A stretch of 64,000 nucleotides of DNA from Micrococcus endophyticus (GTDB lineage Bacteria; Actinomycetota; Actinomycetes; Actinomycetales; Micrococcaceae), in contig NZ_JACHMW010000001.1 in assembly GCF_014205115.1 (NCBI RefSeq), positions 2,542,001-2,606,000 of the forward strand. The letters run 5' to 3'. The notes beneath the pieces are model-generated. The model searched no databases, had not been told where the DNA came from, and saw only the letters and a program-made list of their open reading frames with translations. This document shows positions 1-64,000 of the stretch, in pieces (position 1 is the first letter of the stretch; each line of letters opens with the position of its first letter). The translations under genes were made by a program, and so were the position numbers.

Positions 1-465
1 GGTGTACAGCGCCTTGCAGGAGGTGGAGCCGAAGCGGGTGATCTCGCGGGTGTTCAGGGAGTGGCAGCGCGGGCACTTCACGGCCATGCCGATCATGACC
101 GGCCCGTCCGTGGTGCGCGCCGAGGGCGGGGCGATGCCGTACTCGGCGAGCTTGGCCTTGCCCTCGTCCGTCATCCAGTCCGTGGTCCACGCCGGCTGGA
201 GCACCAGGCGGACCTCGGACTCCTCGAACCCGGAGCGCTCGAGCGCCCGGGAGACGTCCGTGGTGATGGTGTCCATGGCGGGGCAGCCGGAATAGGTGGG
301 CGTGATGACGACGACGGCCTTCTCGCCCTCGGCCCGTGCCTCCCGGAGGATCCCCAGGTCCGCGATGGACAGCACGGGGATCTCCGGGTCGTGCACGGTG
401 GAGGCCGCATCCCAGACCCGCGCGTCGGCGGGGTCGGCGGGGCGCAGCGCGCTGGCGGTGGTCAC
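1..465 (-). CDS. paaD: Phenylacetyl-CoA epoxidase accessory protein PaaD (C-terminal end at window edge)
   Basis: MIP18/DUF59-family protein thought to help mature the metal or Fe-S centre of the PaaABCE ring 1,2-epoxidase. The 155 visible residues contain the family block around HDPEIPVLSIADLGI, the SGCPAMDTI segment, and a C-terminal cysteine cluster (CPRC followed about 15 residues later by a third Cys in GSTSCKALY). GTG at 463-465 is chosen because it overlaps the paaC stop in a GTGA coupling. The reading frame is still open at base 1; E. coli PaaD is about 165 residues, so only the last few residues are missing. Fourth gene of paaABCD on the minus strand. Confidence 0.93.
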   Translation of the reverse strand, partial: MTTASALRPADPADARVWDAASTVHDPEIPVLSIADLGILREARAEGEKAVVVITPTYSGCPAMDTITTDVSRALERSGFEESEVRLVLQPAWTTDWMTDEGKAKLAEYGIAPPSARTTDGPVMIGMAVKCPRCHSLNTREITRFGSTSCKALYT

Positions 466-1295
466 CAGGACGCTCCCGGGTGACGGCGGGCCAGGGACTG
501 CATCTCCGCGAGGATGTACCCGCGGTACTCGCTCATCGCGCCGGAGCGGTCGCCGCCGCGGGCGGTGCCCGTGGTCGGGACCTCCAGGCCGGCGGCCTCG
601 ATGGCCTCGCGGATGCGGGTCATCGTGGGCTCCTCGAGCGAGGACGGCAGCACGGCGATCCCCTGCTCGGCCAGCGGGCGGGTGGTCTCGTCGTCGTGGA
701 AGAGCTCGGGCAGGTAGGGCCACAGCTCGTCCAGGCCCCGCTGCATGCGGAACTTCGACTCGTCCGTGCCCAGGCCCAGGCGGTTCAGCCACAGCGCGGC
801 GTGGTCCTGGTGGTACAGGACCTCCTTGAGCGCCTTGTCCGCGATCGCGGCCAGAGTGGCGTCCGTGGACTCCTTCAGGCGGGTGTACAGCTCGAACGCG
901 TAGAACGAGTAGTACAGCTGGCGGGCGATCGTCTTGGCGAAGTCGCCGTTCTCGGCCTCCACGAGGCGGACGGAGCGGAACTCCTCCTCGTCGCGGAAGT
1001 AGGCGAGCTCGTCCTCTGACTTGCCCCACGCGGTGCCCGCGTAGCTCAGGAGGAAGCGGGCGTGGCCCACGAGGTCCAGGGCGATGTTGCCCAGGGCGAT
1101 GTCCTCCTCGAGCTCGGGGGCCCGGGAGATCCACCAGGACAGGCGCTGGCCGAGCATGAGGGCGTCGTCGCCGAGGTACAGGGCGTAGCGCGCCGTCTCC
1201 TCGGAGGCCTTCTGCTCGCCGGAGGCGATCTCCTCGGCGGTGATGGCCACGCCGGCGGAGTGCTTCGTGGCGGAGTCGTTGGTCGCGAAGCTCAC
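462..1295 (-). CDS. paaC: Phenylacetyl-CoA epoxidase structural subunit PaaC
   Basis: PaaC is the ferritin-like structural partner of the catalytic PaaA subunit in the multicomponent oxygenase that forms ring-1,2-epoxyphenylacetyl-CoA. The 277-residue product has the PaaC hallmarks LYLGDDALMLGQRLSWWISRAPELEEDIALGNIALDLVGHARFLL and, further on, KALKEVLYHQDHAALWLNRLG. An upstream in-frame extension is open but runs back inside paaB. GTG at 1293-1295 overlaps the paaB stop as GTGA and gives a family-typical length, so it is taken as the start. Coupled on both sides (paaB upstream, paaD downstream). Confidence 0.93.
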   Translation of the reverse strand: MSFATNDSATKHSAGVAITAEEIASGEQKASEETARYALYLGDDALMLGQRLSWWISRAPELEEDIALGNIALDLVGHARFLLSYAGTAWGKSEDELAYFRDEEEFRSVRLVEAENGDFAKTIARQLYYSFYAFELYTRLKESTDATLAAIADKALKEVLYHQDHAALWLNRLGLGTDESKFRMQRGLDELWPYLPELFHDDETTRPLAEQGIAVLPSSLEEPTMTRIREAIEAAGLEVPTTGTARGGDRSGAMSEYRGYILAEMQSLARRHPGASW

Positions 1296-1594
1296 AGGTG
1301 CGGCACCCCCTCGGACTGCTGGTAGTAGGTGGCGTGGCGGTAGGACTTGCCCTGCGGGGACTCGAAGAAGCCGCCCTTGGAGTCCGGGTCGGAGGCCGCG
1401 ATGGCCTCGGCCGGGACGACCCACACGGAGGTGCCCTCGTTGCGGCGCGTGTACAGGTCACGCGCGTTGCGCAGGGCCAGGGACGCGTCCGGGGCGTGCA
1501 GCGAGCCGGCGTGCACGTGGGAGAGGCCGCGGTTCGCGCGGACGAAGACCTCCCACAGGGGCCAGGCGTTGGATGCGGCGGTGTTCTCGCTCAT
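1292..1594 (-). CDS. paaB: Phenylacetyl-CoA epoxidase subunit PaaB
   Basis: Small bridging subunit of the phenylacetyl-CoA epoxidase. The 100-residue protein matches the PaaB family in size and pattern: WPLWEVFVRANRGLSHVHAGSLHAPDASLALRNARDLYTRRNEG near the N-terminus and a GKSYRHATYYQ segment at the end. Starts only 3 nt after the paaA stop and overlaps paaC, so it is co-transcribed and probably translationally coupled. Confidence 0.93.
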   Translation of the reverse strand: MSENTAASNAWPLWEVFVRANRGLSHVHAGSLHAPDASLALRNARDLYTRRNEGTSVWVVPAEAIAASDPDSKGGFFESPQGKSYRHATYYQQSEGVPHL

Positions 1595-1597
1595 GGA

Positions 1598-2605
1598 TCA
1601 GGCTCCGATCAGGTGGGTCTCGGCCGGGGCGTGCTGCTCGGCCTGGCGGCGGGCGTAGGCGGCGGCGGCGTCGCGGACCCACGCGCCGTCCTCATGGGCC
1701 TGGATGCGGCGGGCCATGCGCTGGGTGTTCATGGGGCCGTTGCCCTTGATGACGGACATGAGCTCGTCCCAGTCCAGCTCGCCGAAGTCGTAGTGGCCGC
1801 GCTCCTCGTTCCACTTCAGGTCCGGGTCCGGCAGGGTCAGGCCGAGGGCCTCGGCCTGCGGGACGATCATGTCCACGAAGCGCTGGCGCAGGTCGTCGTT
1901 GGAGAAGCGCTTGACCTTCCAGTCCATGGACTGCTTCGAGTTGGGGGAGTCCTCGTCCGGGGGGCCGAACATCTGCAGGGCCGGGCCGTAGAAGCGGTCG
2001 ACGGCGTCCTGGGCCATCTGCTTCTGCTCCGGGGTGCCGTGGGAGAGCTCGTAGAGGATCTCCCAGCCCTGGCGCTGATGGAACGACTCCTCCTTGCAGA
2101 TGCGCACCATGGCGCGGCCGTAGGGGCCGTAGGAGGCGCGGCACAGCGGCACCTGGTTGCAGATGGCGGCGCCGTCGACGAGCCAGCCGATCGCGCCCAT
2201 GTCCGCCCAGGTGCGGGCCGGGTAGTTGAAGATCGAGGAGTACTTCGCGCGGCCGGTGAGCAGCTGGTCGTTCAGCTCGTCGCGGCCGGTGCCGAGGGTC
2301 TCGGCGGCGGAGTACAGGTACAGGCCGTGGCCGGCCTCGTCCTGGACCTTGGCCATGAGGATCGCCTTGCGCTTCAGGGAGGGCGCACGGGTGATCCAGT
2401 TGGCCTCGGGCTGCATGCCGATGATCTCGGAGTGCGCGTGCTGGGAGACCTGGCGGGTCAGGGACTTGCGGTAGGCCTCCGGCATCCAGTCGCGGGGCTC
2501 GATGCGCGAGTCCTCCGCGATCAGGCGATCGAAGTTCTCCTGGCCGGCCGCATCCTCGGGGGACGGGACGGAGGCCAGGCGGGTGGTGGAGCTGGTCTGC
2601 GTCAT
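1598..2605 (-). CDS. paaA: Phenylacetyl-CoA 1,2-epoxidase catalytic subunit PaaA
   Basis: Di-iron catalytic subunit that epoxidises the aromatic ring of phenylacetyl-CoA with O2. Two ExxH iron-ligand motifs are visible: E90-A-G-H93 (in [14 protein letters not shown]) and E173-S-F-H176 (in [13 protein letters not shown]). ATG at 2603-2605 is preferred: it has a TGAGGTGAA-type ribosome site just upstream and gives 335 residues, close to the roughly 310 of E. coli PaaA. Another in-frame ATG 42 nt upstream would add 14 residues. First gene of the paaABCD operon; a palindrome about 70 nt upstream is a likely operator. Confidence 0.95.
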
Positions 2606-2671
2606 GGGGTTCACCTCACGCTGAGTGCGGGCTGATTCCGTGGTCAAGGTGCGCGGGCGCGCACCGAATTA

Positions 2672-2687
2672 CTGACCGCTCGTTCAG
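2672..2687. promoter_or_regulatory. Candidate PaaR (TetR-type) operator upstream of paaA
   Basis: CTGACCGCTCGTTCAG is an imperfect 16-bp palindrome (12 of 16 positions symmetric) of the CTGAnCGnnCGnTCAG type seen at TetR-family operators. It is about 70 nt upstream of the paaA start. A second short dyad, GGTCA-N5-TGACC, follows at 2692-2706. TetR-type PaaR repressors responding to phenylacetyl-CoA are known in several bacteria; no such gene is in the window, so the link is inference. Confidence 0.4.
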
Positions 2688-2854
2688 GATAGGTCAGGGT
2701 GTGACCCCGGTCAACACGTCCTTCCCTGTGCGACGTCGGCCGGATCCGCCCGCCTCCGCCCTCTGCTCCTGCACAGCCCGCGCCGGGCCCCCGCCCGTCC
2801 CCGGGCGGGCCGCCGCGGCCCCGCGGGCCCGCGCGTCGTCCCTACGGTGACCGC

Positions 2855-3292
2855 ATGCTCCAGCTGATCGGACCCCAGCACCTGGCCGCGGCCCTGCAGG
2901 CCGCCGGCCTCGACGACGACGCCGCACGCCTCCTCGCGTGGGCGGACCCCGCCCGCCGGGACCGGGACGCCGCCCAGGCCGCCCTGGACGAGCTGGCCGT
3001 GGCGCAGGAGTCGCTGCGCGGCGCGCTGGCCGGCCTGGTCGCCGCCGCCCGGGACGTGCGGGCGGGCGCGGCCGTCGCATGGCGCGGGCCGGCGGCCGAG
3101 GAGTACGCGGACGCGGTCGCCGAGGCGGTCGGCGCGGCGGAGGGGCTGGAGCGCGAGGCGGGGGAGTGGCTGGCCCTGCGGGCCACCGCCGAGCGGGAGG
3201 CCGAGGACGCGCGGCAGGACGCCGAGGCCCGCCTGCGGGCCGCCGAGGAGACGGCGCGCGCCGCGCTGCGGGCCCTGGCGGTGGCGGCGTGA
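2855..3292 (+). CDS. WXG100-like alpha-helical small protein
   Basis: Function not assigned. The 145-residue protein is almost entirely predicted helix and carries a central W76-R-G78 turn followed by PAAEEYADAVAEA, the usual arrangement of ESX/WXG100 secreted helical hairpins. It is longer than classical 100-residue members, with an acidic, Ala/Glu-rich C-terminal helix (residues 110-145). No signal peptide. It overlaps the next gene by 4 nt (GTGA), so the two are translationally coupled and probably interact. No type VII secretion ATPase is in the window; secretion is inference from the motif. Confidence 0.6.
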   Translation: MLQLIGPQHLAAALQAAGLDDDAARLLAWADPARRDRDAAQAALDELAVAQESLRGALAGLVAAARDVRAGAAVAWRGPAAEEYADAVAEAVGAAEGLEREAGEWLALRATAEREAEDARQDAEARLRAAEETARAALRALAVAA

Positions 3293-4881
3293 CCGGCGGG
3301 CGGGCGGCCGGACCGGACGGCGTCGCGTTCAGCACCCACGGCGGGCCCGGCTCGCTCTACGCGGAGACCGAGCAGATGCGCGCGGTGGCGGCGGGGCACG
3401 ACCGCGCGGCCGGCGAGGCCCTCCGGGTGGCCGGCACCGCCGAGTCCGCCGGGGCCGGGCTGGTGCGCGCCCCGCGGGTGAGCCCCGCCGCGGCCGTGCT
3501 GCAGGCCCGGCTGTGGGAGGGGCTCGAGCGGGTGCGGGCCCTCTCGGACCGCTGCGCCCGGATGGACCGGGACCTGCGGGCGGCCGCCGTCCGCTACGAG
3601 GAGGCCGAGCGGGCCGCCGCCGGCATCGTCGCGGCCGAGGACGTGGGTCTGGGTGCACTGCCCCTGGAGGCGTGGCGTCGCGGCCGCGACGGTCTCACCA
3701 CGCGGGAGGCGGAGCGGCTCGGCGAGGTCGCCGTGCAGGCCGTGCCGGAGGCCGTGGCCTCCGCCGTGCTCACGGCGGCGGGGTTCCCCGCGCTGGCCGC
3801 CCTGGCGCGCATCGACCTGAAGAAGCTGTCCTGGTGGCAGCGGAAGACGCTGAAGAGACCCGTCTCGCGGGGGGCCTCGCGGCTGGTGGAGGAGGCATCC
3901 GAGGGCACCGAGCTGCTGCGGGTCTCCCCGGACGAGGCCTGGACGGCCGTGGGGGCGGTCGCCCGGGCGCTGAGCATCGCCGCGGACCGGGAGGTCGCCG
4001 TGGCCGGACCGCCCGAGGACCGCCCGGACGCGCCGGCGCGCCTGGACGGCTCGGCCGCGGACCTGCTGGGGTTGATCCCGCGCGGCGGCGTCGAGGGGGA
4101 GCTGACGGTCACGCGGGTCGAGCGGGAGCGCGGCGGCCCGGCCTGGGTGGTGGGGCTGCCGGGGACCCAGGGCGGGTTCGCGCCGGACCACGCCTCTCGG
4201 AACCCGTGGGACGCCTCCGGGCTCGCGGACGCCCTCACCGCCGACTCCGCCGCCACGGCCCCCGCGGTGCGGGCCGCGCTCGAGGCCGCGGGCGTCCCGC
4301 ACGGCGCGCCCCTGGTGCTCGCCGGCTACTCCCAGGGCGGCGTTCACGCGGTGAACCTGGCCGGGGACGCCGGGTTCACGGCCGCCTACCCCGTGGCCGG
4401 GGTGGTGACGGTGGCGGCCCCCTCGGGCAACGCCGCGCGGACCGGCGGCGCCGCCGTGCTCGAGTTCTCCTCGGACGCGGACCTGGCCACGGCCGTCGAC
4501 GGCGCGCCCGTGCCCGCCTCCCGGCACCGGGCCGAGGTGGTCTTCCACCCGGGCGGGCAGGGCTGGGGCCCGCCCCCGGCACCGGGGGAGGAGCCCGGAG
4601 CGGCGCCGGCCGGCGGCTTCCGCACCGCGGGCCCGGACGCCGTGGGCGAGGACCTCACGGCCGCCCACGACTTCGACGGTCACCTCGCGATGGTCCGCCA
4701 GTTCGAGGCCGCCGACCCCGCGGCCCGCGCCGAGGTCGCCGGCCTCTCGGCCACGCTCGCCGGGCTCAGCGCGGGCGCCGTCGCCTCGAGCCGCAGCGTG
4801 CGGCTGCGCCGGGCGCCGGCCCCGCGGGAAGCCGCCGGGTCGACCTCGCCCGTGGCCCCGGGCGGGCCGGGACGGCGCTGA
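3289..4881 (+). CDS. Alpha/beta-hydrolase-fold protein with long helical N-terminal domain
   Basis: A 530-residue protein starting at the GTG that overlaps the preceding stop. Residues 1-125 are helical and Ala/Arg/Glu-rich, resembling the upstream WXG100-like protein. The C-terminal half has an alpha/beta-hydrolase pattern: a WVVGLPGTQGG strand and loop, then a nucleophile elbow G-Y-S348-Q-G-G (346-351) like cutinase, PE-PPE and lipase-type serine hydrolases, and a C-terminal HDFDGH segment (His465) that could supply the catalytic His. No signal peptide is visible. Known ESX-associated lipases and PE-PPE hydrolases have comparable layouts, so a secreted esterase or lipase partner of the coupled gene is plausible; the substrate is unknown. 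Confidence 0.65.
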   Translation: MTGGRAAGPDGVAFSTHGGPGSLYAETEQMRAVAAGHDRAAGEALRVAGTAESAGAGLVRAPRVSPAAAVLQARLWEGLERVRALSDRCARMDRDLRAAAVRYEEAERAAAGIVAAEDVGLGALPLEAWRRGRDGLTTREAERLGEVAVQAVPEAVASAVLTAAGFPALAALARIDLKKLSWWQRKTLKRPVSRGASRLVEEASEGTELLRVSPDEAWTAVGAVARALSIAADREVAVAGPPEDRPDAPARLDGSAADLLGLIPRGGVEGELTVTRVERERGGPAWVVGLPGTQGGFAPDHASRNPWDASGLADALTADSAATAPAVRAALEAAGVPHGAPLVLAGYSQGGVHAVNLAGDAGFTAAYPVAGVVTVAAPSGNAARTGGAAVLEFSSDADLATAVDGAPVPASRHRAEVVFHPGGQGWGPPPAPGEEPGAAPAGGFRTAGPDAVGEDLTAAHDFDGHLAMVRQFEAADPAARAEVAGLSATLAGLSAGAVASSRSVRLRRAPAPREAAGSTSPVAPGGPGRR

Positions 4882-4926
4882 GCCACCGTGGCGGGGGCGC
4901 GGAGCGGCGTCGCCCCCGGACGACGA

Positions 4927-4971
4927 GAGCCGCCGGGGGCCCGAGCGTGATGCTCGGACCCCCGGCGGCTC
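4927..4971. terminator. Bidirectional hairpin between convergent genes
   Basis: Arms 4927-4946 and 4952-4971 pair over 20 positions almost perfectly around a 5-nt loop, forming a very GC-rich stem. It lies between the convergent ends of the hydrolase (+) and the flavoprotein hydroxylase (-). No U-tract follows, as is usual in high-GC actinobacteria. Confidence 0.8.
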
Positions 4972-4998
4972 GGTGCGGGCCCGCCGCCCCTGACGGGG

Positions 4999-6912
4999 TC
5001 AGGAGGCGTCGAGCAGCACGCCCGCGAAGAACTCGTTCAGGCGCTCCACCTCGTCCAGGCCGAAGACGCCGGAGACGTAGTGGTCCGGGCGGACCACCAC
5101 CACGGCGCCGTCGCGGCTGATGCCGCGGGCCTCGAAGATGTCCTCGCCGTGCTTGGGCTGGCACGTGGCGAAGATGTTGTTCAGGTCCAGCAGGCGCAGG
5201 TCGCCCGACGTCGGGCGGAACACGGCCGGCACGTCCGGGTGCGCGAACTCGGTCTGCTTCTGCTGGTAGACCACCTTGACGTCGAAGCGCGCGTCCTGCG
5301 GGCCGTCGGCGGGGGTGTGGCGGTTGCGGAAGGAGTGCGGGTCCTCCTCGACGGCCTTCGCCCAGGCGGCGACCTTCGAGTCGGCCGAGCGGGGGGAGGC
5401 GGCGTCGGCGAAGACGTACACGCGCCAGCGGCCGTCCGCGCGGTGCAGGTGGCCCAGGTGCTTGACGTTGGTGTCGCACGAGCGCTCCACCAGCGCGGAC
5501 TTGAAGCGCTTGCCGATCGGGAAGCCCGCGGCCAGGGACTGGCCCGTGGCGTCCGTGGTCAGGATCGAGGGCTTGTACTCCGTCATGAAGCCGGCGGGGA
5601 ACTCGGCGGTCTTCGTGTAGAAGTCGGCCACCTCGTTGGGGTCGCCCAGCTCGGAGGTGGGCTTCGCCATGAGCGTCGACCACTCCTTGTCGAAGTCGAT
5701 CAGGTTCTTGGCGATCTCCTTGCGCTCCTCCGCGTAGGTGGGCACCAGCTCGGCCGGGGCCACGCCGGAGAGCACCTGGCCCAGCTTCCAGCCGAGGTTC
5801 CAGCCGTCCTGCATGGACACGTTCATGCCCTGGCCGGCCTTCGCGGAGTGGGTGTGACAGGCGTCGCCGAGCAGGAACACGTTGGGGTGGGCCACGCGCT
5901 CGCGGTTGTCGAAGCCCGAGGTGAGGCGGTGGCCCACCTCGTACACCGAATGCCAGGCGACCTCCTTCACGTCCAGCGTGTAGGGGCGCAGGATCAGCTG
6001 GGCCCGGCGGATGATCTCCTCGATCGGGGTCTGGCGCACCTTGTGGTCGTCGTCCGCCGGGACCTCGCCGAGGTCCACGTACATGCGGAACAGGTGGCCG
6101 CCCTCGCGGGGGATCAGGAGGATCGAGCCGGTGCTCGAGTGGATGGCGCACTTGGTGCGGATGTCCGGGAAGTCGGAGACGGCCAGCGCGTCCATCACGC
6201 CCCAGGCGTGGTTGGAGGCGCCGCCGGAGAGGGAGTGGCCGATCGCCTTGCGCACGCGGGAGCCGGCGCCGTCGGCGCCGACCACGTACTTCGCGCGGAC
6301 CTGGCGGGTCTCGCCGGACTCCGGGTCGGCCAGCGGCTCGCCCTGGGCGTCCACGGTGCGGCGCAGCGTCACGAGCACGGGGTACTCGCCGTCGTTCGTG
6401 TCCTCGAGGGTCTCGAATGCCCAGCCGTAGTCCGGCCGTGCGCGGGTGGGGGAGTTCTTCATGTACTCGGCGAACCAGTCCAGGATGCGGGCCTGGTTCA
6501 CGATCAGGTGCGGGAACTCGGAGACGCCCGCCGGGTCGTCCTCGGCCAGCGAGGTGCGCACGATCGTGTCCGCGTCGTCCTCGGCCGGGTTCCAGAACGC
6601 CATGGAGGTCAGGTCGAAGGCCTCGTCGATGATCTCGCTCGCGAAGCCGAAGGCCTGGAAGGTCTCGACGGAGCGGGCCTGGATGCCGTCCGCCTGGCCG
6701 ATCTCGAGGCGGTGGGGGCGGCGCTCGATGATGCGGGTGTGGACGTCCGGGAACATGGCGAGCTGGGCGGCGGCGATCATGCCGGCCGGCCCGGTGCCCA
6801 CGATCAGCACGTCCATCTCGTCCGGCAGCTCGGCGGGGCGGTCGAGGCCGATGCCGGCGGCGGGCTGGACGCGCGGGTCCGTGGAGACGTAGCCGTGGTG
6901 GTGGAAGAGCAT
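4999..6912 (-). CDS. mobA: FAD-dependent aromatic hydroxylase, 3-hydroxybenzoate 4-monooxygenase type
   Basis: Class A flavoprotein monooxygenase of the phenol hydroxylase / 3-hydroxybenzoate 4-hydroxylase family; MobA-type enzymes convert 3-hydroxybenzoate to protocatechuate with NADPH and O2. The 637 residues match the roughly 640 of that subfamily. Visible motifs are the FAD Rossmann GTGPAG (39-44), an internal VGADGAGSRVRK (DG motif), GDACHTHSAKAGQGMN (about 348-363), and a C-terminal thioredoxin-like domain typical of phenol hydroxylases. ATG at 6910-6912 is preceded by AAAGGA. It is divergent from an IclR gene with paired palindromes between them. The pca genes nearby support protocatechuate as product; phenol 2-monooxygenase activity is the alternative. 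Confidence 0.82.
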   Translation of the reverse strand: MLFHHHGYVSTDPRVQPAAGIGLDRPAELPDEMDVLIVGTGPAGMIAAAQLAMFPDVHTRIIERRPHRLEIGQADGIQARSVETFQAFGFASEIIDEAFDLTSMAFWNPAEDDADTIVRTSLAEDDPAGVSEFPHLIVNQARILDWFAEYMKNSPTRARPDYGWAFETLEDTNDGEYPVLVTLRRTVDAQGEPLADPESGETRQVRAKYVVGADGAGSRVRKAIGHSLSGGASNHAWGVMDALAVSDFPDIRTKCAIHSSTGSILLIPREGGHLFRMYVDLGEVPADDDHKVRQTPIEEIIRRAQLILRPYTLDVKEVAWHSVYEVGHRLTSGFDNRERVAHPNVFLLGDACHTHSAKAGQGMNVSMQDGWNLGWKLGQVLSGVAPAELVPTYAEERKEIAKNLIDFDKEWSTLMAKPTSELGDPNEVADFYTKTAEFPAGFMTEYKPSILTTDATGQSLAAGFPIGKRFKSALVERSCDTNVKHLGHLHRADGRWRVYVFADAASPRSADSKVAAWAKAVEEDPHSFRNRHTPADGPQDARFDVKVVYQQKQTEFAHPDVPAVFRPTSGDLRLLDLNNIFATCQPKHGEDIFEARGISRDGAVVVVRPDHYVSGVFGLDEVERLNEFFAGVLLDAS

Positions 6913-6964
6913 GGGGTCCTTTCGCTGCGGGGGAGTCGCGGCGCGACGCGTGCTGCCCCATGTG

Positions 6965-7001
6965 GTGTTCTTTGAGAGAACACGGTGTTCCCAGGGGGAA
7001 C
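6965..7001. promoter_or_regulatory. Paired GTTC-N7-GAAC palindromes (IclR-type operators)
   Basis: GTGTTCT-N5-AGAACAC (6965-6983) is a perfect 19-bp interrupted palindrome. GTTCCC-AGG-GGGAAC (6987-7001) is a perfect 15-bp one. Their centres are 20 bp apart, two helical turns, so both lie on one DNA face. They sit in the divergent promoter between mobA (-) and the IclR regulator starting at 7110 (+), which is the obvious candidate to bind them. Confidence 0.65.
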
Positions 7002-7109
7002 TTGATGTGACAGACTGTACGACGACGTGACCCCGTTCACAACAGGTGGGCGTGTCCGTGACGCGCCCCGCGCGTCGCGCTTTCCAGGCGGACGAGGAAG
7101 AGGTGCGGC

Positions 7110-7844
7110 ATGGCAGAGGACGACGGCAGCCCCGCGCCCGCCCGGGAGGGCGCGCCCTCCCAGACACTCTCCCGCGCGCTCGCCCTGCTCGAGGCGGTGG
7201 TCGAGGCCGCCGAGCCGCCCACCATCGCCGACCTCGCCGACGGTCTCGGCGTCCATCGCTCGGTCGCCTACCGCATGCTGCGTACCTTCGAGGCCCACGG
7301 CCTGCTGCGCCGCGACCCCCTCGGCCGCGTCCACAGCGCCCCCGGCCTGGCCGTCCTCGCGCGCCGCGTGGAGCAGGACCTGCGCACCGCCGCCATGCCG
7401 CACCTGTCCGCCGTCTCGGCCGACCTGGGCATGACCGCCTTCCTGGTGGTGGGGGACGGCTCCACCTGCCTCACCCTGGCCACGGTGGAGCCGCCCCGCG
7501 GCAACCTCGTCACCCAGCGCCCCGGCACCCGGCACCCGCTGGGCATCGGCGCGCCGGGCATGGCGGTGGCCCTCGCCCTGCCGGAGCAGGAGTGGGAGCA
7601 GCGGCGGGACGACGCCGCCCCGGAGCGCCCGGAGCTGGGCGAGGCCCGGGAGCGGGGCTGGGCGGTCAGCCGCGACGAGGTCATCACGGGGGTCTCCTCG
7701 GTGGCGGTGCCGCTGAGCGTGCCGGGGCAGCTGCCGGCCGCCCTCGCCGTCGTCTACGCCACGCGCCCCGAGGACCCGGAGCGCCTGGGCGGGCGCCTGA
7801 AGGAGGCGGCCCAGGCCGTGGCCGCCTCGCTCGGCGCGGCCTGA
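7110..7844 (+). CDS. IclR-family transcriptional regulator (probable regulator of mobA)
   Basis: A 244-residue regulator with an N-terminal winged helix-turn-helix (residues about 30-80: PPTIADLADGLGVHRSVAYRMLRTFEAHGLL) and a C-terminal IclR effector domain (AMPHLSAVSADLGMTAFLVVGDGSTCLTLATVE through ITGVSSVAVPLSVPGQLPAALAVVYA). Divergent from the hydroxybenzoate hydroxylase with two strong palindromes in between. IclR regulators commonly sense the aromatic substrate of the adjacent pathway (PobR, PcaR/PcaU); that this one senses 3-hydroxybenzoate is inference. Confidence 0.88.
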   Translation: MAEDDGSPAPAREGAPSQTLSRALALLEAVVEAAEPPTIADLADGLGVHRSVAYRMLRTFEAHGLLRRDPLGRVHSAPGLAVLARRVEQDLRTAAMPHLSAVSADLGMTAFLVVGDGSTCLTLATVEPPRGNLVTQRPGTRHPLGIGAPGMAVALALPEQEWEQRRDDAAPERPELGEARERGWAVSRDEVITGVSSVAVPLSVPGQLPAALAVVYATRPEDPERLGGRLKEAAQAVAASLGAA

Positions 7845-7912
7845 GCCGCGCCCCCTCCCGCCCCGGTCCGGCCGCCGCGCCCGCGCGTGCGGCCGCGACT
7901 ACCCTGTGACGC

Positions 7913-9043
7913 ATGACTGATGACGCCCAGCCCACGCCCGCCGCGGTCGCGCCGCACAAGAAGGTGGGCATGCTCCCGCCCTATGCCGCCGGCAAGCCGC
8001 CCGTGGCGGTCCCGGGCCTGCGCCCCTACAAGCTGTCCTCCAACGAGAACCCGCACGCGCCGGTGGCCGGCGTCATCGAGCGGGTGCGCGGGGTCGTGAC
8101 CGGCCCCGAGGACGCGCCCAGCACGCTCTGCCGCTACCCGGACACCCTGTCCACGGGGCTGCGCGAGGCCCTGGCCGCGCACTTGGACGTCCCGGCGGAC
8201 GACGTCGTCACCGGCGCCGGCTCCCTCGGCGCCCTCTCCCAGGTCATCACCGCCTTCGCCGGCCACGGCGAGGCCGGCCGCGGCGACGAGGTGATCTTCG
8301 CCTGGCGCAGCTTCGAGGCCTACCCGATCGTGGTGCGCACCGCCGGCGCCGTGGACGTGCAGGTGCCCCTCACCGCGGACCACCGCCACGACCTGCCGGC
8401 CATGCTGGCCGCGATCACGGACCGCACCCGCGTGATCCTGCTGTGCACCCCCAACAACCCGACCGGCCCGGTGCTCACCACCGCCGAGGTCGAGGGCTTC
8501 CTGGCCGAGGTGCCCGAGCACGTGCTCGTGGTCATCGACGAGGCCTACGTGGAGTTCGTCCGGGACGAGGACGCCGTGCGCGGCCTGGACATGTACCGCA
8601 AGCACGCCAACGTGGTGGTGCTGCGCACCTTCTCCAAGGCCCACGGCCTGGCGAACCTGCGCGTGGGCTACTCGGTGTCCCGCCCGGAGATCACGAAGGC
8701 CCTGCGCACCGTGGCCACCCCGTTCGCCGTGTCCACCGTGGCCGAGGAGGCCGCGATCGCCTCCCTCGAGCACCTCGACGAGGTCCTGGAGGGCGTGCAG
8801 CTCGTGGTGGACGAGCGCGAGCGCGTGGCCGCCGCCCTGGCCGAGGCCGGCTGGGACGTGCCCGCCTCCCAGGCCAACTTCGTGTGGCTGCCGCTGGGCG
8901 AGCGCACCGCCGACTTCGCCGCGGCCGCCCAGGCCAAGGCCCTGTCCGTGCGCGCGTTCGCGGGCGAGGGCGTGCGCGTGAGCATCGGCGAGCAGGAGGC
9001 CAACGACCGTTTCCTCGAGGTGGCCCGCGACTTCCTGAAGTGA
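7913..9043 (+). CDS. pat: Histidinol-phosphate / aromatic aminotransferase (HisC-Pat family)
   Basis: PLP-dependent class II aminotransferase (376 residues). Hallmarks are KLSSNENPHAP near residue 45, CTPNNPTGPV, VIDEAYVEFV, and the PLP-binding Lys242 in RTFSKAHGLANLRVGY. The family includes HisC and the actinobacterial phenylalanine aminotransferase Pat. It sits between two IclR regulators inside an aromatic-acid catabolic region and is 9 nt from the downstream one. A role in transaminating aromatic amino acids to feed phenylacetate or hydroxyphenylacetate routes is therefore attractive, but a HisC role cannot be excluded from sequence alone. Confidence 0.85.
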   Translation: MTDDAQPTPAAVAPHKKVGMLPPYAAGKPPVAVPGLRPYKLSSNENPHAPVAGVIERVRGVVTGPEDAPSTLCRYPDTLSTGLREALAAHLDVPADDVVTGAGSLGALSQVITAFAGHGEAGRGDEVIFAWRSFEAYPIVVRTAGAVDVQVPLTADHRHDLPAMLAAITDRTRVILLCTPNNPTGPVLTTAEVEGFLAEVPEHVLVVIDEAYVEFVRDEDAVRGLDMYRKHANVVVLRTFSKAHGLANLRVGYSVSRPEITKALRTVATPFAVSTVAEEAAIASLEHLDEVLEGVQLVVDERERVAAALAEAGWDVPASQANFVWLPLGERTADFAAAAQAKALSVRAFAGEGVRVSIGEQEANDRFLEVARDFLK

Positions 9044-9052
9044 GCCGGTGAC

Positions 9053-9853
9053 GTGAGCGGCACCCTGGACCGGCTGATCCGGATCCTCAGCTCCTTCGAC
9101 GCCGAGCGGCCGGCCATGACCGTGGCCGCGCTGGCCCGGCGCGCCGACCTGCCCCTGCCCACCGCCTACCGGTGGGTGGAGCGGCTGGTCGGCGCCGAGC
9201 TGCTGCAGAAGGACGACGACGGCCTCGTGCGGCCCGGCCTGCGCCTGTGGGAGATGGCCTCCCGCAGCGCCCCGAGCATGTCCCTGGCGCGGACGGCCAT
9301 GCCGTTCCTGGTGGACGTGCAGTCGGTGCTGCGCCAGAACACGCAGCTGGCCGTGCTGGACGACGAGGGCGTGCTCGTGCTCGAGCGGCTCTCCTCGCAG
9401 GGGGCCGTGGTGAACCAGGCCGCCGTGGCGGGGCGGCTGCCCCCGTTCACCACCTCGCTGGGGCTCGTGCTGCTGGCACACTCCCCGGCCGACGTCGCCG
9501 AGCGCTTCATCGCCCGGCACCGCCGCCAGCTGGGCGTCGCCGTCGAGCACCACCCCAGCGAGGCCGGCGGCGCCGCGCCGGCGGGCGCGAGGGTGCGGGT
9601 GACCGCGCCCACGGAGCCGCACCTGCGGGCCCTGCTGGCGGGGATCCGCCGCGAGGGCTACGCGGCCGTGGACGGGGCGCTGGACGAGGAGGCGCGCGGC
9701 ATCGCGGTGCCCGTCACGCGGGCGGACGGCACCGTGGTGGCCGCCCTGGGCGCCGTGGTCCCGTGCGAGGCGCCCTACACGCCGGGCGTGCCGCCGCTGC
9801 TCATGACGGCGGCCCGCGGCATCGCCCGGGCGGTCGGCGGGGATTCTCACTGA
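9053..9853 (+). CDS. IclR-family transcriptional regulator (probable PobR)
   Basis: A 266-residue IclR regulator. The N-terminal winged HTH (residues 2-65: GTLDRLIRILSSFDAERPAMTVAALARRADLPLPTAYRWVERL) is followed by the effector domain (SLARTAMPFLVDVQSVLRQNTQLAVLDDEGVLVLERL; GIAVPVTRADGTVVAALGAVVP). GTG start, 9 nt after the aminotransferase stop. Its last codons overlap a perfect 17-bp palindrome, and pobA begins 127 nt later in the same direction. The position suggests it controls pobA-pca in response to 4-hydroxybenzoate; that is inference. Confidence 0.87.
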   Translation: MSGTLDRLIRILSSFDAERPAMTVAALARRADLPLPTAYRWVERLVGAELLQKDDDGLVRPGLRLWEMASRSAPSMSLARTAMPFLVDVQSVLRQNTQLAVLDDEGVLVLERLSSQGAVVNQAAVAGRLPPFTTSLGLVLLAHSPADVAERFIARHRRQLGVAVEHHPSEAGGAAPAGARVRVTAPTEPHLRALLAGIRREGYAAVDGALDEEARGIAVPVTRADGTVVAALGAVVPCEAPYTPGVPPLLMTAARGIARAVGGDSH

Positions 9854-9860
9854 GTGAGAA
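9844..9860. promoter_or_regulatory. Perfect 17-bp palindrome upstream of pobA
   Basis: TTCTCACT-G-AGTGAGAA is a perfect palindrome that includes the stop codon of the preceding IclR gene and lies about 120 nt before the pobA ATG. Size and symmetry fit an IclR-dimer operator for the pobA-pcaHGBDC transcript. Confidence 0.6.
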
Positions 9861-9980
9861 CGCCCGCCCGCCGACCGTGGCGGACGCCACACGATGGGTG
9901 GGACCACGTCCGGCCGAGGCACCCCTGCGCGGACCGACCGTGGCCGGCCGGACAGGTGACGCCCCCGTCGAAAGGACGCC

Positions 9981-11189
9981 ATGACCCAGCAGCCCGTGAC
10001 CCGCACCCGCGTCGGCATCGTCGGCGGCGGCCCCGCCGGGCTGATGCTCTCCCACCTGCTCTCGAAGCAGGGGATCGACAACGTGGTCCTCGAGTCCCGC
10101 GACCACGAGACCATCGCGAACACCCACCGCGCCGGCATCCTCGAGCAGCCCAGCGTGGACATGCTCACCGGCACCGGCGTGGACGGCCGCGTGAAGACGG
10201 TCGGCGACGAGCACCGCGGCATCTTCCTGCGCTTCGACGGCGAGTCCCACGCCCTGGACTTCCCCGAGCTCGTGGGCGCCACCGTCACCCTCTACGCCCA
10301 GAACGAGGTCTTCGTGGACCTCGCCGCGGCCCGGGAGCGCGACGGCGGCGACGTGCGGTTCGAGACCGAGGTCGTCGAGGTCCTGGACATCGACTCGGAC
10401 ACCCCCGGCGTGCGCTTCCGCTCCGTGGCCGGCGGCGAGCAGGGCCCCGTGGAGGAGCTGCGCTGCGACATCCTCGTGGGCGCGGACGGCTCCCGCTCCA
10501 CCGTGCGCAAGGCCCTGCAGGCCGGCACCGAGGGCAAGGACTACTTCACCGCGTACCCGTTCGCGTGGTTCGGCATCCTCGCCGAGGCCCCGAAGTCCTC
10601 GCCCGAGCTGATCTACGCCCGCTCCGAGCACGGCTTCGGCTTGATCTCCCAGCGCTCCGAGACCGTGCAGCGCATGTACTTCCAGTGCGACCCCGCCACC
10701 CGCGTCGAGGACTGGTCCGACGACCGGATCTGGGAGCGCCTGCAGAAGATCGTGGCCGGCCCGGACGGCCTCACCCTCAAGACCGGGCCCATCATCGACA
10801 AGACCGTGCTGGGCTTCCGCTCCTTCGTGCGCACGCCGATGGACCACCGCAACGTCTTCCTCGCCGGCGACGCCGGGCACACCGTCCCGCCGACCGGCGC
10901 CAAGGGCCTGAACCTCGCCTTCGCGGACGTGCGGGTGCTGTTCGAGGCGCTGGACTCGTGGGCCTCCACCGGCTCCCGCGACCTGCTGGACGCCTACTCG
11001 GACACCGTGCTGGCCCGCGTGTGGAAGGCCCAGAACTTCTCGTCTTGGATGACCACCATGCTCCACGCCCGCCCCGAGGCCTCGGAGTTCGAGGACATGC
11101 GCGTGCGCGGCGAGCTGCTCAACGTGGTCAGCTCCCGGTTCGGCCAGCAGTACCTGGCCGAGCAGTACACCGGTTGGCCGCACCGCTGA
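9981..11189 (+). CDS. pobA: 4-hydroxybenzoate 3-monooxygenase PobA
   Basis: FAD/NAD(P)H-dependent hydroxylase converting 4-hydroxybenzoate to protocatechuate. The 402 residues match PobA (about 394). FAD motif GGGPAG is at 15-20, the GADGSRSTVRK motif lies near 170, and GDAGHTVPPTGAKGLNLAFADV starts near 295. The substrate-side segments THRAGILEQPSVDML and FTAYPFAWFGILAEAPKSSPELIYARSEHGFGL are characteristic of para-hydroxybenzoate hydroxylases. GAAAGGA ribosome site precedes the ATG. pcaH starts 44 nt downstream, so product formation and ring cleavage are co-expressed. Confidence 0.96.
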   Translation: MTQQPVTRTRVGIVGGGPAGLMLSHLLSKQGIDNVVLESRDHETIANTHRAGILEQPSVDMLTGTGVDGRVKTVGDEHRGIFLRFDGESHALDFPELVGATVTLYAQNEVFVDLAAARERDGGDVRFETEVVEVLDIDSDTPGVRFRSVAGGEQGPVEELRCDILVGADGSRSTVRKALQAGTEGKDYFTAYPFAWFGILAEAPKSSPELIYARSEHGFGLISQRSETVQRMYFQCDPATRVEDWSDDRIWERLQKIVAGPDGLTLKTGPIIDKTVLGFRSFVRTPMDHRNVFLAGDAGHTVPPTGAKGLNLAFADVRVLFEALDSWASTGSRDLLDAYSDTVLARVWKAQNFSSWMTTMLHARPEASEFEDMRVRGELLNVVSSRFGQQYLAEQYTGWPHR

Positions 11190-11233
11190 GCCGCCTCCAC
11201 CACCCCAGACCCTCGGAAGAGAGAGGAGCCCAC

Positions 11234-12049
11234 GTGAGCGACCCCGTGCAGAAGCAGGACGACGACACGTTCGACAACGCCCGCGTGCTCGACCCCGCGG
11301 CCACCCAGGACTCCCAGGAGCAGATCAGCGAGGAGATGGCGGCCGTCCACGGCCAGGCCTCGGGCGAGACCCAGCCGCGCCTGGACTTCCCGCCGTACCG
11401 CTCCTCCGTGTTCCGCCACCCCACCAAGTCGATGGCGCACGCGGACCCGGAGAGCATCGAGCTGTGGTCCCCGGCCTTCGGCCACCGGGACGTGCACCAG
11501 CTCGAGTCCGACCTCACGGTGGGCCAGAACGGCGAGCCCATCGGCGAGCGCATCAAGGTGCGCGGCCGCGTGCTCGACGGCCAGGGCCGCCCCGTGCGGG
11601 GCCAGCTCGTGGAGATCTGGCAGGCCAACGCCGCCGGCCGGTACGTGCACAAGCGCGACCAGCACCCGGCGCCGCTGGACCCGAACTTCACCGGTGTGGG
11701 CCGCACCATCACGGACGACCGCGGCTTCTACGAGTTCACCACCATCAAGCCGGCGCCGTACCCGTGGAAGAACCACCACAACGCGTGGCGCCCGGCCCAC
11801 ATCCACTTCTCGCTGTTCGGCACGGACTTCACCCAGCGCATGATCACCCAGATGTACTTCCCGGGCGATCCCCTGTTCTCGCTGGACCCGATCTACCAGG
11901 GCATCACGGACCAGAAGGCCCGCGACCGCCTGGTGGCCACCTACGACCACTCGGTCTCCGAGCACGAGTGGAACACCGGCTACTACTGGGACATCGTGCT
12001 CACGGGCAGCCACCGCACCTGGATGGAAGACGAGGAGGGCGATCACTGA
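11234..12049 (+). CDS. pcaH: Protocatechuate 3,4-dioxygenase beta subunit PcaH
   Basis: Catalytic Fe(III) subunit of the intradiol dioxygenase that opens protocatechuate to 3-carboxy-cis,cis-muconate. GTG start with GAGAGGAG ribosome site; 271 residues. All four iron ligands are present with Pseudomonas spacing: Tyr137 (GRYVHK), Tyr176 (APYPWKN), His189 and His191 (WRPAHIHFS), matching Tyr408, Tyr447, His460 and His462 of P. putida. The N-terminal 45 residues are an acidic extension. Its stop overlaps the pcaG ATG by one base (TGATG). Confidence 0.96.
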   Translation: MSDPVQKQDDDTFDNARVLDPAATQDSQEQISEEMAAVHGQASGETQPRLDFPPYRSSVFRHPTKSMAHADPESIELWSPAFGHRDVHQLESDLTVGQNGEPIGERIKVRGRVLDGQGRPVRGQLVEIWQANAAGRYVHKRDQHPAPLDPNFTGVGRTITDDRGFYEFTTIKPAPYPWKNHHNAWRPAHIHFSLFGTDFTQRMITQMYFPGDPLFSLDPIYQGITDQKARDRLVATYDHSVSEHEWNTGYYWDIVLTGSHRTWMEDEEGDH

Positions 12050-12696
12050 TGCGGATCGACGAGAACAGCGAGCGCGACGCGCAGGGCCGGCTCATCCCGA
12101 CCCCCGGCCAGACCATCGGCCCGTTCTTCGGCTACGCCGACGGCTACGAGCAGGTCCACCTGCCCTTCCGTGACGGCCAGAACCTGGTGCCCCCGGGCCG
12201 CGCGGACGCGCTGCGCCTCACCGGCACCGTGTACGACGGCAACGGGGACCCGATCCCGGACGCCATGCTGGAGATCTGGCAGGCGGACGCCCAGGGCGTC
12301 ATCTCCCAGGAGGACGGCTCCCTCGTGCGCGACGGCTTCACCTTCACCGGGTGGGGCCGCGGCACCGTGGACAACGTGGGCACCTACACCTTCTCCACGG
12401 TGGAGCCCGGCGCCACGGGCGAGGGCAAGGCACGGTTCATCAGCCTCGTGGTCTTCGCCCGCGGCCTGCTGAACAAGCTCCACACGCGCGTCTACCTGCC
12501 GGAGGACACGGAGGCCCTCGCGGCCGACCCCCTGCTGCAGTCCCTGCCCGAGGAGCGCCGCCGCACCCTGATCGCCGAGCGTCTCGACGACGGTTCGCTG
12601 CGGTTCGACGTGTGGATCCAGGGCCGCGGGGAGCACGCGGACAGGGAGACCGTGTTCCTGCAGTTCCCCGGCATCGAGTACCCGCAGCACGACTGA
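12049..12696 (+). CDS. pcaG: Protocatechuate 3,4-dioxygenase alpha subunit PcaG
   Basis: Structural alpha subunit that completes the protocatechuate dioxygenase with PcaH. The 215-residue protein opens with the alpha-subunit signature TPGQTIGPFFGYA and keeps the intradiol fold (DALRLTGTVYDGNGDPIPDAMLEIWQADAQG; NKLHTRVYLPEDTEA), but lacks the HxH iron-ligand pair of PcaH, as expected. The ATG overlaps the pcaH stop and its stop overlaps the pcaB start in the same TGATG manner. Confidence 0.95.
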   Translation: MRIDENSERDAQGRLIPTPGQTIGPFFGYADGYEQVHLPFRDGQNLVPPGRADALRLTGTVYDGNGDPIPDAMLEIWQADAQGVISQEDGSLVRDGFTFTGWGRGTVDNVGTYTFSTVEPGATGEGKARFISLVVFARGLLNKLHTRVYLPEDTEALAADPLLQSLPEERRRTLIAERLDDGSLRFDVWIQGRGEHADRETVFLQFPGIEYPQHD

Positions 12697-14123
12697 TGCC
12701 GGACATGGACGACCTGGACCTCAGCGCCGACGCCGGCCTGCTCAACCCCGCCTGGGCGGGCAGGCCGGTGGCCCGCGCCACCGCGGACCGCGCGTTCCTG
12801 CAGCGCATGCTCGAGGTGGAGGCCGCCTGGGTGGCGGTCCTCGCCGCGCACGGGCTGGCCACCGACGAGCAGGCCCGGCAGGCCGAGGAGGCCTGCGACC
12901 CGGCCGGCTACGACCTCGTGGCGCTCGCGCGCGCCGCGCAGGGCGGCGGCAACCCGCTGATCCCCGCGCTCAAGGCGCTGCGTGAGCGGCTGCCGGCCGG
13001 CTCGACCGCCGTGCACATGGGCGCCACGAGCCAGGACGTCATCGACACCGCGCTCATGGCCATGGCGGCCGAGGTGGGCCGGGACCTCGGCGAGGACCTG
13101 CGCGGCCTCGCCGCGGCCCTGGCAGGGCTCGCGCGCGAGCACCGGGGCACGCCCATGGTCGCCCGGTCCCTGGCGCAGCACTCGCTGCCGTCCACCTTCG
13201 GGCTGCGCGCGGCGAACTGGCTCGACGCCGTCGGGCAGGCCGCGCAGCGCCTCGAGCGCGCCACCGCGGCCCTGCCCGTGCAGTGGGGCGGCGCGGCGGG
13301 CACCATGGCCTCGCTCGCCGGCCACGTGGACCGAGCGCACCGCGCCGGCCGCCTGGACGAGTCCGTCACCGTGTTCACGCTCGTGGAGGACCTCGCCGCC
13401 CGCCTCGGGCTCAGCGCCCCCGCCGGCCCCTGGGACACCAACCGCATGGCGGTGACCGGCGTGGCGGCCGCGCTCGCGGACGTCGCGGCGGCGTGCGGCA
13501 AGATCGCCAACGACGTGCTGCTCTCCTCCCGGATCGAGAACGGCGAGCTCGGCGAGCCCCTCGCGGCCGGCCGCGGCGGCTCCTCGGCCATGCCGCACAA
13601 GCAGAACCCCGTGCTCTCCGTGCTCGTGCACTCCGCGGCGCTGTCCGCGCCGGGGATGCTCGCGCAGGTCTACACGGCCGCCGGCGCCGCCAACGACGAG
13701 CGCCCGGACGGCGCGTGGCACGCCGAGTGGCCGGCCCTGCGCCAGCTGCTGCGCGTGGCCGGCGGCGCCGCCTCCCTCACCCGCGAGCTCGCCGAGGGCC
13801 TGCGCGTGAACGCGGACCGCATGGCGGAGAACCTCGCCCGGACCGGCCCCGTGCTCGTCTCCGAGCGACTCATGGCCGAGCTGGCCCCGGCGATCGACGA
13901 GGCGTCCGGGGATCCCGGCGCGGGCAAGGCCGCGATCCAGGGCGCCGTGGACGACTCCCTCGCCGGCCGCGGCGACTTCCGCGCGCTGCTGCGCGAGGCC
14001 GTGCCGGACACCGTCTCGGACGACCGCCTCGACGAGCTGCTCGACCCCGCCGGGTACACCGGCGAGGCCGGCGCGCTCGTGGACCGCATCCTCGCCGCCC
14101 ACGCCGAGCTGATCGACGCCTGA
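12696..14123 (+). CDS. pcaB: 3-carboxy-cis,cis-muconate cycloisomerase PcaB
   Basis: Fumarase/aspartase-superfamily enzyme converting 3-carboxymuconate to gamma-carboxymuconolactone. The 475 residues contain the superfamily signature GSSAMPHKQNP at 295-305, the HMGATSQDVIDTA catalytic loop, and the TPMVARSLAQHSLP region typical of PcaB. Start chosen at the ATG overlapping the pcaG stop. An 88-nt gap with an imperfect GC-rich dyad (about 14130-14180) separates it from pcaD. Confidence 0.94.
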   Translation: MPDMDDLDLSADAGLLNPAWAGRPVARATADRAFLQRMLEVEAAWVAVLAAHGLATDEQARQAEEACDPAGYDLVALARAAQGGGNPLIPALKALRERLPAGSTAVHMGATSQDVIDTALMAMAAEVGRDLGEDLRGLAAALAGLAREHRGTPMVARSLAQHSLPSTFGLRAANWLDAVGQAAQRLERATAALPVQWGGAAGTMASLAGHVDRAHRAGRLDESVTVFTLVEDLAARLGLSAPAGPWDTNRMAVTGVAAALADVAAACGKIANDVLLSSRIENGELGEPLAAGRGGSSAMPHKQNPVLSVLVHSAALSAPGMLAQVYTAAGAANDERPDGAWHAEWPALRQLLRVAGGAASLTRELAEGLRVNADRMAENLARTGPVLVSERLMAELAPAIDEASGDPGAGKAAIQGAVDDSLAGRGDFRALLREAVPDTVSDDRLDELLDPAGYTGEAGALVDRILAAHAELIDA

Positions 14124-14211
14124 CCGGCGCGCCCGGCGTGCGCGTCCCCCGGCCAGGCCGGAGACGCCGCGCCGGGCCCGCCCCCGACCCTCCAGAGGAA
14201 GGACCCTCCCC

Positions 14212-15027
14212 ATGGCCCAGCCCACCGTCACCACCACCCTCCTGAAGGCGGCCGAGTCGTCCGCGCGCGTGCTCCTGGTCGGCGCCGGCCTCGGCACCGG
14301 CGTGCACGCCCTGTGGTCCCTCGCCGCGCAGCGGATGGCCGAGGACACCCTCGTCATCGGCTACGACCTGCCCGGCCACGGCGCCTCCGCGCCCCACGCC
14401 GAGCCGTTCACGATCGCCGAGCTGGCCGACGCCGTCGTCGCCGCCGTGGCGCGCCTGAAGGACGAGGGCGCGATCCCCGCCGACGTGCCCCTGGCCTACG
14501 CGGGCGTGTCCCTCAACGGCTGCGTGGCCCTGCAGCTCGCCCTCGAGCACGCGGACGTGGTCTCCGGCGTGGCCGTGGTCTGCTCCGCCGCGAAGATCGG
14601 CGAGGCGAAGGCCTGGCACGAGCGCGCCGAGCTCGTGGAGAAGGCCGGCACCCCCACCATGGTGGCCGGCTCCGCCGAGCGCTGGTTCGCCCCCGGGTTC
14701 ATCGAGCGCCACCCCGAGCGCACCACGGACCTGCTGCACACGCTGCAGGAGGCCGACCGCCACTCCTACGCCCGCCTGTGCGAGGCCCTCGCCGGCTTCG
14801 ACGTGCGCGAACGCCTCGGCGAGATCCGCGTGCCCGTGCTGACCGTCCACGGCGCGCACGACGCCGTCACCCCGCCGGCCGCCGGCGAGGAGATCGCCGC
14901 CGCCGTGCCGGGGACCACCGTCGTCGCGCTCGACGACGCCGCCCACCAGGCCCCGCTCGAGCAGCCCGTGGCCACCGCCGAGGCGCTCGCCGCGTTCCTG
15001 ACGACCGTGCAGGAGGCGGCCAAGTGA
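14212..15027 (+). CDS. pcaD: 3-oxoadipate enol-lactonase PcaD
   Basis: Alpha/beta hydrolase (271 residues) opening beta-ketoadipate enol-lactone. It has the family's GYDLPGHGAS oxyanion-side motif, a nucleophile elbow at Ser100 (AGVSLNG), a charge-relay Asp in HGAHDAVTP and His in DDAAHQAPLEQP. The elbow reads G-V-S-L-N-G instead of the usual G-x-S-x-G, so Asn replaces the small residue at Nu+2; this is unusual but may be tolerated. GAGGAAGGA ribosome site. The stop overlaps pcaC by 4 nt. Confidence 0.9.
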   Translation: MAQPTVTTTLLKAAESSARVLLVGAGLGTGVHALWSLAAQRMAEDTLVIGYDLPGHGASAPHAEPFTIAELADAVVAAVARLKDEGAIPADVPLAYAGVSLNGCVALQLALEHADVVSGVAVVCSAAKIGEAKAWHERAELVEKAGTPTMVAGSAERWFAPGFIERHPERTTDLLHTLQEADRHSYARLCEALAGFDVRERLGEIRVPVLTVHGAHDAVTPPAAGEEIAAAVPGTTVVALDDAAHQAPLEQPVATAEALAAFLTTVQEAAK

Positions 15028-15500
15028 GCGGCGGGCGGACGGAGCACGCCGGCGGCGCGGACGCCGGGCAGACCCCCCTCGGCCACCAGATGGAGCGCAC
15101 CTCCCAGGAGATCCTCGACGCCGGCATGGCCGTGCGCCGCGAGGTCCTCGGGGACGCCCACGTGGACCGCGCCGAGGCGAAGAAGGACGCGACCACCGAG
15201 GACTTCCAGAACCTCATCTCCCGGTACGCGTGGGGCACCATCTGGACCCGCCCCGGCCTGGACCGGCGGATGCGCTCGGCCGTGACCATCACGGCCATGG
15301 TCTCCGGCGGCTACTGGGAGGAGTGCGCCATGCACCTGCGCGCCGCCCTGCGCAACGGGCTGAGCCGGGACGAGATCAAGGAGATCCTGCTGCAGACGGC
15401 GATCTACTCCTCGGTGCCGGCCGCGAACGTCGCGTTCAAGCTGGCCCAGGAGGTCTTCGCGCAGGTGGACGAGGACCTGGCGGCCGGCCGGCCGCTCTGA
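15024..15500 (+). CDS. pcaC: 4-carboxymuconolactone decarboxylase PcaC
   Basis: Decarboxylates gamma-carboxymuconolactone to the enol-lactone used by PcaD. The 158-residue product has the CMD-fold core (GMAVRREVLGDAHVDRAEA; DFQNLISRYAWGTIWTRPGLDRRMRSAVTITAM; NGLSRDEIKEILLQTAIYSSVPAANVAFKLA). GTG start overlaps the pcaD stop (GTGA). In some actinobacteria PcaC and PcaD are fused as PcaL; here they are separate but coupled, in the D-C order of the fusion reversed. Last gene of the pobA-pcaHGBDC run, followed by a hairpin. Confidence 0.94.
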   Translation: MSGGRTEHAGGADAGQTPLGHQMERTSQEILDAGMAVRREVLGDAHVDRAEAKKDATTEDFQNLISRYAWGTIWTRPGLDRRMRSAVTITAMVSGGYWEECAMHLRAALRNGLSRDEIKEILLQTAIYSSVPAANVAFKLAQEVFAQVDEDLAAGRPL

Positions 15501-15525
15501 GTCCCGCGAGGACCACCGCGACGCA

Positions 15526-15551
15526 CCGCCCCCGGCTCCGGCCGGGGGCGG
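15526..15551. terminator. Hairpin terminator after pcaC
   Basis: CCGCCCCCGGC (15526-15536) pairs perfectly with GCCGGGGGCGG (15541-15551) around a 4-nt loop, between the convergent ends of pcaC (+) and the HPP-family gene (-). Confidence 0.75.
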
Positions 15552-15558
15552 CGCCGTC

Positions 15559-16098
15559 TCAGGCCGGGGGCGGCGGGGGCCCGATGACCCGCCACATCAG
15601 GCGGCGGTAGAGCAGGGCGCACGCGGTGAGCACGAGCGCGCCGGAGAGGATCGGGGCGAGCAGGTAGTCCCAGCCGGCCTCCACGAGCATCACGGCCAGC
15701 GCCGTGGCCCCTGCCGGGGCGTGGATGACCCGCAGCCCGGCCATCACCCCCATGGCCAGCCCCATCCCGGCCGCGAGCGAGTACCAGGCCAGCGGCAGGA
15801 CCGAGGACACCGCGATCCCGCACGCGGCGGCGGCCACGTGCCCCACGAGCACGTTGGCCGGGTGCGAGTGCGGGCCGTGCGGCACGAGGAACACCAGCAC
15901 GCAGGACGAGCCGAACGCGCCCACGAGCAGGGGCACGGAGGTCAGGTCCTGCCCGATGCTGAGCGTGGCGATCGTGGCGGCGCCGGCCAGGGACGCGGCC
16001 AGGATGACGTGCCAGGGCAGGCGGGGCAGCAGCGGACGGCGCCACGGGTCCAGGAGCCGGGGGCGGCGCAGGCCCGGCACGCGGGACAGGCGGGACAT
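15559..16098 (-). CDS. HPP-family integral membrane protein
   Basis: A 179-residue membrane protein with about four transmembrane helices (WHVILAASLAGAATIATLSI; VPLLVGAFGSSCVLVFLV; ALAVMLVEAGW region; LLAPILSGALVLTACALLY). HPP-family proteins are named for an HPP motif in a re-entrant loop before GATAL; here the equivalent segment is VIHAPAGATAL, with Ala in place of the first Pro. Plant members transport nitrite in plastids, but bacterial functions are poorly known. It faces pcaC tail-to-tail and its own promoter side faces the IclR gene's 3' end, so no pathway link is implied. Confidence 0.75.
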   Translation of the reverse strand: MSRLSRVPGLRRPRLLDPWRRPLLPRLPWHVILAASLAGAATIATLSIGQDLTSVPLLVGAFGSSCVLVFLVPHGPHSHPANVLVGHVAAAACGIAVSSVLPLAWYSLAAGMGLAMGVMAGLRVIHAPAGATALAVMLVEAGWDYLLAPILSGALVLTACALLYRRLMWRVIGPPPPPA

Positions 16099-16158
16099 CC
16101 TGGCTCCTTCTCCTCGGCGGTGGGCCCCTCCAGGGTAGGTCGCGGGCGCGGCCGAGGC

Positions 16159-16181
16159 CGGTCCCGGGGCGGGCGGGACCG
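16159..16181. terminator. Weak hairpin downstream of the third IclR gene
   Basis: CGGTCCC (16159-16165) and GGGACCG (16175-16181) form a 7-bp stem just beyond the stop at 16197 of the minus-strand regulator. Confidence 0.45.
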
Positions 16182-16196
16182 ACTGTGACGGCCGGA

Positions 16197-17027
16197 TCAG
16201 CGGCGCAGTGCGACGAGCGCGTCCTCGGCGTCCCGCGCCGCCTCGCGCAGCACCGGCAGGGCCTGGGCGACGGCGGCGCGCGTCTGCTCGTCGGCGCTCG
16301 GCTCGGCCGCCCCGGGGGTGCGGTGGGGCAGCGCCGTGTTGATCGCGGCGACGACGGCGCCGTCCGGCCCGCGCACCGGCACGGCCACGGAGCTGAGGTG
16401 GTCGTCCAGCTCGGCCGTGACCACGGCGTGGTCCTGCCGGCGCACCCGGGCGATCTCCTCGAGCAGGGCCTCCACGTCCGTGACGGTCCGCGGGGTCCGC
16501 GGGGTGCGCGGTGCGGCCTCGAGCACGCGGCGCACCGTGGCCGGGGGCAGGTCCGCGAGCAGGACGCGCCCCATGGAGGTGAGGAACGCGGGCATCCGCG
16601 TGCCGACGTCGAGGTTCACCCGGATGATCCGCTCCGTGTGCACGCGTGCGATGTAGAGCAGGAACGGCCCGTCCAGCACGGCGGCCGAGCAGGACTGCTC
16701 CAGCTCCTGCGAGGCGCGGGTGAGCACCGGGCGCAGGATCTCGGCCAGGGACGTGCCCGTCCAGTAGCCGTGGCCGAGCTCGAGGACGCGGGGGGTGAGC
16801 CGGAAGTCGCGGCCCTCCTGGACGGCGTAGCCCTCGTGGACGAGGGTGTGCAGGACCCGGCGGGCGGTGGCCCGGGTGGTCCCGGCGGCCGCGGCGGCGT
16901 CCGAGACCGTGAGCGACGGGCGGTCCGGGGTGAAGGAACGCAGCACCGCCAGGCCGGTGGCCAGGGCGCGGACCGGCGGCTCGGGGCGGGCCGGGGCGGC
17001 GTCGTCGTGCGGGGGAGCGGGGGCCAT
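16197..17027 (-). CDS. pcaR: IclR-family regulator, PcaR/PcaU type
   Basis: A 276-residue regulator with an N-terminal winged HTH (residues about 18-75: VRALATGLAVLRSFTPDRPSLTVSDAAAAAGTTRATARRVLHTLVHEGYAV) and a C-terminal domain with the PcaR/PobR-type segments QSCSAAVLDGPFLLYIARV, NLDVGTRMPAFLTSMGRVLLADL and SSVAVPVRGPDGAVVAAINTALP. It is divergent from pcaFIJ with two palindromes in the gap, including GTTCGC-TGT-GCGAAC, similar to the repeats bound by Acinetobacter PcaU. A beta-ketoadipate- or protocatechuate-responsive role is likely by family and position. Confidence 0.85.
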   Translation of the reverse strand: MAPAPPHDDAAPARPEPPVRALATGLAVLRSFTPDRPSLTVSDAAAAAGTTRATARRVLHTLVHEGYAVQEGRDFRLTPRVLELGHGYWTGTSLAEILRPVLTRASQELEQSCSAAVLDGPFLLYIARVHTERIIRVNLDVGTRMPAFLTSMGRVLLADLPPATVRRVLEAAPRTPRTPRTVTDVEALLEEIARVRRQDHAVVTAELDDHLSSVAVPVRGPDGAVVAAINTALPHRTPGAAEPSADEQTRAAVAQALPVLREAARDAEDALVALRR

Positions 17028-17041
17028 GCGGCCACCCTAGC

Positions 17042-17075
17042 GTTCGCTGTGCGAACGGACGTGCGCATGGCGCAC
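17042..17075. promoter_or_regulatory. Tandem 15-bp palindromes in the pcaR-pcaF intergenic region
   Basis: GTTCGC-TGT-GCGAAC (17042-17056) and GTGCGC-ATG-GCGCAC (17061-17075) are both perfect palindromes with a 3-nt centre, spaced 19 bp centre to centre. The first also fits the GTTC-N7-GAAC pattern at 6967-7001. They occupy the expected operator position for the divergent IclR regulator. Confidence 0.65.
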
Positions 17076-17158
17076 ATCCCTGGTTCCGCGTCCGGGGCCC
17101 GGCCTAGCGTGGCCAGAGAGACCCGAGACCGGGACCCGACCGAAGAGGAGACCCCGCC

Positions 17159-18436
17159 ATGACCCTCGCCGACGCCTACGTCTTCGACGCCGTCCGCACC
17201 CCGTTCGGCAAGATCGGCGGCAAGCTCGCCGGCACCCGCCCGGACGACCTCGCCGCCCACGTGATCCGCACGATCGTGGACCGCGCCCCCGGCCTGGAGG
17301 GCCTGCGCAACGAGACCGCGCAGGAGACCGCCGACGCGCTCGCGGGGAAGCCGATCGAGGCGGGCACGGACCGGGCGCGACCGGACCGGATCGATGAGGT
17401 CGTGTTCGGCAACGCCAACGGCGCCGGCGAGGAGAACCGCAGCGTCGGCCGTATGGCCTCCCTGCTGGCGGGCCTGCCCGTGACCATCCCCGGCACCACC
17501 GTGAACCGCCTCTGCGGCTCCTCGCTGGACGCCGCGATCATCGCCTCCCGCCAGATCAACACCGGCGAGGCGGACGTGATGCTCGTGGGCGGCGTGGAGT
17601 CCATGTCCCGCGCCCCCTGGGTGCTGCCCAAGACCAGCCGCCCCTTCCCCCTGCACAACCTCGAGGCCGTGAACACCACCCTCGGCTGGCGCCTGATCAA
17701 CGACGCGATGCCGAAGGACTGGACCATCTCCCTCGGCGAGTCCACCGAGCGGCTGCGCGAGCGCTTCGGCATTACCCGTGAGCGCCAGGACGAGTTCGCC
17801 GCGCGATCCCACCAGCTGACCGCGAAGGCCTGGGACGAGGGCCGCTACGACTCCCTCGTGGCCGCCGTCCCCGGCACGGACCTGGAGCGGGACGAGACCG
17901 TCCGCCCGGACTCCACCCCCGAGACCCTCGCGGGCCTGCGCACCGTGTTCCGCAAGGAGGACGGCACCGTCACCGCAGGCAACGCCTCGCCCATGAACGA
18001 CGGCGCCTCGGCCGCGCTGCTGGGCTCCGAGAAGGGTGCCGAGATCCTCGGCCTGCAGCCGATCGCCCGCATCGCCGGCCGCGCCACCGCCGCGAACGAG
18101 CCGGACTTCTTCGGCTACGCCCCCGTCGAGGCCGTGAACCTGGCCCTGAAGCGCGCCGGCATCGGCTGGAAGGACGTGGCCGCCGTCGAGCTCAACGAGG
18201 CCTTCGCCGCCCAGTCCCTGGCCTGCACGGACGCGTGGGGCGTGGACCCGGAGATCGTGAACGCCTGGGGCGGCGCGATCGCCGTGGGCCACCCGCTCGG
18301 CGCCTCCGGCACCCGTGTGCTCGGTACGCTGGCCCGCCGCCTGCAGGCCACCGGCGAGCGCTGGGGCGTCGCCGCCCTGTGCATCGGCGTGGGCCAGGGC
18401 ATCGCCGTCGTCCTGGAGAACGTGGACGCCCGCTGA
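17159..18436 (+). CDS. pcaF: 3-oxoadipyl-CoA thiolase PcaF
   Basis: Thiolase (425 residues) cleaving beta-ketoadipyl-CoA to succinyl-CoA and acetyl-CoA, the shared last step of the protocatechuate and phenylacetate routes. The active-site Cys119 lies in VNRLCGSSLDA. The GHPLGASG motif supplies the catalytic His and CIGVGQG the second Cys. NEAFAAQ is also present. Compared with the usual roughly 400 residues there is an insert around residues 40-80 (LEGLRNETAQETADALAGKPIEAGTDR). GAGGAG ribosome site; pcaI follows 50 nt later. Confidence 0.92.
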   Translation: MTLADAYVFDAVRTPFGKIGGKLAGTRPDDLAAHVIRTIVDRAPGLEGLRNETAQETADALAGKPIEAGTDRARPDRIDEVVFGNANGAGEENRSVGRMASLLAGLPVTIPGTTVNRLCGSSLDAAIIASRQINTGEADVMLVGGVESMSRAPWVLPKTSRPFPLHNLEAVNTTLGWRLINDAMPKDWTISLGESTERLRERFGITRERQDEFAARSHQLTAKAWDEGRYDSLVAAVPGTDLERDETVRPDSTPETLAGLRTVFRKEDGTVTAGNASPMNDGASAALLGSEKGAEILGLQPIARIAGRATAANEPDFFGYAPVEAVNLALKRAGIGWKDVAAVELNEAFAAQSLACTDAWGVDPEIVNAWGGAIAVGHPLGASGTRVLGTLARRLQATGERWGVAALCIGVGQGIAVVLENVDAR

Positions 18437-18486
18437 GTTGGCCGCCCCGAGACCTCTTCCGTCTCCCTCACACCCAAGGAGTCCCC

Positions 18487-19251
18487 ATGCTGGAGTTCGT
18501 GGACACGGCCGCGCAGGCCGTCTCCCAGGTCACCGACGGCGCCACGGTGCTGATCGGCGGGTTCGGCAACGCCGGCCAGCCGATGGAGCTGGTCGACGCG
18601 CTGCTCGAGTCCGGGGCCACCGGCCTCACGGTGGTCAACAACAACGCGGGCCAGGCCGACGCCGGCCTCGCCCTGCTCATCAAGGAGCGCCGGGTCGCCA
18701 AGATCATCTGCTCCTTCCCCCGTCAGTCCGACTCGTGGCACTTCGACGAGGCCTACCGCGCCGGCGAGATCGAGCTCGAGCTCGTGCCGCAGGGCAACCT
18801 GGCCGAGCGCCTGCGCGCCGGCGGCGCCGGCATCGGCGGCTTCTTCACGCCCACCGGCTACGGCACCCAGCTCGCCGAGGGCAAGGAGGTCCGTGAGATC
18901 GACGGCAGGCACTACGTGCTGGAGTCCCCGATCCGCGGCGACGTCGCCCTGATCAAGGCGTACGCGGCGGACCGGTACGGCAACCTCGTCTACCGCAAGA
19001 CGGCCCGCAACTTCGGTCCCGTCATGGCCGCGGCGGCCGAGCACACGATCGTGCAGGTGGACGAGATCCGCGAGGAGCCCATCGACCCGGAGCACGTGAT
19101 CACGCCCGGCATCTACACGGACGTGATCGTGCGGATCGAGACCGAGTCCGGTGTGAAGGAGCGCGAGGAGCGCGAGGCCCTGGCCGCCGGCAAGCCCAAG
19201 CCGTGTGCGGCCACCAAGACCGCGGCCGAGAAGGCCGCAGAGGGGAAGTGA
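18487..19251 (+). CDS. pcaI: 3-oxoadipate CoA-transferase subunit A PcaI
   Basis: Alpha subunit of the succinyl-CoA:3-oxoadipate CoA-transferase. The 254 residues show the family-I CoA-transferase A pattern: DGATVLIGGFGNAGQPMELVDAL, NNNAGQADAGLALLIKERRVAKIICSFPRQ, and GIGGFFTPTGYGTQLAEGKE. Start at 18487 is supported by an AAGGAG ribosome site. The last 20 residues are a Lys/Ala-rich tail. pcaJ starts 8 nt after the stop. Confidence 0.94.
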   Translation: MLEFVDTAAQAVSQVTDGATVLIGGFGNAGQPMELVDALLESGATGLTVVNNNAGQADAGLALLIKERRVAKIICSFPRQSDSWHFDEAYRAGEIELELVPQGNLAERLRAGGAGIGGFFTPTGYGTQLAEGKEVREIDGRHYVLESPIRGDVALIKAYAADRYGNLVYRKTARNFGPVMAAAAEHTIVQVDEIREEPIDPEHVITPGIYTDVIVRIETESGVKEREEREALAAGKPKPCAATKTAAEKAAEGK

Positions 19252-19259
19252 GGAGCGCC

Positions 19260-19931
19260 ATGAGCTTCATCCAGACCGACACCCCGCTGACCCAGGACGA
19301 GCTGGCGAAGGTGATCGCCGCGGACATCGCCCCCGGCTCCTTCGTGAACCTGGGCATCGGCCAGCCCACCACGGTCTCCAACTACCTGGAGGCCGAGAAG
19401 AACGTCACCCTGCACACCGAGAACGGCATGCTGGGCTTCGGCCCCGAGGCCGAGGCCGAGGGCGAGCAGGTGGACGAGGACCTCATCAACGCCGGCAAGA
19501 TCCCGGTCACCGAGCTGCCCGGCGCCGCGTACTTCCACCACGCCGACTCGTTCGCGATGATGCGCGGCGGCCACCTGGACGTGTGCGTCCTCGGCGCCTA
19601 CCAGGTCTCCGCCACCGGCGACCTGGCCAACTGGTCCACCGGCAAGCCCGGCGCCATCCCCGCCGTCGGCGGCGCGATGGACCTGGCCATCGGCGCCAAG
19701 GACACCTACGTGATGATGGACCTCTTCACCAAGAAGGGCGATCCCAAGCTCCTTGCCGAGTGCACCTTCCCGCTCACCGGCGTCGGCTGCGTCTCCCGCA
19801 TCTACGCGGACAAGGGCGTGTTCCTGCTGGACGAGACCGGCGTGGTCAAGGTCCGCGAGCTGCACGGCATCACCTGGGACGAGCTCGAGGAGGGTCACCC
19901 CGGGGTGCGCTTCGAGAAGGTCGAGGGCTGA
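19260..19931 (+). CDS. pcaJ: 3-oxoadipate CoA-transferase subunit B PcaJ
   Basis: Beta subunit of the 3-oxoadipate CoA-transferase (223 residues). The catalytic glutamate of family-I CoA-transferases is in H-T-E54-N-G-M-L-G. Other hallmarks are the VNLGIGQPTTV loop, RGGHLDVCVLGAYQVSATGDLANW, GAIPAVGGAMDLAIGAK and CTFPLTGVGCVSRIY. Follows pcaI in the same transcript. Downstream are three tandem repeats facing the amidase gene. Confidence 0.94.
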   Translation: MSFIQTDTPLTQDELAKVIAADIAPGSFVNLGIGQPTTVSNYLEAEKNVTLHTENGMLGFGPEAEAEGEQVDEDLINAGKIPVTELPGAAYFHHADSFAMMRGGHLDVCVLGAYQVSATGDLANWSTGKPGAIPAVGGAMDLAIGAKDTYVMMDLFTKKGDPKLLAECTFPLTGVGCVSRIYADKGVFLLDETGVVKVRELHGITWDELEEGHPGVRFEKVEG

Positions 19932-19988
19932 CGAGGCCTGCCGGACGCCGACGGGGGCGGGGAGGGGTGACCCTCCCCGCCCCCGTCG

Positions 19989-20077
19989 CCTTCGTGTGGG
20001 AAACGGGAGCCTCCCGGGGTGCTTTCGTGTGGGAAACGGGAGCCTCCCGGGGTGCTTTCGTGTGGGAAGCGGGAGCC
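19989..20077. repeat. Three tandem 33-bp repeats of a TTTCGTGTGGGAAACGGGAG core
   Basis: Copies of the core begin at about 19991, 20024 and 20057 with an exact 33-bp period; the third has one base change and diverges in its second half. They fill the gap between the convergent ends of pcaJ and the LysM amidase. The same core recurs three more times at 24,282-24,358 in both orientations, so it is a dispersed intergenic repeat and not part of either gene. Confidence 0.85.
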
Positions 20078-20109
20078 TCCAGCGGCGCCTCCGGGCGGGA
20101 GACGGGAGC

Positions 20110-22230
20110 TCAGGCGATGCGCAGGACCATCCCCGGGTGCAGCAGGGTCGAGGCGGTCATGCGGTTGAAGCGCTGCAGCTCGGCCATGGAGACGCCGGTG
20201 CGGTCGGCGATGATCCACCAGCCGTCGTTCGGCCGCACCGTGTAGGTGGCGGGGGCCAGCGCGGGCGCCGCCGCAGTGGCGTTCTGGCCGGTGACCAGGA
20301 CCATCCCCGGGTGCAGCAGGGTGTCCGCGGTCATCCCGTTGAGGCGCTGCAGGGTCTCCATGGTCACGCCGGTGCGGTGGGCGATGACCCACCAGCCGTC
20401 GCCGTCGCGCACGGTGTAGGTGCCCGGGGCCGGAGCGGGAGCCGGCGCCGGCGCGGGAGCGGGCGCCGGGGCCGTGGCGGCCGTGATCAGCACCATCCCC
20501 GGGTGGAGCAGGGTGTCCGCGGCCATGCCGTTGAGGCGCTGCAGCTCCTCCGCGGGCACGCCGGTGCGCCGGGCGATGACCCACCAGCCGTCGTTCGGCT
20601 GGACGGTGTACGTGCCCGTGGTGACAGGGGTGGGGGCCGGGGCGGAGACGTCGGCCACCAGGCGCAGCACCATGCCCGGGTGCAGCAGGGTGGACTCGGT
20701 CATGCCGTTGAGCTCCTGGATGGTGGCCGCGGGCACGCCGGTGCGCCGGGCGATGACCCACCAGCCGTCTCCGTCCTGGACCGTGTAGGTCGTCGGCGTC
20801 GTGGGCTCCGGCGTGGGGATCGGCTCGGGCTCCGGCGTCGGGGTCGGCTCGGGCTCGGGCGTGGGGGTCGGCTCGGGCTCGGGGGCGGGGGCCTCCTGTC
20901 CGGCGGCCGCCGCGATCGTCGCGGCCCGGTCCCGGACGTCGTCGAACCGGGCCATCAGGTGCCGGCCCGGGCAGGCGGTGTTCGACGTCGTGCGGTGCGG
21001 GAAGATCGTGTCCACCGTGACCGGCGTCCCCGCGGCGTACTTGGTGCTGCCGCCGGAGGTGAGGGTGACGCGCCCGTAGGGATCGAGTCCGTCCCGGTAC
21101 AGGTAGTAGGCGGTGGCGCGGGCCATCGCGTCGACGACCTCCTCGGAGGGGGCCACGACGTCGTAGTTGCCCATCGTCGAGATGCCCATGGTGCCGGTGT
21201 TGAACCCGCCGGCGTGCGTGCCGAGGGGGTTGGCGTCGAGGGCGCCGCGGCGGCCCTCGTAGATGTTGCCGAACCGGTCGGTGATCAGGTGGTACGGGAA
21301 GTCGCCCCAGTCCAGGGTCTTCGTGTAGTACGCGTAGATCGCGCGCATCTGCTCCACGGCCTGGGCGCGCGTGTAGTCGTTCGTGCCGGCCGAGTGGTGG
21401 ATGGTCAGGGCGCGCGCCTGCTCGAACTGCGGGGAGGCCTGCGCCCAGGACTCGTCCGCGCCCCACTGGGCGCGCGTGATCACGTCCGGCAGGATCCGGG
21501 TCCGGGCCTCGGAGGCGGTGGAGACCGTGCGGGCCGTCGCGGGCTCGGCGCCCCCGACGACGGCGCTGGACTTCACGCCCCGCGGCAGGGCCGCGTCCTG
21601 GGCGGCCTGGCCCGTGGAGACGGCGGGGTGGGCGCTGGCGACCGCTTCGTCCGTGGCGGCGGTGCCCGGGTCGACCAGGGACAGCTCGAGGCCGGCCGGG
21701 GCCGCGCCGTCGGCGGTGGTGAGGCGCAGCTGGGCGCCGTCGGCCCCGAACGCGACGAAGGGGTCCGTGCCCGTGCGGGTCACCGCGGCGCCCTCGGGCA
21801 GCACGGCGCGCTCCAGGATCTGCCACGGGCCCCACGCGCCGTCCTGGCGGACGCGGATCTCCACGCGCTCCACGGCGTGGTCCGCGGCGGCGTCCCAGAC
21901 GGCGGCGGCCATGGTGAACGGGCGGTCCACCACGGGCTCGCCGAGCACGACGCCGGCGGGCGCGTCCGCGAGGGCCTCGCCCTCCTGGGGCACGGCGGCC
22001 ACGGCGGCCCCGCGCACCTCGGAGGCGGCCGCCGGGGCCTGGCCGGAGCCGGCGGAGGCGAGGGTGCGGAGGGCGGCGGCGTCGCCGGCCTCGGAGGCGG
22101 GGGAGGGGGCCGCCGTTGTGGGGACGGGCTGCTGCGGGAGCAGGCCGCCGACGAGGACGGACAGGGCCGCCACGACGACGGCGGGGGCGAGCGGGCGGGG
22201 GGACGCGGAGCGCGGCGCGGAGAGCTTCAT
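20110..22230 (-). CDS. Secreted N-acetylmuramoyl-L-alanine amidase with four LysM domains
   Basis: A 706-residue exported peptidoglycan hydrolase. Signal peptide at 1-38 (KLSAPRS then a long hydrophobic stretch). Residues about 50-230 are an Ala-rich actinobacterial leader with a WGPWQILE segment. A PGRP/amidase-2 domain follows (VITRAQWGADESW; ALTIHHSAGTNDYT with zinc His; THAGGFNTGTMGIS; HRTTSNTACPGRHL). A PEPEPTPTPEPEPTP linker leads to four LysM repeats at about 481-523, 540-583, 604-647 and 662-706, each with GDGWWVIARRTGV or PNDGWWVI and TLLHPGMVL. ATG 22228-22230 is chosen because it starts the signal peptide and has a GAAGG site. It cuts the glycan-peptide amide bond, with LysM anchoring to the wall. 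Confidence 0.9.
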   Translation of the reverse strand: MKLSAPRSASPRPLAPAVVVAALSVLVGGLLPQQPVPTTAAPSPASEAGDAAALRTLASAGSGQAPAAASEVRGAAVAAVPQEGEALADAPAGVVLGEPVVDRPFTMAAAVWDAAADHAVERVEIRVRQDGAWGPWQILERAVLPEGAAVTRTGTDPFVAFGADGAQLRLTTADGAAPAGLELSLVDPGTAATDEAVASAHPAVSTGQAAQDAALPRGVKSSAVVGGAEPATARTVSTASEARTRILPDVITRAQWGADESWAQASPQFEQARALTIHHSAGTNDYTRAQAVEQMRAIYAYYTKTLDWGDFPYHLITDRFGNIYEGRRGALDANPLGTHAGGFNTGTMGISTMGNYDVVAPSEEVVDAMARATAYYLYRDGLDPYGRVTLTSGGSTKYAAGTPVTVDTIFPHRTTSNTACPGRHLMARFDDVRDRAATIAAAAGQEAPAPEPEPTPTPEPEPTPTPEPEPIPTPEPTTPTTYTVQDGDGWWVIARRTGVPAATIQELNGMTESTLLHPGMVLRLVADVSAPAPTPVTTGTYTVQPNDGWWVIARRTGVPAEELQRLNGMAADTLLHPGMVLITAATAPAPAPAPAPAPAPAPGTYTVRDGDGWWVIAHRTGVTMETLQRLNGMTADTLLHPGMVLVTGQNATAAAPALAPATYTVRPNDGWWIIADRTGVSMAELQRFNRMTASTLLHPGMVLRIA

Positions 22231-22614
22231 GCGGGTGCCTTCGGAAGGTGTGGAGCCCGGGGCGGGAGGGAGGCGAGACGGCGTGCCCGGGGCGAGGACG
22301 GCGGCGGACCTGCGGGGAATCCGGCCCGAGCCTCGGCGATCGTAGCGTGAAGGGGCATTGCGGGAGGCCATTTCCCACTGTGGATTCGGTCTATTCCACG
22401 GGTACGGGGCGTCCATTTTCCGAGTTCACAGCGCAAGCGCATTCCGCGCGGAGGAAACGCACAGCAACGGGGCTCCTCGGGCCGGTGGCGCCCGCCGGAC
22501 GCCGGCCCGCCGCACGCCGTCCGCGAACCCGCGTGCGGCGTCCGGGGCGGGCGCTACCGTGGCGGGAGACGAGCACGGACCGGCGAGGCCGGCGGAGCAC
22601 AGGAGGAGCAGGTC
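22231..22614. other. 384-bp divergent intergenic region, A+T-richer patch
   Basis: Lies between the amidase (-) and the Rieske ferredoxin (+). Most is GC-rich, but about 22,360-22,455 is noticeably richer in A+T than anything nearby and contains GTGGATTCGGTCTATTCCAC (22380-22399), a short dyad with 5-bp arms. The promoters of both genes must lie here; I cannot fix -10/-35 boxes or recognise a riboswitch class. Confidence 0.4.
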
Positions 22615-22944
22615 ATGGCGGAGCCCATCCACATCGGCGCAGCGGCGGACATCCCGGAGGGGGAGGCCGTCGTCGTCCCTGCGGCCACGGCCGGGACGAG
22701 CGACGACGTCGCCGTGTTCCACGCCGAGGACGGCGCGTTCTACGCGATCGACGACACCTGCACCCACGAGGACGCCTCCCTCGCCGAGGGCTGGCTCGAG
22801 GGCACGCAGGTGGAGTGCCCGCTGCACTCCGCGCAGTTCTGCCTCAAGAGCGGCGAGGCGCTCTGCCTGCCCGCCACCCGGCCCGTGGGCACCCATCCGG
22901 TCCAGGAGCGGGACGGGCAGCTCTACCTCACCCCCGGCGCATGA
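22615..22944 (+). CDS. Rieske-type [2Fe-2S] ferredoxin
   Basis: A 109-residue electron-transfer protein. Rieske ligands are C49-T-H51 and C68-P-L-H71 (DDTCTHEDASLAEGWLEG...VECPLHSAQF), the spacing of dioxygenase-type ferredoxins. CAGGAGGAGCAG-type ribosome site. It overlaps the reductase downstream by 4 nt (ATGA), so the two form an NAD(P)H-to-ferredoxin pair. The terminal oxygenase is not in the window; candidates elsewhere include ring-hydroxylating dioxygenases. Confidence 0.9.
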   Translation: MAEPIHIGAAADIPEGEAVVVPAATAGTSDDVAVFHAEDGAFYAIDDTCTHEDASLAEGWLEGTQVECPLHSAQFCLKSGEALCLPATRPVGTHPVQERDGQLYLTPGA

Positions 22945-24230
22945 GCGGCGACGTCGACGCGCGGGCGGGCGCGCCCGCCTCGGTGGTCGTGGTGGGCGGC
23001 GGCGTGGCCGGGTTCGGGGCGGTCCGCGAGCTGCGCCGCCGCGGCCACACCGGGTCCCTCGCGCTCGTGGAGCCGCAGGGCGTGCCGTACGACCGGCCCC
23101 CGCTGAGCAAGGACTACCTGACGGGGGAGACGGACGCGCACCGGCTGCTGTTCGCGCCGCCGTCCTGGTTCGCCGAGCACGACGTGGAGCTGGTGGAGGA
23201 GGCCGCCGTGCGCCTGACGCCCGGCGGCGCCCACCCCGACGGCGACCCCGTGCCGCACCGGGTGGAGCTCGCCTCCGGGCGCGTGCTCGAGGCCGAGGCC
23301 GTGGTGCTCGCCACGGGCGGCCGCCCCCGGCCCCTGGACGTCGAGGGCGCGACGCACCCGGGCCTGATCACGCTGCGCACGCGCGCCGACGCCGACGCGC
23401 TGCGCGAGCGGCTGCACTTCGGGGCGGAGGTGGCCGTGGTCGGCGGCGGGTTCACCGGCGCCGAGGCCGCCTCCTCCGCGCGGCAGGCCCTCGCCGCCGT
23501 GACCCTCGTGACCGCCACGGACGCGCCCGCGCTGCGTGCCGTGGGGCCCGCGCTCGCGGCCCGGCTGCACCGGATGCACGCCGAGCACGGCGTGGCCGTC
23601 GAGGTCGGCCGGGTGGCGCGCATCGAGCACCGGGACGACGACGGCGGCGCCGCGCTGCCGGCCGCCCACCGCCTGCACCTGGGCGACGGGCGGACCGTGG
23701 ACGCCGACGTCGTGGTGCTGGCCGGCGGCACCGTGCCGGACACGGCGCTCGCCGAGGAGGCCGGGCTGGAGGTGGCGGACGGGATCCTCGTGGACGAGGC
23801 CGGCCGCACGAGCGTGCCCGGGATCCTCGCCGTGGGCGACGCCACCCGGGCGACCGACTCGGCGTGGGGGCCGTCGCCGCACTGGGAGCCGGCCCTGAGC
23901 TCCGGCGCGGCGGCCGCCGCGGCGCTCCTGGGGGAGGAGCCCGAGCCGCCCGGCGCCCCCTGGCTCTGGTCCGACCGGCACGGCTGCCACGTGGAGGCCG
24001 TGGGGGACATGGCCGTGCCCGCGGGCGGGGCGAGCGTGGACCGCGAGGCGCGCGGCGCCGCGGTGGCGAGCTTCGTCCTCGACGCCGAGGGGCGGATGCG
24101 CGGGGCGGCGTCGATCGACGACCCCATGGCCGTCAAGGCGGCCCGCCGCATCATCGACCGCGGGATCGTGGTGGACCCGCAGGCCCTCGCCGACCCGACG
24201 GTGCCGCTGAAGTCGCTCGCCCGGGGGTGA
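22941..24230 (+). CDS. FAD-dependent ferredoxin reductase
   Basis: A 429-residue NAD(P)H:ferredoxin oxidoreductase of the rubredoxin/putidaredoxin reductase type. The FAD motif GGGVAGFGA is near residue 20, YDRPPLSKDYL follows, the NAD(P) motif VVGGGFTGAEAA lies near 165, and the C-terminal FAD motif ILAVGDATR is followed by a reductase C-terminal domain (HWEPALSSG; PWLWSDRHGCHVEAVG). ATG at 22941 overlaps the ferredoxin stop, indicating a two-component electron donor for an oxygenase located elsewhere. Confidence 0.9.
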   Translation: MSGDVDARAGAPASVVVVGGGVAGFGAVRELRRRGHTGSLALVEPQGVPYDRPPLSKDYLTGETDAHRLLFAPPSWFAEHDVELVEEAAVRLTPGGAHPDGDPVPHRVELASGRVLEAEAVVLATGGRPRPLDVEGATHPGLITLRTRADADALRERLHFGAEVAVVGGGFTGAEAASSARQALAAVTLVTATDAPALRAVGPALAARLHRMHAEHGVAVEVGRVARIEHRDDDGGAALPAAHRLHLGDGRTVDADVVVLAGGTVPDTALAEEAGLEVADGILVDEAGRTSVPGILAVGDATRATDSAWGPSPHWEPALSSGAAAAAALLGEEPEPPGAPWLWSDRHGCHVEAVGDMAVPAGGASVDREARGAAVASFVLDAEGRMRGAASIDDPMAVKAARRIIDRGIVVDPQALADPTVPLKSLARG

Positions 24231-24281
24231 GGGGGCGCGCCCCACCACACCCCCGGGTGAGGAGGAGCTTTCGTCCCTCAT

Positions 24282-24358
24282 CCCTTTCGTGTGGGAAACG
24301 GGAACTCCCGTTTCCCACACGAAAGGGGTGGGAAGGCTCCCGTTTCCCACAAGAAAGC
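24282..24358. repeat. 22-bp-arm inverted repeat plus extra inverted copy of the GTGGGAAACGGGA element
   Basis: Arms 24282-24303 and 24306-24327 are perfect inverted copies of CCCTTTCGTGTGGGAAACGGGA separated by two bases. A further inverted copy with one change follows at about 24336-24358. The core is the same as the tandem repeat at 19,989-20,077. It lies between the convergent ends of the ferredoxin reductase and selO and would form a strong bidirectional terminator. Confidence 0.88.
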
Positions 24359-24404
24359 GGTGGGGCGGGGAGCGGGAGTGGGGGAGCCCCCTGCCGCCCC
24401 CGCC

Positions 24405-25949
24405 TCACGTCCCGCAGTACGTCACGAACGGGGCCGCGTCCGACGGGCCCGGCTCGGCGTACCGCTCGAGGCCCGGGCGCGGGGTGAACGGGTCGGTGAC
24501 GGCCTCCAGGAGGCGGCGCACCGGCCCCAGGTCCCCGTCCTCGGCGGCGGTGAGGGCGTCGTCGAGCAGGTGGTTCCGCGGGATGTAGACGGGGTTCGCC
24601 GCCCGCATCCGGGCCGCGTCGGGGCCCAGCGACTGCCAGTCGCGCAGCCACGCGACGACGGCGGCCGGGTCGGCCGCGCCGGGGACGAGCATCTGCGCCT
24701 CGGCCAGCTTGCTGGCGCTTGCCTCAGCATTTCCCCGCCCGGCGCCCGAAGCCACGTGCTCCGCCAGCCGCACCCAGAAGCCCGTCCAGTCGGTCCGCGC
24801 GGCGGCCAGCACGGGGAACAGGCGGTCGGTGAGCGCCGCGACGTCGGCGTCCGTCACCTCCTCGCCGAGCCCCAGCTTGGCGCGCAGCCCGCCCCGCCAC
24901 GCGGCCAGGTGCGTCGCCTGGAAGCCGCCGAGCGCCTCCTGCGCGAGGTCGACGGCCCGGCCGGCGTCGTCGTCGAGCACGGGCACGAGCGTCTCGCCGA
25001 GGCGCGCCAGGTTCCACGCGGCCACGGGCCCCTGGTTGCCGAACGCGTACCGGCCCTGCGTGTCGATCGAGGAGAAGGACGCCGCGGGGTCGAAGGCGTC
25101 GATGAAGGCGCACGGCCCGTAGTCGATGGTCTCGCCGGAGAGGGTCATGTTGTCCGTGTTCATCACGCCGTGCACGAAGCCCACGAGCATCCAGCGGGCC
25201 ACCAGCTCGGCCTGCGCGGCGATGACCGCCTCGTACAGCGCGAGCGCCGGGTTCTCCGCCTCGGCGGCGTGCGGGTGGTGGCGGAGGATCGCCTCGTCCA
25301 CGAGCCGGCGCAGCACCGCGACGGGGTCGGCCCGCTCGGGCAGCGCGGCGGCGTACTGGAACGAGCCCACGCGCAGGTGGGAGGCCGCGGTGCGGGCGAG
25401 GAGGGCACCGGGCTGCCACCCCGCCCGACGCACGGGGCGCCCCGTGGCGACGACGGCCAGCGCGCGCGTGGTCGGCACGCCGAGGGCGTGCATCGCCTCG
25501 GACACCGCGTACTCGCGCAGCATGGGGCCCAGGACCGCCTGCCCGTCCGCGTCACCGCGGGCGAACGGGGTGCGGCCGGAGCCCTTCAGGTGCAGCTCGC
25601 GCCAGGTGGGCAGGGCCTGCGGGGCGTCGTCGGCGTCGCGGGTGCGCCGCGGCGGGACCAGCTCGCCCAGCAGCAGCGCGCGACCGTCCCCGAGGCGGGG
25701 GGAGTAGTGGCCGAACTGGTGTCCGGCGTAGGCCTGCGCCACCGGCTTCGCCTCCGGGCCCGGCCGCTCGCCCGTGAGGAGGCGGAGGCCGTCGTCGGAG
25801 GCGAGCCAGTCCGCGTCCAGGCCGAGCTCCTCGGCCAGCCCGGCGTTGAGCAGCACCAGCTCGGGACCGTCGGTCTCCTGGGCCTGCCAGGGCAGGGCGA
25901 GTTCGGGGAAGCGGTCGGCGAAGCGGTGGTGCAGGGTGGGCGCGGGCAT
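24405..25949 (-). CDS. selO: Protein adenylyltransferase SelO (YdiU/UPF0061)
   Basis: Pseudokinase-fold AMPylase that transfers AMP from ATP to Ser/Thr/Tyr of target proteins. The 514 residues match the family. Visible blocks are [90 protein letters not shown] and NPVYIPRNH. The C-terminus ends in VTYCGT, so Cys stands where eukaryotic SelO has selenocysteine near its end. Start at ATG 25947-25949 follows family alignment ([16 protein letters not shown]); no strong ribosome site. It is 85 nt downstream of hpaI but functionally unrelated. Confidence 0.92.
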
Positions 25950-26034
25950 GGGCCCCACGCTACGGCCCGCCCGCCGGCGGGACACGCGTCGAGCGGCCGC
26001 CGGGTAGGAGGCGAGGGTGAGGCGGCCGCGGCCC

Positions 26035-26892
26035 TCAGTACGACGCGCGGGGGGCGGCCGCGCCGTCCGCCGCGGCATCGCCGTCGGCCTGCGGGGCCGG
26101 GCACCAGCGGTCGGCGAGGGCCTCGGCGCCGCGGGCCATGAGGGCGACGTCGGCGCCCACGTTCACGAAGTCCGCGCCGGCGTCGGCGTAGGCCTGGGCC
26201 TGGTCCGTGGCGAACGCGTTGACGCCCACGGTGGTGCCCGCGGCGTTACACGCCTCGATCACGCGCCGCACGGCCGCCACCACGTCCGCGTGGCTCTGCT
26301 GGCCGATCAGCCCCATGGAGGCCGAGAGGTCCGAGGGGCCGACGAACACGCCGTCCACGCCGGGCACCGCGGCGATCGCGGCCGCGTTCTCCACGCCGCG
26401 CACCGTCTCGATCTGCACGAACAGGCTGACGTGCTCGTCGTCGTGCTGGAGGTAGCCCTCGATGCGGTTCCACCGGCCGGACCGGGCCAGCGCGGAGCCC
26501 ACGCCGCGGTCCCCGTGCGGGGGGTAGCGCAGCGCCCGGACGGCCTTGGCGGCCTGCTCGGGGGTGTCGATCATGGGCACGAGCAGGGTCTGGGCGCCGA
26601 GGTCGAGGTACTGCTTGATGCTGATCCAGTCGAGGAACGGCACGCGGGTCATCACCGGCACGCCGTAGCCGGCGATCGTGCGCAGCTGGGCCTGCACGTT
26701 CTCCAGGCTCAGGGGGGCGTGCTCGCCGTCGATCAGCAGGTAGTCCAGGCCGGCGCCGGCGCAGATCTCGGCGGCCGTGCAGTCGCCGGAGGAGAGGAAC
26801 ATGCCGGCGGCGGGGCGTCCGCCGCGGGCGGCCTTGGCCTCGGTGGTGAACAGGTCACGGACGAGCGGCTGGGTGTTGTGGCGGACGGGCAT
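26035..26892 (-). CDS. hpaI: 4-hydroxy-2-oxoheptanedioate aldolase HpaI
   Basis: Class II pyruvate aldolase splitting 4-hydroxy-2-oxoheptane-1,7-dioate into pyruvate and succinic semialdehyde, the last step of homoprotocatechuate degradation. The 285 residues carry [15 protein letters not shown] (active-site His), MTRVPFLDW (Arg), [12 protein letters not shown] (metal Glu) and [14 protein letters not shown] (metal Asp), as in E. coli HpaI. The C-terminus is Ala-rich. It follows hpaH by 11 nt. Both are expected to be driven by the operator at 27730. Confidence 0.93.
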
Positions 26893-26903
26893 CGGGAGTC
26901 CTC

Positions 26904-27689
26904 TCAGGCGAAGTGGCAGGTCACGGTGCCCAGGGGCCCGTAGTCGGCGGTGACGGTGTCGCCGGCGCTGACGTGCATGGGGCGCGTGAACGAGCCGGCG
27001 AGCACGATCTCCCCGGCGGCGAGGGCGTCGCCGTGGTCGGCGAGGCGGTTGGCGAGCCAGTGCACGCCGTTGCCGGGGTGGTTGAGCACGCCCGCGGCCA
27101 CGCCGGTCTCCTCGATGGTCTGGTTGCGGGAGAGGGTGCCGGCCACCCAGCGCAGGTCCACGGCGTCCGGGGCCACGGGGCGGCCGCCGAGCACCATGGA
27201 GCCCAGGGCGGCGTTGTCCGCGATGGTGTCCACGATCGTGCGGCCGGCCAGCTCCACGTGGGCGTCGAGGATCTCGAGGGCGGGCACCACGTACTCGGTG
27301 GCGCGCAGGACGTCGAAGAGGTTCACGTGGGGGCCGCGCAGCTCGTCCTTGAGGACGAAGGCCAGCTCCATCTCGATGCGCGGGTTGGTGATGCGCGCGG
27401 TCTCGTACTCGTGGCCGGACTCGAAGACCTGGTCGTCGAAGATCACCCCGTAGTCCGGCTCGGTGATCCCGGTGGCGGCCTGCATGGCCTTGGAGGTCAG
27501 GCCGATCTTGTGCCCGACGACGCGGCGGCCCGCCTCCACCTGGCGCTGCGCCCAGATGCGCTGCACGGCGTAGGAGTCCTCGATCTCCATGCCCTCGTAC
27601 CGGGCGGTCAGCAGCGGCACGGGGGTGCCGGTGCGGCCGGCCTCGTGCAGCTCGTCGGCGATCTTCACGTGGGTCTCGTGGTCCAGCAT
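26904..27689 (-). CDS. hpaH: 2-oxo-hept-3-ene-1,7-dioate hydratase HpaH
   Basis: Hydratase of the HpcG/HpaH-MhpD family, adding water to 2-oxohept-3-enedioate to make the HpaI substrate. The 261-residue protein shows YAVQRIWAQRQVEAGRRVVGHKIGLTSKAMQ, EPDYGVIFDDQVFESG, IEMELAFVLKDEL and ALEILDAHVELAGRTIVDTIADNA. Strong GAAGGAGA ribosome site before ATG 27687-27689. An ATCGTATACGAT palindrome sits 40 nt upstream. Confidence 0.93.
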   Translation of the reverse strand: MLDHETHVKIADELHEAGRTGTPVPLLTARYEGMEIEDSYAVQRIWAQRQVEAGRRVVGHKIGLTSKAMQAATGITEPDYGVIFDDQVFESGHEYETARITNPRIEMELAFVLKDELRGPHVNLFDVLRATEYVVPALEILDAHVELAGRTIVDTIADNAALGSMVLGGRPVAPDAVDLRWVAGTLSRNQTIEETGVAAGVLNHPGNGVHWLANRLADHGDALAAGEIVLAGSFTRPMHVSAGDTVTADYGPLGTVTCHFA

Positions 27690-27729
27690 GGCGGTCTCCT
27701 TCTCGACGGCGGGCGGGCCCCTGGGCTCG

Positions 27730-27741
27730 ATCGTATACGAT
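27730..27741. promoter_or_regulatory. ATCGTATACGAT operator upstream of hpaHI
   Basis: Perfect 12-bp palindrome 40 nt upstream of hpaH. Identical copies lie upstream of hpaD (30578-30589) and of the hpaG fusion (34856-34867), the three transcription starts of the homoprotocatechuate pathway. The GntR regulator at 32507-33205 is the likely ligand. Confidence 0.8.
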
Positions 27742-27886
27742 ACGGGCGGCCGGAGTGGCGGGCGTCACCCTCATGACGCCGCGGGTCGCGGCGCGGCACC
27801 GGCGTACGACCCGTCCATCGTGGCATCACCCCTGGTGAGACGCACCTCTCGGAATACCCGGCCACCCGCGGCCTGTTGCTTCAGAC

Positions 27887-28522
27887 ATGAACGACATCCT
27901 CACCGTCGGTCTCGTGGGCGTCGGGCGGCTCGGCAGCGCCGTCGGCCAGCTCGTGGCCGAGGCGGGCCACCGCCTCCTCGTCGCCGACCGCCCCGGCAGC
28001 CGCGTCTTCCGCTCCGTCGTCGAGACCCTCCTGCCGGCCGCGGACGCCGTGCCGCTGGCCGACGTCGTGGAGCGCGCCGACGTCGTGATCCTCGCCCTGC
28101 CCCAGCCCGCGCTCGCGGACCTGGACCTGGCGCGCGCCCGCGGCGTGCTCCTGGACGCCACCAACGCGTGGGAGCACACGGACGGGCCGGACTCGATCCA
28201 CCGCATGGACCCCCTCGCCTGGACCGAGCGCGTGCCCGGCGTGCCCGTGGTGAAGTCGCTCAACCACGCCGGCTATGGCGAGCTGCTGATGGACGCCCGC
28301 CCGGCCGGCGCGCCGGGGCGTCGCGCGTTCGCGGTGGCCGGCGACGACGGCGCGGCGGTGGACCTGGTGGCCTCGCTCGTGGACTCGATGGGCTTCGACG
28401 CCGTGCCCACCTCCGCGGCGGACGCGCCCCTGCTCGAGCCGGACGGCGCCGTGTTCGGGCGCCGGTTCGACGAGGCCGGCCTGCGCGAGGCCCTGCCGCA
28501 CGCCGCCGCCCGCGTGGGCTGA
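27887..28522 (+). CDS. NAD(P)-binding Rossmann oxidoreductase, F420-reductase-like
   Basis: A 211-residue protein resembling the NADPH-dependent F420 reductase (NpdG/Fno) family: N-terminal dinucleotide motif LVGVGRLGSAVGQLVAEAGH, a VVILALPQPAL strand after the cofactor domain, NAWEHTDGPDSIH, VKSLNHAGYGELL and DGAAVDLVASLVDSMGFDAV. Substrate unknown; it may use NAD(P)H with F420 or a small keto compound. It is transcribed divergently from hpaH, so it might share its promoter region, but no palindrome is closer to it than 146 nt. No clear ribosome site. Confidence 0.72.
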   Translation: MNDILTVGLVGVGRLGSAVGQLVAEAGHRLLVADRPGSRVFRSVVETLLPAADAVPLADVVERADVVILALPQPALADLDLARARGVLLDATNAWEHTDGPDSIHRMDPLAWTERVPGVPVVKSLNHAGYGELLMDARPAGAPGRRAFAVAGDDGAAVDLVASLVDSMGFDAVPTSAADAPLLEPDGAVFGRRFDEAGLREALPHAAARVG

Positions 28523-28537
28523 GCCCGGGACGATCAC

Positions 28538-28617
28538 CGCGTCAGCGGGGTGCCGGGGCGGCCTCAGTAGGGCGCCCGCGCGTGGCCGATCGCGTCAGCG
28601 GGGGTGCCGGGGCGGCC
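28538..28617. repeat. Direct repeat spanning the 3' end of a small membrane-protein gene
   Basis: A 26-27 nt sequence beginning CGCGTCAGCGGGG and ending CCGGGGCGGCC occurs at 28538-28563 and again at 28591-28617 with one extra G. The second copy contains the stop codon and last codons of the minus-strand 77-residue protein, so the first looks like a local duplication of that gene's end. Confidence 0.7.
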
Positions 28618-28828
28618 GCTGGGCGCGGCTCCCGCGCCACTCCTGCCAGGCGAACTGCGCCGCCCACACCAGGCCGAGGGCGACCACCATGAACACCACC
28701 GTGGACACCGGGGACGAGTCCTCGCCGCCGATCAGCAGATCGCCCAGGCCGGAGAACAGCGCCGTGGGGATCGCGATGACCATGCTGCCGAGCAGCACGG
28801 CGAGGGCGATGGCGAGCTTCTTGCGCAT
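28595..28828 (-). CDS. Small two-helix membrane protein, unknown function
   Basis: Not recognised. The 77 residues contain two hydrophobic helices (residues about 4-33, LAIALAVLLGSMVIAIPTALF; and 42-61, TVVFMVVALGLVWAAQFAW) joined by a short acidic loop (GGEDSSP), and end in a basic tail (RGSRAQRPPRHPR). Codon use is fully typical of real genes here. It is 46 nt downstream of the cupin gene on the same strand, so it may be co-transcribed. Confidence 0.6.
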   Translation of the reverse strand: MRKKLAIALAVLLGSMVIAIPTALFSGLGDLLIGGEDSSPVSTVVFMVVALGLVWAAQFAWQEWRGSRAQRPPRHPR

Positions 28829-28874
28829 GGGCAGATCCTGCCACGAGGGCTGCCGATGTGCCGGGCCGGTGCCG

Positions 28875-29246
28875 TCAGGCCTCCGGGCGGCGGCCGATGC
28901 CCAGGCCGGGCTTGCGCCGGTGCACCGTCAGCCAGGCCAGCCCCTCGGGCCCCGCGGTGAAGCCGCGCCGCGACTGCCGCGGCAGCCACAACACCTGGCC
29001 GGCGCGGATCGGCACGTCCTGATCGGCCGTGTGGAGCAGGCCCGAGCCGGCCACCACGTGCACCAGGATGTCCAGGGCGGGGCCGTCGAAGGGCTCGTTC
29101 CGTCCGCCCGGCGGCAGGCGCACGACGTTGGCGTCGAGGTCGCGCGGTTCCTGCTCCAGGCGCCAGGCCGCGCCGGGCGCGGCGCCGGCCGGGTCCGCCG
29201 TGAGCTCGGCGACGTCGGCGAGGATCCGCGGGGTGGTCTCATCCAT
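28875..29246 (-). CDS. Cupin-fold protein
   Basis: A 123-residue single-domain cupin (beta-barrel) protein: NVVRLPPGGRNEPFDGPALDILVHVVAGSGLLHTADQDVPIRAGQVLWLPRQSRRGFTAG contains the two cupin motifs, though the first lacks the usual pair of metal-binding His (LPPGGRNEPFDG), so metal binding is doubtful. Located immediately downstream of the hpaD hairpin on the same strand. Not a CHM isomerase (HpaF) by sequence. Function unknown. Confidence 0.65.
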   Translation of the reverse strand: MDETTPRILADVAELTADPAGAAPGAAWRLEQEPRDLDANVVRLPPGGRNEPFDGPALDILVHVVAGSGLLHTADQDVPIRAGQVLWLPRQSRRGFTAGPEGLAWLTVHRRKPGLGIGRRPEA

Positions 29247-29270
29247 GCCGCCAGGCTAGCCAGCGCCTCG

Positions 29271-29324
29271 CCGGGCGCACTACTGCCAGGTAGTCCTGGA
29301 TTTACTTGGCAGTAGTGCGCCCGG
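29271..29324. repeat. Inverted-repeat element with ACTACTGCCAGGTA core (copy 1)
   Basis: Arms 29271-29288 and 29307-29324 are perfect 18-nt inverted copies around an 18-nt loop. The arm plus four loop bases (GGGCGCACTACTGCCAGGTA) is identical to the start of the element at 56271-56326. It sits just after the hpaD stop and before the cupin gene, and probably terminates hpaD transcription. Confidence 0.88.
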
Positions 29325-29337
29325 CCCGGCGCAGGCG

Positions 29338-30504
29338 TCAGAGCTGGTTGCCCAGCTTGTACTCGCCCTTCTTGTACTCCGGCATGGAGTCCTCGCCCTC
29401 CTCGGCGCGGGTGTAGGAGAACCCGTCGGCACCGATGGTCACGGCCATCTCGGAGTCGTCGGTGCGGGCCACGACCTCCTTGACGTTGCCGTCCAGGTCC
29501 AGCACGAGCGAGGCGTCGGTGTACCAGGACGGGACGACCGGGGTGCCCCACCAGTCGCGGCGCTGGTTGTCGTGCACGTCCCAGGTGACCACGGGGTTGT
29601 CCGGGTCGCCGGTGTAGTAGTCCTGGGTGTAGATCTCGACGCGGTGGCCGTCCGGGTCGCGCAGGTAGAGGTAGAAGGCATTGGACACGCCGTGGCGGCC
29701 GGGGCCGCGCTCGATCGCGTCGGACATGCGCAGCGAGCCGAGCTTGTCGCAGATGGCGAGGATGTTGTGCTTCTCGTGCGTGGCGAAGGCGACGTGGTGC
29801 ATGCGCGGGCCGTCGCCGCCGGTCATGGCGGTGTCGTGCACGGTGGGCTTGCGGCGCATCCACGCGGCATAGACGGTGCCGTTCTCGTCCTGGATGTCCT
29901 CGGTGACGCGGAAGCCCAGGTCCTGCATGTAGCGGGCGGCGCGGGGCACGTCCGGGGTGACCTGGTTGAAGTGGTCCAGGCGCACCAGGGCGCCGGGGGA
30001 GTAGAGGTCGTAGCGCCAGGCCAGGCGCTCCACGTGGTCCACCTCGTAGAAGAACTCGTACGGGAATCCCAGCGGGTCCTCGACGCGCACGGAGTCGCCG
30101 ACGCCCTTCACGAAGCCGTCCTTGTTGCGCTCCACGCGGCAGCCGAGCTCGGTGTAGAAGGCCACGGCCTTGTCCAGGTCCTCGGGGGCGCGCACGCGGT
30201 AGGAGAACGCGGCGACGGCGGCGGTGTCGCCCTTGCGCAGGATGAGGTTGTGGTGGATGAACTCCTCCATGGAGCGGAGGTAGACGGTGTTCTCGTCCTC
30301 CTCGGTGACCACGAGGTCCAGGACGTCCACGTAGAACTGGCGCGACTTCTCCAGGTCCGTCACCACGAGCTCCATGGAGGCGCAGCGCAGCACGTCCGGC
30401 GCCTCGGCCTTCGGGGTGGGGATGGGGTTGTCCGTCTTGACGGGGCCTTCCTGGCCCACGTAGGTGCCGACGGAGGTCTTGGTACGGCCTGCGTAGTTGC
30501 TCAT
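29338..30504 (-). CDS. hpaD: Homoprotocatechuate 2,3-dioxygenase HpaD
   Basis: Type I extradiol (vicinal oxygen chelate) dioxygenase that opens 3,4-dihydroxyphenylacetate to 5-carboxymethyl-2-hydroxymuconate semialdehyde. The 388 residues align closely with Brevibacterium fuscum HPCD when 23 is added to its numbering: metal ligands His178 (LDHFNQ), His237 (MHHVAFATHEKHN) and Glu290 (HRVEIYTQDYY), and catalytic His223 (TVHDTA). The roughly 23 extra residues are an N-terminal extension. Metal may be Fe(II) or Mn(II), since near-identical enzymes use either. An ATCGTATACGAT operator lies 74 nt upstream of the start. Confidence 0.95.
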   Translation of the reverse strand: MSNYAGRTKTSVGTYVGQEGPVKTDNPIPTPKAEAPDVLRCASMELVVTDLEKSRQFYVDVLDLVVTEEDENTVYLRSMEEFIHHNLILRKGDTAAVAAFSYRVRAPEDLDKAVAFYTELGCRVERNKDGFVKGVGDSVRVEDPLGFPYEFFYEVDHVERLAWRYDLYSPGALVRLDHFNQVTPDVPRAARYMQDLGFRVTEDIQDENGTVYAAWMRRKPTVHDTAMTGGDGPRMHHVAFATHEKHNILAICDKLGSLRMSDAIERGPGRHGVSNAFYLYLRDPDGHRVEIYTQDYYTGDPDNPVVTWDVHDNQRRDWWGTPVVPSWYTDASLVLDLDGNVKEVVARTDDSEMAVTIGADGFSYTRAEEGEDSMPEYKKGEYKLGNQL

Positions 30505-30577
30505 GCGTGTCTCCTGAACGAGAGGGTGGCCGCGGGGACGGCCGGGGCAGGTGTGCTGTGGAACACCTTCTGCACCG

Positions 30578-30589
30578 ATCGTATACGAT
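30578..30589. promoter_or_regulatory. ATCGTATACGAT operator upstream of hpaD
   Basis: Perfect 14-bp palindrome when flanks are included (GATCGTATACGATC, 30577-30590), 74 nt upstream of the hpaD ATG. Second of three identical sites in this pathway. Confidence 0.8.
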
Positions 30590-30654
30590 CCCGGCGGCCG
30601 GGGGAAAGGGCGGATCGGGCGCCGTGCTCCCCGGCGCGTACCGCGTGCAGCAGG

Positions 30655-30953
30655 GGCGCGTTTCGGGCGACTTTCCGGGGGTGCTCCGCCCCGACACCTC
30701 CGAGAACACACCCCGAACGGTTGGGGTGGGTTATGGGAGGTACTGGGCGCCGGGACCTCCGACAAGTCACCCGAAACGCCTGGGGTTGGGGCGGAGTGGG
30801 GTGGGGGCGGGGCGCTCGCATCCCCGTACGACGACGGCGCCCGCACCTTCGCGCGGAAGGTGCGGGCGCCGTCGTCGTGCGTTCCCGGGAGATTCGGGTG
30901 ACTTGTCGGGGGTCAGAGGCCTCCTGACCCCCGACAAGTCACCCCAATCTCCC
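30655..30953. repeat. Intergenic repeat cluster with GTGACTTGTCGG core
   Basis: The 470-bp gap between hpaE and hpaD contains two divergent copies in opposite orientation (about 30657-30682 and 30751-30778; shared pattern CGTTTCGGGyGACTTkyCGGrGGt). A hairpin also lies here, with arms 30887-30916 and 30924-30953 that match at 29 of 30 positions and carry the same core. Apart from these, the operator at 30578 and the terminator at 30828, I see nothing else in the gap. Confidence 0.8.
30828..30878. terminator. 23-bp perfect hairpin downstream of hpaE
   Basis: Arms 30828-30850 and 30856-30878 pair perfectly around the loop GCGCG. It lies about 100 nt after the hpaE stop (minus strand) and would terminate the hpaG-gntR-hpaE transcript before the hpaD promoter. 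Confidence 0.82.
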
Positions 30954-30974
30954 GGCAGGGCAGGGAGAGGGGTC

Positions 30975-32510
30975 TCAGCCGTCCAGCTTGGCGGCAGCCT
31001 CCTCCTGCTTGCCGAACACCGGGTTGTGGACCTCGCCGAGGTTGATGTGCACGGCCTGCTGATCGGTGTAGAAGTCGATCGAGCGGTAGCCGCCCTCGTG
31101 GCCCAGGCCGGAGGCCTTCACGCCGCCGAACGGGGTGCGCAGGTCGCGCACGTTGTTCGAGTTCAGCCACACCATGCCGGCCTCGACGTTCTGCGCGAAG
31201 TTGTGGGCGCGCTTGAGGTCGTTGGTCCAGATGTAGGCGGCCAGGCCGTACTTGGTGTTGTTGGCCAGCTCCAGGGCCTCCTCGTCCGAGTCGAACGGGG
31301 TGATGGCCACGACCGGGCCGAAGATCTCCTCCTGGAAGATCCGGGCGTCCGGGGCGACGTCGGCGAACACGGTGGGCTGCACGAAGTTGCCCTCCGGGAA
31401 GCCCTCCGGGCGGCCGCCGCCGGCCACGAGGCGGGCCTCGGACTTGCCGATCTCCACGTAGGACATGACCTTCTCGAAGTGCTCCGGGTGCACGATCGCG
31501 CCGACCTCGGTGGTCTCGTCGTTCGGCATGCCGACCTTCACGCGGGAGGCCTGGGCGGCGTAGCGCTCGACGAACTCGTCGTAGACCTCGCGGGCCACGA
31601 GGATGCGGGAGCCGGCGGTGCAGCGCTCGCCGTTGAGGGAGAACACGCCGAAGATGGTCGCGTCGATCGCCGCGTCCAGATCCGCGTCCGCGAAGACGAC
31701 GGCGGGGGACTTGCCGCCGAGCTCCATGGACAGGCCCTTCAGATGCGGGGCGGCGTTGCCGAAGATGATCTGGCCGGTGCGGGACTCGCCCGTGAAGGAG
31801 ATCAGCGGCACGTCCGGGTGCTTGACCAGCGGGTCGCCGGCGAAGCCCTCCTCGCCGAAGCCGTGGACCATGTTGAACACGCCCTTGGGCAGGCCGGCCT
31901 CCTCGAAGATGCCCGGCCACAGGGAGGCGGAGAGCGGGGTGAACTCGGCCGGCTTGAGGACCACGGAGTTGCCGGTGGCGATGGCCGGGGCCAGCTTCCA
32001 GGACTCCAGCATGAACGGGGTGTTCCAGGGGGTGATCAGGCCCGCGACGCCGATCGGCTTGCGGTTGACGTAGTTGATCTGGCGGCCGGGCACCTTGAAG
32101 GTGTCGTCGTGCTGGGCCACGATCAGGTCCGCGAAGAAGCGGAAGTTCTCGGCGGCGCGGGCGGCCTGGCCCTTGGCCTGCTTGATCGGCAGGCCGGTGT
32201 CGAAGCACTCCATGGCGGCCAGCTGGTCGCCGCGGGTCTCCATGATGTCGGCGATCTTGTGCAGCACGCGGGAGCGCTCGCGGGGCAGGGCCTGGGACCA
32301 GACGCCGGACTCGAAGGCGGCCTTGGCGGCGGCCACGGCCTTGTCCACGTCGGCGGTCTTGCCGGAGGCGGCCTCGATGTAGGGCTGGTTGGTCACCGGG
32401 TCCAGGACGTCGAAGGTGTCGCCGTCCACGGAGTCCACGGACTGGCCGTCGATGTAGTGGCGGATGACGTCGGGCAGACCCTCGGGCTTGCGGTCGTTGA
32501 TCTCGGTCAT
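30975..32510 (-). CDS. hpaE: 5-carboxymethyl-2-hydroxymuconate semialdehyde dehydrogenase HpaE
   Basis: NAD+-dependent aldehyde dehydrogenase oxidising the HpaD product to 5-carboxymethyl-2-hydroxymuconate. The 511 residues have the ALDH core: GLITPWNTPFMLESWKLAPAIATGNSVVLKPAEFTPLSA, LISFTGESRTGQIIF, catalytic Glu in LSMELGGKSPAVVF and Cys297 in FSLNGERCTAGSR. HpaE-type features include the N-terminal IRHYIDGQSVDSVDGDTFDVLDPVT. Its ATG overlaps the GntR stop (ATGA), so regulator and enzyme are co-translated. Confidence 0.94.
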   Translation of the reverse strand: MTEINDRKPEGLPDVIRHYIDGQSVDSVDGDTFDVLDPVTNQPYIEAASGKTADVDKAVAAAKAAFESGVWSQALPRERSRVLHKIADIMETRGDQLAAMECFDTGLPIKQAKGQAARAAENFRFFADLIVAQHDDTFKVPGRQINYVNRKPIGVAGLITPWNTPFMLESWKLAPAIATGNSVVLKPAEFTPLSASLWPGIFEEAGLPKGVFNMVHGFGEEGFAGDPLVKHPDVPLISFTGESRTGQIIFGNAAPHLKGLSMELGGKSPAVVFADADLDAAIDATIFGVFSLNGERCTAGSRILVAREVYDEFVERYAAQASRVKVGMPNDETTEVGAIVHPEHFEKVMSYVEIGKSEARLVAGGGRPEGFPEGNFVQPTVFADVAPDARIFQEEIFGPVVAITPFDSDEEALELANNTKYGLAAYIWTNDLKRAHNFAQNVEAGMVWLNSNNVRDLRTPFGGVKASGLGHEGGYRSIDFYTDQQAVHINLGEVHNPVFGKQEEAAAKLDG

Positions 32511-33205
32511 GAGAGCTCTCCTTGGTGGGCGAGGTAGGCGTGCAGGGTGTTCAGGCGGTGGGCGCGGGCGGCGGCCTCGATCTCCTCGAAGCGCGCCCCG
32601 TCCTCGATCAGGCGCAACAGGTGCTCGTGCTCGTCCACGGAGGCCACGGCGCGGCCGGGCACGTACGCGAACGTGGACGAGCGCAGCGCGGCCAGGCGGT
32701 TCCAGCCGCGGTGCACCAGGTCGTGCACGTGCTCGTTCTGGTGATGCTCGAACAGGATCGAGTGGAAGCGGCGGTTGAGCTCGGTGAACGCCACCGGGTC
32801 CCAGGCCTTCTCCGACGCCGTCATCGCGCGCATGGTCGCGTTCACCTCACGGGCCGCCGAGAGGTCCTCGGCGGTCACGTGCGGGGCGCACTGGGCGGTG
32901 GAGAACCCCTCCACCAGCGCCAGCGTCTCCATGGTGTGGCGGTACTCGACCGGGTCGATGCCCACGACGGTGGCGCCCACGTTGCGCTCGTAGGCCACCA
33001 GCTTCTCGGACTGCAGGCGGCGGATCGCCTCCCGCACGGGCACCACGGACATGCCCAGCTCCGCAGCGATCTGGGACAGCACCAGCCGGTCGCCCGGCTC
33101 GTGGCGCTGGTCCCTGATCCCCTCGAGGATCGCCTGGTAGGCGCGGTCGGCCTTGGAGACGGGGGTGCCGGCGAGGCCGACCGTTCCGATGTCCGTCCGA
33201 CGCAT
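32507..33205 (-). CDS. GntR-family (FCD) regulator of the homoprotocatechuate genes
   Basis: A 232-residue regulator with an N-terminal winged HTH (residues about 15-75: SKADRAYQAILEGIRDQRHEPGDRLVLSQIAAELGMSVVPVREAIRRLQSEKLV) and an FCD effector domain containing the metal-site pattern NRRFHSILFEHHQNEHV and SVDEHEHLLRLI. It lies inside the operon, 2 nt after the hpaG fusion and overlapping hpaE. It is the only regulator in the cluster, and three identical TATAC-centred palindromes mark the pathway promoters. GntR-FCD proteins favour such short A/T-centred palindromes, so it is the likely repressor; HpaR of enterobacteria is MarR-type and unrelated. Confidence 0.88.
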   Translation of the reverse strand: MRRTDIGTVGLAGTPVSKADRAYQAILEGIRDQRHEPGDRLVLSQIAAELGMSVVPVREAIRRLQSEKLVAYERNVGATVVGIDPVEYRHTMETLALVEGFSTAQCAPHVTAEDLSAAREVNATMRAMTASEKAWDPVAFTELNRRFHSILFEHHQNEHVHDLVHRGWNRLAALRSSTFAYVPGRAVASVDEHEHLLRLIEDGARFEEIEAAARAHRLNTLHAYLAHQGELS

Positions 33206-33207
33206 GG

Positions 33208-34848
33208 TCAGGCGTCGCCCTCCGGGGCCGGGGCGTCCGGCAGGGTCTTGCGGTACTCGTCGAACGTAGCCTTCCACTCGGCGTTCGGGGGGAACATCCC
33301 GTCCACCGGGTGGCCGGCCTTGACCTGCTCGTACGCCCAGGCGTCCTGGAGCTCCTGCTCGTAGGCGTCGTCCACGACCTCCTGGAGCAGGGACGGCGGG
33401 ATGACCACCACACCGTCGTCGTCACCGACGATGATGTCCCCGGGCTGCACGGTGGTGCCGCCGCAGGCGATGGTGCCGCCGACCTCCCACGGGATGTGAC
33501 GGCGGCCCAGCACGGCCGGGTGCGTGGCGCCGGCGTAGACCTGGAGGCCGACCTCGGCCACGGCGGCGGAGTCGCGGATGCCGCCGTCCGTGATCACGGC
33601 GTTCGCGCCGTTCACCTGGGCGCGCAGGGCCAGGACGTCCCCGAGGGTGCCGGTGCCGTGCTCGCCACGGGCCTCCATGACCACCACGTCGTCCGGCTGC
33701 ACCGAGTCGATGGCCCGCTTCTGGGCGTTGAATCCGCCGCCGAACTCCTTGAACAGGTCCTCGCGCTTGGGCACGTAGCGCAGGGTCTTGGCGTAGCCGA
33801 GGACGCGCCGACCCTGGTGGATCGGGCGCGGGCCGTCGATCGTCGCGTTCTGGATGCCGCGCTTCTGCAGCTGGGCGGTGAGGGTGGCCACCGCGACGGC
33901 ATCGATCTTGGCGCGCAGCTCCGGGGTCAGCAGGGAGCGGTCCGGCTGCGGGGCGCTCGCGACCCAGTGGCCGTTCTCGTCCACCGGGCCGGGCTGGGAG
34001 CCGGCCGCCGGCTGGGAGGCGGCGGCGCCGTCGTCGGCCTGGGCGTCCGAGGCGGCGGGCAGGCCCGCGGCCTCGCGGGAGCCCCAGGCCTCCTCGCGCT
34101 GCACGTCGTCCACCTTGGGCTGGGCGCCGAACGGGGCCATGGCGTGCTCGGACTCGGTCACGCGGGTGACCAGGCGGCCGGTGGTGGGGGCGCCGGGCGC
34201 GGTGGGGGCGTCCACCTCCACCTCGACGACGTCGCCCGGGCGGGCCACGGACGAGCCGGCGGGGGTGCCGGTGAGGATGACGTCGCCCTCCTCGAGGGTC
34301 ATGAGCTGGGAGAGGTCCGCGACGAGCTGGCCGAAGGGGAAGACGAGGCCCTCGGTGGTGTCGTCCTGGACGATCTCGCCGTTGACCCAGGTGCGCACGC
34401 GCAGGGCGGCCGGGTCCAGGCCCTCGGCGGAGATGACCGCGGGGCCGAGCGGCGTGTAGCCGTCCCCGGACTTGTTCTTCACGTTGGAGCCCTTGTCCGC
34501 GTGGCGGAGGTCGTAGAGGCCCCAGTCGTTGGCGGCGGTGATGCCGGAGACGTGCGACCAGCCTTCCTCCGGGGTGACCCGGCGGGCGGTGCGGCCGATG
34601 ATCAGGGCGATCTCGCCCTCGTAGGCGAGCAGCTCGGTGCCGGCGGGGCGCTCGACGGCGTCCCCGGAGCGGGCGATCGACGTGCCGGCCTTGATGAAGT
34701 AGCCCGGCGCCTGCGGGGAGCGGCCGCGCTGGGCGATCCGCGAGGGGTAGTTCAGGTGCAGGGCGAGGACCTTGCCCGGCCGGTTCTCCCGGGCGGCGAA
34801 GTCGTGCTCGGTGACGGTGGGCGTGGTGTCCGGTGTGCTCTGCGTCAT
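33208..34848 (-). CDS. hpaG: HpaG-type FAH-domain isomerase/decarboxylase fused to an RraA-like domain
   Basis: A 546-residue two-domain protein. Residues about 20-245 form a fumarylacetoacetate-hydrolase fold (KVLALHLNYPSRIAQRGR; YEGEIALIIGRTARRV with metal Glu pair; NDWGLYDLRHADKGSNVKNKSGDGYTPLGP; DVILTGTPAGS), as in HpaG, the OPET decarboxylase/HHDD isomerase. Residues 245-315 are a Gln/Ala/Pro linker. Residues 315-546 are an RraA/HMG-aldolase-like domain (GTLGDVLALRAQVNGANAVITDGGIRDSAAV; IIVGDDDGVVVIPPSLLQEV). RraA-fold proteins include oxaloacetate decarboxylases, so splitting decarboxylation and isomerisation between domains is plausible. First gene of its operon, with an operator 8 nt upstream of the ATG. 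Confidence 0.88.
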   Translation of the reverse strand: MTQSTPDTTPTVTEHDFAARENRPGKVLALHLNYPSRIAQRGRSPQAPGYFIKAGTSIARSGDAVERPAGTELLAYEGEIALIIGRTARRVTPEEGWSHVSGITAANDWGLYDLRHADKGSNVKNKSGDGYTPLGPAVISAEGLDPAALRVRTWVNGEIVQDDTTEGLVFPFGQLVADLSQLMTLEEGDVILTGTPAGSSVARPGDVVEVEVDAPTAPGAPTTGRLVTRVTESEHAMAPFGAQPKVDDVQREEAWGSREAAGLPAASDAQADDGAAASQPAAGSQPGPVDENGHWVASAPQPDRSLLTPELRAKIDAVAVATLTAQLQKRGIQNATIDGPRPIHQGRRVLGYAKTLRYVPKREDLFKEFGGGFNAQKRAIDSVQPDDVVVMEARGEHGTGTLGDVLALRAQVNGANAVITDGGIRDSAAVAEVGLQVYAGATHPAVLGRRHIPWEVGGTIACGGTTVQPGDIIVGDDDGVVVIPPSLLQEVVDDAYEQELQDAWAYEQVKAGHPVDGMFPPNAEWKATFDEYRKTLPDAPAPEGDA

Positions 34849-34855
34849 GCTGTGG

Positions 34856-34867
34856 ATCGTATACGAT
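34856..34867. promoter_or_regulatory. ATCGTATACGAT operator upstream of the hpaG fusion
   Basis: Extends to a perfect 16-bp palindrome GGATCGTATACGATCC (34854-34869) immediately before the start codon, so binding would block transcription or initiation of the hpaG-gntR-hpaE operon. Third identical site in the pathway. Confidence 0.82.
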
Positions 34868-35007
34868 CCAGCGGGCCGGGGGAAGGGGTCACGCTCCAGG
34901 CGGACGCCGGACCGTTCGGCGGGGGCTGGCGAGGCGTCGTCGGGGTGCGCGTCCCGCTGGAAGGGAGGGGATCACGCACCAGGCGGACAGGTGGACGGCC
35001 GCCCTCC

Positions 35008-36231
35008 TCAGCGGGCGCGGGCCACGGCGTCGTTGACCACGGGGGCCAGGCGTCGCACGCCCTCGACCAGCCGCTCCGCCTCCACGAACGGGTAGGCCAG
35101 GCGCAGCGTCGAGTGGACGCCCTCGACCGGGGTGAACGCGCCGCCGGGCACGAACACGGCGCCGGCCGCGATGCCCCGGTGCATCAGCTCGATGGTGTCC
35201 ACGCCGCCGGGCAGCGTGGCCCACAGGAAGAAGCCGCCGCGCGGGGTGATGAACTCGACCCCGGGGTCCCAGTGCTCGCGCACCGCGTCCACGAGCACGC
35301 CGGCGCGCTCGCGGTACAGCCCGGTCACGTGGCGCACGTGGCCCTGCCAGTCGAGCTGCGTGACGAACGCCGTCGAGAGCATCTGCGAGTACGTGGAGGC
35401 GTGGATGAACGCGGACTCGGCGGAGAGGTAGAACTCCCGCTTGAGCTCGGCCGGCACGAGCGCCCAGCCGATGCGCACGCCGGGGGAGAAGATCTTGGAC
35501 ATGGTGCCGAGGTAGACCACGCCGTCGCGGTGCTCGGCGGCGATCGGGGCGACGGGGTCGCCGTCGAACGCGATCTGCCCGTACGGGTTGTCCTCCACGA
35601 TGAGCACGCCGTGCCGCTCGCAGATCGCGGCCACCTCGGCGCGGCGGTCGGCGGGCAGCAGGGCGCCGGAGGGGTTGGCGAACGAGGGGATCGTGTAGAG
35701 GAACGCGACGCGGCGGCCCTCGGCGGCGAGGCGGGTCAGCGTCTCGTCGAGGGCGGCGGGGACCAGGCCGTGCTCGTCCGTGCCGGTGGCCACGGCGTCC
35801 AGCTCCCACGTGTTGAAGGTGGTCAGCGCGCCCACGAAGGTGGGGTCCTCCACCACGACGACGTCGCCCGGGTTGCCGAACGCCCGGCACGCGGTGTCGA
35901 TGGCGGCCTGGGAGCCGGGGGTGATGACCACGAGCTCCGGGTCCGCGTCCGGGATGCCGTCGGCGGCCATGACGGCGGCCGCGGCGGCGCGCATCTCCTC
36001 CGTGCCCTGGCCCGGCCCGTACTGCAGGGACTCCGTGCCGAAGCGGGTCATCAGGTCCGAGGCGATGCGGCCCAGCTCGTCGAGGGGCAGGTCCGCGAGC
36101 CACGGGTTGCCGCCCGCCAGGGAGACGAGGTTCGGGTCCATGGCGATGTCGAAGACGTCGCGCACGGCGGACTGCTTCACGCCGACGGCACGGTGGGACA
36201 GGTGATCTCGCAGATGACGCACGCTCGGCAC
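35008..36231 (-). CDS. PLP-dependent aminotransferase (2-aminoadipate/aromatic type)
   Basis: A 407-residue fold-type I aminotransferase of the class I/II group: LVSLAGGNPWLADLPLDELG, LQYGPGQGTEEMRAA, VVITPGSQAAIDTACRAFGNPGDVVVVEDPTFVGAL, FLYTIPSFANPSGALLPADRR, VEDNPYGQIAFDG, and the PLP lysine in YLGTMSKIFSPGVRIGW. This pattern is shared by LysN, kynurenine and aromatic aminotransferases and by MocR effector domains. It lies upstream of the hpa operon on the same strand, 159 nt away. Making 4-hydroxyphenylpyruvate from tyrosine, on the way to hydroxyphenylacetate, is a possible role but is inference. Confidence 0.82.
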   Translation of the reverse strand: MPSVRHLRDHLSHRAVGVKQSAVRDVFDIAMDPNLVSLAGGNPWLADLPLDELGRIASDLMTRFGTESLQYGPGQGTEEMRAAAAAVMAADGIPDADPELVVITPGSQAAIDTACRAFGNPGDVVVVEDPTFVGALTTFNTWELDAVATGTDEHGLVPAALDETLTRLAAEGRRVAFLYTIPSFANPSGALLPADRRAEVAAICERHGVLIVEDNPYGQIAFDGDPVAPIAAEHRDGVVYLGTMSKIFSPGVRIGWALVPAELKREFYLSAESAFIHASTYSQMLSTAFVTQLDWQGHVRHVTGLYRERAGVLVDAVREHWDPGVEFITPRGGFFLWATLPGGVDTIELMHRGIAAGAVFVPGGAFTPVEGVHSTLRLAYPFVEAERLVEGVRRLAPVVNDAVARAR

Positions 36232-36311
36232 CTTATAGCACGGCGCGCGGGGGCACGAACGGGGGATGACGGACGACGACGGCGGTGCGCCCGGGGCCGG
36301 GCGCGCTCGGC

Positions 36312-37340
36312 TCAGGGGGCGCTCGGCTCCGTCGCGTCCGGATCGTCGACCCCGAGGTTCCCGGAGCCGTCAGCGCCGGCGTCCTCGGCGGGGGCGGACT
36401 CGTCGGCCGGGTCGGCCCCCTCGTCCTGCGCCGGCGGCTCCTCGACCTCGGCGGGGTCGTCCGTGGACTCGGACCCGTCGTCGACGGTCCCGTCCCACTC
36501 GGTCGGGGCGTCCTCCTCCGTGGGCGCCGTCTCGTCCTGCGGCTCCCCGGTCTCCTCAGCGGGCTCCTCCCACGCGGTGGGGGAGGGCTCGGCGGACTCC
36601 TCGGCCTCGGCCCACGGGTCCTCGGTCGGCTCCGACCAGGTGTCCTCCGTCGGCTCGGCCCAGGGGTCCTCGGCGGGCTCCTCCCAGGGTTCGTCGGCGG
36701 GCTCCGTGGGCGACTCGGACGGGGCGGCGTCCGACTCCGGGACGTCCACCTCGTCTCCGAGGGCCAGCGGGGCCAGGCCGAGCACGTCGTCGAGGGGGCG
36801 GCCGTCCACCTCGAGCCGGACCTGCCCGGCGGAGGTGTGCGCGGCGGCGGTCTCCTGCAGCTGGGCGCGGATCCGCTCGGCCTCGCACTCGCCCTCGGCG
36901 GTGACGGTGCCGGTGAAGGTGAAGACGTCCACGTCCCCCTCGAGGCGGTGGCCGGTGGGCGTGAGGCTCTCGCGCGTCTCGAACACCGCGTTCCACAGCG
37001 AGGGGTCGCCGTGCCAGCCGCGCTCGTCGGAGAAGAGGAAGTCCAGGGCGGCGTCCGCGTCGTCGGGGGCGTCGGCCGGCACCGTCTGCACCGGCACGAG
37101 CAGGTCGTCGCAGCCGTAGGGGCGGCCCGTCGAGCCCGGGACGGCCTCCGCGGCGGGCACCGTGAGCCACACGGTCAGCGGGGCGTAGCCGTCCACCTCG
37201 GGCCGGGGGAGGGCGTCGCCCTGGGTCGAGCCGTCGGTGGCGGCGGGCGCGCCCGGCTCCGCGGCGCAGCCGCCGAGCAGCCCGACGGCGGCCGCGGCCC
37301 CGACGAGCAGCAGGGCGCGGGAGGCGGGTCGCTGGCGCAT
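36312..37340 (-). CDS. Secreted lipoprotein with GerMN-like domain and acidic repeat tail
   Basis: A 342-residue lipoprotein: signal peptide with lipobox LLGGC (cleavage before Cys25). Residues about 50-200 resemble a GerMN-type domain (PLTVWLTVPAAEAVPGSTGRPYGCDDLLVPVQTVPADAPDDADAALDFLFSDE; DVFTFTGTVTAEGECEAERIRAQLQETAA). From about 205 to the end is a low-complexity acidic tail with loosely repeated E-P-x-E-D-P-W units (EEPAEDPWAEPTEDTWSEP). Domain suggests an extracellular role; the tail may span or stick to the wall. Alone in its transcription unit. Confidence 0.7.
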   Translation of the reverse strand: MRQRPASRALLLVGAAAAVGLLGGCAAEPGAPAATDGSTQGDALPRPEVDGYAPLTVWLTVPAAEAVPGSTGRPYGCDDLLVPVQTVPADAPDDADAALDFLFSDERGWHGDPSLWNAVFETRESLTPTGHRLEGDVDVFTFTGTVTAEGECEAERIRAQLQETAAAHTSAGQVRLEVDGRPLDDVLGLAPLALGDEVDVPESDAAPSESPTEPADEPWEEPAEDPWAEPTEDTWSEPTEDPWAEAEESAEPSPTAWEEPAEETGEPQDETAPTEEDAPTEWDGTVDDGSESTDDPAEVEEPPAQDEGADPADESAPAEDAGADGSGNLGVDDPDATEPSAP

Positions 37341-37492
37341 GGGGGTCTCCTGGCGGTCGGGGGAGCACGGGGCTCGGACGGCGCGGCCGACCCGGGGGCG
37401 GGGTCGGCGGCCTCCTCCATGCTACGGCGCGGCGCCGCGCGGCCGGGCCCCTGCCCGGATCCCGCGGGCGCGGGCGGGCTAGGGTGGAGGCC

Positions 37493-38338
37493 ATGCCCGT
37501 GAGGAACCGTCGCGCCGCCGCCCTGCCCGCCAAGCTCAGCCGCTCCTGGCTGCTGGTCAACGCGGCCCGCCCGGAGGACTTCGCCCCCGCCCTCGCCTCC
37601 GAGGCGGACTCGGTGATCTTCGACCTCGAGGCCGCCGTGCCGGAGGAGCACAAGGACGCGGCCCGGCAGCACGTCGTGGACGCGCTCTCCGGCGGCATGA
37701 CGGCGTGGGTGCGCATCTCCGCGACCTCCACGGACCACTGGCAGCGGGACCTCGAGGCGCTCGCGGGCGTCGACGGCGTGCGCGGCGTGGTCCTGGCCGA
37801 GACCGAGGAGCCCGAGCAGGTCACCTTCACGGCGATGCGCCTGCGCGCCGGCACCCCCGTGATCGCCCTGCTGGAGTCGGCGCTGGGCATCGAGAACGCC
37901 ACGGCCGTGGCCAAGGCGCCCGGCACCTTCCGCCTGGCTTTCGGCGTCAACGACTTCCGCAAGGACGTGGGCGTCGGCGAGGACCCGCTGGCCATGGCCT
38001 ACGCCCGCTCCCGCATGGTGATCGCCTCCCGCGTGGGCGGTCTGCCCGGCGCGATCGACGGACCGCCCGGCAACACGGACGGCGAGGACGCGGTCGTCGA
38101 CTCCAGCGCCGTCACCGCCTCGATGGGCATGACCGGCCGCCTCGTCCTGAACCGGGATCAGGTGGACTGGGTCAATCGGGCGATGTCCCCGTCCGAGGAC
38201 GAGCTCGCGTGGGCCCGCGACCTGCTCGAGAAGCACGCGCAGGGGGCCGCCGTCGGCGACGGCTCGTACCTGCCCCGCGTGCTGCGTGCCCAGAAGATCG
38301 CGGACCTCGCAGACTCGTACGGGCTCTGGAACGCGTGA
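37493..38338 (+). CDS. HpcH/HpaI aldolase / citrate lyase beta (CitE-like) protein
   Basis: A 281-residue TIM-barrel C-C lyase of the CitE/malyl-CoA lyase-like family: RSWLLVNAARPEDFAPALASEADSVIFDLEAAVPEEHKDAAR (metal-side Asp/Glu), ALLESALGIENATAVAKAPGTFRLAFGVNDFRKDVG, and a C-terminal DQVDWVNRAMSPSEDELAWARDLLEKHAQGAAVGDGSYLPRVLRAQKI that matches CitE-like enzymes. Likely acts on a beta-hydroxyacyl-CoA or similar thioester; substrate unknown. ATG 37493 is preferred over an in-frame GTG 9 nt upstream because GGTGGAGG fits as its ribosome site. Not adjacent to CitF or CitD, so not a citrate lyase complex. Confidence 0.85.
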   Translation: MPVRNRRAAALPAKLSRSWLLVNAARPEDFAPALASEADSVIFDLEAAVPEEHKDAARQHVVDALSGGMTAWVRISATSTDHWQRDLEALAGVDGVRGVVLAETEEPEQVTFTAMRLRAGTPVIALLESALGIENATAVAKAPGTFRLAFGVNDFRKDVGVGEDPLAMAYARSRMVIASRVGGLPGAIDGPPGNTDGEDAVVDSSAVTASMGMTGRLVLNRDQVDWVNRAMSPSEDELAWARDLLEKHAQGAAVGDGSYLPRVLRAQKIADLADSYGLWNA

Positions 38339-38377
38339 ACACGGCCTGGGCGCGCGCATGAGTTCCCGCACCGACGG

Positions 38378-38875
38378 GTGGCTCCGCCCATGATGGCGTG
38401 GATCGACGGGCTGCCGCTGCTGTGGTCCATCGGGTTCTTCTGGATGCTGGCGATCCTGCGCACCCTGATCGTGTTCTCGCTCGGGCGGGGGCTGGCCTCC
38501 GGCGTCGAGCGGACCCGCTGGTTCGCCCGCGTGATGGAGGGGCCCGTCTATGTCCGGGCCCAGCGCTTCATCCAGCGCCACGGGGTGTGGGCCATCCCGT
38601 TCTGCTACCTCACGGTGGGAATCCAGACGGCGGTGATCGGTTCCGCCGGCGTCGCCCGCATGCCCTGGCGCCGGTTCCTGCCGGCGGCCGCGCTCGGCAC
38701 GTTCCTGTGGGGCGTGGTGTACGGGACCGTCGGAATGGCCGTGGTGTGGGCCGTCATCGGCGCGGCGCTCGGAGAGGGCCGGGGCGTCCTCGCCCTCGTG
38801 CTGATCCTCGCGGCCGTGGCAGCGTTCGTCGTGTGGCGCCGTCGCCGCACGCTGCGCCGGCACGGGGCCGGGTGA
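38378..38875 (+). CDS. Small DedA/VTT-like membrane protein
   Basis: A membrane protein of up to 165 residues with about four helices (LPLLWSIGFFWMLAILRTLIVFSL; HGVWAIPFCYLTVGIQTAVIGSAGVARM; FLPAAALGTFLWGVVYGTVGMAVVWAVIGAAL; VLALVLILAAVAAFVVWRR). The arrangement of an amphipathic R-x-H-G turn followed by SAGVARMPWRRFLPAAALGTFLW resembles the SNARE-associated/VTT core of DedA proteins, but the product is shorter than typical members (about 200). Start uncertain: GTG 38378 or ATG 38390/38393, no strong ribosome site. Confidence 0.65.
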   Translation: MAPPMMAWIDGLPLLWSIGFFWMLAILRTLIVFSLGRGLASGVERTRWFARVMEGPVYVRAQRFIQRHGVWAIPFCYLTVGIQTAVIGSAGVARMPWRRFLPAAALGTFLWGVVYGTVGMAVVWAVIGAALGEGRGVLALVLILAAVAAFVVWRRRRTLRRHGAG

Positions 38876-38990
38876 CGTCGTCGTCCGTGACGCGGGCCGG
38901 GGTCCGCCGCCGGGGGACTAGAGTTGACCGCGTCTTCGCCCCGGCCAGCCGCCCCGCGGCCGGGGCCGCCACCCCTTCGGAAGGACCCCC

Positions 38991-39935
38991 ATGAGCGACG
39001 AGCGCGCCCGCAGCTTCTCCGCATCCACCGCCTCCGCCGCCGACGATGGCGCCCGCGGCACCGGCACGACCCGCGTCAAGCGCGGCCTGGCGGACATGAT
39101 GAAGGGCGGCGTGATCATGGACGTCGTCAACGCGGAGCAGGCGCGCATCGCCGAGGACGCCGGCGCCGTGGCCGTCATGGCGCTTGAGCGGGTCCCGGCC
39201 GACATCCGCGCCCAGGGCGGCGTGGCCCGCATGTCCGACCCCGACCTGATCGACGGCATCGTCGAGGCCGTGTCCATCCCCGTGATGGCCAAGGCGCGCA
39301 TCGGCCACTTCGTGGAGGCCCAGGTGCTGCAGGCGCTCAAGGTGGACTTCATCGACGAGTCCGAGGTGCTCTCCCCGGCGGACTACGTGAACCACATCGA
39401 CAAGTGGGACTTCGACGTGCCCTTCGTGTGCGGCGCCACCAACCTCGGCGAGGCCCTGCGCCGCATCACCGAGGGCGCGGCCATGATCCGGTCCAAGGGT
39501 GAGGCCGGCACCGGCGACGTCTCCGAGGCCGTGAAGCACATCCGCACCATCCGCAAGGAGATCGCCCAGCTCCAGGGCCTGGCCCAGGATGAGCTGTACG
39601 TGGCCGCGAAGGAGCTGCAGGCGCCGTACGAACTGGTACGCGAGGTCGCCGAGACCGGCGCCCTGCCCGTCGTGATGTTCACCGCCGGCGGTGTGGCCAC
39701 CCCGGCCGATGCGGCTCTGATGATGCAGATGGGCGCCGACGGCGTGTTCGTGGGCTCCGGCATCTTCAAGTCCGGCAACCCGGCCGAGCGCGCCCGCGCC
39801 ATCGTGAAGGCCACCGCCCAGTTCGACGACCCGATGGCGGTCGCCGAGGCCTCCCGCGGCCTGGGCGAGGCCATGGTGGGCATCAACGTGGGCGACCTGC
39901 CCGCCCCGCACCGCCTGGCCGAGCGCGGCTGGTGA
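38991..39935 (+). CDS. pdxS: Pyridoxal 5'-phosphate synthase subunit PdxS
   Basis: TIM-barrel synthase subunit making PLP from ribose 5-phosphate, glyceraldehyde 3-phosphate and ammonia. The 314 residues include the family blocks [58 protein letters not shown] (Schiff-base Lys), [20 protein letters not shown] (second Lys) and [29 protein letters not shown]. The N-terminal 25 residues are a Ser/Ala-rich extension. GGAAGGA ribosome site; pdxT overlaps by 4 nt. Confidence 0.97.
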
Positions 39936-40561
39936 GCGCGCCCCTCGTCGGGGTCTTCGCCCTCCAGGGGGACGTCCGCGAGCACGTGCGCGTGCTCGAG
40001 GGGCTCGGCGCACGGACCCGCCCCGTGCGTCGGGCCGCGGACCTGACGGGGCTCGACGGGATCGTGCTGCCCGGCGGCGAGTCGTCCGTGATGGACCGGC
40101 TCGCCGGCCTCATGGGCCTCAAGGAGCCCCTGGCCGACGCGATCGGCGCCGGGCTGCCCGCCTACGGCACGTGCGCCGGGATGATCCTGCTCGCCCGCGA
40201 GATCCAGAACCCCGCGCCGGGGCAGGGGAGCCTGGGGGTCCTGGACGTCACGGTGCGCCGCAACGCGTTCGGGGCCCAGGTGGACTCCTTCGAGGCGGAT
40301 CTGGAGGTCCCCGCCGTCTCGGCCGAGCCCGTGCACGCGGTGTTCATCCGCGCCCCCGCGGTGCTGCGCGCCGGAGGTGAGGTGGAGGTGCTCGCGAGCG
40401 TGCCGGCGTCGCGCCTGTCCGCGGCGCCGCCGGAGCTCGGGCTCGACGACGCCGCGCAGGTCCCGGTGGCCGTGCGCCAGGGGCGGGTGCTCGCCACGAG
40501 CTTCCACCCCGAGGTGACCGGCGACCACTCGTTCCACCGGGAGTTCCTGCGCGGGCTGTGA
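39932..40561 (+). CDS. pdxT: Pyridoxal 5'-phosphate synthase glutaminase subunit PdxT
   Basis: Class I glutamine amidotransferase supplying ammonia to PdxS. The 209-residue protein has the nucleophile Cys81 in [11 protein letters not shown], the LPGGESSVM oxyanion segment, and the His-Glu pair in [16 protein letters not shown] start overlaps the pdxS stop (GTGA). The order pdxS-pdxT is conserved in actinobacteria. Confidence 0.96.
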
Positions 40562-40585
40562 CCCGCGGGGCTGTGACCTGCGGGC

Positions 40586-41728
40586 TCAGGCGGAGGCGAG
40601 CACGTCCGCCGTCGTGCGCGCGTCCTTCCGCGGGTCCAGGCCGAGCGGCCCGGCCATGGCCTCGGCCACGGAGGGCAGCGTGAGGGCGCCCTCGTGCGCG
40701 TTGAGGCCGGAGGCGAAGCCCTCGTCCGCGGCGAGCGCCTCGCGCCAGCCGAGGTCCGCGATCCGCTGGATGTAGGGGAGCGTGGCGTTGGTCAAGGCCG
40801 CGGTGGAGGTCTGCGGCACGGCGCCGGGCATGTTGGAGACGCAGTAGTAGATCTTGTCGCCCACCAGGTAGGTGGGGTCCTGATGCGTGGTGGGGCGGGA
40901 GTTCTCGAAGCAGCCGCCCTGGTCGATCGCGATGTCCACGAGCACCGAGCCCGGGCGCATCTGCTCCACCATCTCGGCGGTGACGAGCTTGGGCGCGGCG
41001 GCGCCCGGGATGAGCACGGAGCCGACCACGAGGTCCGCGTCCGCCACCGTTTCGGCGATGTTCAGGTGGGACGAGGCCAGCGTGCGGATCCGGCCCTGGT
41101 GGACGGCGTCCAGCTGTGCGAGCCGCTCGAGGGAGATGTCCAGGACGGTGACGTCCGCGCCCATGCCCGCGGCGATCACGGCGGCCGCCTCGCCGGCCAC
41201 GCCGCCGCCGATCACGGCCACCCGGGCGCGGCGGGTGCCGGGCACGCCCCCCATCAGCACGCCCGAGCCGCCCTGCGGCTGGAGGAGGTGGTAGGCGCCC
41301 GCGGCGGGGGCCAGGCGGCCGGCCACTTGGCTCATGGGGGCCAGCAGCGGCAGGGCGCGACCGCGGGTCACGGTCTCGTAAGCGATGGCGGTGGTGCCGG
41401 AGTCGAGGATCGCGCGGGTGCACTCGGGGGAGGCGGCGAGGTGCAGGTAGGTGAAGAGGACCTGGCCGCGGCGCAGGCGGCCGTACTCCTCCGGCTGGGG
41501 CTCCTTGACCTTGAGGACCAGCTCGGCGCGCTCCCAGAGCTCGTCCGGGTCCTGGACGAGCTGCGCGCCGGCGTCGAGGTAGACCTGGTCCGAGATGCCG
41601 GAGCCGACGCCGGCCCCCGCCTGGACCAGGACCTCGTGGCCGCGGCGGACCAGCTCCAGCACGCCGCCCTGGGTCAGGGCCACGCGGAACTCGTTGTTCT
41701 TCACCTCAGTGGGGACTCCGATCAGCAT
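40586..41728 (-). CDS. ald: Alanine dehydrogenase Ald
   Basis: NAD+-dependent L-alanine dehydrogenase (380 residues) interconverting alanine and pyruvate plus ammonia. Hallmarks: MLIGVPTEVKNNEFRVALTQGGVLELVRRGHEVLVQAGAG, ELVLKVKEPQPEEY with the pyruvate-binding Lys, FTYLHLAASPE with the catalytic His, the Rossmann VAVIGGGVAGEAAA, and VDIAIDQGGCFENSRPTTHQDPTY with the catalytic Asp. Divergent from an Lrp-type gene (105-bp gap), as with ald-aldR of mycobacteria. Near the lactate module, it joins pyruvate metabolism. Confidence 0.95.
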   Translation of the reverse strand: MLIGVPTEVKNNEFRVALTQGGVLELVRRGHEVLVQAGAGVGSGISDQVYLDAGAQLVQDPDELWERAELVLKVKEPQPEEYGRLRRGQVLFTYLHLAASPECTRAILDSGTTAIAYETVTRGRALPLLAPMSQVAGRLAPAAGAYHLLQPQGGSGVLMGGVPGTRRARVAVIGGGVAGEAAAVIAAGMGADVTVLDISLERLAQLDAVHQGRIRTLASSHLNIAETVADADLVVGSVLIPGAAAPKLVTAEMVEQMRPGSVLVDIAIDQGGCFENSRPTTHQDPTYLVGDKIYYCVSNMPGAVPQTSTAALTNATLPYIQRIADLGWREALAADEGFASGLNAHEGALTLPSVAEAMAGPLGLDPRKDARTTADVLASA

Positions 41729-41833
41729 GCGGCGAATCTAGTGGTGTGGGCGGCGCAAGTGGAGTTCGGCCGCAGGATCTGCGGCACGGGGCGCTAAACT
41801 AACGCGATCATTCACGACGGGCGTCACATCGGG

Positions 41834-42307
41834 GTGGGAACGGTGAATCTTCTGCACGGGCTGGACGGCATGGACCGGCGACTCCTCGAGCTGCTGCGCC
41901 AGGACGCGCGCCGCACGAACGCCTCCCTCGCCGAGGAGCTCGGCATCGCCGCGTCCACGTGCCTGGCCCGGCTCAAGGCCCTGCGGGCCTCCGGCGCGGT
42001 GCGCGGATTCACAGTGGACGTCGACCCGGCGGCCCTGGGGCACGGGCTCGTGGCCCTCGTCTCCGTGCGCATCCGCCCCGGCGCGCGCCACCGCATGGAG
42101 GAGCTCTTCGACCGGCTGCGCGGGCTCTCCGGGGTGCAACAGGTGTTCTTCCTCGGCGGCGAGGACGACTTCCTGCTCCACGTAGCCGTGGCGGACTCCG
42201 AGGAGGTCTCCCGGTTCGTGCTCAAGAACCTCTCCGCCGACCCGGCCGTCGCGGCCACCCGCACCTCGCTGGTGTTCCGCCACGAGGGCGGGGAGCGGCC
42301 GTGGTGA
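41834..42307 (+). CDS. aldR: Lrp/AsnC-family regulator (AldR type)
   Basis: A 157-residue feast/famine regulator: N-terminal HTH (LDGMDRRLLELLRQDARRTNASLAEELGIAASTCLARLKALRASGAV) and a RAM domain (LVALVSVRIRPGARHRMEELFDRLRGLSGVQQVFFLGGEDDFLLHVAVADSEE). Divergent from ald, which AldR activates or represses with alanine in mycobacteria. The start could be GTG 41834 or GTG 41843; the HTH begins after residue 8 either way. Confidence 0.88.
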   Translation: MGTVNLLHGLDGMDRRLLELLRQDARRTNASLAEELGIAASTCLARLKALRASGAVRGFTVDVDPAALGHGLVALVSVRIRPGARHRMEELFDRLRGLSGVQQVFFLGGEDDFLLHVAVADSEEVSRFVLKNLSADPAVAATRTSLVFRHEGGERPW

Positions 42308-42374
42308 GGCGCTGACCGCCGCGGGGGTGAGCCCGTCCCGCCCCGCCGTCGGGGGGCGGGCGCATACTGGTCAG

Positions 42375-42872
42375 GTGACCCTCGCGATCGTCGTCTCCGT
42401 CCTGGCCGTGCTCCTGCTGATCGTCGGGGTGGTCGGGACCGTCTACCCGATCCTGCCCGGCTCCATGCTGATCCTCGTCACGGCGGTCGCCTGGGCGTGG
42501 ATCCTCGGCTCGGGCGCCTCGTGGACCTTCGGGCTCATCGCGGCCGGCCTGGCGATCGCCGGCATGAGCGCCTCCGCTGTCCTCACCGGCCGGCGTCTGC
42601 TGCGGGAGAAGGTGACGCGGGGGCCGATCACGTGGGGCGTGATCGGCGCGATCGTGGGCTTCTTCGCCATCCCGATCGTCGGCCTGTTCATCGGCTTCGC
42701 CGCGGGCCTGTTCGGCTCGCAGTGGGCGCGCACCAAGGACGCGCGCGCGGCGCTGGCCAGCTCGTGGGGCGCACTGAAGGCCATGGGCCTGGGCATGCTC
42801 GTGGAGCTCGGCTGCGCGATGCTCGCCCTCGTCTCGGTGGGCGTGGGCATCCTGGTGCACTTCGTCTTCTGA
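42375..42872 (+). CDS. DUF456-family membrane protein
   Basis: A 165-residue membrane protein with about four helices and two Gly-rich hairpins: LAIVVSVLAVLLLIVGVVGTVYPILPGSMLILVTAVAWAW, then SWTFGLIAAGLAIAGMSASAVLTG, GPITWGVIGAIVGFFAIPIVGLFIGFAAGLFGSQWART and the terminal AMGLGMLVELGCAMLALVSVGVGILVHF. This layout is the DUF456 family, function unknown. GTG 42375 is chosen because an upstream in-frame extension is Pro/Arg-rich and not membrane-like. Confidence 0.78.
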   Translation: MTLAIVVSVLAVLLLIVGVVGTVYPILPGSMLILVTAVAWAWILGSGASWTFGLIAAGLAIAGMSASAVLTGRRLLREKVTRGPITWGVIGAIVGFFAIPIVGLFIGFAAGLFGSQWARTKDARAALASSWGALKAMGLGMLVELGCAMLALVSVGVGILVHFVF

Positions 42873-42914
42873 GCCTGGGCCGCACGACGACGCCGGGCCC
42901 GTCCCGCGTCCGGT

Positions 42915-43685
42915 TCAGCCGCCCGCTGCGTCCGGGCCGGCGGTGGTGAACCGGGAGAACCAGTGGATGTGCTCGCGCACGGCCTGCGCCGCGCGGGGTC
43001 CGTCCCGCTCGACCGCGGCCGCCAGGATGTCCCGGTGCTGGCGCTGCAGCTCGTCGCGCACGGCGCCCCAGTCCTCGACGCCGGCCATCGCCTCCTCGAC
43101 GTAGCCGATGGTGGCCTCGCGCAGGGACCGCAGGATGGTCTCGAGAACCACGTTGCCGCTGAGCGTGGACAGCAGCACGTGGAACTCCGCGTCCAGGCGG
43201 TGGAACTCGCGGGCAGGAAAATCTGGGACGTCCATGCGGTCCAGGTGCGCGTGCGCCGTCGCGAGGATCGCGCCGCGGCCGGGGACGTCGTGCTCCGCGG
43301 CCTCGAGGGCGGCCTCGGTCTCGAGCAGCACGCGGGTGGTGACGAGGTCCGCGACGGGCAGCGCCCGGGTCGCCACGTGCATGCGCAGCGCCCAGGCGAG
43401 CGCCGCGGAGGGCTCGGAGACCACGATGGCCCCCGCCCGCGGCCCCGAGCCGGTGGCCGAGCGCACCAGACCCATGGCGTCCATGACGCGTCCGGCCTCC
43501 CGGACGGAGGACCGGGACATCCCGAACCGCTCGGCCAGTGTGCGCTCGCTCGGCAGCTTGTCCCCCACCTGGATCCGCCCGGAGCGCAGCTCCCCCTCCA
43601 GCCAGTCCAGGATGACCGCGTGGCCGGGGGCACGGCGGCGGCCCGGCTCGGGTTCGGCGGGCGGGGTGGGCGGGCGGGCGGTCAT
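42915..43685 (-). CDS. lldR: FadR-type GntR regulator, probable lactate regulator LldR
   Basis: A 256-residue GntR/FCD regulator. N-terminal HTH (HAVILDWLEGELRSGRIQVGDKLPSERTLAERFGMSRSSVREAGRVMDAMGLV) and a C-terminal FCD domain (FHRLDAEFHVLLSTLSGNVVLETILRSLREATIG; QRQHRDILAAAVERDG with His). It lies downstream of the lactate permease on the same strand and next to lutABC. The two promoters of that module carry TGGTCNGACCA, the FadR-subfamily operator pattern. ATG 43683-43685 has a TGGAGCAG site; a longer upstream start is possible. Confidence 0.87.
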   Translation of the reverse strand: MTARPPTPPAEPEPGRRRAPGHAVILDWLEGELRSGRIQVGDKLPSERTLAERFGMSRSSVREAGRVMDAMGLVRSATGSGPRAGAIVVSEPSAALAWALRMHVATRALPVADLVTTRVLLETEAALEAAEHDVPGRGAILATAHAHLDRMDVPDFPAREFHRLDAEFHVLLSTLSGNVVLETILRSLREATIGYVEEAMAGVEDWGAVRDELQRQHRDILAAAVERDGPRAAQAVREHIHWFSRFTTAGPDAAGG

Positions 43686-43830
43686 GGGCTGCTCCAGCGG
43701 GGACGGGACGGACGGGGCCGTGGGTGAGCCTAGGCCCGACGGCGGCCGCGCCGCTCCTCGCGACCGGGCGGTCGGGACGAGGACCATCCCCACCCACGCG
43801 CGCGCCCACGCATGCGCCGAGCCACGCGCC

Positions 43831-43916
43831 GAGCCAGAGATATCCGCTGCGGAGACCGTGATCTCACGGCGGAAATCTCTGGCTCAGCGTCCTGGAGGGG
43901 CGGGAATCTCTGGCTC
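43831..43916. repeat. GAGCCAGAGAT inverted repeat, three copies
   Basis: GAGCCAGAGAT at 43831-43841 recurs inverted at 43875-43885 and again at 43906-43916. The first two form 17-nt arms with one mismatch. Their loop holds a nested dyad CCGTGA-TC-TCACGG (43855-43868). Located between the lactate permease stop and the start of the GntR gene, both minus strand, so it may terminate or attenuate read-through. Confidence 0.8.
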
Positions 43917-43945
43917 GGCGTCGGACGCCCGACCCGATCACCCGA

Positions 43946-45640
43946 TCACGGCAGCATCCAGGACAGGACGTTGGACTGCAGGAACACGATGGTGCACACC
44001 ATCAGGAGCAGCGCCACGGACCAGGGGAGCACGGTGCGCAGGATCTTGGACTCCTGCCCCTCCATGGACACGGCGGTGGCGGCGATGGCCAGGGACTGCG
44101 GGGAGATCATCTTGCCCACCACGCCGCCGGAGGTGTTGGCGGCCACCATGAGCGAGGGGTCGAGGCCGGCCTCCTCGGCCGCCGTCTGCTGCAGGGTGGC
44201 GAACAGGGCGTTCGCGGAGGTGTCCGAACCGGTGACGGCGGTGCCGAGCCAGCCGAGCACGGGGGAGAGGAACGCGAAGGCCGCGCCCACGCCGGCGACG
44301 GCGGTGCCCATGGCCAGGGTCTGGCCGGAGAAGTTCATGACGTACGCCAGGGACAGCACCAGCACGATGGTCAGCCCGGACCAGCGCATCTTCCAGAAGC
44401 ACCGGCCGATCTCGGCGAGGGCGTCGCCGAAGCGCAGCGGGAACCGTCCGCCGCCGGTGAAGACCGAGTAGATCAACGCCACGAGCAGGCCGGTGATCAG
44501 CAGCAGGGTGCCGGGGGAGGAGAGCCACTGGAAGGAGTAGACGGTGCCGGTGATCGGCTCGCCCGCCGCGGTGACCAGGCGGCCGTCGAGGCCGGGCCAG
44601 GGGATGCGCACATTGGTGGAGGCGAGCCATCCGGCCAGGTCGAAGCCGAGGGTCCAGAGCTTGGCGATGCCGAAGACGGTGATGACCAGCAGGTAGGGGA
44701 GCACGGCCATCCAGATCCGCCCGGGGGTGAGGTCGCCGGCGGGCCGGGTGGGCGTGATCCCGAGGCGGGCGTCGGCCTCGGCGGCGCCCTTGGGCCGCCA
44801 GAAGCGCAGCAGCACCACGGCGGAGGCCATGGCCAGCAGGGAGGCGACGACGTCGGTCAGCTCGTACGAGAAGTGCGTGGAGGCCCACCAGATGCCGAGC
44901 GCGAAGGTGCCGCCGATGGTCAGCAGCGCGGGCCAGGTTTCGCGGATCCCGCGGAAGCCGTCGATGATCCACACGAGGAAGAACGGGACGAGCGCGGCCA
45001 CGAACGGGGCCTGGTGCCCCACGATCGCCCCGATCTCGGCGGCGGGGATGTCGGTGAGCTGGCCGGCGGTGGTGATGGGGATGCCCACGGCGCCGAAGGC
45101 CACGGGGGCGGTGTTGGCCAGCAGCACCACCACGGCGGTCTTCAGGGGCGGCAGTCCCAGGGCCAGCAGCATGGTGGCCGTGATGGCCACGGGGGCGCCG
45201 AACCCAGCGAGGGCCTCGAGCATGCCGCCGAAGCAGAAGGCGATCAGCACGGCCTGGATGCGGATGTCCCCGCCGCCCACGGTGTCGAAGATGGCGCGCA
45301 TGTCCTCGAACCGGCCGGAGAGGACGGTCACCTGGTAGAACCACAGCGCCATGACCACGATCCACACGATCGGGAAGAAGCCGAACACGGCGCCCTGCGA
45401 GGCGGAGAGCAGGGTGAGGTCCGCGGGCATGCCGAAGGCGAGGATCGCCACGAGCACGGCGGCGGTCAGGGAGACGAGGCCCGCCTGCCAGGCCTTGGCC
45501 TTGACCAGCAGGAGCATCACGAAGAAGGTCAGCAGCGGGATGGTGCCGAGGGCGGCGGAGAGCCCGAGGCTGCCGGCGACGGCGTCGGTGGTCGCGGTGA
45601 ACGTGCCCACGGGGGCGCTGGCTTGGATGAGGGGGTCCAC
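43946..45640 (-). CDS. lldP: L-lactate permease LctP/LldP
   Basis: Proton/lactate symporter (564 residues) of the LctP family with about 12-14 transmembrane helices. Family blocks: GTIPLLTFFVMLLLVKAKAWQAGLVSL, QGAVFGFFPIVWIVVMALWFYQVTV, IAFCFGGMLEALAGFGAPVAITATMLLALG, AVGIPITTAG, LGWLGTAVTGSDTSANALFATLQ and NTSGGVVGKMISPQSLAIAATAV. It is divergent from lutABC, which oxidises the imported lactate; the 235-bp gap holds two TGGTCNGACCA sites. Confidence 0.94.
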   Translation of the reverse strand: MDPLIQASAPVGTFTATTDAVAGSLGLSAALGTIPLLTFFVMLLLVKAKAWQAGLVSLTAAVLVAILAFGMPADLTLLSASQGAVFGFFPIVWIVVMALWFYQVTVLSGRFEDMRAIFDTVGGGDIRIQAVLIAFCFGGMLEALAGFGAPVAITATMLLALGLPPLKTAVVVLLANTAPVAFGAVGIPITTAGQLTDIPAAEIGAIVGHQAPFVAALVPFFLVWIIDGFRGIRETWPALLTIGGTFALGIWWASTHFSYELTDVVASLLAMASAVVLLRFWRPKGAAEADARLGITPTRPAGDLTPGRIWMAVLPYLLVITVFGIAKLWTLGFDLAGWLASTNVRIPWPGLDGRLVTAAGEPITGTVYSFQWLSSPGTLLLITGLLVALIYSVFTGGGRFPLRFGDALAEIGRCFWKMRWSGLTIVLVLSLAYVMNFSGQTLAMGTAVAGVGAAFAFLSPVLGWLGTAVTGSDTSANALFATLQQTAAEEAGLDPSLMVAANTSGGVVGKMISPQSLAIAATAVSMEGQESKILRTVLPWSVALLLMVCTIVFLQSNVLSWMLP

Positions 45641-45664
45641 GGGGTCTCCTGGTGCTGGGGTGCG

Positions 45665-45675
45665 TGGTCAGACCA
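45665..45675. promoter_or_regulatory. TGGTCAGACCA operator on the lldP side
   Basis: Perfect 11-bp palindrome (13 bp with flanks GTGGTCAGACCAC, 45664-45676), 24 nt upstream of the lldP ATG. It fits the FadR-subfamily consensus TGGTNNNACCA. Confidence 0.7.
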
Positions 45676-45803
45676 CAGTCGTCTGTCCACGGACAGTAGA
45701 TGGTGCACGTCACACTCGGCAACCTCCGTCCGGTGCGCGCATGCCCCGCGTCACCACGGCACGGCCGCGTGAGGGGGGTCACAGGCGCGGAGGGACTCTG
45801 CTA

Positions 45804-45814
45804 TGGTCTGACCA
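45804..45814. promoter_or_regulatory. TGGTCTGACCA operator on the lutA side
   Basis: Perfect 11-bp palindrome identical to the one at 45665 except for the central base, about 60 nt upstream of lutA. With its twin it brackets the divergent lldP-lutABC promoter region. Confidence 0.7.
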
Positions 45815-45875
45815 CACCTTGGGGCGACGCCCGTCCGCGCCCGCTCCACCACCCGTCGACCCCCGGAGGACGGAC

Positions 45876-46730
45876 ATGAGAGTCGCCCTGTTCGCCACGT
45901 GCATCGTGGACGCCATGTACCCGAAGGTCGCGCTCGCGACCGTGCGCATCCTCGAGCGCCTCGGCCACGAGGTGGTCTTCCCCCGAGGACAGGGCTGCTG
46001 CGCGCAGATGCACGTCAACAGCGGCTACCTCGACGACGCCCTGCCCGTGGTGAAGAACCACGTGCGCACCTTCCAGGGCGCGGACTACGACGTCGCGGTC
46101 GCACCCTCCGGATCCTGCGTCGCCTCCCTCGGCCACCAGCAGCCCATGGTGGCCCGCGCCGCGGGGGACGAGGCCCTGGCCCGCGACGCCGAAGAGGTCG
46201 CCGCCAACACCTACGAGCTCGCCGCCCTGCTCACGGACGTCCTGGGCGTCACGGACGCGGCCGCGCAGCTCGGCTCCTGGTTCCCGCACACCGTGACCTA
46301 CCACCCCTCCTGCCACGGCATGCGGCTGCTCCGGCTGGGGGACCGGCAGGAACGCCTGCTGCGCTCGGTGGCGGACATCGACTACCGCGCCCTGCCGGAC
46401 GCGGAGGAGTGCTGCGGCTTCGGCGGGACGTTCTCCCTGAAGAACCCGGACGTCTCCGGCGCCATGGCCGAGGAGAAGATCGGCAACATCGAGCGCACGC
46501 AGGCCCGGCTGTGCACCGGCGGGGACGCGTCCTGCCTGCTGCACCTGGGCGGGGTCATGTCACGGCGCGGGACCACCGCACCGGACGGCTCACCCGTCAC
46601 CACCCTCCACTTCGCGGAGATCCTCGCCGCCACCCGCGAGAACCCGCTGGACGTCAGCGGCCCCGTGGACCTGTCCATCCCGGCGCAGGGACCCGCCCGC
46701 CGCCGTCGTCAGAAGGAGGCCACCCGATGA
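45876..46730 (+). CDS. lutA: Lactate utilisation protein A (LutA/LldE)
   Basis: Fe-S subunit of the LutABC L-lactate oxidation complex. The 284 residues contain the CCG-domain cysteine motifs of this family: FATCIVDAMYP, GQGCCAQMHVNSGY, YHPSCHGMRLLRLG, and ECCGFGGTFSLKNPDVSGAMAEEK, with CTGGDASCLLHLGG. Electrons from lactate pass through Fe-S centres to the chain. Strong GGAGGA ribosome site. The stop overlaps lutB (ATGA). Confidence 0.94.
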   Translation: MRVALFATCIVDAMYPKVALATVRILERLGHEVVFPRGQGCCAQMHVNSGYLDDALPVVKNHVRTFQGADYDVAVAPSGSCVASLGHQQPMVARAAGDEALARDAEEVAANTYELAALLTDVLGVTDAAAQLGSWFPHTVTYHPSCHGMRLLRLGDRQERLLRSVADIDYRALPDAEECCGFGGTFSLKNPDVSGAMAEEKIGNIERTQARLCTGGDASCLLHLGGVMSRRGTTAPDGSPVTTLHFAEILAATRENPLDVSGPVDLSIPAQGPARRRRQKEATR

Positions 46731-48313
46731 CCCGCACCGCCCTGGGCATGCCCGCCGTCCGCCCCGCGCACGGCCACGGCAACATCGTCCTGGACGAGCC
46801 CTTCCCCTCCGCGGCCCGCACCCAGCTGGGCAACGCCCAGATGCGCGCCAACATCCACCACGCCACCCACACCATCCGCGGCAAGCGCGCACGCGTGGTG
46901 GGGGAGCTGCCGGACTGGGCCGAGCTGCGCCAGGCCGGCTCCGCCCTGAAGCAGCAGGTGATGGCGGACCTGCCCGCCCTGCTCGAGCAGTTCGAGCAGC
47001 GGGTCACCGAGCGCGGCGGCGTGGTCCACTGGGCCCGGGACGCCGAGGAGGCCAACCGGATCATCACCGGGCTCGTGAAGGCCAAGGGCGTGGACGAGGT
47101 CATCAAGGTCAAGTCCATGGCCACCCAGGAGATCGACCTCGAGCACGCACTGCAGGCGGAGGGCATCGCCGCCGTGGAGACGGACCTGGCCGAGCTGATC
47201 GTGCAGCTGGGCCATGACAAGCCCTCCCACATCCTGGTCCCGGCCATCCACCGCAACCGGGAGGAGATCCGGGAGATCTTCGTGCGGGAGATGCCGGAGA
47301 CCGACGAGTCCCTGACCTCGGACCCCTCCGCGCTCGCGGACGTGGCCCGCGTGCACCTGAGGGAGAAGTTCCTCACCACCTCGGTGGCCATCTCCGGCGC
47401 CAACTTCGGCGTGGCGGAGACGGGCACGCTGACCGTGGTGGAGTCCGAGGGCAACGGCCGCATGTGCCTGACCCTGCCGGAGACCCTCATCACCGTGATG
47501 GGCATCGAGAAGATCGTCCCCACGTTCCAGGACCTCGAGGTCTTCCTCCAGCTGCTGCCCCGCTCCTCCACCGGCGAGCGCATGAACCCCTACACGTCCA
47601 TGTGGACGGGGGTCACCCCCGGCGACGGACCGCAGGAGTTCCACCTGGTGCTGCTGGACAACGGCCGCTCCGCGGTGCTCTCCGACCCCGAGGGCCGCTC
47701 CGCCCTGCACTGCATCCGCTGCTCCGCGTGCATGAACGTGTGCCCCGTCTACGAGCAGACCGGCGGCCACGCGTACGGCACCGTCTATCCGGGACCGATC
47801 GGCGCCATCCTCTCCCCGCAGCTCACGGGCGTGCAGGAGGGGGCCAACGGCAGCCTCCCGTACGCGTCCTCCCTGTGCGGGGCCTGCTACGACGTCTGCC
47901 CCGTGGCCATCGACATCCCCTCGATCCTGGTGCACCTGCGCGATCAGGACGTGCGCGCCACCCACGCGCGCAAGAAGGAGGAGTCACGGGTGCCCCTGCC
48001 CTCGCAGATGGACCTGCTCATGGCGGGTGCCCGCACCGTGATGTCCTCCGGCACCCTCATGGGCATGGCCGAGCGCGGGCTGCCCGCGGGCCGGGTGGCC
48101 GCGGGCCGGGACGCCACCCTCGGGTGGCTGCCGGGGATCGCCGGCGGCTGGACGGACCAGCGGGACGTGCCCGCGCCCCCGCGCCAGTCCTTCCGCAACT
48201 GGTGGCGCGGCAACGCCGAGCACACCGAGGAGCGGGTGGCGCGCGACGGCGGACGCCGCGACGTCGCCGCCGAGGATGAGACCACGACGACGGACGGACA
48301 GGAGCAGCGATGA
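46727..48313 (+). CDS. lutB: Lactate utilisation protein B (LutB/LldF)
   Basis: Iron-sulfur protein of the LutABC complex (528 residues). N-terminal LUD domain (KVKSMATQEIDLEHALQAEGIAAVETDLAELIVQL; GANFGVAETGTLTVVESEGNGRM) and ferredoxin-like 4Fe-4S sites: C329-I-R-C332-S-A-C335-M-N-V-C339-P and C384-G-A-C387-Y-D-V-C391-P. The C-terminal 60 residues (NWWRGNAEHTEERVARDGGRRDVAAEDE) are a charged tail. Coupled to lutA and lutC by 4-nt overlaps. Confidence 0.94.
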   Translation: MTRTALGMPAVRPAHGHGNIVLDEPFPSAARTQLGNAQMRANIHHATHTIRGKRARVVGELPDWAELRQAGSALKQQVMADLPALLEQFEQRVTERGGVVHWARDAEEANRIITGLVKAKGVDEVIKVKSMATQEIDLEHALQAEGIAAVETDLAELIVQLGHDKPSHILVPAIHRNREEIREIFVREMPETDESLTSDPSALADVARVHLREKFLTTSVAISGANFGVAETGTLTVVESEGNGRMCLTLPETLITVMGIEKIVPTFQDLEVFLQLLPRSSTGERMNPYTSMWTGVTPGDGPQEFHLVLLDNGRSAVLSDPEGRSALHCIRCSACMNVCPVYEQTGGHAYGTVYPGPIGAILSPQLTGVQEGANGSLPYASSLCGACYDVCPVAIDIPSILVHLRDQDVRATHARKKEESRVPLPSQMDLLMAGARTVMSSGTLMGMAERGLPAGRVAAGRDATLGWLPGIAGGWTDQRDVPAPPRQSFRNWWRGNAEHTEERVARDGGRRDVAAEDETTTTDGQEQR

Positions 48314-49011
48314 GCGAGGCCACCCCCACCACCGTCCCGGCCACCCCGACGCCGGGCCCGGGCGGGCCCGGAGGCGAGGCCCGGGCCGCGATCCTCGACC
48401 GGATCCGGCAGGCCCTGCAGGACGGCCCGACGCCGGACCCGGTGGAGCGGACCTACCGCCGCACCTCCGAGGCAGCACCGGGCGACGTCGTGGAGCAGCT
48501 GGTGGACCGCCTCGTCGACTACAAGGCCGGCGTGCACCGCGAGGACCTGAGCACCGTGGCGGACCGGGTCGCGGACCTGCTGGGAGAGGGCGCCCGCTAC
48601 GTGGTCCCGCCGGGTCTGGACCCGGCCTGGCTGCCCGGGGACGGGCAGGGCCGGGTGCGGGTCACCGAGCCCACCACCGCCGACGCGGGGGCCCTGGGGG
48701 TGCGCGAGCTGGACGGGATGGACGCGGTGGTGACCGGCTCCACCGTCTCCTGTTCCGAGACGGGGACCATCTTCCTCACGGGCCGCCCCGAGGAGGGCCG
48801 GCGCGCCATCTCCCTGGTGCCGGACCACCACGTGTGCATCGTCCCGCTGGACACCGTGGTGGAGCTGTTCCCCGAGGCGCTCGCCCGGGTGGAGCCGACC
48901 GCCGCGATCACCATGATCTCGGGCCCCTCGGCCACCAGCGACATCGAGCTCGAGCGGGTCGAGGGAGTGCACGGGCCCCGGCGGCTGGACGTGATCCTCC
49001 TGGACCGCTGA
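48310..49011 (+). CDS. lutC: Lactate utilisation protein C (LutC/LldG)
   Basis: LUD-domain subunit (233 residues) completing LutABC. The Pro/Gly-rich N-terminus (residues 1-24) is followed by the domain: ARYVVPPGLDPAWL, VTEPTTADAGALGVRELDGMDAVVTGSTVSCSETGTIFLTG, LVPDHHVCIVPLDTVVELFPEAL and ITMISGPSATSDIELERVEGVHGPRRLDVILL. ATG overlaps the lutB stop. A strong hairpin follows. Confidence 0.93.
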   Translation: MSEATPTTVPATPTPGPGGPGGEARAAILDRIRQALQDGPTPDPVERTYRRTSEAAPGDVVEQLVDRLVDYKAGVHREDLSTVADRVADLLGEGARYVVPPGLDPAWLPGDGQGRVRVTEPTTADAGALGVRELDGMDAVVTGSTVSCSETGTIFLTGRPEEGRRAISLVPDHHVCIVPLDTVVELFPEALARVEPTAAITMISGPSATSDIELERVEGVHGPRRLDVILLDR

Positions 49012-49050
49012 GCCCTCCGGGACCGACGCGGCGGGGGAGGTCGCCGACCA

Positions 49051-49095
49051 CGACGCCGGGCCGCGCCTTCCTGGGGAAGGTGCGGCCCGGCGTCG
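49051..49095. terminator. Bidirectional hairpin after lutC
   Basis: Arms 49051-49070 and 49076-49095 pair over 20 positions with one G-U around a 5-nt loop, between the convergent ends of lutC (+) and the transporter small subunit (-). Confidence 0.83.
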
Positions 49096-49122
49096 GGCAA
49101 GGGGCGGACGTCCGCCCGGCCG

Positions 49123-49251
49123 TCAGATGATCGAGCGGCCCTCACGGCGCGCCTCGCGCCAGTCCTTGAAGAACGCGGCCGCGATGCTGGCGAGGACGGC
49201 CAGCACGAGCACCGGCCACATGAGGACGTACAGGGTGAGTCCGAGGGTCAT
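49123..49251 (-). CDS. 42-residue membrane protein, putative transporter small subunit
   Basis: A short gene with a strong GAAGGAGA ribosome site before ATG 49249-49251. The product starts MTLGLTLYVLMWPVLVLAVL and continues to a basic/acidic C-terminus (FFKDWREARREGRSII): one hydrophobic helix (about residues 3-27) followed by an amphipathic positively charged tail. It starts 34 nt after the stop of the sodium:solute symporter. Small one-helix partners of this design are known for several secondary transporters (for example MetS with MetP), so an auxiliary subunit is likely; direct evidence is lacking. Confidence 0.78.
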   Translation of the reverse strand: MTLGLTLYVLMWPVLVLAVLASIAAAFFKDWREARREGRSII

Positions 49252-49285
49252 CGGGGTCTCCTTCGGGGTCGGATCGGTCAGTCGG

Positions 49286-50992
49286 TCACGACGCGCGGGC
49301 GCCGGCGGGCTGGGCCACGGGGCGGTCGGCGGCGTCGTCGGTCGCGGGGTCGAAGTCGCCGGTCACCCGGGCGATGCGGTCGAAGTCGAAGTCCTGGCCG
49401 GAGCGGACGGACATGCCCCAGCAGACCAGGAACGAGACGGCGTAGGCCACGAGCGAGCCGGACAGCGTCGCGTAGTCGCGCAGGAAGCCGAAGCCGACGA
49501 ACGCCGTCGCCGCGGTCGCGAGCGCACCCACGACGACGGCGGCACGGAGCCCGAAGAAGCCGAAGGCCATGATCCCGAGGACCACGCCGACGCCGAGGAT
49601 CGCCAGGGCCTCCACCACGAGCGCCCAGGCGCCGGTGAGCGGGATCCACTCGAAGCGCACGGGCAGGAACACGGCCAGGGCCGCGAGCACGCCCACGGTG
49701 AAGGCCGCGTTGGTGACCTTGCGCCAGTAGAAGGACGCGATCACGGGGAACACGAGGCAGCCCCAGAGGGCGCCCACGAACACGAGCAGGTCCAGGATGT
49801 TGAACCGCGCGGTGGCGAAGTACAGGGCGGCGGCGGTGGCCACGATCATGGTGACGCGGCCGATCAGCAGCATGGTCTTCGGGTTCGCGTTCTCACGGCC
49901 CACGGACTGGCCGTAGACGTCCGTCATCACGATCGAGGACAGCGCGGACAGGTCGGAGTCCGCCGTCGAGGACAGCGAGCCGATGATCATGAGGAACGCC
50001 AGGGCGACGACGGCCACCGGCAGGTACGTGGAGACCATCTGCGGCAGCAGGTTGTTCATGTCCCCGCCGACGGGCTCGACGCCCAGGTACAGGGCCATCA
50101 CGCCGATCATGCCGACGCCGATCACGGTGCCGCCGTAGCCGACGGTGGCCGTGATGAAGGTCGGCTTGATGAGGTCCTCGCGCACCGCGAAGAGGCGCTG
50201 GGCGATGGTCTGGTTGCCGATCGCGTAGGCCAGCACGGCCGCGATGTACGGGGCGCCCTGGTTCATGAACGCCTCGGAGGAGAAGAAGTCCTGCTGCTGG
50301 GCGGTCACGTTGCCGGCCTGCACGCCGGCCTCGAACATGCCGGGGCCGCCGGCGGCGAAGAACACCGCGGGGATGATCACCACGGTGGCGCCGAGCATGG
50401 CCACCACCTGGGCGAAGTCCGTGAGCACGGAGGCGCGGAAGCCGGACCACAGCGTGTACAGCAGCACGCCCGCGGCCACGATCAGGATGCCCGCCCCGAA
50501 GGACAGCGGGGAGAGGATGGCGATCAGGGCGCCGCCGGCGATGAAGTTGGAGGTCAGCGAGATCACGGAGCCGAGCACGTTGGACCCGGCGAGCATGAGC
50601 TGCGAGGAGCGGCCGTGGCGGGCGTACATGACCTCGGCGAGCGTGTGGGCGCGCGGGGCGACCTTGCGGATGCGCCGGCCGAACGGGTAGATGAACAGGA
50701 TCATCAGGGCGCCCCACAGGCCGTAGTGGATGGGCCCGGAGACGCCGTAGGTGTAGCCGGCGGTGACCGATGCGTACATCGAGGACGCCCAGATCCAGGT
50801 GGCCGTCATGGAGGCTGCGGAGACGCCGAAGCCGATCTTGTTTCCGGCGGTCATGTAGGCGTCGGCGTTCTCCTTCCTCCGGGAGATCGCCAGCGACATG
50901 AGCATGGTGCCGCCGTAGAAGAACACGACGAGCACGATCACGCCGATCACGCCGAGCTGGACCAGCTCGGCTCCGTCCTGGGAGGGCGGCAT
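49286..50992 (-). CDS. Sodium:solute symporter (SSS family)
   Basis: A 568-residue secondary transporter with about 14 helices and SSS-family blocks: AYMTAGNKIGFGVSAASMTATWIWASSMYAS, GPIHYGLWGALMILFIYPFGRRIRKVAPRAHTLAEVMYARHG, LLYTLWSGFRASVLTDFAQVVAML, AYAIGNQTIAQRLFAVRE and FLMIIGSLSSTADSDLSALSSIVMTDVY (Na2-site region). The long C-terminal membrane part resembles urea/Dur3-like and related SSS members; the substrate cannot be set from sequence. ATG 50990-50992 has a GAAAGGAAG site. Transcribed with the small subunit. Confidence 0.88.
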   Translation of the reverse strand: MPPSQDGAELVQLGVIGVIVLVVFFYGGTMLMSLAISRRKENADAYMTAGNKIGFGVSAASMTATWIWASSMYASVTAGYTYGVSGPIHYGLWGALMILFIYPFGRRIRKVAPRAHTLAEVMYARHGRSSQLMLAGSNVLGSVISLTSNFIAGGALIAILSPLSFGAGILIVAAGVLLYTLWSGFRASVLTDFAQVVAMLGATVVIIPAVFFAAGGPGMFEAGVQAGNVTAQQQDFFSSEAFMNQGAPYIAAVLAYAIGNQTIAQRLFAVREDLIKPTFITATVGYGGTVIGVGMIGVMALYLGVEPVGGDMNNLLPQMVSTYLPVAVVALAFLMIIGSLSSTADSDLSALSSIVMTDVYGQSVGRENANPKTMLLIGRVTMIVATAAALYFATARFNILDLLVFVGALWGCLVFPVIASFYWRKVTNAAFTVGVLAALAVFLPVRFEWIPLTGAWALVVEALAILGVGVVLGIMAFGFFGLRAAVVVGALATAATAFVGFGFLRDYATLSGSLVAYAVSFLVCWGMSVRSGQDFDFDRIARVTGDFDPATDDAADRPVAQPAGARAS

Positions 50993-51311
50993 GGGACTTC
51001 CTTTCGCACGGGGACTGCGGTCGGTCCGGTCCGCAGGCGTGCCGGCATCAGGGCGCGGCTCCGCAGGGCGGAGGAGGCGTTCTGATCCCGACGCGGCGGG
51101 GGCCGGGTGGTGGAGGGCATCCCGCCGGGTCCCGAGTCCACGGACGGCGAGCTCACTGCTCAAGCCGTCGCGGCCCCTCGGCCCTGTGCGGCGCTGTCAA
51201 CACCGGTGCCACCGGCGGCCGTGGGCGCACCGGGGACCCAGCGACCCTCACATGTTTCGGAGCGGAAAGGCAAACCCGGTGACCCGCCTCACGCCCGCGC
51301 CGCCGTCGCGG
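50993..51311. other. 319-bp intergenic region upstream of the symporter
   Basis: Between the symporter start (-) and the kinase stop (-). It must contain the symporter promoter. A TTGACA hexamer is present on the minus strand (51200-51195) but has no convincing -10 at the right spacing. I see no palindrome, repeat or small gene here. Confidence 0.35.
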
Positions 51312-52346
51312 TCAGCTGGCGAAGTGCCCGGCGAGGGCGATCATCCGGGCGCGCCACGCGTCCGCGGACGGCCCCTCGTGCGCCGCGTCCACGGCGTTGA
51401 GCACGAGCCGCACGAAGGTCCACGCCCGCACCCGCTCCTCGTCCAGCCCGGCGGCCTCGGCCACGACGTCGGCGCGCAGCCGCACGTGGATCCGCGCGTT
51501 GTGCGCGGCGGCGGTGACCTCGGGCCGGTTCCACACGATCGGAGCGACGGCGTACGCGCCCTCGCCGGCCACGGGCTTGGGGTCGATGGCGAGCCACCGC
51601 CCGCGCCTGGCGACGTGCCCGCGTCTCGCGTCGGGCGCGGCCCCTGATGGTCCGTCGTCGGGCAGGGGCGCCAGGACGTTGCCGTCGTGCAGGTCCTCAT
51701 GGACGAGCCGCGGCTCGGGGGCGCTGTCCACCAGCCGGCGCAGGTGGGACCGGGCCTGCACCTGGAGGCGCCGGGGCACCGCGGCCACGGGCGCGGCGAG
51801 CGTGCCGTCCCAGCGCTCGGCCTTGACCGCGACGGCGTCGAACTGGGGCGTGGCTGGGCGGTCCAGGGCGCGCAGCAGCCCGCCCACCGCCTCGCACGCG
51901 TCCAGGACCGGCTCGAGCGTGAGGGGCCGGTCGGCGTCGAGGCGCTCGAGCAGCAGGGCGCCGTCCGGCGGGCTCGCCGCGTGCAGGCGGACCGCGCCGG
52001 CGCCGTCCCACAGGCGCAGGGCGAGGTGCTCGTGGCGCGCCTCGAGGTGCGGCCAGGTGAGCTTGAGGACGGCCGGGCGCAGGGTGTGCCGGCGCACGGG
52101 CAGCACGAGCGCGCCGTGGCCAGTCCACGGGGCGCCCGGGGCGTCCGGGTCCAGGGTGAGGTTCCAGGCGGCCAGCCGCTCCTCCACCAGGTGCGGCAGC
52201 CGGGCCAGCCAGGCCTCGCCGGAGACGGCCTCCCCGCCGGCGGCCGCCAGCAGCGGGTCGGCAGGCCGCCGCGCGATCCGCTCCGCGAACGCGCGCGGGA
52301 CGAGCTCGGACGGGGCGGCGCCGGGCGGCGCGGGGGAGTCGGGCAT
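51312..52346 (-). CDS. Aminoglycoside/hydroxyurea-type phosphotransferase
   Basis: A 344-residue kinase-like protein of the APH/hydroxyurea antibiotic kinase family: GALVLPVRRHTLRPAVLKLTWPHLEARHEHLALRLWDGAGAVRLHA (ATP-side Lys), LLLERLDADRPLTLEPV, catalytic loop LVHEDLHDGNVLAPL (His-Glu-Asp variant of HGDLHxxN) and metal-binding LAIDPKPVAGEGAYAVAPIVWNRPE. The DPKP-x-GE motif is typical of this family. It may inactivate an aminoglycoside such as streptomycin or act on a metabolite; resistance cannot be inferred from sequence. Divergent from the VanZ-like gene. Confidence 0.83.
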   Translation of the reverse strand: MPDSPAPPGAAPSELVPRAFAERIARRPADPLLAAAGGEAVSGEAWLARLPHLVEERLAAWNLTLDPDAPGAPWTGHGALVLPVRRHTLRPAVLKLTWPHLEARHEHLALRLWDGAGAVRLHAASPPDGALLLERLDADRPLTLEPVLDACEAVGGLLRALDRPATPQFDAVAVKAERWDGTLAAPVAAVPRRLQVQARSHLRRLVDSAPEPRLVHEDLHDGNVLAPLPDDGPSGAAPDARRGHVARRGRWLAIDPKPVAGEGAYAVAPIVWNRPEVTAAAHNARIHVRLRADVVAEAAGLDEERVRAWTFVRLVLNAVDAAHEGPSADAWRARMIALAGHFAS

Positions 52347-52377
52347 GGCGGGCACGCTACCGGGCCAGAATGGGGGG

Positions 52378-52839
52378 ATGCCCGCCTTCGCGTCCCCGTC
52401 CGCCCCCGCCTCCCGACGGCGGCGCCGCGCGCTGGCGGCGCTGCTGGCCGTCGTCGTGGTGGTGCACCTGGTGGTGCTGTACCTGCCCGGGAACGACGTG
52501 CCGCAGACCGGCTTCGAGGTCCCCGGGCTGGACAAGGCGATCCACGTGCTCGCGTTCGCGGTGCCGACGTGGGCGGCCGTGCGGCTGGGATCATCGTGGT
52601 GGTGGGCGCTGCCGTTCGCGGTGCATGCCCCCGTGAGCGAGGCGGTGCAGCACGCGTGGGTGCCGCTGCGCACCGGCGACGCGTGGGACATGGTCGCGGA
52701 CCTGGCCGGCGTCGTGCTGGGCGCGGCGCTCGCGTGGCGGGCGGTGCGGCGCGAGGTCGAGGCGCCCGGGGAGGTCGGGGAGGTCGGGGAGGTCGGGCGA
52801 GGCGACCGGATTGGAGGATCGGGCCGGCCGGGCGTATGA
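52378..52839 (+). CDS. VanZ-like small membrane protein
   Basis: A 153-residue membrane protein with about four helices: ALAALLAVVVVVHLVVLYLPG, GLDKAIHVLAFAVPTWAAVRL, WWWALPFAVHAPVSEAVQHAWVPLRTGDAWDMVADLAGVVLGAALAW. The DK-x-H-x-x-A-F and the E-x-x-Q...R-x-x-D-x-x-D patterns are those of VanZ-like proteins. The C-terminus has a short GEVGEVGEV repeat. Function of VanZ homologues outside teicoplanin resistance is unclear. Upstream of tRNA-Ala, same strand. Confidence 0.75.
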   Translation: MPAFASPSAPASRRRRRALAALLAVVVVVHLVVLYLPGNDVPQTGFEVPGLDKAIHVLAFAVPTWAAVRLGSSWWWALPFAVHAPVSEAVQHAWVPLRTGDAWDMVADLAGVVLGAALAWRAVRREVEAPGEVGEVGEVGRGDRIGGSGRPGV

Positions 52840-52875
52840 TGTCCGGGTGCCCTTCCCCCGGGAAGTGCATGACCT

Positions 52876-52948
52876 GGGGCTATAGCTCAGTTGGTAGAGC
52901 GTTTCGTTCGCAATGAAAAGGTCAGGGGTTCAATTCCCCTTAGCTCCA
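52876..52948 (+). tRNA. tRNA-Ala (anticodon CGC)
   Basis: 73-nt cloverleaf: acceptor GGGGCTA/TAGCTCC includes the G3-U70 pair that identifies alanine tRNAs; D arm GCTC-AGTTGGTA-GAGC; anticodon stem TTTCG/TGAAA with loop TTCGCAA, anticodon CGC at 52909-52911 reading GCG; T arm AGGGG-TTCAATT-CCCCT. Discriminator A73; CCA is not encoded. The hairpin that follows at 52956 acts as terminator. Confidence 0.97.
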
Positions 52949-52955
52949 CATCCGG

Positions 52956-52989
52956 CGAAGGGCCGAGGGCATCAGCTCTCGGCCCTTCG
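52956..52989. terminator. Hairpin terminator after tRNA-Ala
   Basis: CGAAGGGCCGAG (52956-52967) pairs perfectly with CTCGGCCCTTCG (52978-52989) around a 10-nt loop, 7 nt after the tRNA. A near-identical copy in inverted orientation lies at 53467-53494. Confidence 0.85.
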
Positions 52990-53028
52990 TCATGTCTGGG
53001 GGTGTCCGGGGGTCGCTACGGTGGATCG

Positions 53029-53430
53029 ATGACCGATGCCGCTGCCGTGCTGGGGGCCTTCTTCGCTGCGGAGGACGCCCGGGACTGGGAGACCTACAGG
53101 TCGTTCCTCCACCCCGACGTCGAGTGGGTCCTCGGTGACCGGGTGATCCGGGGGATCGACCGCTACGTCGAGGCGATGCAGGCGGCGTACGGGGACGACG
53201 ACGTCCGGTTCCGCTGCGAGTGGAGCCACGTGTCCGAATCCGGCTCGCTGGTCGCGGCACTGCTCGTGGACGACGCGGGGCGCCGCTCGCTGGACGTGTT
53301 CGAGTTCAAGGACGGACTCGTCTGGAAGGAGCACGAGTTCCTCCTGGGTCGGACGGCCTCGGCCGTGGAGCCTCGGTCCCTGCCGACGCAGGGTGAGCCG
53401 CGATCGACGGAGGCGACCGAGCGCCAGTGA
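53029..53430 (+). CDS. NTF2-like / SnoaL-like protein
   Basis: A 133-residue protein of the NTF2-like superfamily: TDAAAVLGAFFAAEDARDWETYRSFLHPDVEWVLGDRVIRGIDRYVEAMQAAYGDDDVRFRCEWSHVSESGSLVAALLVDDAG...SLDVFEFKDGLVWKEHEFLLG. This helix-then-curved-sheet pattern suits a small-molecule isomerase or an uncharacterised pocket protein; no catalytic residues can be assigned. It is flanked on both sides by near-identical hairpins, so it forms a monocistronic unit. Start ATG 53029 is about 40 nt after the tRNA terminator. Confidence 0.75.
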   Translation: MTDAAAVLGAFFAAEDARDWETYRSFLHPDVEWVLGDRVIRGIDRYVEAMQAAYGDDDVRFRCEWSHVSESGSLVAALLVDDAGRRSLDVFEFKDGLVWKEHEFLLGRTASAVEPRSLPTQGEPRSTEATERQ

Positions 53431-53466
53431 GGTCGACATGCGCCTCCTGAGTTCCCCACCCGGCCC

Positions 53467-53494
53467 AGGGCCGAGAGCAGATGCCCTCGGCCCT
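53467..53494. repeat. Inverted copy of the tRNA-Ala terminator hairpin
   Basis: AGGGCCGAG (53467-53475) pairs with CTCGGCCCT (53486-53494). Read on the opposite strand, the whole 28-nt segment matches the hairpin at 52959-52986 with one difference. It probably terminates the NTF2-like gene. Confidence 0.8.
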
Positions 53495-53538
53495 CCTTCA
53501 TGCCCGGGGCGTCATGGCGGCGGCGACGCCCCGCCGGC

Positions 53539-53673
53539 TCAGTGCGAGGCCGTCGTCGCCGTGGAGAGCGCGAGCCGGGACCGGCCCAGGTCCACCTGGC
53601 GGGCGTCGCGGAGCTCGACGCCGTCCCAGACCGGGGCGCCGTCCAGCGCGTGCCACGCTCCACCGTGCCGGAC
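53539..53673 (-). pseudogene. Possible C-terminal gene remnant
   Basis: On the minus strand 44 codons before a TGA read VRHGGAWHALDGAPVWDGVE then LRDARQVDLGRSRLALSTATTASH, with G/C at nearly every third position as in true genes here. No start codon or ribosome site lies at a sensible place; upstream the frame runs into a long hairpin and C-tracts. This looks like the surviving end of a deleted gene. I do not recognise the family. Confidence 0.4.
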
Positions 53674-53695
53674 TGGCCCGGTGTCGTGACCCTTC

Positions 53696-53758
53696 GGATC
53701 GACGGAAACGGCCGGGATCGACGGGCGTTCCGTCGATCCCGACCGTTTCCGTCGATCC
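53696..53758. repeat. Long hairpin with 29-nt arms and GATCGACGG units
   Basis: Arms 53696-53724 and 53730-53758 match at 28 of 29 positions around GCGTT. Each arm has GATCGACGG twice, flanking an AAACGG core. It sits in the 564-bp gap before the glycosyltransferase operon, upstream of C-tracts. The remainder of the gap holds the remnant at 53539 and otherwise nothing recognisable. Confidence 0.85.
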
Positions 53759-53796
53759 GCCGGGTGGAGGGGTCCGAGCGAGTGGGGACGGCGCCA

Positions 53797-53844
53797 CCCC
53801 CCCCCCGCGCCCACCCCCCCCGCCCCACCGCCCCCCCGCCCCGG
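53797..53844. repeat. Cluster of poly-C tracts upstream of the glycan operon
   Basis: Runs of 10 C (53797-53806), 8 C (53814-53821) and 7 C (about 53831-53837) occur within 45 nt, about 150-200 nt before the first glycosyltransferase. Such homopolymers are prone to slippage and to sequencing error. Confidence 0.75.
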
Positions 53845-53994
53845 ACACACGGCGCCTTCAGGCTTTCCGGATCCGGGGTTCCGGGTCTATGGTCTCCGGG
53901 TACCGCCGCGCGGGATCGCCCCAGGTCAGCCGCGCTTCACCCGTCCGCTCGCCGCGGACGGCCCCGGAACGGGGCCAGACGAGAGGGGCTGCCG

Positions 53995-55050
53995 ATGCGC
54001 ATCAGCGTGCTCACCCACATGCTGCATCCGATCCGCTCCCCGTACGCCGGCGGCCTCGAGATGCACACGGCCATGACCGTGGAGCACCTGGTCCGCCGCG
54101 GCCACGAGGTCACCGTGTACGCGCGCGAGGGCACGCGGCTGCCGGCCGACGTCGTCCCCGTGCTGCCCGCCGAGGGCGCCGGGCCCGGCAAGGAGGGCGA
54201 CCGGCTGCGCGAGGAGGCCACGCGCCGCGCGTGCGAGATGGTCCTCGCGGACGGCTCCGACGCCGTCCTGAACAACAGCCTCTCCCCGGCGCCGCTGCAG
54301 CTGCTGCGCGAGCGCCCCATGGTCACCGTGCTGCACACGCCGGCCACGCTGGCGGAGGTGCTGGCCGTCGTCGACCACCCGGACTGGCGCGCCCCGCAGC
54401 ACCACCGGTGGGCCTGCGTCTCCGCGTCGAACGCGCTGGCCTGGCAGCATCGGCTGCCGCGCGTGGACGTGGTGCCCAATGGGATCGAGCTGCACCACTG
54501 GGTCTCGGACGCCGCCCCCGTGCCCGGCCGCGCCGTGTGGTCCGGGCGCATCACCGCGGAGAAGGGGCTGCACGTGGCAATCGACGCCGCCCGCCTGGCT
54601 GGCATGGAGCTGCACTTCGCCGGGCCGATCTCGGACGAGGCCTACTACGCCCAGGAGATCGTCCCGCGCCTCGGCCCGGACACCGTCCACCACGGCCACC
54701 TGGACCACGCGACCCTGCCGCACATGCTCGCCACCGGCGAGGTCTTCCTCGCCACGCCCCTGTGGGCCGAGCCGTTCGGCCTGGCCACGGTGGAGGCCAT
54801 GGCCCTCGGCGTGCCGGTGGCCGCCCTGCTCTCCGGCGCCATGGGGGAGATCGTGGCCCCGCAGGCCGGCGCGCTGGCCGTGCACCACACGGCGGAGGCG
54901 CTGGCCGTCTCCATCCGCCACGCCCGCCGCAAGGACCGCGGGCGCGTCCGAGCGTGGGCCTGCCGATTCAGCGCGGAGACCATGGTGGAGGGCTACGTGG
55001 ACCTGCTCGAGCAGGCCGCGGAGGACGCCCGCGACGGCGAGCTCGTGTGA
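53995..55050 (+). CDS. GT4-family glycosyltransferase
   Basis: A 351-residue GT-B glycosyltransferase. The N-terminus ISVLTHMLHPIRSPYAGGLEMHTAMTVEHLVRRGHEVTVYA is a typical acceptor domain. The C-terminal donor domain shows VPNGIELHHW, SGRITAEKGLHVAIDAARLAGMELHFAG and the E-x7-E motif in EPFGLATVEAMALGVPVAALLSGAMGE of nucleotide-sugar GT4 enzymes. Start at ATG 53995. First gene of the glycan cluster and coupled (4-nt overlap) to the next. Donor and acceptor unknown. Confidence 0.87.
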   Translation: MRISVLTHMLHPIRSPYAGGLEMHTAMTVEHLVRRGHEVTVYAREGTRLPADVVPVLPAEGAGPGKEGDRLREEATRRACEMVLADGSDAVLNNSLSPAPLQLLRERPMVTVLHTPATLAEVLAVVDHPDWRAPQHHRWACVSASNALAWQHRLPRVDVVPNGIELHHWVSDAAPVPGRAVWSGRITAEKGLHVAIDAARLAGMELHFAGPISDEAYYAQEIVPRLGPDTVHHGHLDHATLPHMLATGEVFLATPLWAEPFGLATVEAMALGVPVAALLSGAMGEIVAPQAGALAVHHTAEALAVSIRHARRKDRGRVRAWACRFSAETMVEGYVDLLEQAAEDARDGELV

Positions 55051-56261
55051 GCGACGGCGCGGCGGTGGTCTCGCGGCCGGGCGCATCCGCGCGGCCCTCC
55101 CGACGACGGCGCGTCCTCTACTACGCGCACCAGCACGGCTCGGGGCACGTGCGGCACGCCGCGAACCTGGCCGCCACCGGGGCGTTCGACGTGACGGTGG
55201 TCAGTGCGCACCCGGACGCGGCGCGCATGCTGCCGGCCGGCACCCCGGTGCTCCCGCTGCCCTCGGACGTCGTGCCCGGGCACGTCCAGCCGGAGCGATC
55301 GCCCCTGCACTGGACGCCCGTGGGTCCGCAGATCCGCGACCGCTTCGCCGCCCTGCACGACGCCGCGCGGGACGTGCGCCCGGACGTGTGCGTCGTGGAC
55401 GTCTCCGTGGAGGCGGCCCTGTTCCTGCGCCTGGCCGGCTGGCCCGTGCTGCACCGCCGGATGCACGGTGAGCGCACCGACCCCGCCCACGCGCTCGTCT
55501 ACGCCGAGGCCGACGGCCTGTTCGCCCACTACGCCGAGGAGCTCGAGGACCCCGCCTGGCGGGAGGCGCACGCCGGCCGCACCGCGTTCCTGGGCGTCCC
55601 CGACGTCACCGGGCGCCTCGGCGCGCGGGCCACGACCACCACGGCCACGACGACGGCGGCCGGCGGCTCCGCCCCGCGGGTCGCGGTGATCGCGGGCACC
55701 GGCGGCGGCGGGGTGCGGGCCGCGGACCTGGCCCGGGTCGCCGCGGCCGTGCCGGAGGCGACGTGGGAGGTGTACGGGCCGGTGGCCGGTGCGGACGAGC
55801 TGCAGGCGCCCGGCGGCGCCGCGGGATCCCGCAGCTCCGACGCCGACGCGACGACCGGGACCGCGCCGACTGCCGGCGTCGCCCTGCCCGCCAACGTGAC
55901 CCTGCACGGCTGGGTGGAGGCGCCGGCGAGCCGGGCCGCGGAGGCCGACGTCGTGGTGGTCTCCGCCGGGCACAACGCCGCCGTGGACGCCGCCCGCTCG
56001 GGCCGGCCGGTGGTGCTGGCGCCGGAGCCGCGGCCCTTCGACGAGCAGCACGTGTTCGCCCGCGAGGCGCGCCGGGCCGCCGGCGTGCCGTGGTGCGCGT
56101 GGGAGGACCCCGACGCCGACTGGGCCGGCGCCGTCCGCGGCGCCCTCGCCGACCCCTCCGCCGCCGACCGCCTGGCCGCCCTGTTGCTCGTGGAGCCGGG
56201 GGAGTACCGGCGTCGCTGGGAGACCGCGGTCGAGACGGCGCTGGAGGCCACTCAGGGCTGA
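55047..56261 (+). CDS. MurG-like GT-B glycosyltransferase
   Basis: A 404-residue protein resembling MurG/GT28-type transferases: RRVLYYAHQHGSGHVRHAANLAATGAFDVTVVSAHPDAARML at the N-terminus and a donor domain with RVAVIAGTGGGGVRAADL, NVTLHGWVEAPASRAAEADVVVVSAGHNAAVDAARSGRPVVLAPEPRPFDEQHVFA. A Thr/Ala-rich stretch (ATTTTATTTAAGG) lies mid-protein. GTG start overlaps the previous stop. Substrates unknown; it likely adds a sugar to a lipid- or protein-linked glycan with its coupled partner. Confidence 0.78.
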   Translation: MSDGAAVVSRPGASARPSRRRRVLYYAHQHGSGHVRHAANLAATGAFDVTVVSAHPDAARMLPAGTPVLPLPSDVVPGHVQPERSPLHWTPVGPQIRDRFAALHDAARDVRPDVCVVDVSVEAALFLRLAGWPVLHRRMHGERTDPAHALVYAEADGLFAHYAEELEDPAWREAHAGRTAFLGVPDVTGRLGARATTTTATTTAAGGSAPRVAVIAGTGGGGVRAADLARVAAAVPEATWEVYGPVAGADELQAPGGAAGSRSSDADATTGTAPTAGVALPANVTLHGWVEAPASRAAEADVVVVSAGHNAAVDAARSGRPVVLAPEPRPFDEQHVFAREARRAAGVPWCAWEDPDADWAGAVRGALADPSAADRLAALLLVEPGEYRRRWETAVETALEATQG

Positions 56262-56270
56262 CCGCCGCCT

Positions 56271-56326
56271 GCTGGGCGCACTACTGCCAGGTACGCGTCG
56301 ATCTACGTGGCAGTACTGCGCCCAGC
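56271..56326. repeat. Inverted-repeat element with ACTACTGCCAGGTA core (copy 2)
   Basis: Arms 56271-56289 and 56308-56326 match at 18 of 19 positions around an 18-nt loop. Its first arm continues into GGTA, giving the same 20-mer as copy 1 at 29271-29324; the rest of the loop differs. It lies between convergent glycosyltransferase genes, where a bidirectional terminator is expected. Confidence 0.88.
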
Positions 56327-56393
56327 TCGCCCCGGCCAGCTCGCCCCGCCCAGCTCGCCCCGGCCAGCCCAGCCCCAGCCCGCCCGCCCCCGC

Positions 56394-58382
56394 TCAGTAC
56401 GCGGCGTCGTCGCGCCGTGCCGCGGCCAGCTCGTCCGCCGAGGGGTGACGCAGCAGCTCGAGCCGCTCGCCCTCGGGGTCCCACGCGATCAGCCCCGCGT
56501 CCGCGAACGCGCGCAGCCACCCCTCCATGGCCCACCGCCCGTGCACGGCGCGGAAGCGCCGCGCGTTGACCAGGATGTCCTCGAGGTGGTGCAGCGGCGG
56601 GGTCATCACCCCGTGGTGCTGGTGGAACGCCTCGGCGGGGCTGAACCGCAGCGTCAGGCCGGCGTCGCGGGCGCGGAAGGCCAGGTCCGTGTCCTCGGCG
56701 CCGTAGCCGGTGAAGCCCGCGTCGAAACCGCCGATGCGAGCCAGGTCCGCGCGGTGCAGCGCCAGGATCAGCGTCCACACGAGGTGCCACTCGTCCGAGG
56801 GCCCGGCGGTCAGGTGCGCGCGCGCCCGGTGGGGCACGGAGAGGCGGCGCAGCAGGGCGTCGGCACGGTGCGAGGTCAGGTCGGCCTCCTCGACGGCGCG
56901 GGTCCAGCCCGGCCGCAAGTAGCGGGGCCGGCCCATCACCACGGACCCGGGGTGGGCCGCGACCTCGGTGGCCAGCACGCCGACGGTCTCGGCCGCCGGG
57001 ATGCAGTCCACGTCGAGGAAGACGAGGATCTCGCCGGTGGCGAGCTCGGCGGCGCAGTTGCGGGCCTGCGCCAGCGGCAGGCCGGCCTCGGCGGCCACGT
57101 GCCCCACCGTGACGGGCAGGCCCGTGGCCGGCACGCGGCCGTCCGGCTGGCCCATGAACACCACGACCACCTGGTCCGGGCGGCGGTGGGAGCGTTCCAG
57201 CCCGGCGATCACGCGTGCCAGGTGCTCGTCCCGGTGCCCCGTGATGACCAGCACGGACACGCTCGGCAGCGCCCCGCGCGCCCGGGCGAGGGCCTCGCGG
57301 TAGACGGCCACGTGGGCGGCGGCCACGCGACGGCGCTGTCGGGCCCGGGCGGCCGGGTCGGCGGGGGCCGTGCGCGCGCGGGCGCGCACCAGCGTCTCGA
57401 GCGCGTCGGCGAGGGAGTCGGGGTCCTCCGGGTCGAACGCGGCGAGCGAGTCGGGGCTCAGCCAGGCGCCGGACTGGTCCGCGATGTGCCCGATGTCCGC
57501 GACGGCCACCGGCACCCCCAGATCCCGGCACATCTCCACCCAGCCCGAGTGGGTGCCGATGCGGTACGGCAGCACGGACACGTCCACGTCGCGCAGCAGC
57601 GCGTGCAGGGCGGGGTCGTCGAGCCGGTCGTGCTGCCACAGCTCGAAGCCGTGGTGGGCGCAGCCTGCGCGCAGCGCGGCCAGGGCGTCCTCGTCCTGCA
57701 CGGTGGCCTGGACCTCCACGGTCACCCGCGCGTCGACACCGCGCTCGGCCAGCGTCCCGACGGCGGCGGCGAGCACCGGCAGCAGCGCCACCGGGGCCAC
57801 CTGGGCCCGCAGGTCCTTGGCGTGCACCAGCAGGCGGGCGGGGGCGGCCGCGCCGTCGTCGGACGCGTCGGGGGGCAGCAGGCCGGGGGCGTCGTCGGCG
57901 CCCTGCGCCGCGAGGTCCTCGAGCGGGACGATGTGCGGGTGGGGGACCACGAGGGCGCGCACGCCGTAGTCGCGGGCGAGGGTCGCCGCGGCGCCGGGGG
58001 TGAGCGTGAGCACGGCGTCCGCGCGGCCCAGCAGCACGGCCAGGCGGTCCCGGTGGGGGCCCTGGTCCGTCAGGTGCGGGTTCTCGAGGTCGTGCACGGT
58101 CACGACGACGGCGCCCCCGTGCGCGTGCTGCGCGCCCAGGGCGGCGGCCAGCTGGGCGGGGCTGAAGTGCTCGAAGCCGAAGTGCACGTGCAGCACGTCC
58201 GGGCGGTGCTCGGCCAGCCACTCCGCGTCCAGGGCCCGGGGCGGCCACCACTGGTGTGCGGGCGCGCCCGGCACCGTCGGGTCCGGCAGGAACTCCACGT
58301 CCGGCGCGGCGCCCGGGTCGAGGGGGCGGATCGCACGGGTGTACGGGTGCTGCGCGGGCACGTGCTGGACGGTGATGCTCAC
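56394..58382 (-). CDS. Two-domain glycosyltransferase (GT4-like plus GT2)
   Basis: A 662-residue fusion. Residues 1-380 are GT-B/GT4-like (HRPDVLHVHFGFEHFSPAQLAAALG; VVVTVHDLENPHLTDQGPHR; VVPHPHIVPLEDL; DVDVSVLPYRIGTHSGWVEMCRDLGVPVAVADIGHI). Residues about 385-662 are a GT2 (GT-A) domain (SVSVLVITGHRDEHLARVIAGLERSHRRPDQVVVVFMG; QARNCAAELATGEILVFLDVDCIP with the D-x-D; FDAGFTGYGAEDTDLAFRARDAGLTLRFSP with the ED acceptor motif). GTG 58380-58382 has an AGGAGG site. Transcribed toward the convergent GT pair and divergent from the next. Confidence 0.85.
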   Translation of the reverse strand: MSITVQHVPAQHPYTRAIRPLDPGAAPDVEFLPDPTVPGAPAHQWWPPRALDAEWLAEHRPDVLHVHFGFEHFSPAQLAAALGAQHAHGGAVVVTVHDLENPHLTDQGPHRDRLAVLLGRADAVLTLTPGAAATLARDYGVRALVVPHPHIVPLEDLAAQGADDAPGLLPPDASDDGAAAPARLLVHAKDLRAQVAPVALLPVLAAAVGTLAERGVDARVTVEVQATVQDEDALAALRAGCAHHGFELWQHDRLDDPALHALLRDVDVSVLPYRIGTHSGWVEMCRDLGVPVAVADIGHIADQSGAWLSPDSLAAFDPEDPDSLADALETLVRARARTAPADPAARARQRRRVAAAHVAVYREALARARGALPSVSVLVITGHRDEHLARVIAGLERSHRRPDQVVVVFMGQPDGRVPATGLPVTVGHVAAEAGLPLAQARNCAAELATGEILVFLDVDCIPAAETVGVLATEVAAHPGSVVMGRPRYLRPGWTRAVEEADLTSHRADALLRRLSVPHRARAHLTAGPSDEWHLVWTLILALHRADLARIGGFDAGFTGYGAEDTDLAFRARDAGLTLRFSPAEAFHQHHGVMTPPLHHLEDILVNARRFRAVHGRWAMEGWLRAFADAGLIAWDPEGERLELLRHPSADELAAARRDDAAY

Positions 58383-58557
58383 GGGGGAGGGCCTCCTGAC
58401 CTGGGGATGCGATGCCGCGCGGGCGGCGTGTCCCCGGCTGAGAACGGGGTGGCGAAAACTAGTCTGACAGGGCAGGATCACAGAACCGGCACCATGGCGT
58501 CCGGTTCGTCTCGGCGCGGCCCGCGCCGGCCGTCGCAGCAGCAGGTGAAGGGGACCG

Positions 58558-59658
58558 TTGGACGTGGAGTCGCAGCCGCAGGGGCGGGTGCTGTATGTGA
58601 TCGTCGGCCCGCCGGAGCACGGCGTCGTCCGCCACGCCCGGCAGACGGCCGCCGCCCTCCGACGGGTGGGCGCCGAGGTGGAGCTGCTCACGGCGGAGGA
58701 CGTCGCGGCGTTCCACGGCCTCGTGCCGCTGATGACCGAGGCCCGCTCCCTCGGCGCCGCCGTCCACCTGGACGTCACGGACGCCCTGTTCGGCCCCACC
58801 GCCGCCGTGGCCGCGGACCTGCTCGTGGACGTGCTCCCCGAGGGCGCCACGCTGACTCTGCACGACATCCCCCAGCCCGCCGAGGGGGACGGCCGCTACC
58901 GCCGCCGCGGAGAGGCGTACGCGCGGCTGGCGCACCACGCGGCCGGCGTCGTCGTCTCCTCCCAGCACGAGCGCGCGCTGCTGGCCGAGCTCGTGGACGC
59001 CGACGCGGACGTGGTGCCGCTGCCCGTGGAGGACCGCCGCGCCGAGGCCGCGCGCGCCGAGTCCGTGGTGCCGGAGAACATGGCCGGTCTGGACCAGGAC
59101 GTGGTGCTCTTCGGGTTCGTGTACCCGGGCAAGGGGCACGCCCTCGCCCTCGAGGCGCTCACCGAGCTGCACCGTCAGTGGGGCCCGAACTCCGGGGCGC
59201 CGCGCCGGCTGACGGCGCTCGGACCCGTCAGCATCGGGCATGACGACCTCGTGGCGGAGCTGACCCGCGACGCCGAGGCGCGCGGCCTGGAGTTCCGCGT
59301 CACCGGGTTCGTGCCGGACGAGTTCGCGGACGCGGCCCTGCTCTCGGCGGGCATCCCGTTCGCGGCGCACCGCAACGTGTCCGCGTCCGGGTCTCTGGCG
59401 GCGTGGACCTCGGTGGGGCGGCGGGCCATCGCCTCCGCCGGCCGCTACACGGAGGAGATGGAGCGCCTGCGCCCCGGCACCCTGCGGCTCGTGCACCCGA
59501 ACGGGTCGCCGGCCTTCGCGATGGCCGAGGCGATCGCCGAGGCGGTCGAGGACCCCGAGCGCACGTGGCTGGACCCCGCCGTGGACCTCTCGCCCGGGGC
59601 CGAGGACTGCGCGCGGATGCTCTTCGACGTGCTCCGCCGCGTGCACAGGTGGACGTGA
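58558..59658 (+). CDS. GT4-like glycosyltransferase
   Basis: A 366-residue GT-B protein: GRVLYVIVGPPEHGVVRHARQTAAALRRVGAEVELLTAED at the N-terminus, then VLPEGATLTLHDIPQPAEGDG, HAAGVVVSSQHERALLAEL, DVVLFGFVYPGKGHALALEALTELH and a C-terminal GFVPDEFADAALLSAGIPFAAHRNVSASGSLAAWTSVGRRAIA. The last part lacks a clean E-x7-E. TTG at 58558 is supported by GAAGGGGA 4-5 nt upstream; GTG 58564 is the alternative. Overlaps the next gene by 4 nt. Confidence 0.75.
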   Translation: MDVESQPQGRVLYVIVGPPEHGVVRHARQTAAALRRVGAEVELLTAEDVAAFHGLVPLMTEARSLGAAVHLDVTDALFGPTAAVAADLLVDVLPEGATLTLHDIPQPAEGDGRYRRRGEAYARLAHHAAGVVVSSQHERALLAELVDADADVVPLPVEDRRAEAARAESVVPENMAGLDQDVVLFGFVYPGKGHALALEALTELHRQWGPNSGAPRRLTALGPVSIGHDDLVAELTRDAEARGLEFRVTGFVPDEFADAALLSAGIPFAAHRNVSASGSLAAWTSVGRRAIASAGRYTEEMERLRPGTLRLVHPNGSPAFAMAEAIAEAVEDPERTWLDPAVDLSPGAEDCARMLFDVLRRVHRWT

Positions 59659-61034
59659 GCGCCGCCGTCTCCGTGGTGGTGCCCTACTACCGGGCCCAGG
59701 CGGACCTCGACCGGCTCACGGCCGCGCTCGCGGCCCAGAGCGGTGTGACCGGCGGGCTGCAGCTCGTGGTGGCCGACGACGGCTCGCCCGTCCCGCCCAT
59801 GGTGGGCCCGGACCCGCCCTTCGACGTGGTGACCGTGCGCCAGCAGGACCGCGGGTTCCGAGCTTCGGCGGCCCGGGCGCTCGGGGCGGAGGCGGCCGAC
59901 GGCGACGTGCTCGCCTTCCTCGACGGGGACATGCTTCCCGAGCCCGGGTACCTCGCCGCGGCCGTGGCGGCGGTGGCCGAGGCGCCCCGGGACGCCGCGG
60001 TGGTGGGCCGGCGGCGGCACCTGGCCGAGGCCTGGCTGGAGCGGGCCTGGGCGGACGGCTGGCGGCCCGGGCATGAGGTGCCCGCGGACGCCCGCCTGGC
60101 CGACCCGGCCTGGCTGCGCGAGGGGTACCGGACCACGGACGAGCTGCGCCGCGCCGACTCCACCGGCTACCGGTACGTCATCTCGGCCGTGCTCACGGTG
60201 GCGCGTGAGGTCTACGAGGACGCCGGCGGCTTCGACCCCGCGTTCGTGGGCTACGGGGGGGAGGACTGGGAGCTGGCGCACCGGCTGTGGCGCGTGGGGG
60301 CGGCGCTGCGTCACGCGCCGGACGCGGTGGCGTGGCAGGCCGGTGCCGACTTCGGCGGGCGCGGCGACGCCGCCGAGGCCGCCCGGGTGAAGGCCCGCGA
60401 GGCGCTCGTGCTGGCCTCCCGCATCCCCGCGACGACGGCCCGCGGTCACGGCCTGTCCCTGGCCGGCCCGCTGCGGGTCGAGGCGCACGTGCGGGTGCCG
60501 GAGCGCGCGGACGGCGCGGCGGCGGCCGTGGTGGCGGTGGACGCCGTGCTGCGCGCGGCACCGGGGGCGCGGGTCGGCGTCGTGGGCGGCCTCGACGAGG
60601 CGGCGGCGCGGGCGCTCGGCGACCCCCGCGTGCGGCTGCTGGGCGAGCCCGACGGCGGCGCGGCGGCGGCCGAGGACCTGCCGCCGACGCCGGCGCGCGG
60701 CGACCTCGACGCCGTGCGGTCGGTGCCCGACTGGTCCGTGGACGTGCGCGTGCCGCTGCGGCCCGCCGCGGCCGGAGCCCGGCCTGACGCGGACGCCGTC
60801 GCCGCGTGGCTGCTGCGCCTGGAACGGGCCGGCGTCGAGCGTGTGGAGGTGCTGGGCGAGCCGGGCGAGCGGGCCGAGCGCGACGTGCTCGCCGTGCTGA
60901 CGTGCGCGCGGGCGCTGTGGCGGCGCCGGCGGGGCGGGACGTCGCGGGTGTGGCGGGTGCCCGCCTCCCGGCTGGGCTGGGCGCCCGTGGCCGCCGTGCC
61001 GGACCTCGAGGCGTGGTGGGGCGGCTGGGGCTGA
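59655..61034 (+). CDS. GT2-family glycosyltransferase with C-terminal extension
   Basis: A 459-residue GT-A enzyme. The N-terminal catalytic domain (about 1-250) shows SVVVPYYRAQADLDRLTAALAAQS, VVADDGSPVP, DVLAFLDGDMLPEPGYLAAAV (D-x-D) and FDPAFVGYGGEDWELAHRLWRVGAALRHAPDAVAWQ (galactosyltransferase-type ED motif). The remaining 200 residues are Ala/Arg-rich with repeated VEVLGEPGERAERD and GARVGVVGGLDEAAARALGDPRVRLLGEPDGG segments and have no recognised domain. GTG 59655 overlaps the previous stop (GTGA); GTG 59649 is also possible. Confidence 0.82.
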   Translation: MSAAVSVVVPYYRAQADLDRLTAALAAQSGVTGGLQLVVADDGSPVPPMVGPDPPFDVVTVRQQDRGFRASAARALGAEAADGDVLAFLDGDMLPEPGYLAAAVAAVAEAPRDAAVVGRRRHLAEAWLERAWADGWRPGHEVPADARLADPAWLREGYRTTDELRRADSTGYRYVISAVLTVAREVYEDAGGFDPAFVGYGGEDWELAHRLWRVGAALRHAPDAVAWQAGADFGGRGDAAEAARVKAREALVLASRIPATTARGHGLSLAGPLRVEAHVRVPERADGAAAAVVAVDAVLRAAPGARVGVVGGLDEAAARALGDPRVRLLGEPDGGAAAAEDLPPTPARGDLDAVRSVPDWSVDVRVPLRPAAAGARPDADAVAAWLLRLERAGVERVEVLGEPGERAERDVLAVLTCARALWRRRRGGTSRVWRVPASRLGWAPVAAVPDLEAWWGGWG

Positions 61035-61098
61035 GCGGGCCGGTGCCCGCGGGGCGGGGCTGGCACAATCGCGGACAGGACGGAACACGGGAGGACCG

Positions 61099-62025
61099 AT
61101 GAGCGAGCTGGACGAACTGGACTTCGTGGCCGTGGAGATCCACACCGCGGGGGCCGACCCGGCGTCCGTGTGCGCCGTGGACATGGCCCTCGTGCGTGGC
61201 GGCGAGATCGTCGCCGCCGAACGGTGGCCCGTGCGCCCGCCGACCGGGCCGACGTCGTTCTCCCGCCTGCACACGCAGCTGCACGGGGTGGACGAGGCCG
61301 CCGTCGCCGACGCGCCGGAGTGGCCCGAGGTGGCCGCCCAGCTCGACCTGCTGGGGGAGCACCTGCCGTTCGTGGCGTCCGGGGCGGACCGGGACCGGGG
61401 CGCCTACGAGGCGGCCACCCGCGCGACCGGCGGGACGCCGCAGGAGCACGAGTGGCGGGACGCCCTGGCCCTGGTGGGCCGTCTCCGCCCGGACGTCGAC
61501 CCGCCCCGGATCGCGACCGCGGCCCAAGCCCTCGGCGTCCCCGACGGCGCCCGCCCGGCCGGCGCCGGGTCCGAGGCCGTGCGGACCGCCGACGTGGTGC
61601 TGGCGCTCGCCCGTCAGAGTGGGCGGGGCACCGTGCGCCGGCTCTGGAGCGAGGCGGCGCCGCCCACCCCGGACGAGCCGATCATCCCGGAGTCCCTGCG
61701 CCGGCGCCACGGCATGGAGCCGTCCGTGCCGCCCGCGGGCGCGCACCGGTGGGCGCCGCCCGCGCCGGCACCCGTCGCGGCGTCCGAGGCACCGGCCGCG
61801 CGCGGGGGCGGCGTGGGCTGGAAGCTCGCGGGCACGGCCATGGTGGGGATCGCGCTGGGCGCCGCACTGTTCTTCGTGGCGAGCGTCGCGGTGATCATGG
61901 AGTACCTGGAGGACGGGCGCGGCTCGGACGCCACGGTGGGCATGGGCATCGCGGCGCTCTCCGCGTTCCTGGCCTGGTGGTTCGGGAAGACGGGCGTCGA
62001 CTGGATCCGTCGCCAGGACGGCTGA
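61099..62025 (+). CDS. Degenerate DnaQ-fold (RNase T-like) protein with C-terminal membrane anchor
   Basis: A 308-residue protein. Residues 1-185 follow the DEDDh exonuclease layout: LDFVAVEIHTAGADPASVC (first strand), LHTQLHGVDEAAVADAPEWPEVAAQLDLL, LPFVASGADRDRGAYEAATRATGG, WRDALALVGRLRPDVDPPRIATAAQALGVPDGARPAGAGSEAVRTADVVLALA. The DxE pair is replaced by E13/H15 and the HxxxxD motif is absent, so nuclease activity is unlikely. Residues 185-240 are a Pro-rich linker, then two helices (WKLAGTAMVGIALGAALFFVASVAVIMEYL; MGIAALSAFLAWWFG). It lies in the glycan operon, 17 nt before the WcbI-like gene. Confidence 0.7.
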   Translation: MSELDELDFVAVEIHTAGADPASVCAVDMALVRGGEIVAAERWPVRPPTGPTSFSRLHTQLHGVDEAAVADAPEWPEVAAQLDLLGEHLPFVASGADRDRGAYEAATRATGGTPQEHEWRDALALVGRLRPDVDPPRIATAAQALGVPDGARPAGAGSEAVRTADVVLALARQSGRGTVRRLWSEAAPPTPDEPIIPESLRRRHGMEPSVPPAGAHRWAPPAPAPVAASEAPAARGGGVGWKLAGTAMVGIALGAALFFVASVAVIMEYLEDGRGSDATVGMGIAALSAFLAWWFGKTGVDWIRRQDG

Positions 62026-62042
62026 GGAGAGAGGACGCAGGC

Positions 62043-62996
62043 GTGCACGAGGACGAGGGACGACGCCGGCACTACGGCCACTTCTACGGGCTCGAGGACC
62101 TGCCCGAGGGCGACCTGCTCCTGGTGTGGGGCAACTGCCAGGGCGAGTCGTACCGGCGGCTCCTCGGCGGGGAGCCCGGCACACCGCTGCACGGGGCGGA
62201 CGTGGTGAGCGTCCGCGTGCCACCGGCCTTCGAGGTCCAGCCGGACGAGGTCGAGCACCTGGAGCGGCTGCTGCCCCGCGTGAAGGCGCTGGTCACCCAG
62301 CCGATCCCGCACGACTACCGGGGCATGCCCATCGGCACGGACCAGCTCGTGGCCCGGCTGCCCGAGGACGCCGTGGTGGTGCGGATCCCCGTGGTGTACG
62401 ACGTCTCGCGCTTCCCCTGGCAGGTCACCCTTCGCAACTGGAAGTTCGCGCCCGGGGCAGCCGAGCGGCCGGGGGAGGACCCGCCCGTCGTGCCGTACCA
62501 CGACCTGCGCGTGCTGGCCGAGGCGGCGACGGGCCGTCGTCGGGAGGTGGCGCCGGCGGCGATCCGCGAGGCCGCGGCCGCGTCCGTGCAGGCGCTGCGG
62601 GCGCGGGAGGAGGCGAAGGGGACCCTGTCCATGGCGGATCTGGTGGCGGCGGAGCGGGGCGTCGGCTTCTACACCGTGAACCACCCGACCAACACGGTGC
62701 TGACCCGGGTGGCCGAGCGCGTGGCCGAGCACCTGCCGGGCGACGTCGCCGTCCAGCCCGTGCCCGCCTCCCGCGTGCTCCTCGGCGGGGTGCGCGCGCC
62801 CCTCGAGGCGGTCGTGATCGAGGCCCTCGACCTGGACGCCGAGCCGACCGAGGACTGGACCGTGGCCGGACAGACCGTCCCGGCCGAGCAGCTGCGGCGC
62901 ACGCATCTGGACTGGTACGCACAGAACCCGCAGGCCGTGGAGGTCGGGATGCGCAAGTACGCCGAACAGCTGCGGATGCTGGGCCTCGCGGGCTAG
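62043..62996 (+). CDS. WcbI-like polysaccharide biosynthesis protein
   Basis: A 317-residue protein whose N-terminal LLLVWGNCQGESYRRLLGG, followed by GADVVSVRVPPAFEVQPDEVEHLERLLPRVKALVTQPIPHDYRGMPIGTDQL, is the WcbI domain of capsule biosynthesis (a CoA-binding, probable acyltransferase fold). The C-terminal part (VGFYTVNHPTNTVLTRVAERVAEHL) retains the conserved NHPTN segment. GTG 62043 has a GGAGAGAGGA site. In Burkholderia WcbI is needed for capsule; here it suggests acylation or modification of the surface glycan made by the neighbouring transferases. Confidence 0.8.
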   Translation: MHEDEGRRRHYGHFYGLEDLPEGDLLLVWGNCQGESYRRLLGGEPGTPLHGADVVSVRVPPAFEVQPDEVEHLERLLPRVKALVTQPIPHDYRGMPIGTDQLVARLPEDAVVVRIPVVYDVSRFPWQVTLRNWKFAPGAAERPGEDPPVVPYHDLRVLAEAATGRRREVAPAAIREAAAASVQALRAREEAKGTLSMADLVAAERGVGFYTVNHPTNTVLTRVAERVAEHLPGDVAVQPVPASRVLLGGVRAPLEAVVIEALDLDAEPTEDWTVAGQTVPAEQLRRTHLDWYAQNPQAVEVGMRKYAEQLRMLGLAG

Positions 62997-63108
62997 CCCC
63001 GGCCCCGGCCCCCAGTGGAGGATGGGCGGCACGTCCCGTCTGCCCCGGAGCGCGTCTGCGGGGGCGGTCGTACCGTTCCCCTGACCCCGCCACCCCACGG
63101 AGGACCAC

Positions 63109-64000
63109 GTGACCGAGCAGTACGACATCCTGATCGTCGGTGGCGGCAACGCCGGCGTGTCCCTGGCCGCCGCACTGCGGCGGAGGCGGCAGGGTCGGGT
63201 CGCCATCGCCGACGGCCAACAGCTGCACCGCTACCGGCCGATGTTGAACTACGCGGCGGGCGGGCAGGCGGACATGGCCCGGTTCGAACGGCCGATGCGG
63301 GCCGTCATCCCGGACGGGGTCGAATGGATCCCGGACCACGTCGTGGCCGTGGACGCCGAGGAACGGACCGCGGTGACGACCACCGGGCTGACCGTCGGCT
63401 TCGGCCACCTGGTGCTCTGCCCGGGGCTGACCCCGTGGTGGGGTGCGATCGACGGGCTGCGTGAGGCCTACGCCGCCGGATGGGCGGCGAGTGCGCACGT
63501 GCCCGAGCACGTGGACGCCGCCCGGGCGCTGCTGTCGCGTGTGGCCGCGGGGGACCGTGTGGTGGCGAATGTGCCGGCTGAGCCCTCCTCGTGCGGCGGC
63601 ACCGTGCTCAAGGCGCTGTTCCTGGCCTGCGCGGCGTGGGAGCGCACGGGGATCCTGCCGGACGTGGATGTCCACCTGGTGACCCCGTACGGCCGGATCC
63701 TGGACCGGCAGACCATCGACCCCGCTCTGGCCGAGGCCGTGGCGAGGTACGGCATCCGTGTGCACGCCGACGCAGAGGTGAACGCGGTGGACCACGAGGC
63801 CCGCGAGGTGGTGCTCAACACCGGTGAGCGGATCACCGACGTCGCGGCCGCGTACATCACGCCCGTGGTGAGGGCCCCGGAGTTCATCGCCGAGGCGGGC
63901 CTGGCGGACGACGGCGAGGCCGGCCTGGCGGCCGCGGATCCCGCGACCCTGCGGCATCGCGTGCACCCGCACGTGTGGGCGCTGGGCGACGCCGCCGCCC
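63109..64000 (+). CDS. FAD-dependent oxidoreductase, sulfide:quinone reductase-like (truncated by window)
   Basis: The 297 visible codons encode the start of a pyridine nucleotide-disulfide-type flavoprotein: YDILIVGGGNAGVSLAAALRRRRQG (FAD motif), DGQQLHRYRPMLNYAAGGQADMARFERPMRAVIPDGVEWIPDHVVAVDAEERTAVTTTG, FGHLVLCPGLTPWWGAI, NVPAEPSSCGGTVLKALFLACAAWERTG with a Cys near the NAD/quinone site, and ALGDAAA at the edge. The overall order fits SQR/persulfide-type oxidoreductases. GTG 63109 has GGAGGA 7 nt upstream. The 3' end lies outside the window. Confidence 0.78.
   Translation, partial: MTEQYDILIVGGGNAGVSLAAALRRRRQGRVAIADGQQLHRYRPMLNYAAGGQADMARFERPMRAVIPDGVEWIPDHVVAVDAEERTAVTTTGLTVGFGHLVLCPGLTPWWGAIDGLREAYAAGWAASAHVPEHVDAARALLSRVAAGDRVVANVPAEPSSCGGTVLKALFLACAAWERTGILPDVDVHLVTPYGRILDRQTIDPALAEAVARYGIRVHADAEVNAVDHEAREVVLNTGERITDVAAAYITPVVRAPEFIAEAGLADDGEAGLAAADPATLRHRVHPHVWALGDAAA

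Follow-up and report, generated by a model that had tools for sequence, protein, structure and literature searches.

MIRU are tandem repeats of actinobacterial intergenic regions, about 46-101 bp long and oriented with the neighbouring genes, and we know of no concert of dialects across species for them. The uptake sequences of Neisseria and the Pasteurellaceae come in species dialects, occur about once per kb, also inside genes, and can form terminators as inverted pairs. In eukaryotic rDNA, terminator arrays (Sal boxes/TTF-I, Reb1 sites) are tandem, polar, located downstream of genes and divergent between species. Beyond Rho, we know of no factor that recognises a specific sequence and terminates transcription at ordinary genes of bacteria. 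REP/BIME elements are characterised, in the excerpts of one paper used here, as short, intergenic and multi-copy, occurring singly or as dimers of differing relative orientation, tandem reiteration included (PMC3733652). Excerpts of another describe the TAACTGA direct repeats of Beggiatoaceae as heptamers placed mostly just upstream of start codons (PMC4679880); unlike the repeats so described, the Micrococcus repeat presented here has 33-bp units located downstream of stop codons.

The unit and its copies

The core of the repeat is a unit with a 33-bp period, CTTTCGTGYGGGAAACGGGAG plus a spacer, and looks dyad-like (TTTC-N6-GAAA). A 14-mer of the core was used as a search probe. In the window (the whole 64,000-nucleotide stretch analysed, part of the genome called G000 here), seven matches were found at up to two mismatches where 0.52 were expected, and none of 100 shuffles reached seven. 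Six of the seven have at most one mismatch, in agreement with the six copies claimed by an initial annotation of this DNA.

The first array is found at the 3' end of a pcaJ-like gene for a CoA-transferase subunit (19260-19931, + strand, PF01144). Its units at 19989-20009 (CCTTCGTGTGGGAAACGGGAG), 20022-20042 and 20055-20075 (one mismatch to the 14-mer), all on the + strand, are exactly 33 bp apart, as had been described. A fourth unit (20088-20108, + strand), degenerate with two 14-mer mismatches and missing from the earlier count, keeps the 33-bp register and adjoins the stop codon of the convergent neighbour, a gene on the - strand for an N-acetylmuramoyl-L-alanine amidase with four LysM stretches (20110-22230). 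After the pcaJ stop and ahead of the array comes a GC-rich hairpin independent of the units (19944-19993), with 23-nt arms (19944-19966 and 19971-19993) that are 91% complementary. Since this strong hairpin precedes the array, the array is not needed as the sole terminator at pcaJ.

The second gap is also convergent, between the genes for a FAD-dependent reductase (22941-24230, + strand) and the SelO protein adenylyltransferase (24405-25958, - strand, PF02696). One forward and two inverted copies had been announced there and were found. Downstream of the reductase gene and in its sense lies a + unit (24284-24304); downstream of selO and in its sense lie two - units, one at 24305-24325, head-to-head with the former, and the other at 24337-24357, 32 bp from the first. 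The two head-to-head units make an inverted repeat (24279-24330), annotated as a hairpin with 22-bp arms; its arms (24279-24303 and 24306-24330) are in fact slightly longer, 25 nt, 96% complementary and separated by 2 nt.

The initial observation is confirmed and reaches far past the window. Counted genome-wide, the 14-mer has at least 110 copies at up to one mismatch in G000 (reversed control, 1), and at least 159 units are present at up to three mismatches in 2.71 Mb, so that the repeat is not confined to the window. The proposal that duplication concerns the core itself, not only the hairpin, also holds, the core being spread over the genome, often in tandem (51 of 88 G000 arrays have at least two units), with inconsistent folding. 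G000 copies at 1,630,238, 1,673,825, 1,740,968, 2,372,019, 2,489,412, 2,606,388 and 2,657,520/553 are among those lying outside the fetched set, and three G005 clusters (C36, C71, C87) lie outside the G005 sequence set.

With one genome per species compared, matches were detected in 10 of 11 genus genomes, and neither genus-wide search gave a match in G001. Among 384 other genomes of the family, the G000-type pattern gave two single matches, equal to the two of the reversed control; this pattern also scores 0 in G005 and G009, which carry the repeat family, so that divergent dialects may well exist in genomes outside the genus. Viral contigs gave six single 16-mer matches, which we judged to be within chance for so large a collection. 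Finally, no description of the repeat was found among the top matches in the open-access literature, by title and opening abstract, and the core sequences, in both orientations, had no match in the open-access literature searched.

Arrays at gene ends and their species dialects

Using our own gene calls, 183 arrays from five species were placed relative to genes. A called gene is overlapped by 14 of them (1/88 in G000, 2/35 in G006, 6/29 in G005, 5/26 in G007 and 0/5 in G002) and one has no neighbour. Among the 168 scoreable arrays, 130 have a same-sense gene upstream; the other 38 have none by these calls and were counted against a gene-end signal. The median distance from stop codon to array is 12-17 nt in four species and 30 nt in G000. 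The convergent setting pointed out in the initial annotation is true of both window gaps and is secondary overall: arrays follow single gene 3' ends, 40 of the 130 same-sense arrays sit before co-directional genes, and each gene brings its own array. The earlier interpretation is thus partly supported: it stands for the duplicated core, and the link to convergent genes does not hold in the form proposed.

Of 154 pairs of neighbouring units in five genomes, 145 have a spacing of 33 or 32 bp, within the 26-48 bp that array building allowed. In G000 arrays of at least three units the spacers are alike (0.81 vs 0.57), so the constant spacing is partly tandem duplication. Over the 12 nt that follow the stop, G000 is C-rich at array ends, with a C content of 0.57 at 57 such ends against 0.44 at 42 unit-free convergent ends.

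The four widely sampled species differ in the dialect of their units. Arrays were assigned to their own dialect in 84/88 cases for G000, 28/29 for G005, 23/35 for G006 and 21/26 for G007, the distinction being weak between G006 and G007. The G002 stretches had been picked by the G000 dialect, and G002 was left out of this test. In spite of the dialects, many arrays share their gene end with a same-sense array of G000: 20/35 in G006, 12/26 in G007 and 4/29 in G005. For G006, with the number of genes estimated at 2,478, about 1.2 were expected (with arrays treated as independent, binomial p=2e-20). Coinciding arrays are offset by at most 60 nt, with a median of 9 over all 53 pairs from the four species, and in 45 of these 53 pairs the assigned dialects are unlike. 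Moreover, tails of copies from the same genome resemble each other more (0.773) than those of orthologues do (0.616, p=1e-5). Array position is thus conserved while the sequence evolves in concert. One pair of G000 and G006 arrays differs in dialect even though 1,469 nt of upstream flank match at 98% identity. Orthologous pairs were found with the repeats masked in the flanks. Dialects may also mark recent imports of DNA between species.

Orthologous gaps also show gains and losses of arrays, and species differ in how many copies a given gene end carries. G002 likewise has the array at its pcaJ end, with different downstream neighbours, the nearest called ones being on the same strand; in G005 the pcaJ array is absent. 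The reductase/selO array is missing from the seven orthologous gaps read, a set that leaves G001, G005 and G009 outside, so that a gene can do without its array. One array of G005 has a selO-like segment next to it, near a contig end.

Readings of the arrays

A conserved position spelled differently in each species suggests a gene-end signal whose sites all change together. We tentatively favour the reading that the arrays are polar gene-end signals, read by a putative sequence-specific trans-acting factor that would stop or reduce transcription beyond the gene. This factor would recognise the one or more units of about 33 bp that closely follow the stop codon in gene orientation; it might act as a DNA-bound roadblock, or be of the Rho kind and profit from the C-rich lead-in. 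A shift of its preference in one species would be followed by the sites, giving species dialects at conserved positions, with selection rather than copying presumably driving the concert. A more specific version appears unlikely: a dedicated bacterial gene-end system, counterpart of the TTF-I/Reb1 arrays, in which a factor bound to tandem sites of about 33 bp after the stops of several dozen genes acts in a polar way, as a terminator or a barrier, and drifts in specificity, so that all sites of a species would switch dialect with it. A polar barrier to replication was rejected: 44 G000 arrays are co-directional with the fork and 44 head-on (genes, 124 and 94; p=0.31), and in G006 and G007, where the terminus was taken as opposite dnaA, arrays show no difference from genes in fork direction.

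The main rival, quite conceivable if on balance doubtful, is that the arrays are a selfish or passive interspersed repeat, spread and overwritten by ectopic copying, which would itself yield dialects. Copying could go through gene conversion, transformation-driven recombination or some enzyme, with copies settling after stop codons, where insertion would be harmless. Tails of orthologous arrays are hardly closer than those of random arrays of the other species (0.616 vs 0.574, p=0.12); this concerted evolution, the gains and losses at orthologous gaps, the duplication within arrays, a copy number ranging from 126 to 0 across the genus (one pattern) and a minus-plus-minus composite arrangement with three occurrences in G000 and one in G006 all fit such spread. 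However, insertion at harmless places would not by itself account for arrays that lie in gene sense and keep a narrow distance from the stop, and positions are shared even where flanks are only about 70-80% identical. No Y1 transposase was detected in the 11 genus genomes (PF01797 in 0/11; the control was positive in 5 of 14 named genomes), and the single plasmid search, for a mobile carrier, with one 91-base query against 72,556 records, gave no match. The units span about 60 bp per pair, which is short for RecA-type conversion.

Intrinsic terminators acting by folding, with a hairpin from each unit or from an inverted pair, are improbable. Inverted pairs in convergent gaps are near-perfect palindromes, and of the 40 convergent ends of G000 that bear arrays, 21 have stems of at least 10 bp made with units. 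Against this, tandem arrays fold no better than shuffled sequences in G006 (mean z +0.23, 24 arrays) and G007 (+0.07, 18) and only mildly better in G000 (-0.87, 51; antisense strand -0.66) and G005 (-0.71, 26), and, judged by eye, the spacer, which is only loosely complementary, varies and the first arm does not. A scan of 19800-24500 for classical intrinsic terminators, which requires a U-tract and so reaches only terminators having one, found no hairpin-plus-T-tract site (0.2 in shuffles). No sigma-70 promoter was found in 19800-24500. Arrays replacing hairpins were also considered, with an ambiguous outcome that was counted against the gene-end reading. Pooled over four species, with each convergent gap counted from both sides, independent stems are scarcer in the convergent gaps that contain units (Mantel-Haenszel p=0.024); the sign reverses once unit masks are put on unit-free gaps (p=0.030), and within single species there is mostly no significant difference.

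We hold an RNA element of the 3' untranslated region, serving mRNA stability or as a small-RNA target, to be very improbable. The sense orientation of the arrays agrees with it. No independent stem of at least 10 bp is present at 78 of 115 array-bearing gene ends of the four species, which speaks for the gene-end reading, and where stems exist they come after the array at 31 ends and before it at 6; the array thus mostly lies between stop and hairpin, which fits a 3'-UTR element too. However, the near-fixed 32/33 spacing and the dyad-like TTTC-N6-GAAA suit DNA recognition more, and there is no common fold. An RNA-fold element was rejected: two of the four species have a fold z close to zero, and the repeat has no Rfam match at gathering score, where the window gave only a tRNA. 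A lax Rfam search of 19900-24450 returned ten sub-threshold matches, nine to microRNA families and one to a viral element.

The least probable reading takes the arrays for DNA uptake sequences, with the genus naturally competent, or for sites that organise the chromosome: the dialects resemble neisserial ones and three species have an origin-proximal excess (KS p=0.00025, 0.0096 and 0.0032 with 2-kb clustering, the terminus of G006 and G007 again placed opposite dnaA), but this bias weakens with 20-kb (0.057, 0.16, 0.0088) and 50-kb clustering (0.32, 0.32, 0.062), the sites are few (at least 159 units; 39 exact-copy sites at 2-kb clustering) and tied to gene ends, there is no fork-direction bias, and one paper on Micrococcus transformation, searched for the words 'uptake sequence', does not contain them (PMC4322843).

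Altogether, conserved position combined with genome-wide concerted change is a clue either to a factor reading gene ends or to a homogenising process. Both can be tested by Micrococcus genetics, since Micrococcus luteus is naturally transformable (PMC6370729; PMC4322843; PMC8467076).

Comparison with known systems

Like REP/BIME, the repeat is extragenic and multi-copy; unlike them, its units have no consistent folding and are mostly in gene sense at 32/33 bp. REP/RAYT elements were rejected as candidates, the 11 genus genomes searched giving no Y1 transposase and the fold z values given above not being those of a palindrome with a stable stem-loop. MIRU share intergenic tandem units oriented with genes, as the same-sense arrays are here, and are set apart by their greater length and, as far as we know, by the absence of a dialect concert across species. 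From uptake sequences, which are dense and lie also in coding DNA, the repeat differs by its far lower density, its place at gene 3' ends, its tandem arrays and its few overlaps with called genes. If the gene-end reading holds, and as an analogy only, the arrays would resemble those of TTF-I and Reb1, from which they differ in being bacterial, in lying at many protein genes and in having a factor that is putative.

The repeat in the window, the genome and the genus

We searched the window with a 14-mer from the core of the repeat and found seven units at up to two mismatches, against a chance expectation of 0.52. Six of these had at most one mismatch, as many as the initial annotation had claimed, and the seventh was degenerate. 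Downstream of the pcaJ-like CoA-transferase gene the 33-bp period described earlier was exact, but the run held four tandem units instead of three, the degenerate fourth having gone unlisted. The reductase/SelO gap contained three units, two of them head to head and forming an inverted repeat with 25-nt arms. Pfam searches of the window genes confirmed CoA_trans, Amidase_2 with four LysM stretches, Rieske, Pyr_redox_2 and SelO. The repeat reaches well outside the window (2,542,001-2,606,000 of a 2,710,986-bp genome): at up to one mismatch the whole M. endophyticus genome (G000) held 110 copies of the 14-mer, 53 forward and 57 reverse, and the pattern read backwards matched once. A 21-mer from the same core gave 159 matches at up to three mismatches and its control none. 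In 32 G000 stretches around copies, the element appeared as CGCTTTCGTGYGGGAAACGGGAGSCT with a more variable stretch after it, and its period was mostly 33 or 32 bp. These stretches held 88 same-direction arrays, with one unit in 37, two in 42, three in 7 and four in 2. In one array a run of 23 C (2407494-2407516) separated two units, possibly a slippage tract or an assembly effect. A composite minus-plus-minus arrangement with GATC in its spacer was seen at 1809097-1809183, 2014750-2014883 and 2404334-2404453, and once in another species (G006, stretch L065, 2996-3123); it looks as if it had been moved en bloc.

Matches were present in 10 of the 11 genus genomes. With the core CTTTCGTTCGGGAAACGG at up to two mismatches, we counted 126 in G000, 59 in G005, 55 in G006, 42 in G007, 39 in G002 and 12 in G003, at most 8 in each remaining genome, zero in G001 and zero in the controls. 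Among 395 family genomes, 11 of them from the genus, the G000-type 21-mer at up to two mismatches matched in 10; outside the genus it gave only two single matches, and the reversed control equally gave one match in each of two genomes. This 21-mer scored 0 in G005 and G009, though both carry the repeat, so that divergent spellings beyond the genus would escape it. A single 91-base query matched none of 72,556 plasmid records. In the open-access library searched, the core was found in neither orientation, and among the top-listed papers no title or opening abstract seemed to describe such a repeat.

Placement at gene ends

Gene ends were taken from our own gene calls, the upstream gene being defined along the array's own direction. 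This gene was in the same sense as the array for 65 of 87 arrays in G000, 23/33 in G006, 19/22 in G005, 19/21 in G007 and 4/5 in G002, with median distances from stop codon to array of 30, 17, 12, 13 and 15 nt, respectively. Arrays overlapping a called gene (1, 2, 6, 5 and 0, in the same order) were set aside, as was one G005 array without a neighbour. The overlapping ones, among them L093, L094, L097 and L106 (G005) and L107, L108, L113 and L120 (G007), reflect either over-extended gene calls or arrays within coding DNA. In convergent gaps arrays from both genes were often present, hence their inverted appearance. Both loci of the window do lie between convergent genes, as first described, but 40 of 130 same-sense arrays precede a co-directional gene; the convergent setting is therefore largely a by-product of the gene-end rule.

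The pcaJ end was then compared between genomes. G002 carries two units there, 33 bp apart, the first starting two bases past the TGA, with a tail, CGGACGGC, unlike that of G000. Since the next called genes are on the same strand and the amidase is absent, the array belongs with pcaJ. In G009 two degenerate units can be made out by eye at a spacing of 32 bp, the first of them 10 bases past the TGA, and G005 has a long hairpin in place of an array. The reductase/selO gap measures 174 nt in G000, 27 in G006, 6 in both G010 and G008, 35 in G004, 88 in G002, 226 in G007 and 238 in G003. The latter seven gaps contained no unit at up to two mismatches, G006 having one variant site, CTTCCGTTGACGAAAC; this array would thus have been either gained in the G000 line or lost elsewhere.

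Conserved positions and species-specific spelling

In the four widely sampled species (G000, G006, G005 and G007), the first 15 bases of the unit are nearly common and the continuation differs, its consensus being CGGGAGCCT, CGGCGGC, C(c)GTCG(a)GT and CGGC(gc)C, respectively. In some arrays a palindromic variant, CTTTCGTTGACGAAAC, replaces a unit, with nine exact copies in G006 (for example 122336-122351 and 141715-141730). Comparing flanks with the arrays masked, we found 53 same-sense array pairs at shared gene ends in these species, offset by at most 60 nt (median 9). A G000 partner existed for 20 of 35 G006 arrays, against about 1.2 expected by chance (given 88 G000 arrays and a gene total estimated at 2,478), for 12/26 in G007 and for 4/29 in G005. 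Over the nine bases past the common core, agreement was 0.616 between orthologous arrays, 0.773 within a genome and 0.574 with random arrays of other species; paralogues were closer than orthologues (p=1e-5), and orthologues compared with random arrays gave p=0.12. Only 8 of the 53 pairs shared an assigned dialect, that is, a species-specific spelling: 3/4 with flanks at least 95% identical and 5/49 below 95%. In one pair (G000 L059 and G006 L084) the upstream flanks are 98% identical and each array has two tandem units, with unlike dialects. Array positions are thus conserved while the sequence changes in concert.

Arrays in a foreign dialect were seen in L065 and L080 (G006) and L105 (G005). 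Their flanks match the species of that dialect at up to 95-98% identity, so that recent import is likely. Dialects could serve as markers of gene transfer.

Possible spread by copying, folding and a putative role in termination

The strongest rival explanation is that the arrays are a repeat that spreads by copying, which fits the concerted change and the repeated gains and losses but accounts less well for gene-sense polarity and for the distance kept from stop codons. Sites were commoner towards the replication origin (dnaA at 2,159,494 in G000) with 2-kb clustering (KS p 0.00025 in G000, 0.0096 in G006, 0.0032 in G007); with 20-kb clustering the values were 0.057, 0.16 and 0.0088, and the enrichment was less clear once sites within 20 or 50 kb were merged. 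A G000 site roughly opposite dnaA (738963-738984) is dif-like, with two mismatches to the dif pattern. Array orientation showed no bias relative to replication fork direction.

Tandem arrays of G006 and G007 folded no better than shuffled sequence and those of G000 and G005 mildly better, the G000 antisense strand being nearly equal. Without a consistent advantage across species, the hairpin is not the shared function. In four species, an independent stem of at least 10 bp was lacking at 78 of the 115 gene ends that carry an array; it followed the array at 31 and preceded it at 6. Two versions of a test for arrays in place of hairpins gave opposite signs. Neighbouring spacers are alike inside longer arrays, and tandem duplication therefore explains part of the 32/33-bp spacing. 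The favoured reading is a putative role in transcription termination, in which a factor would recognise units near the gene end. Such recognition is suggested by the conserved primary sequence, by the gene-sense polarity and by units set almost constantly 32 or 33 bp apart, roughly three turns of the helix. The C-rich lead-in to the arrays would suit Rho as well.
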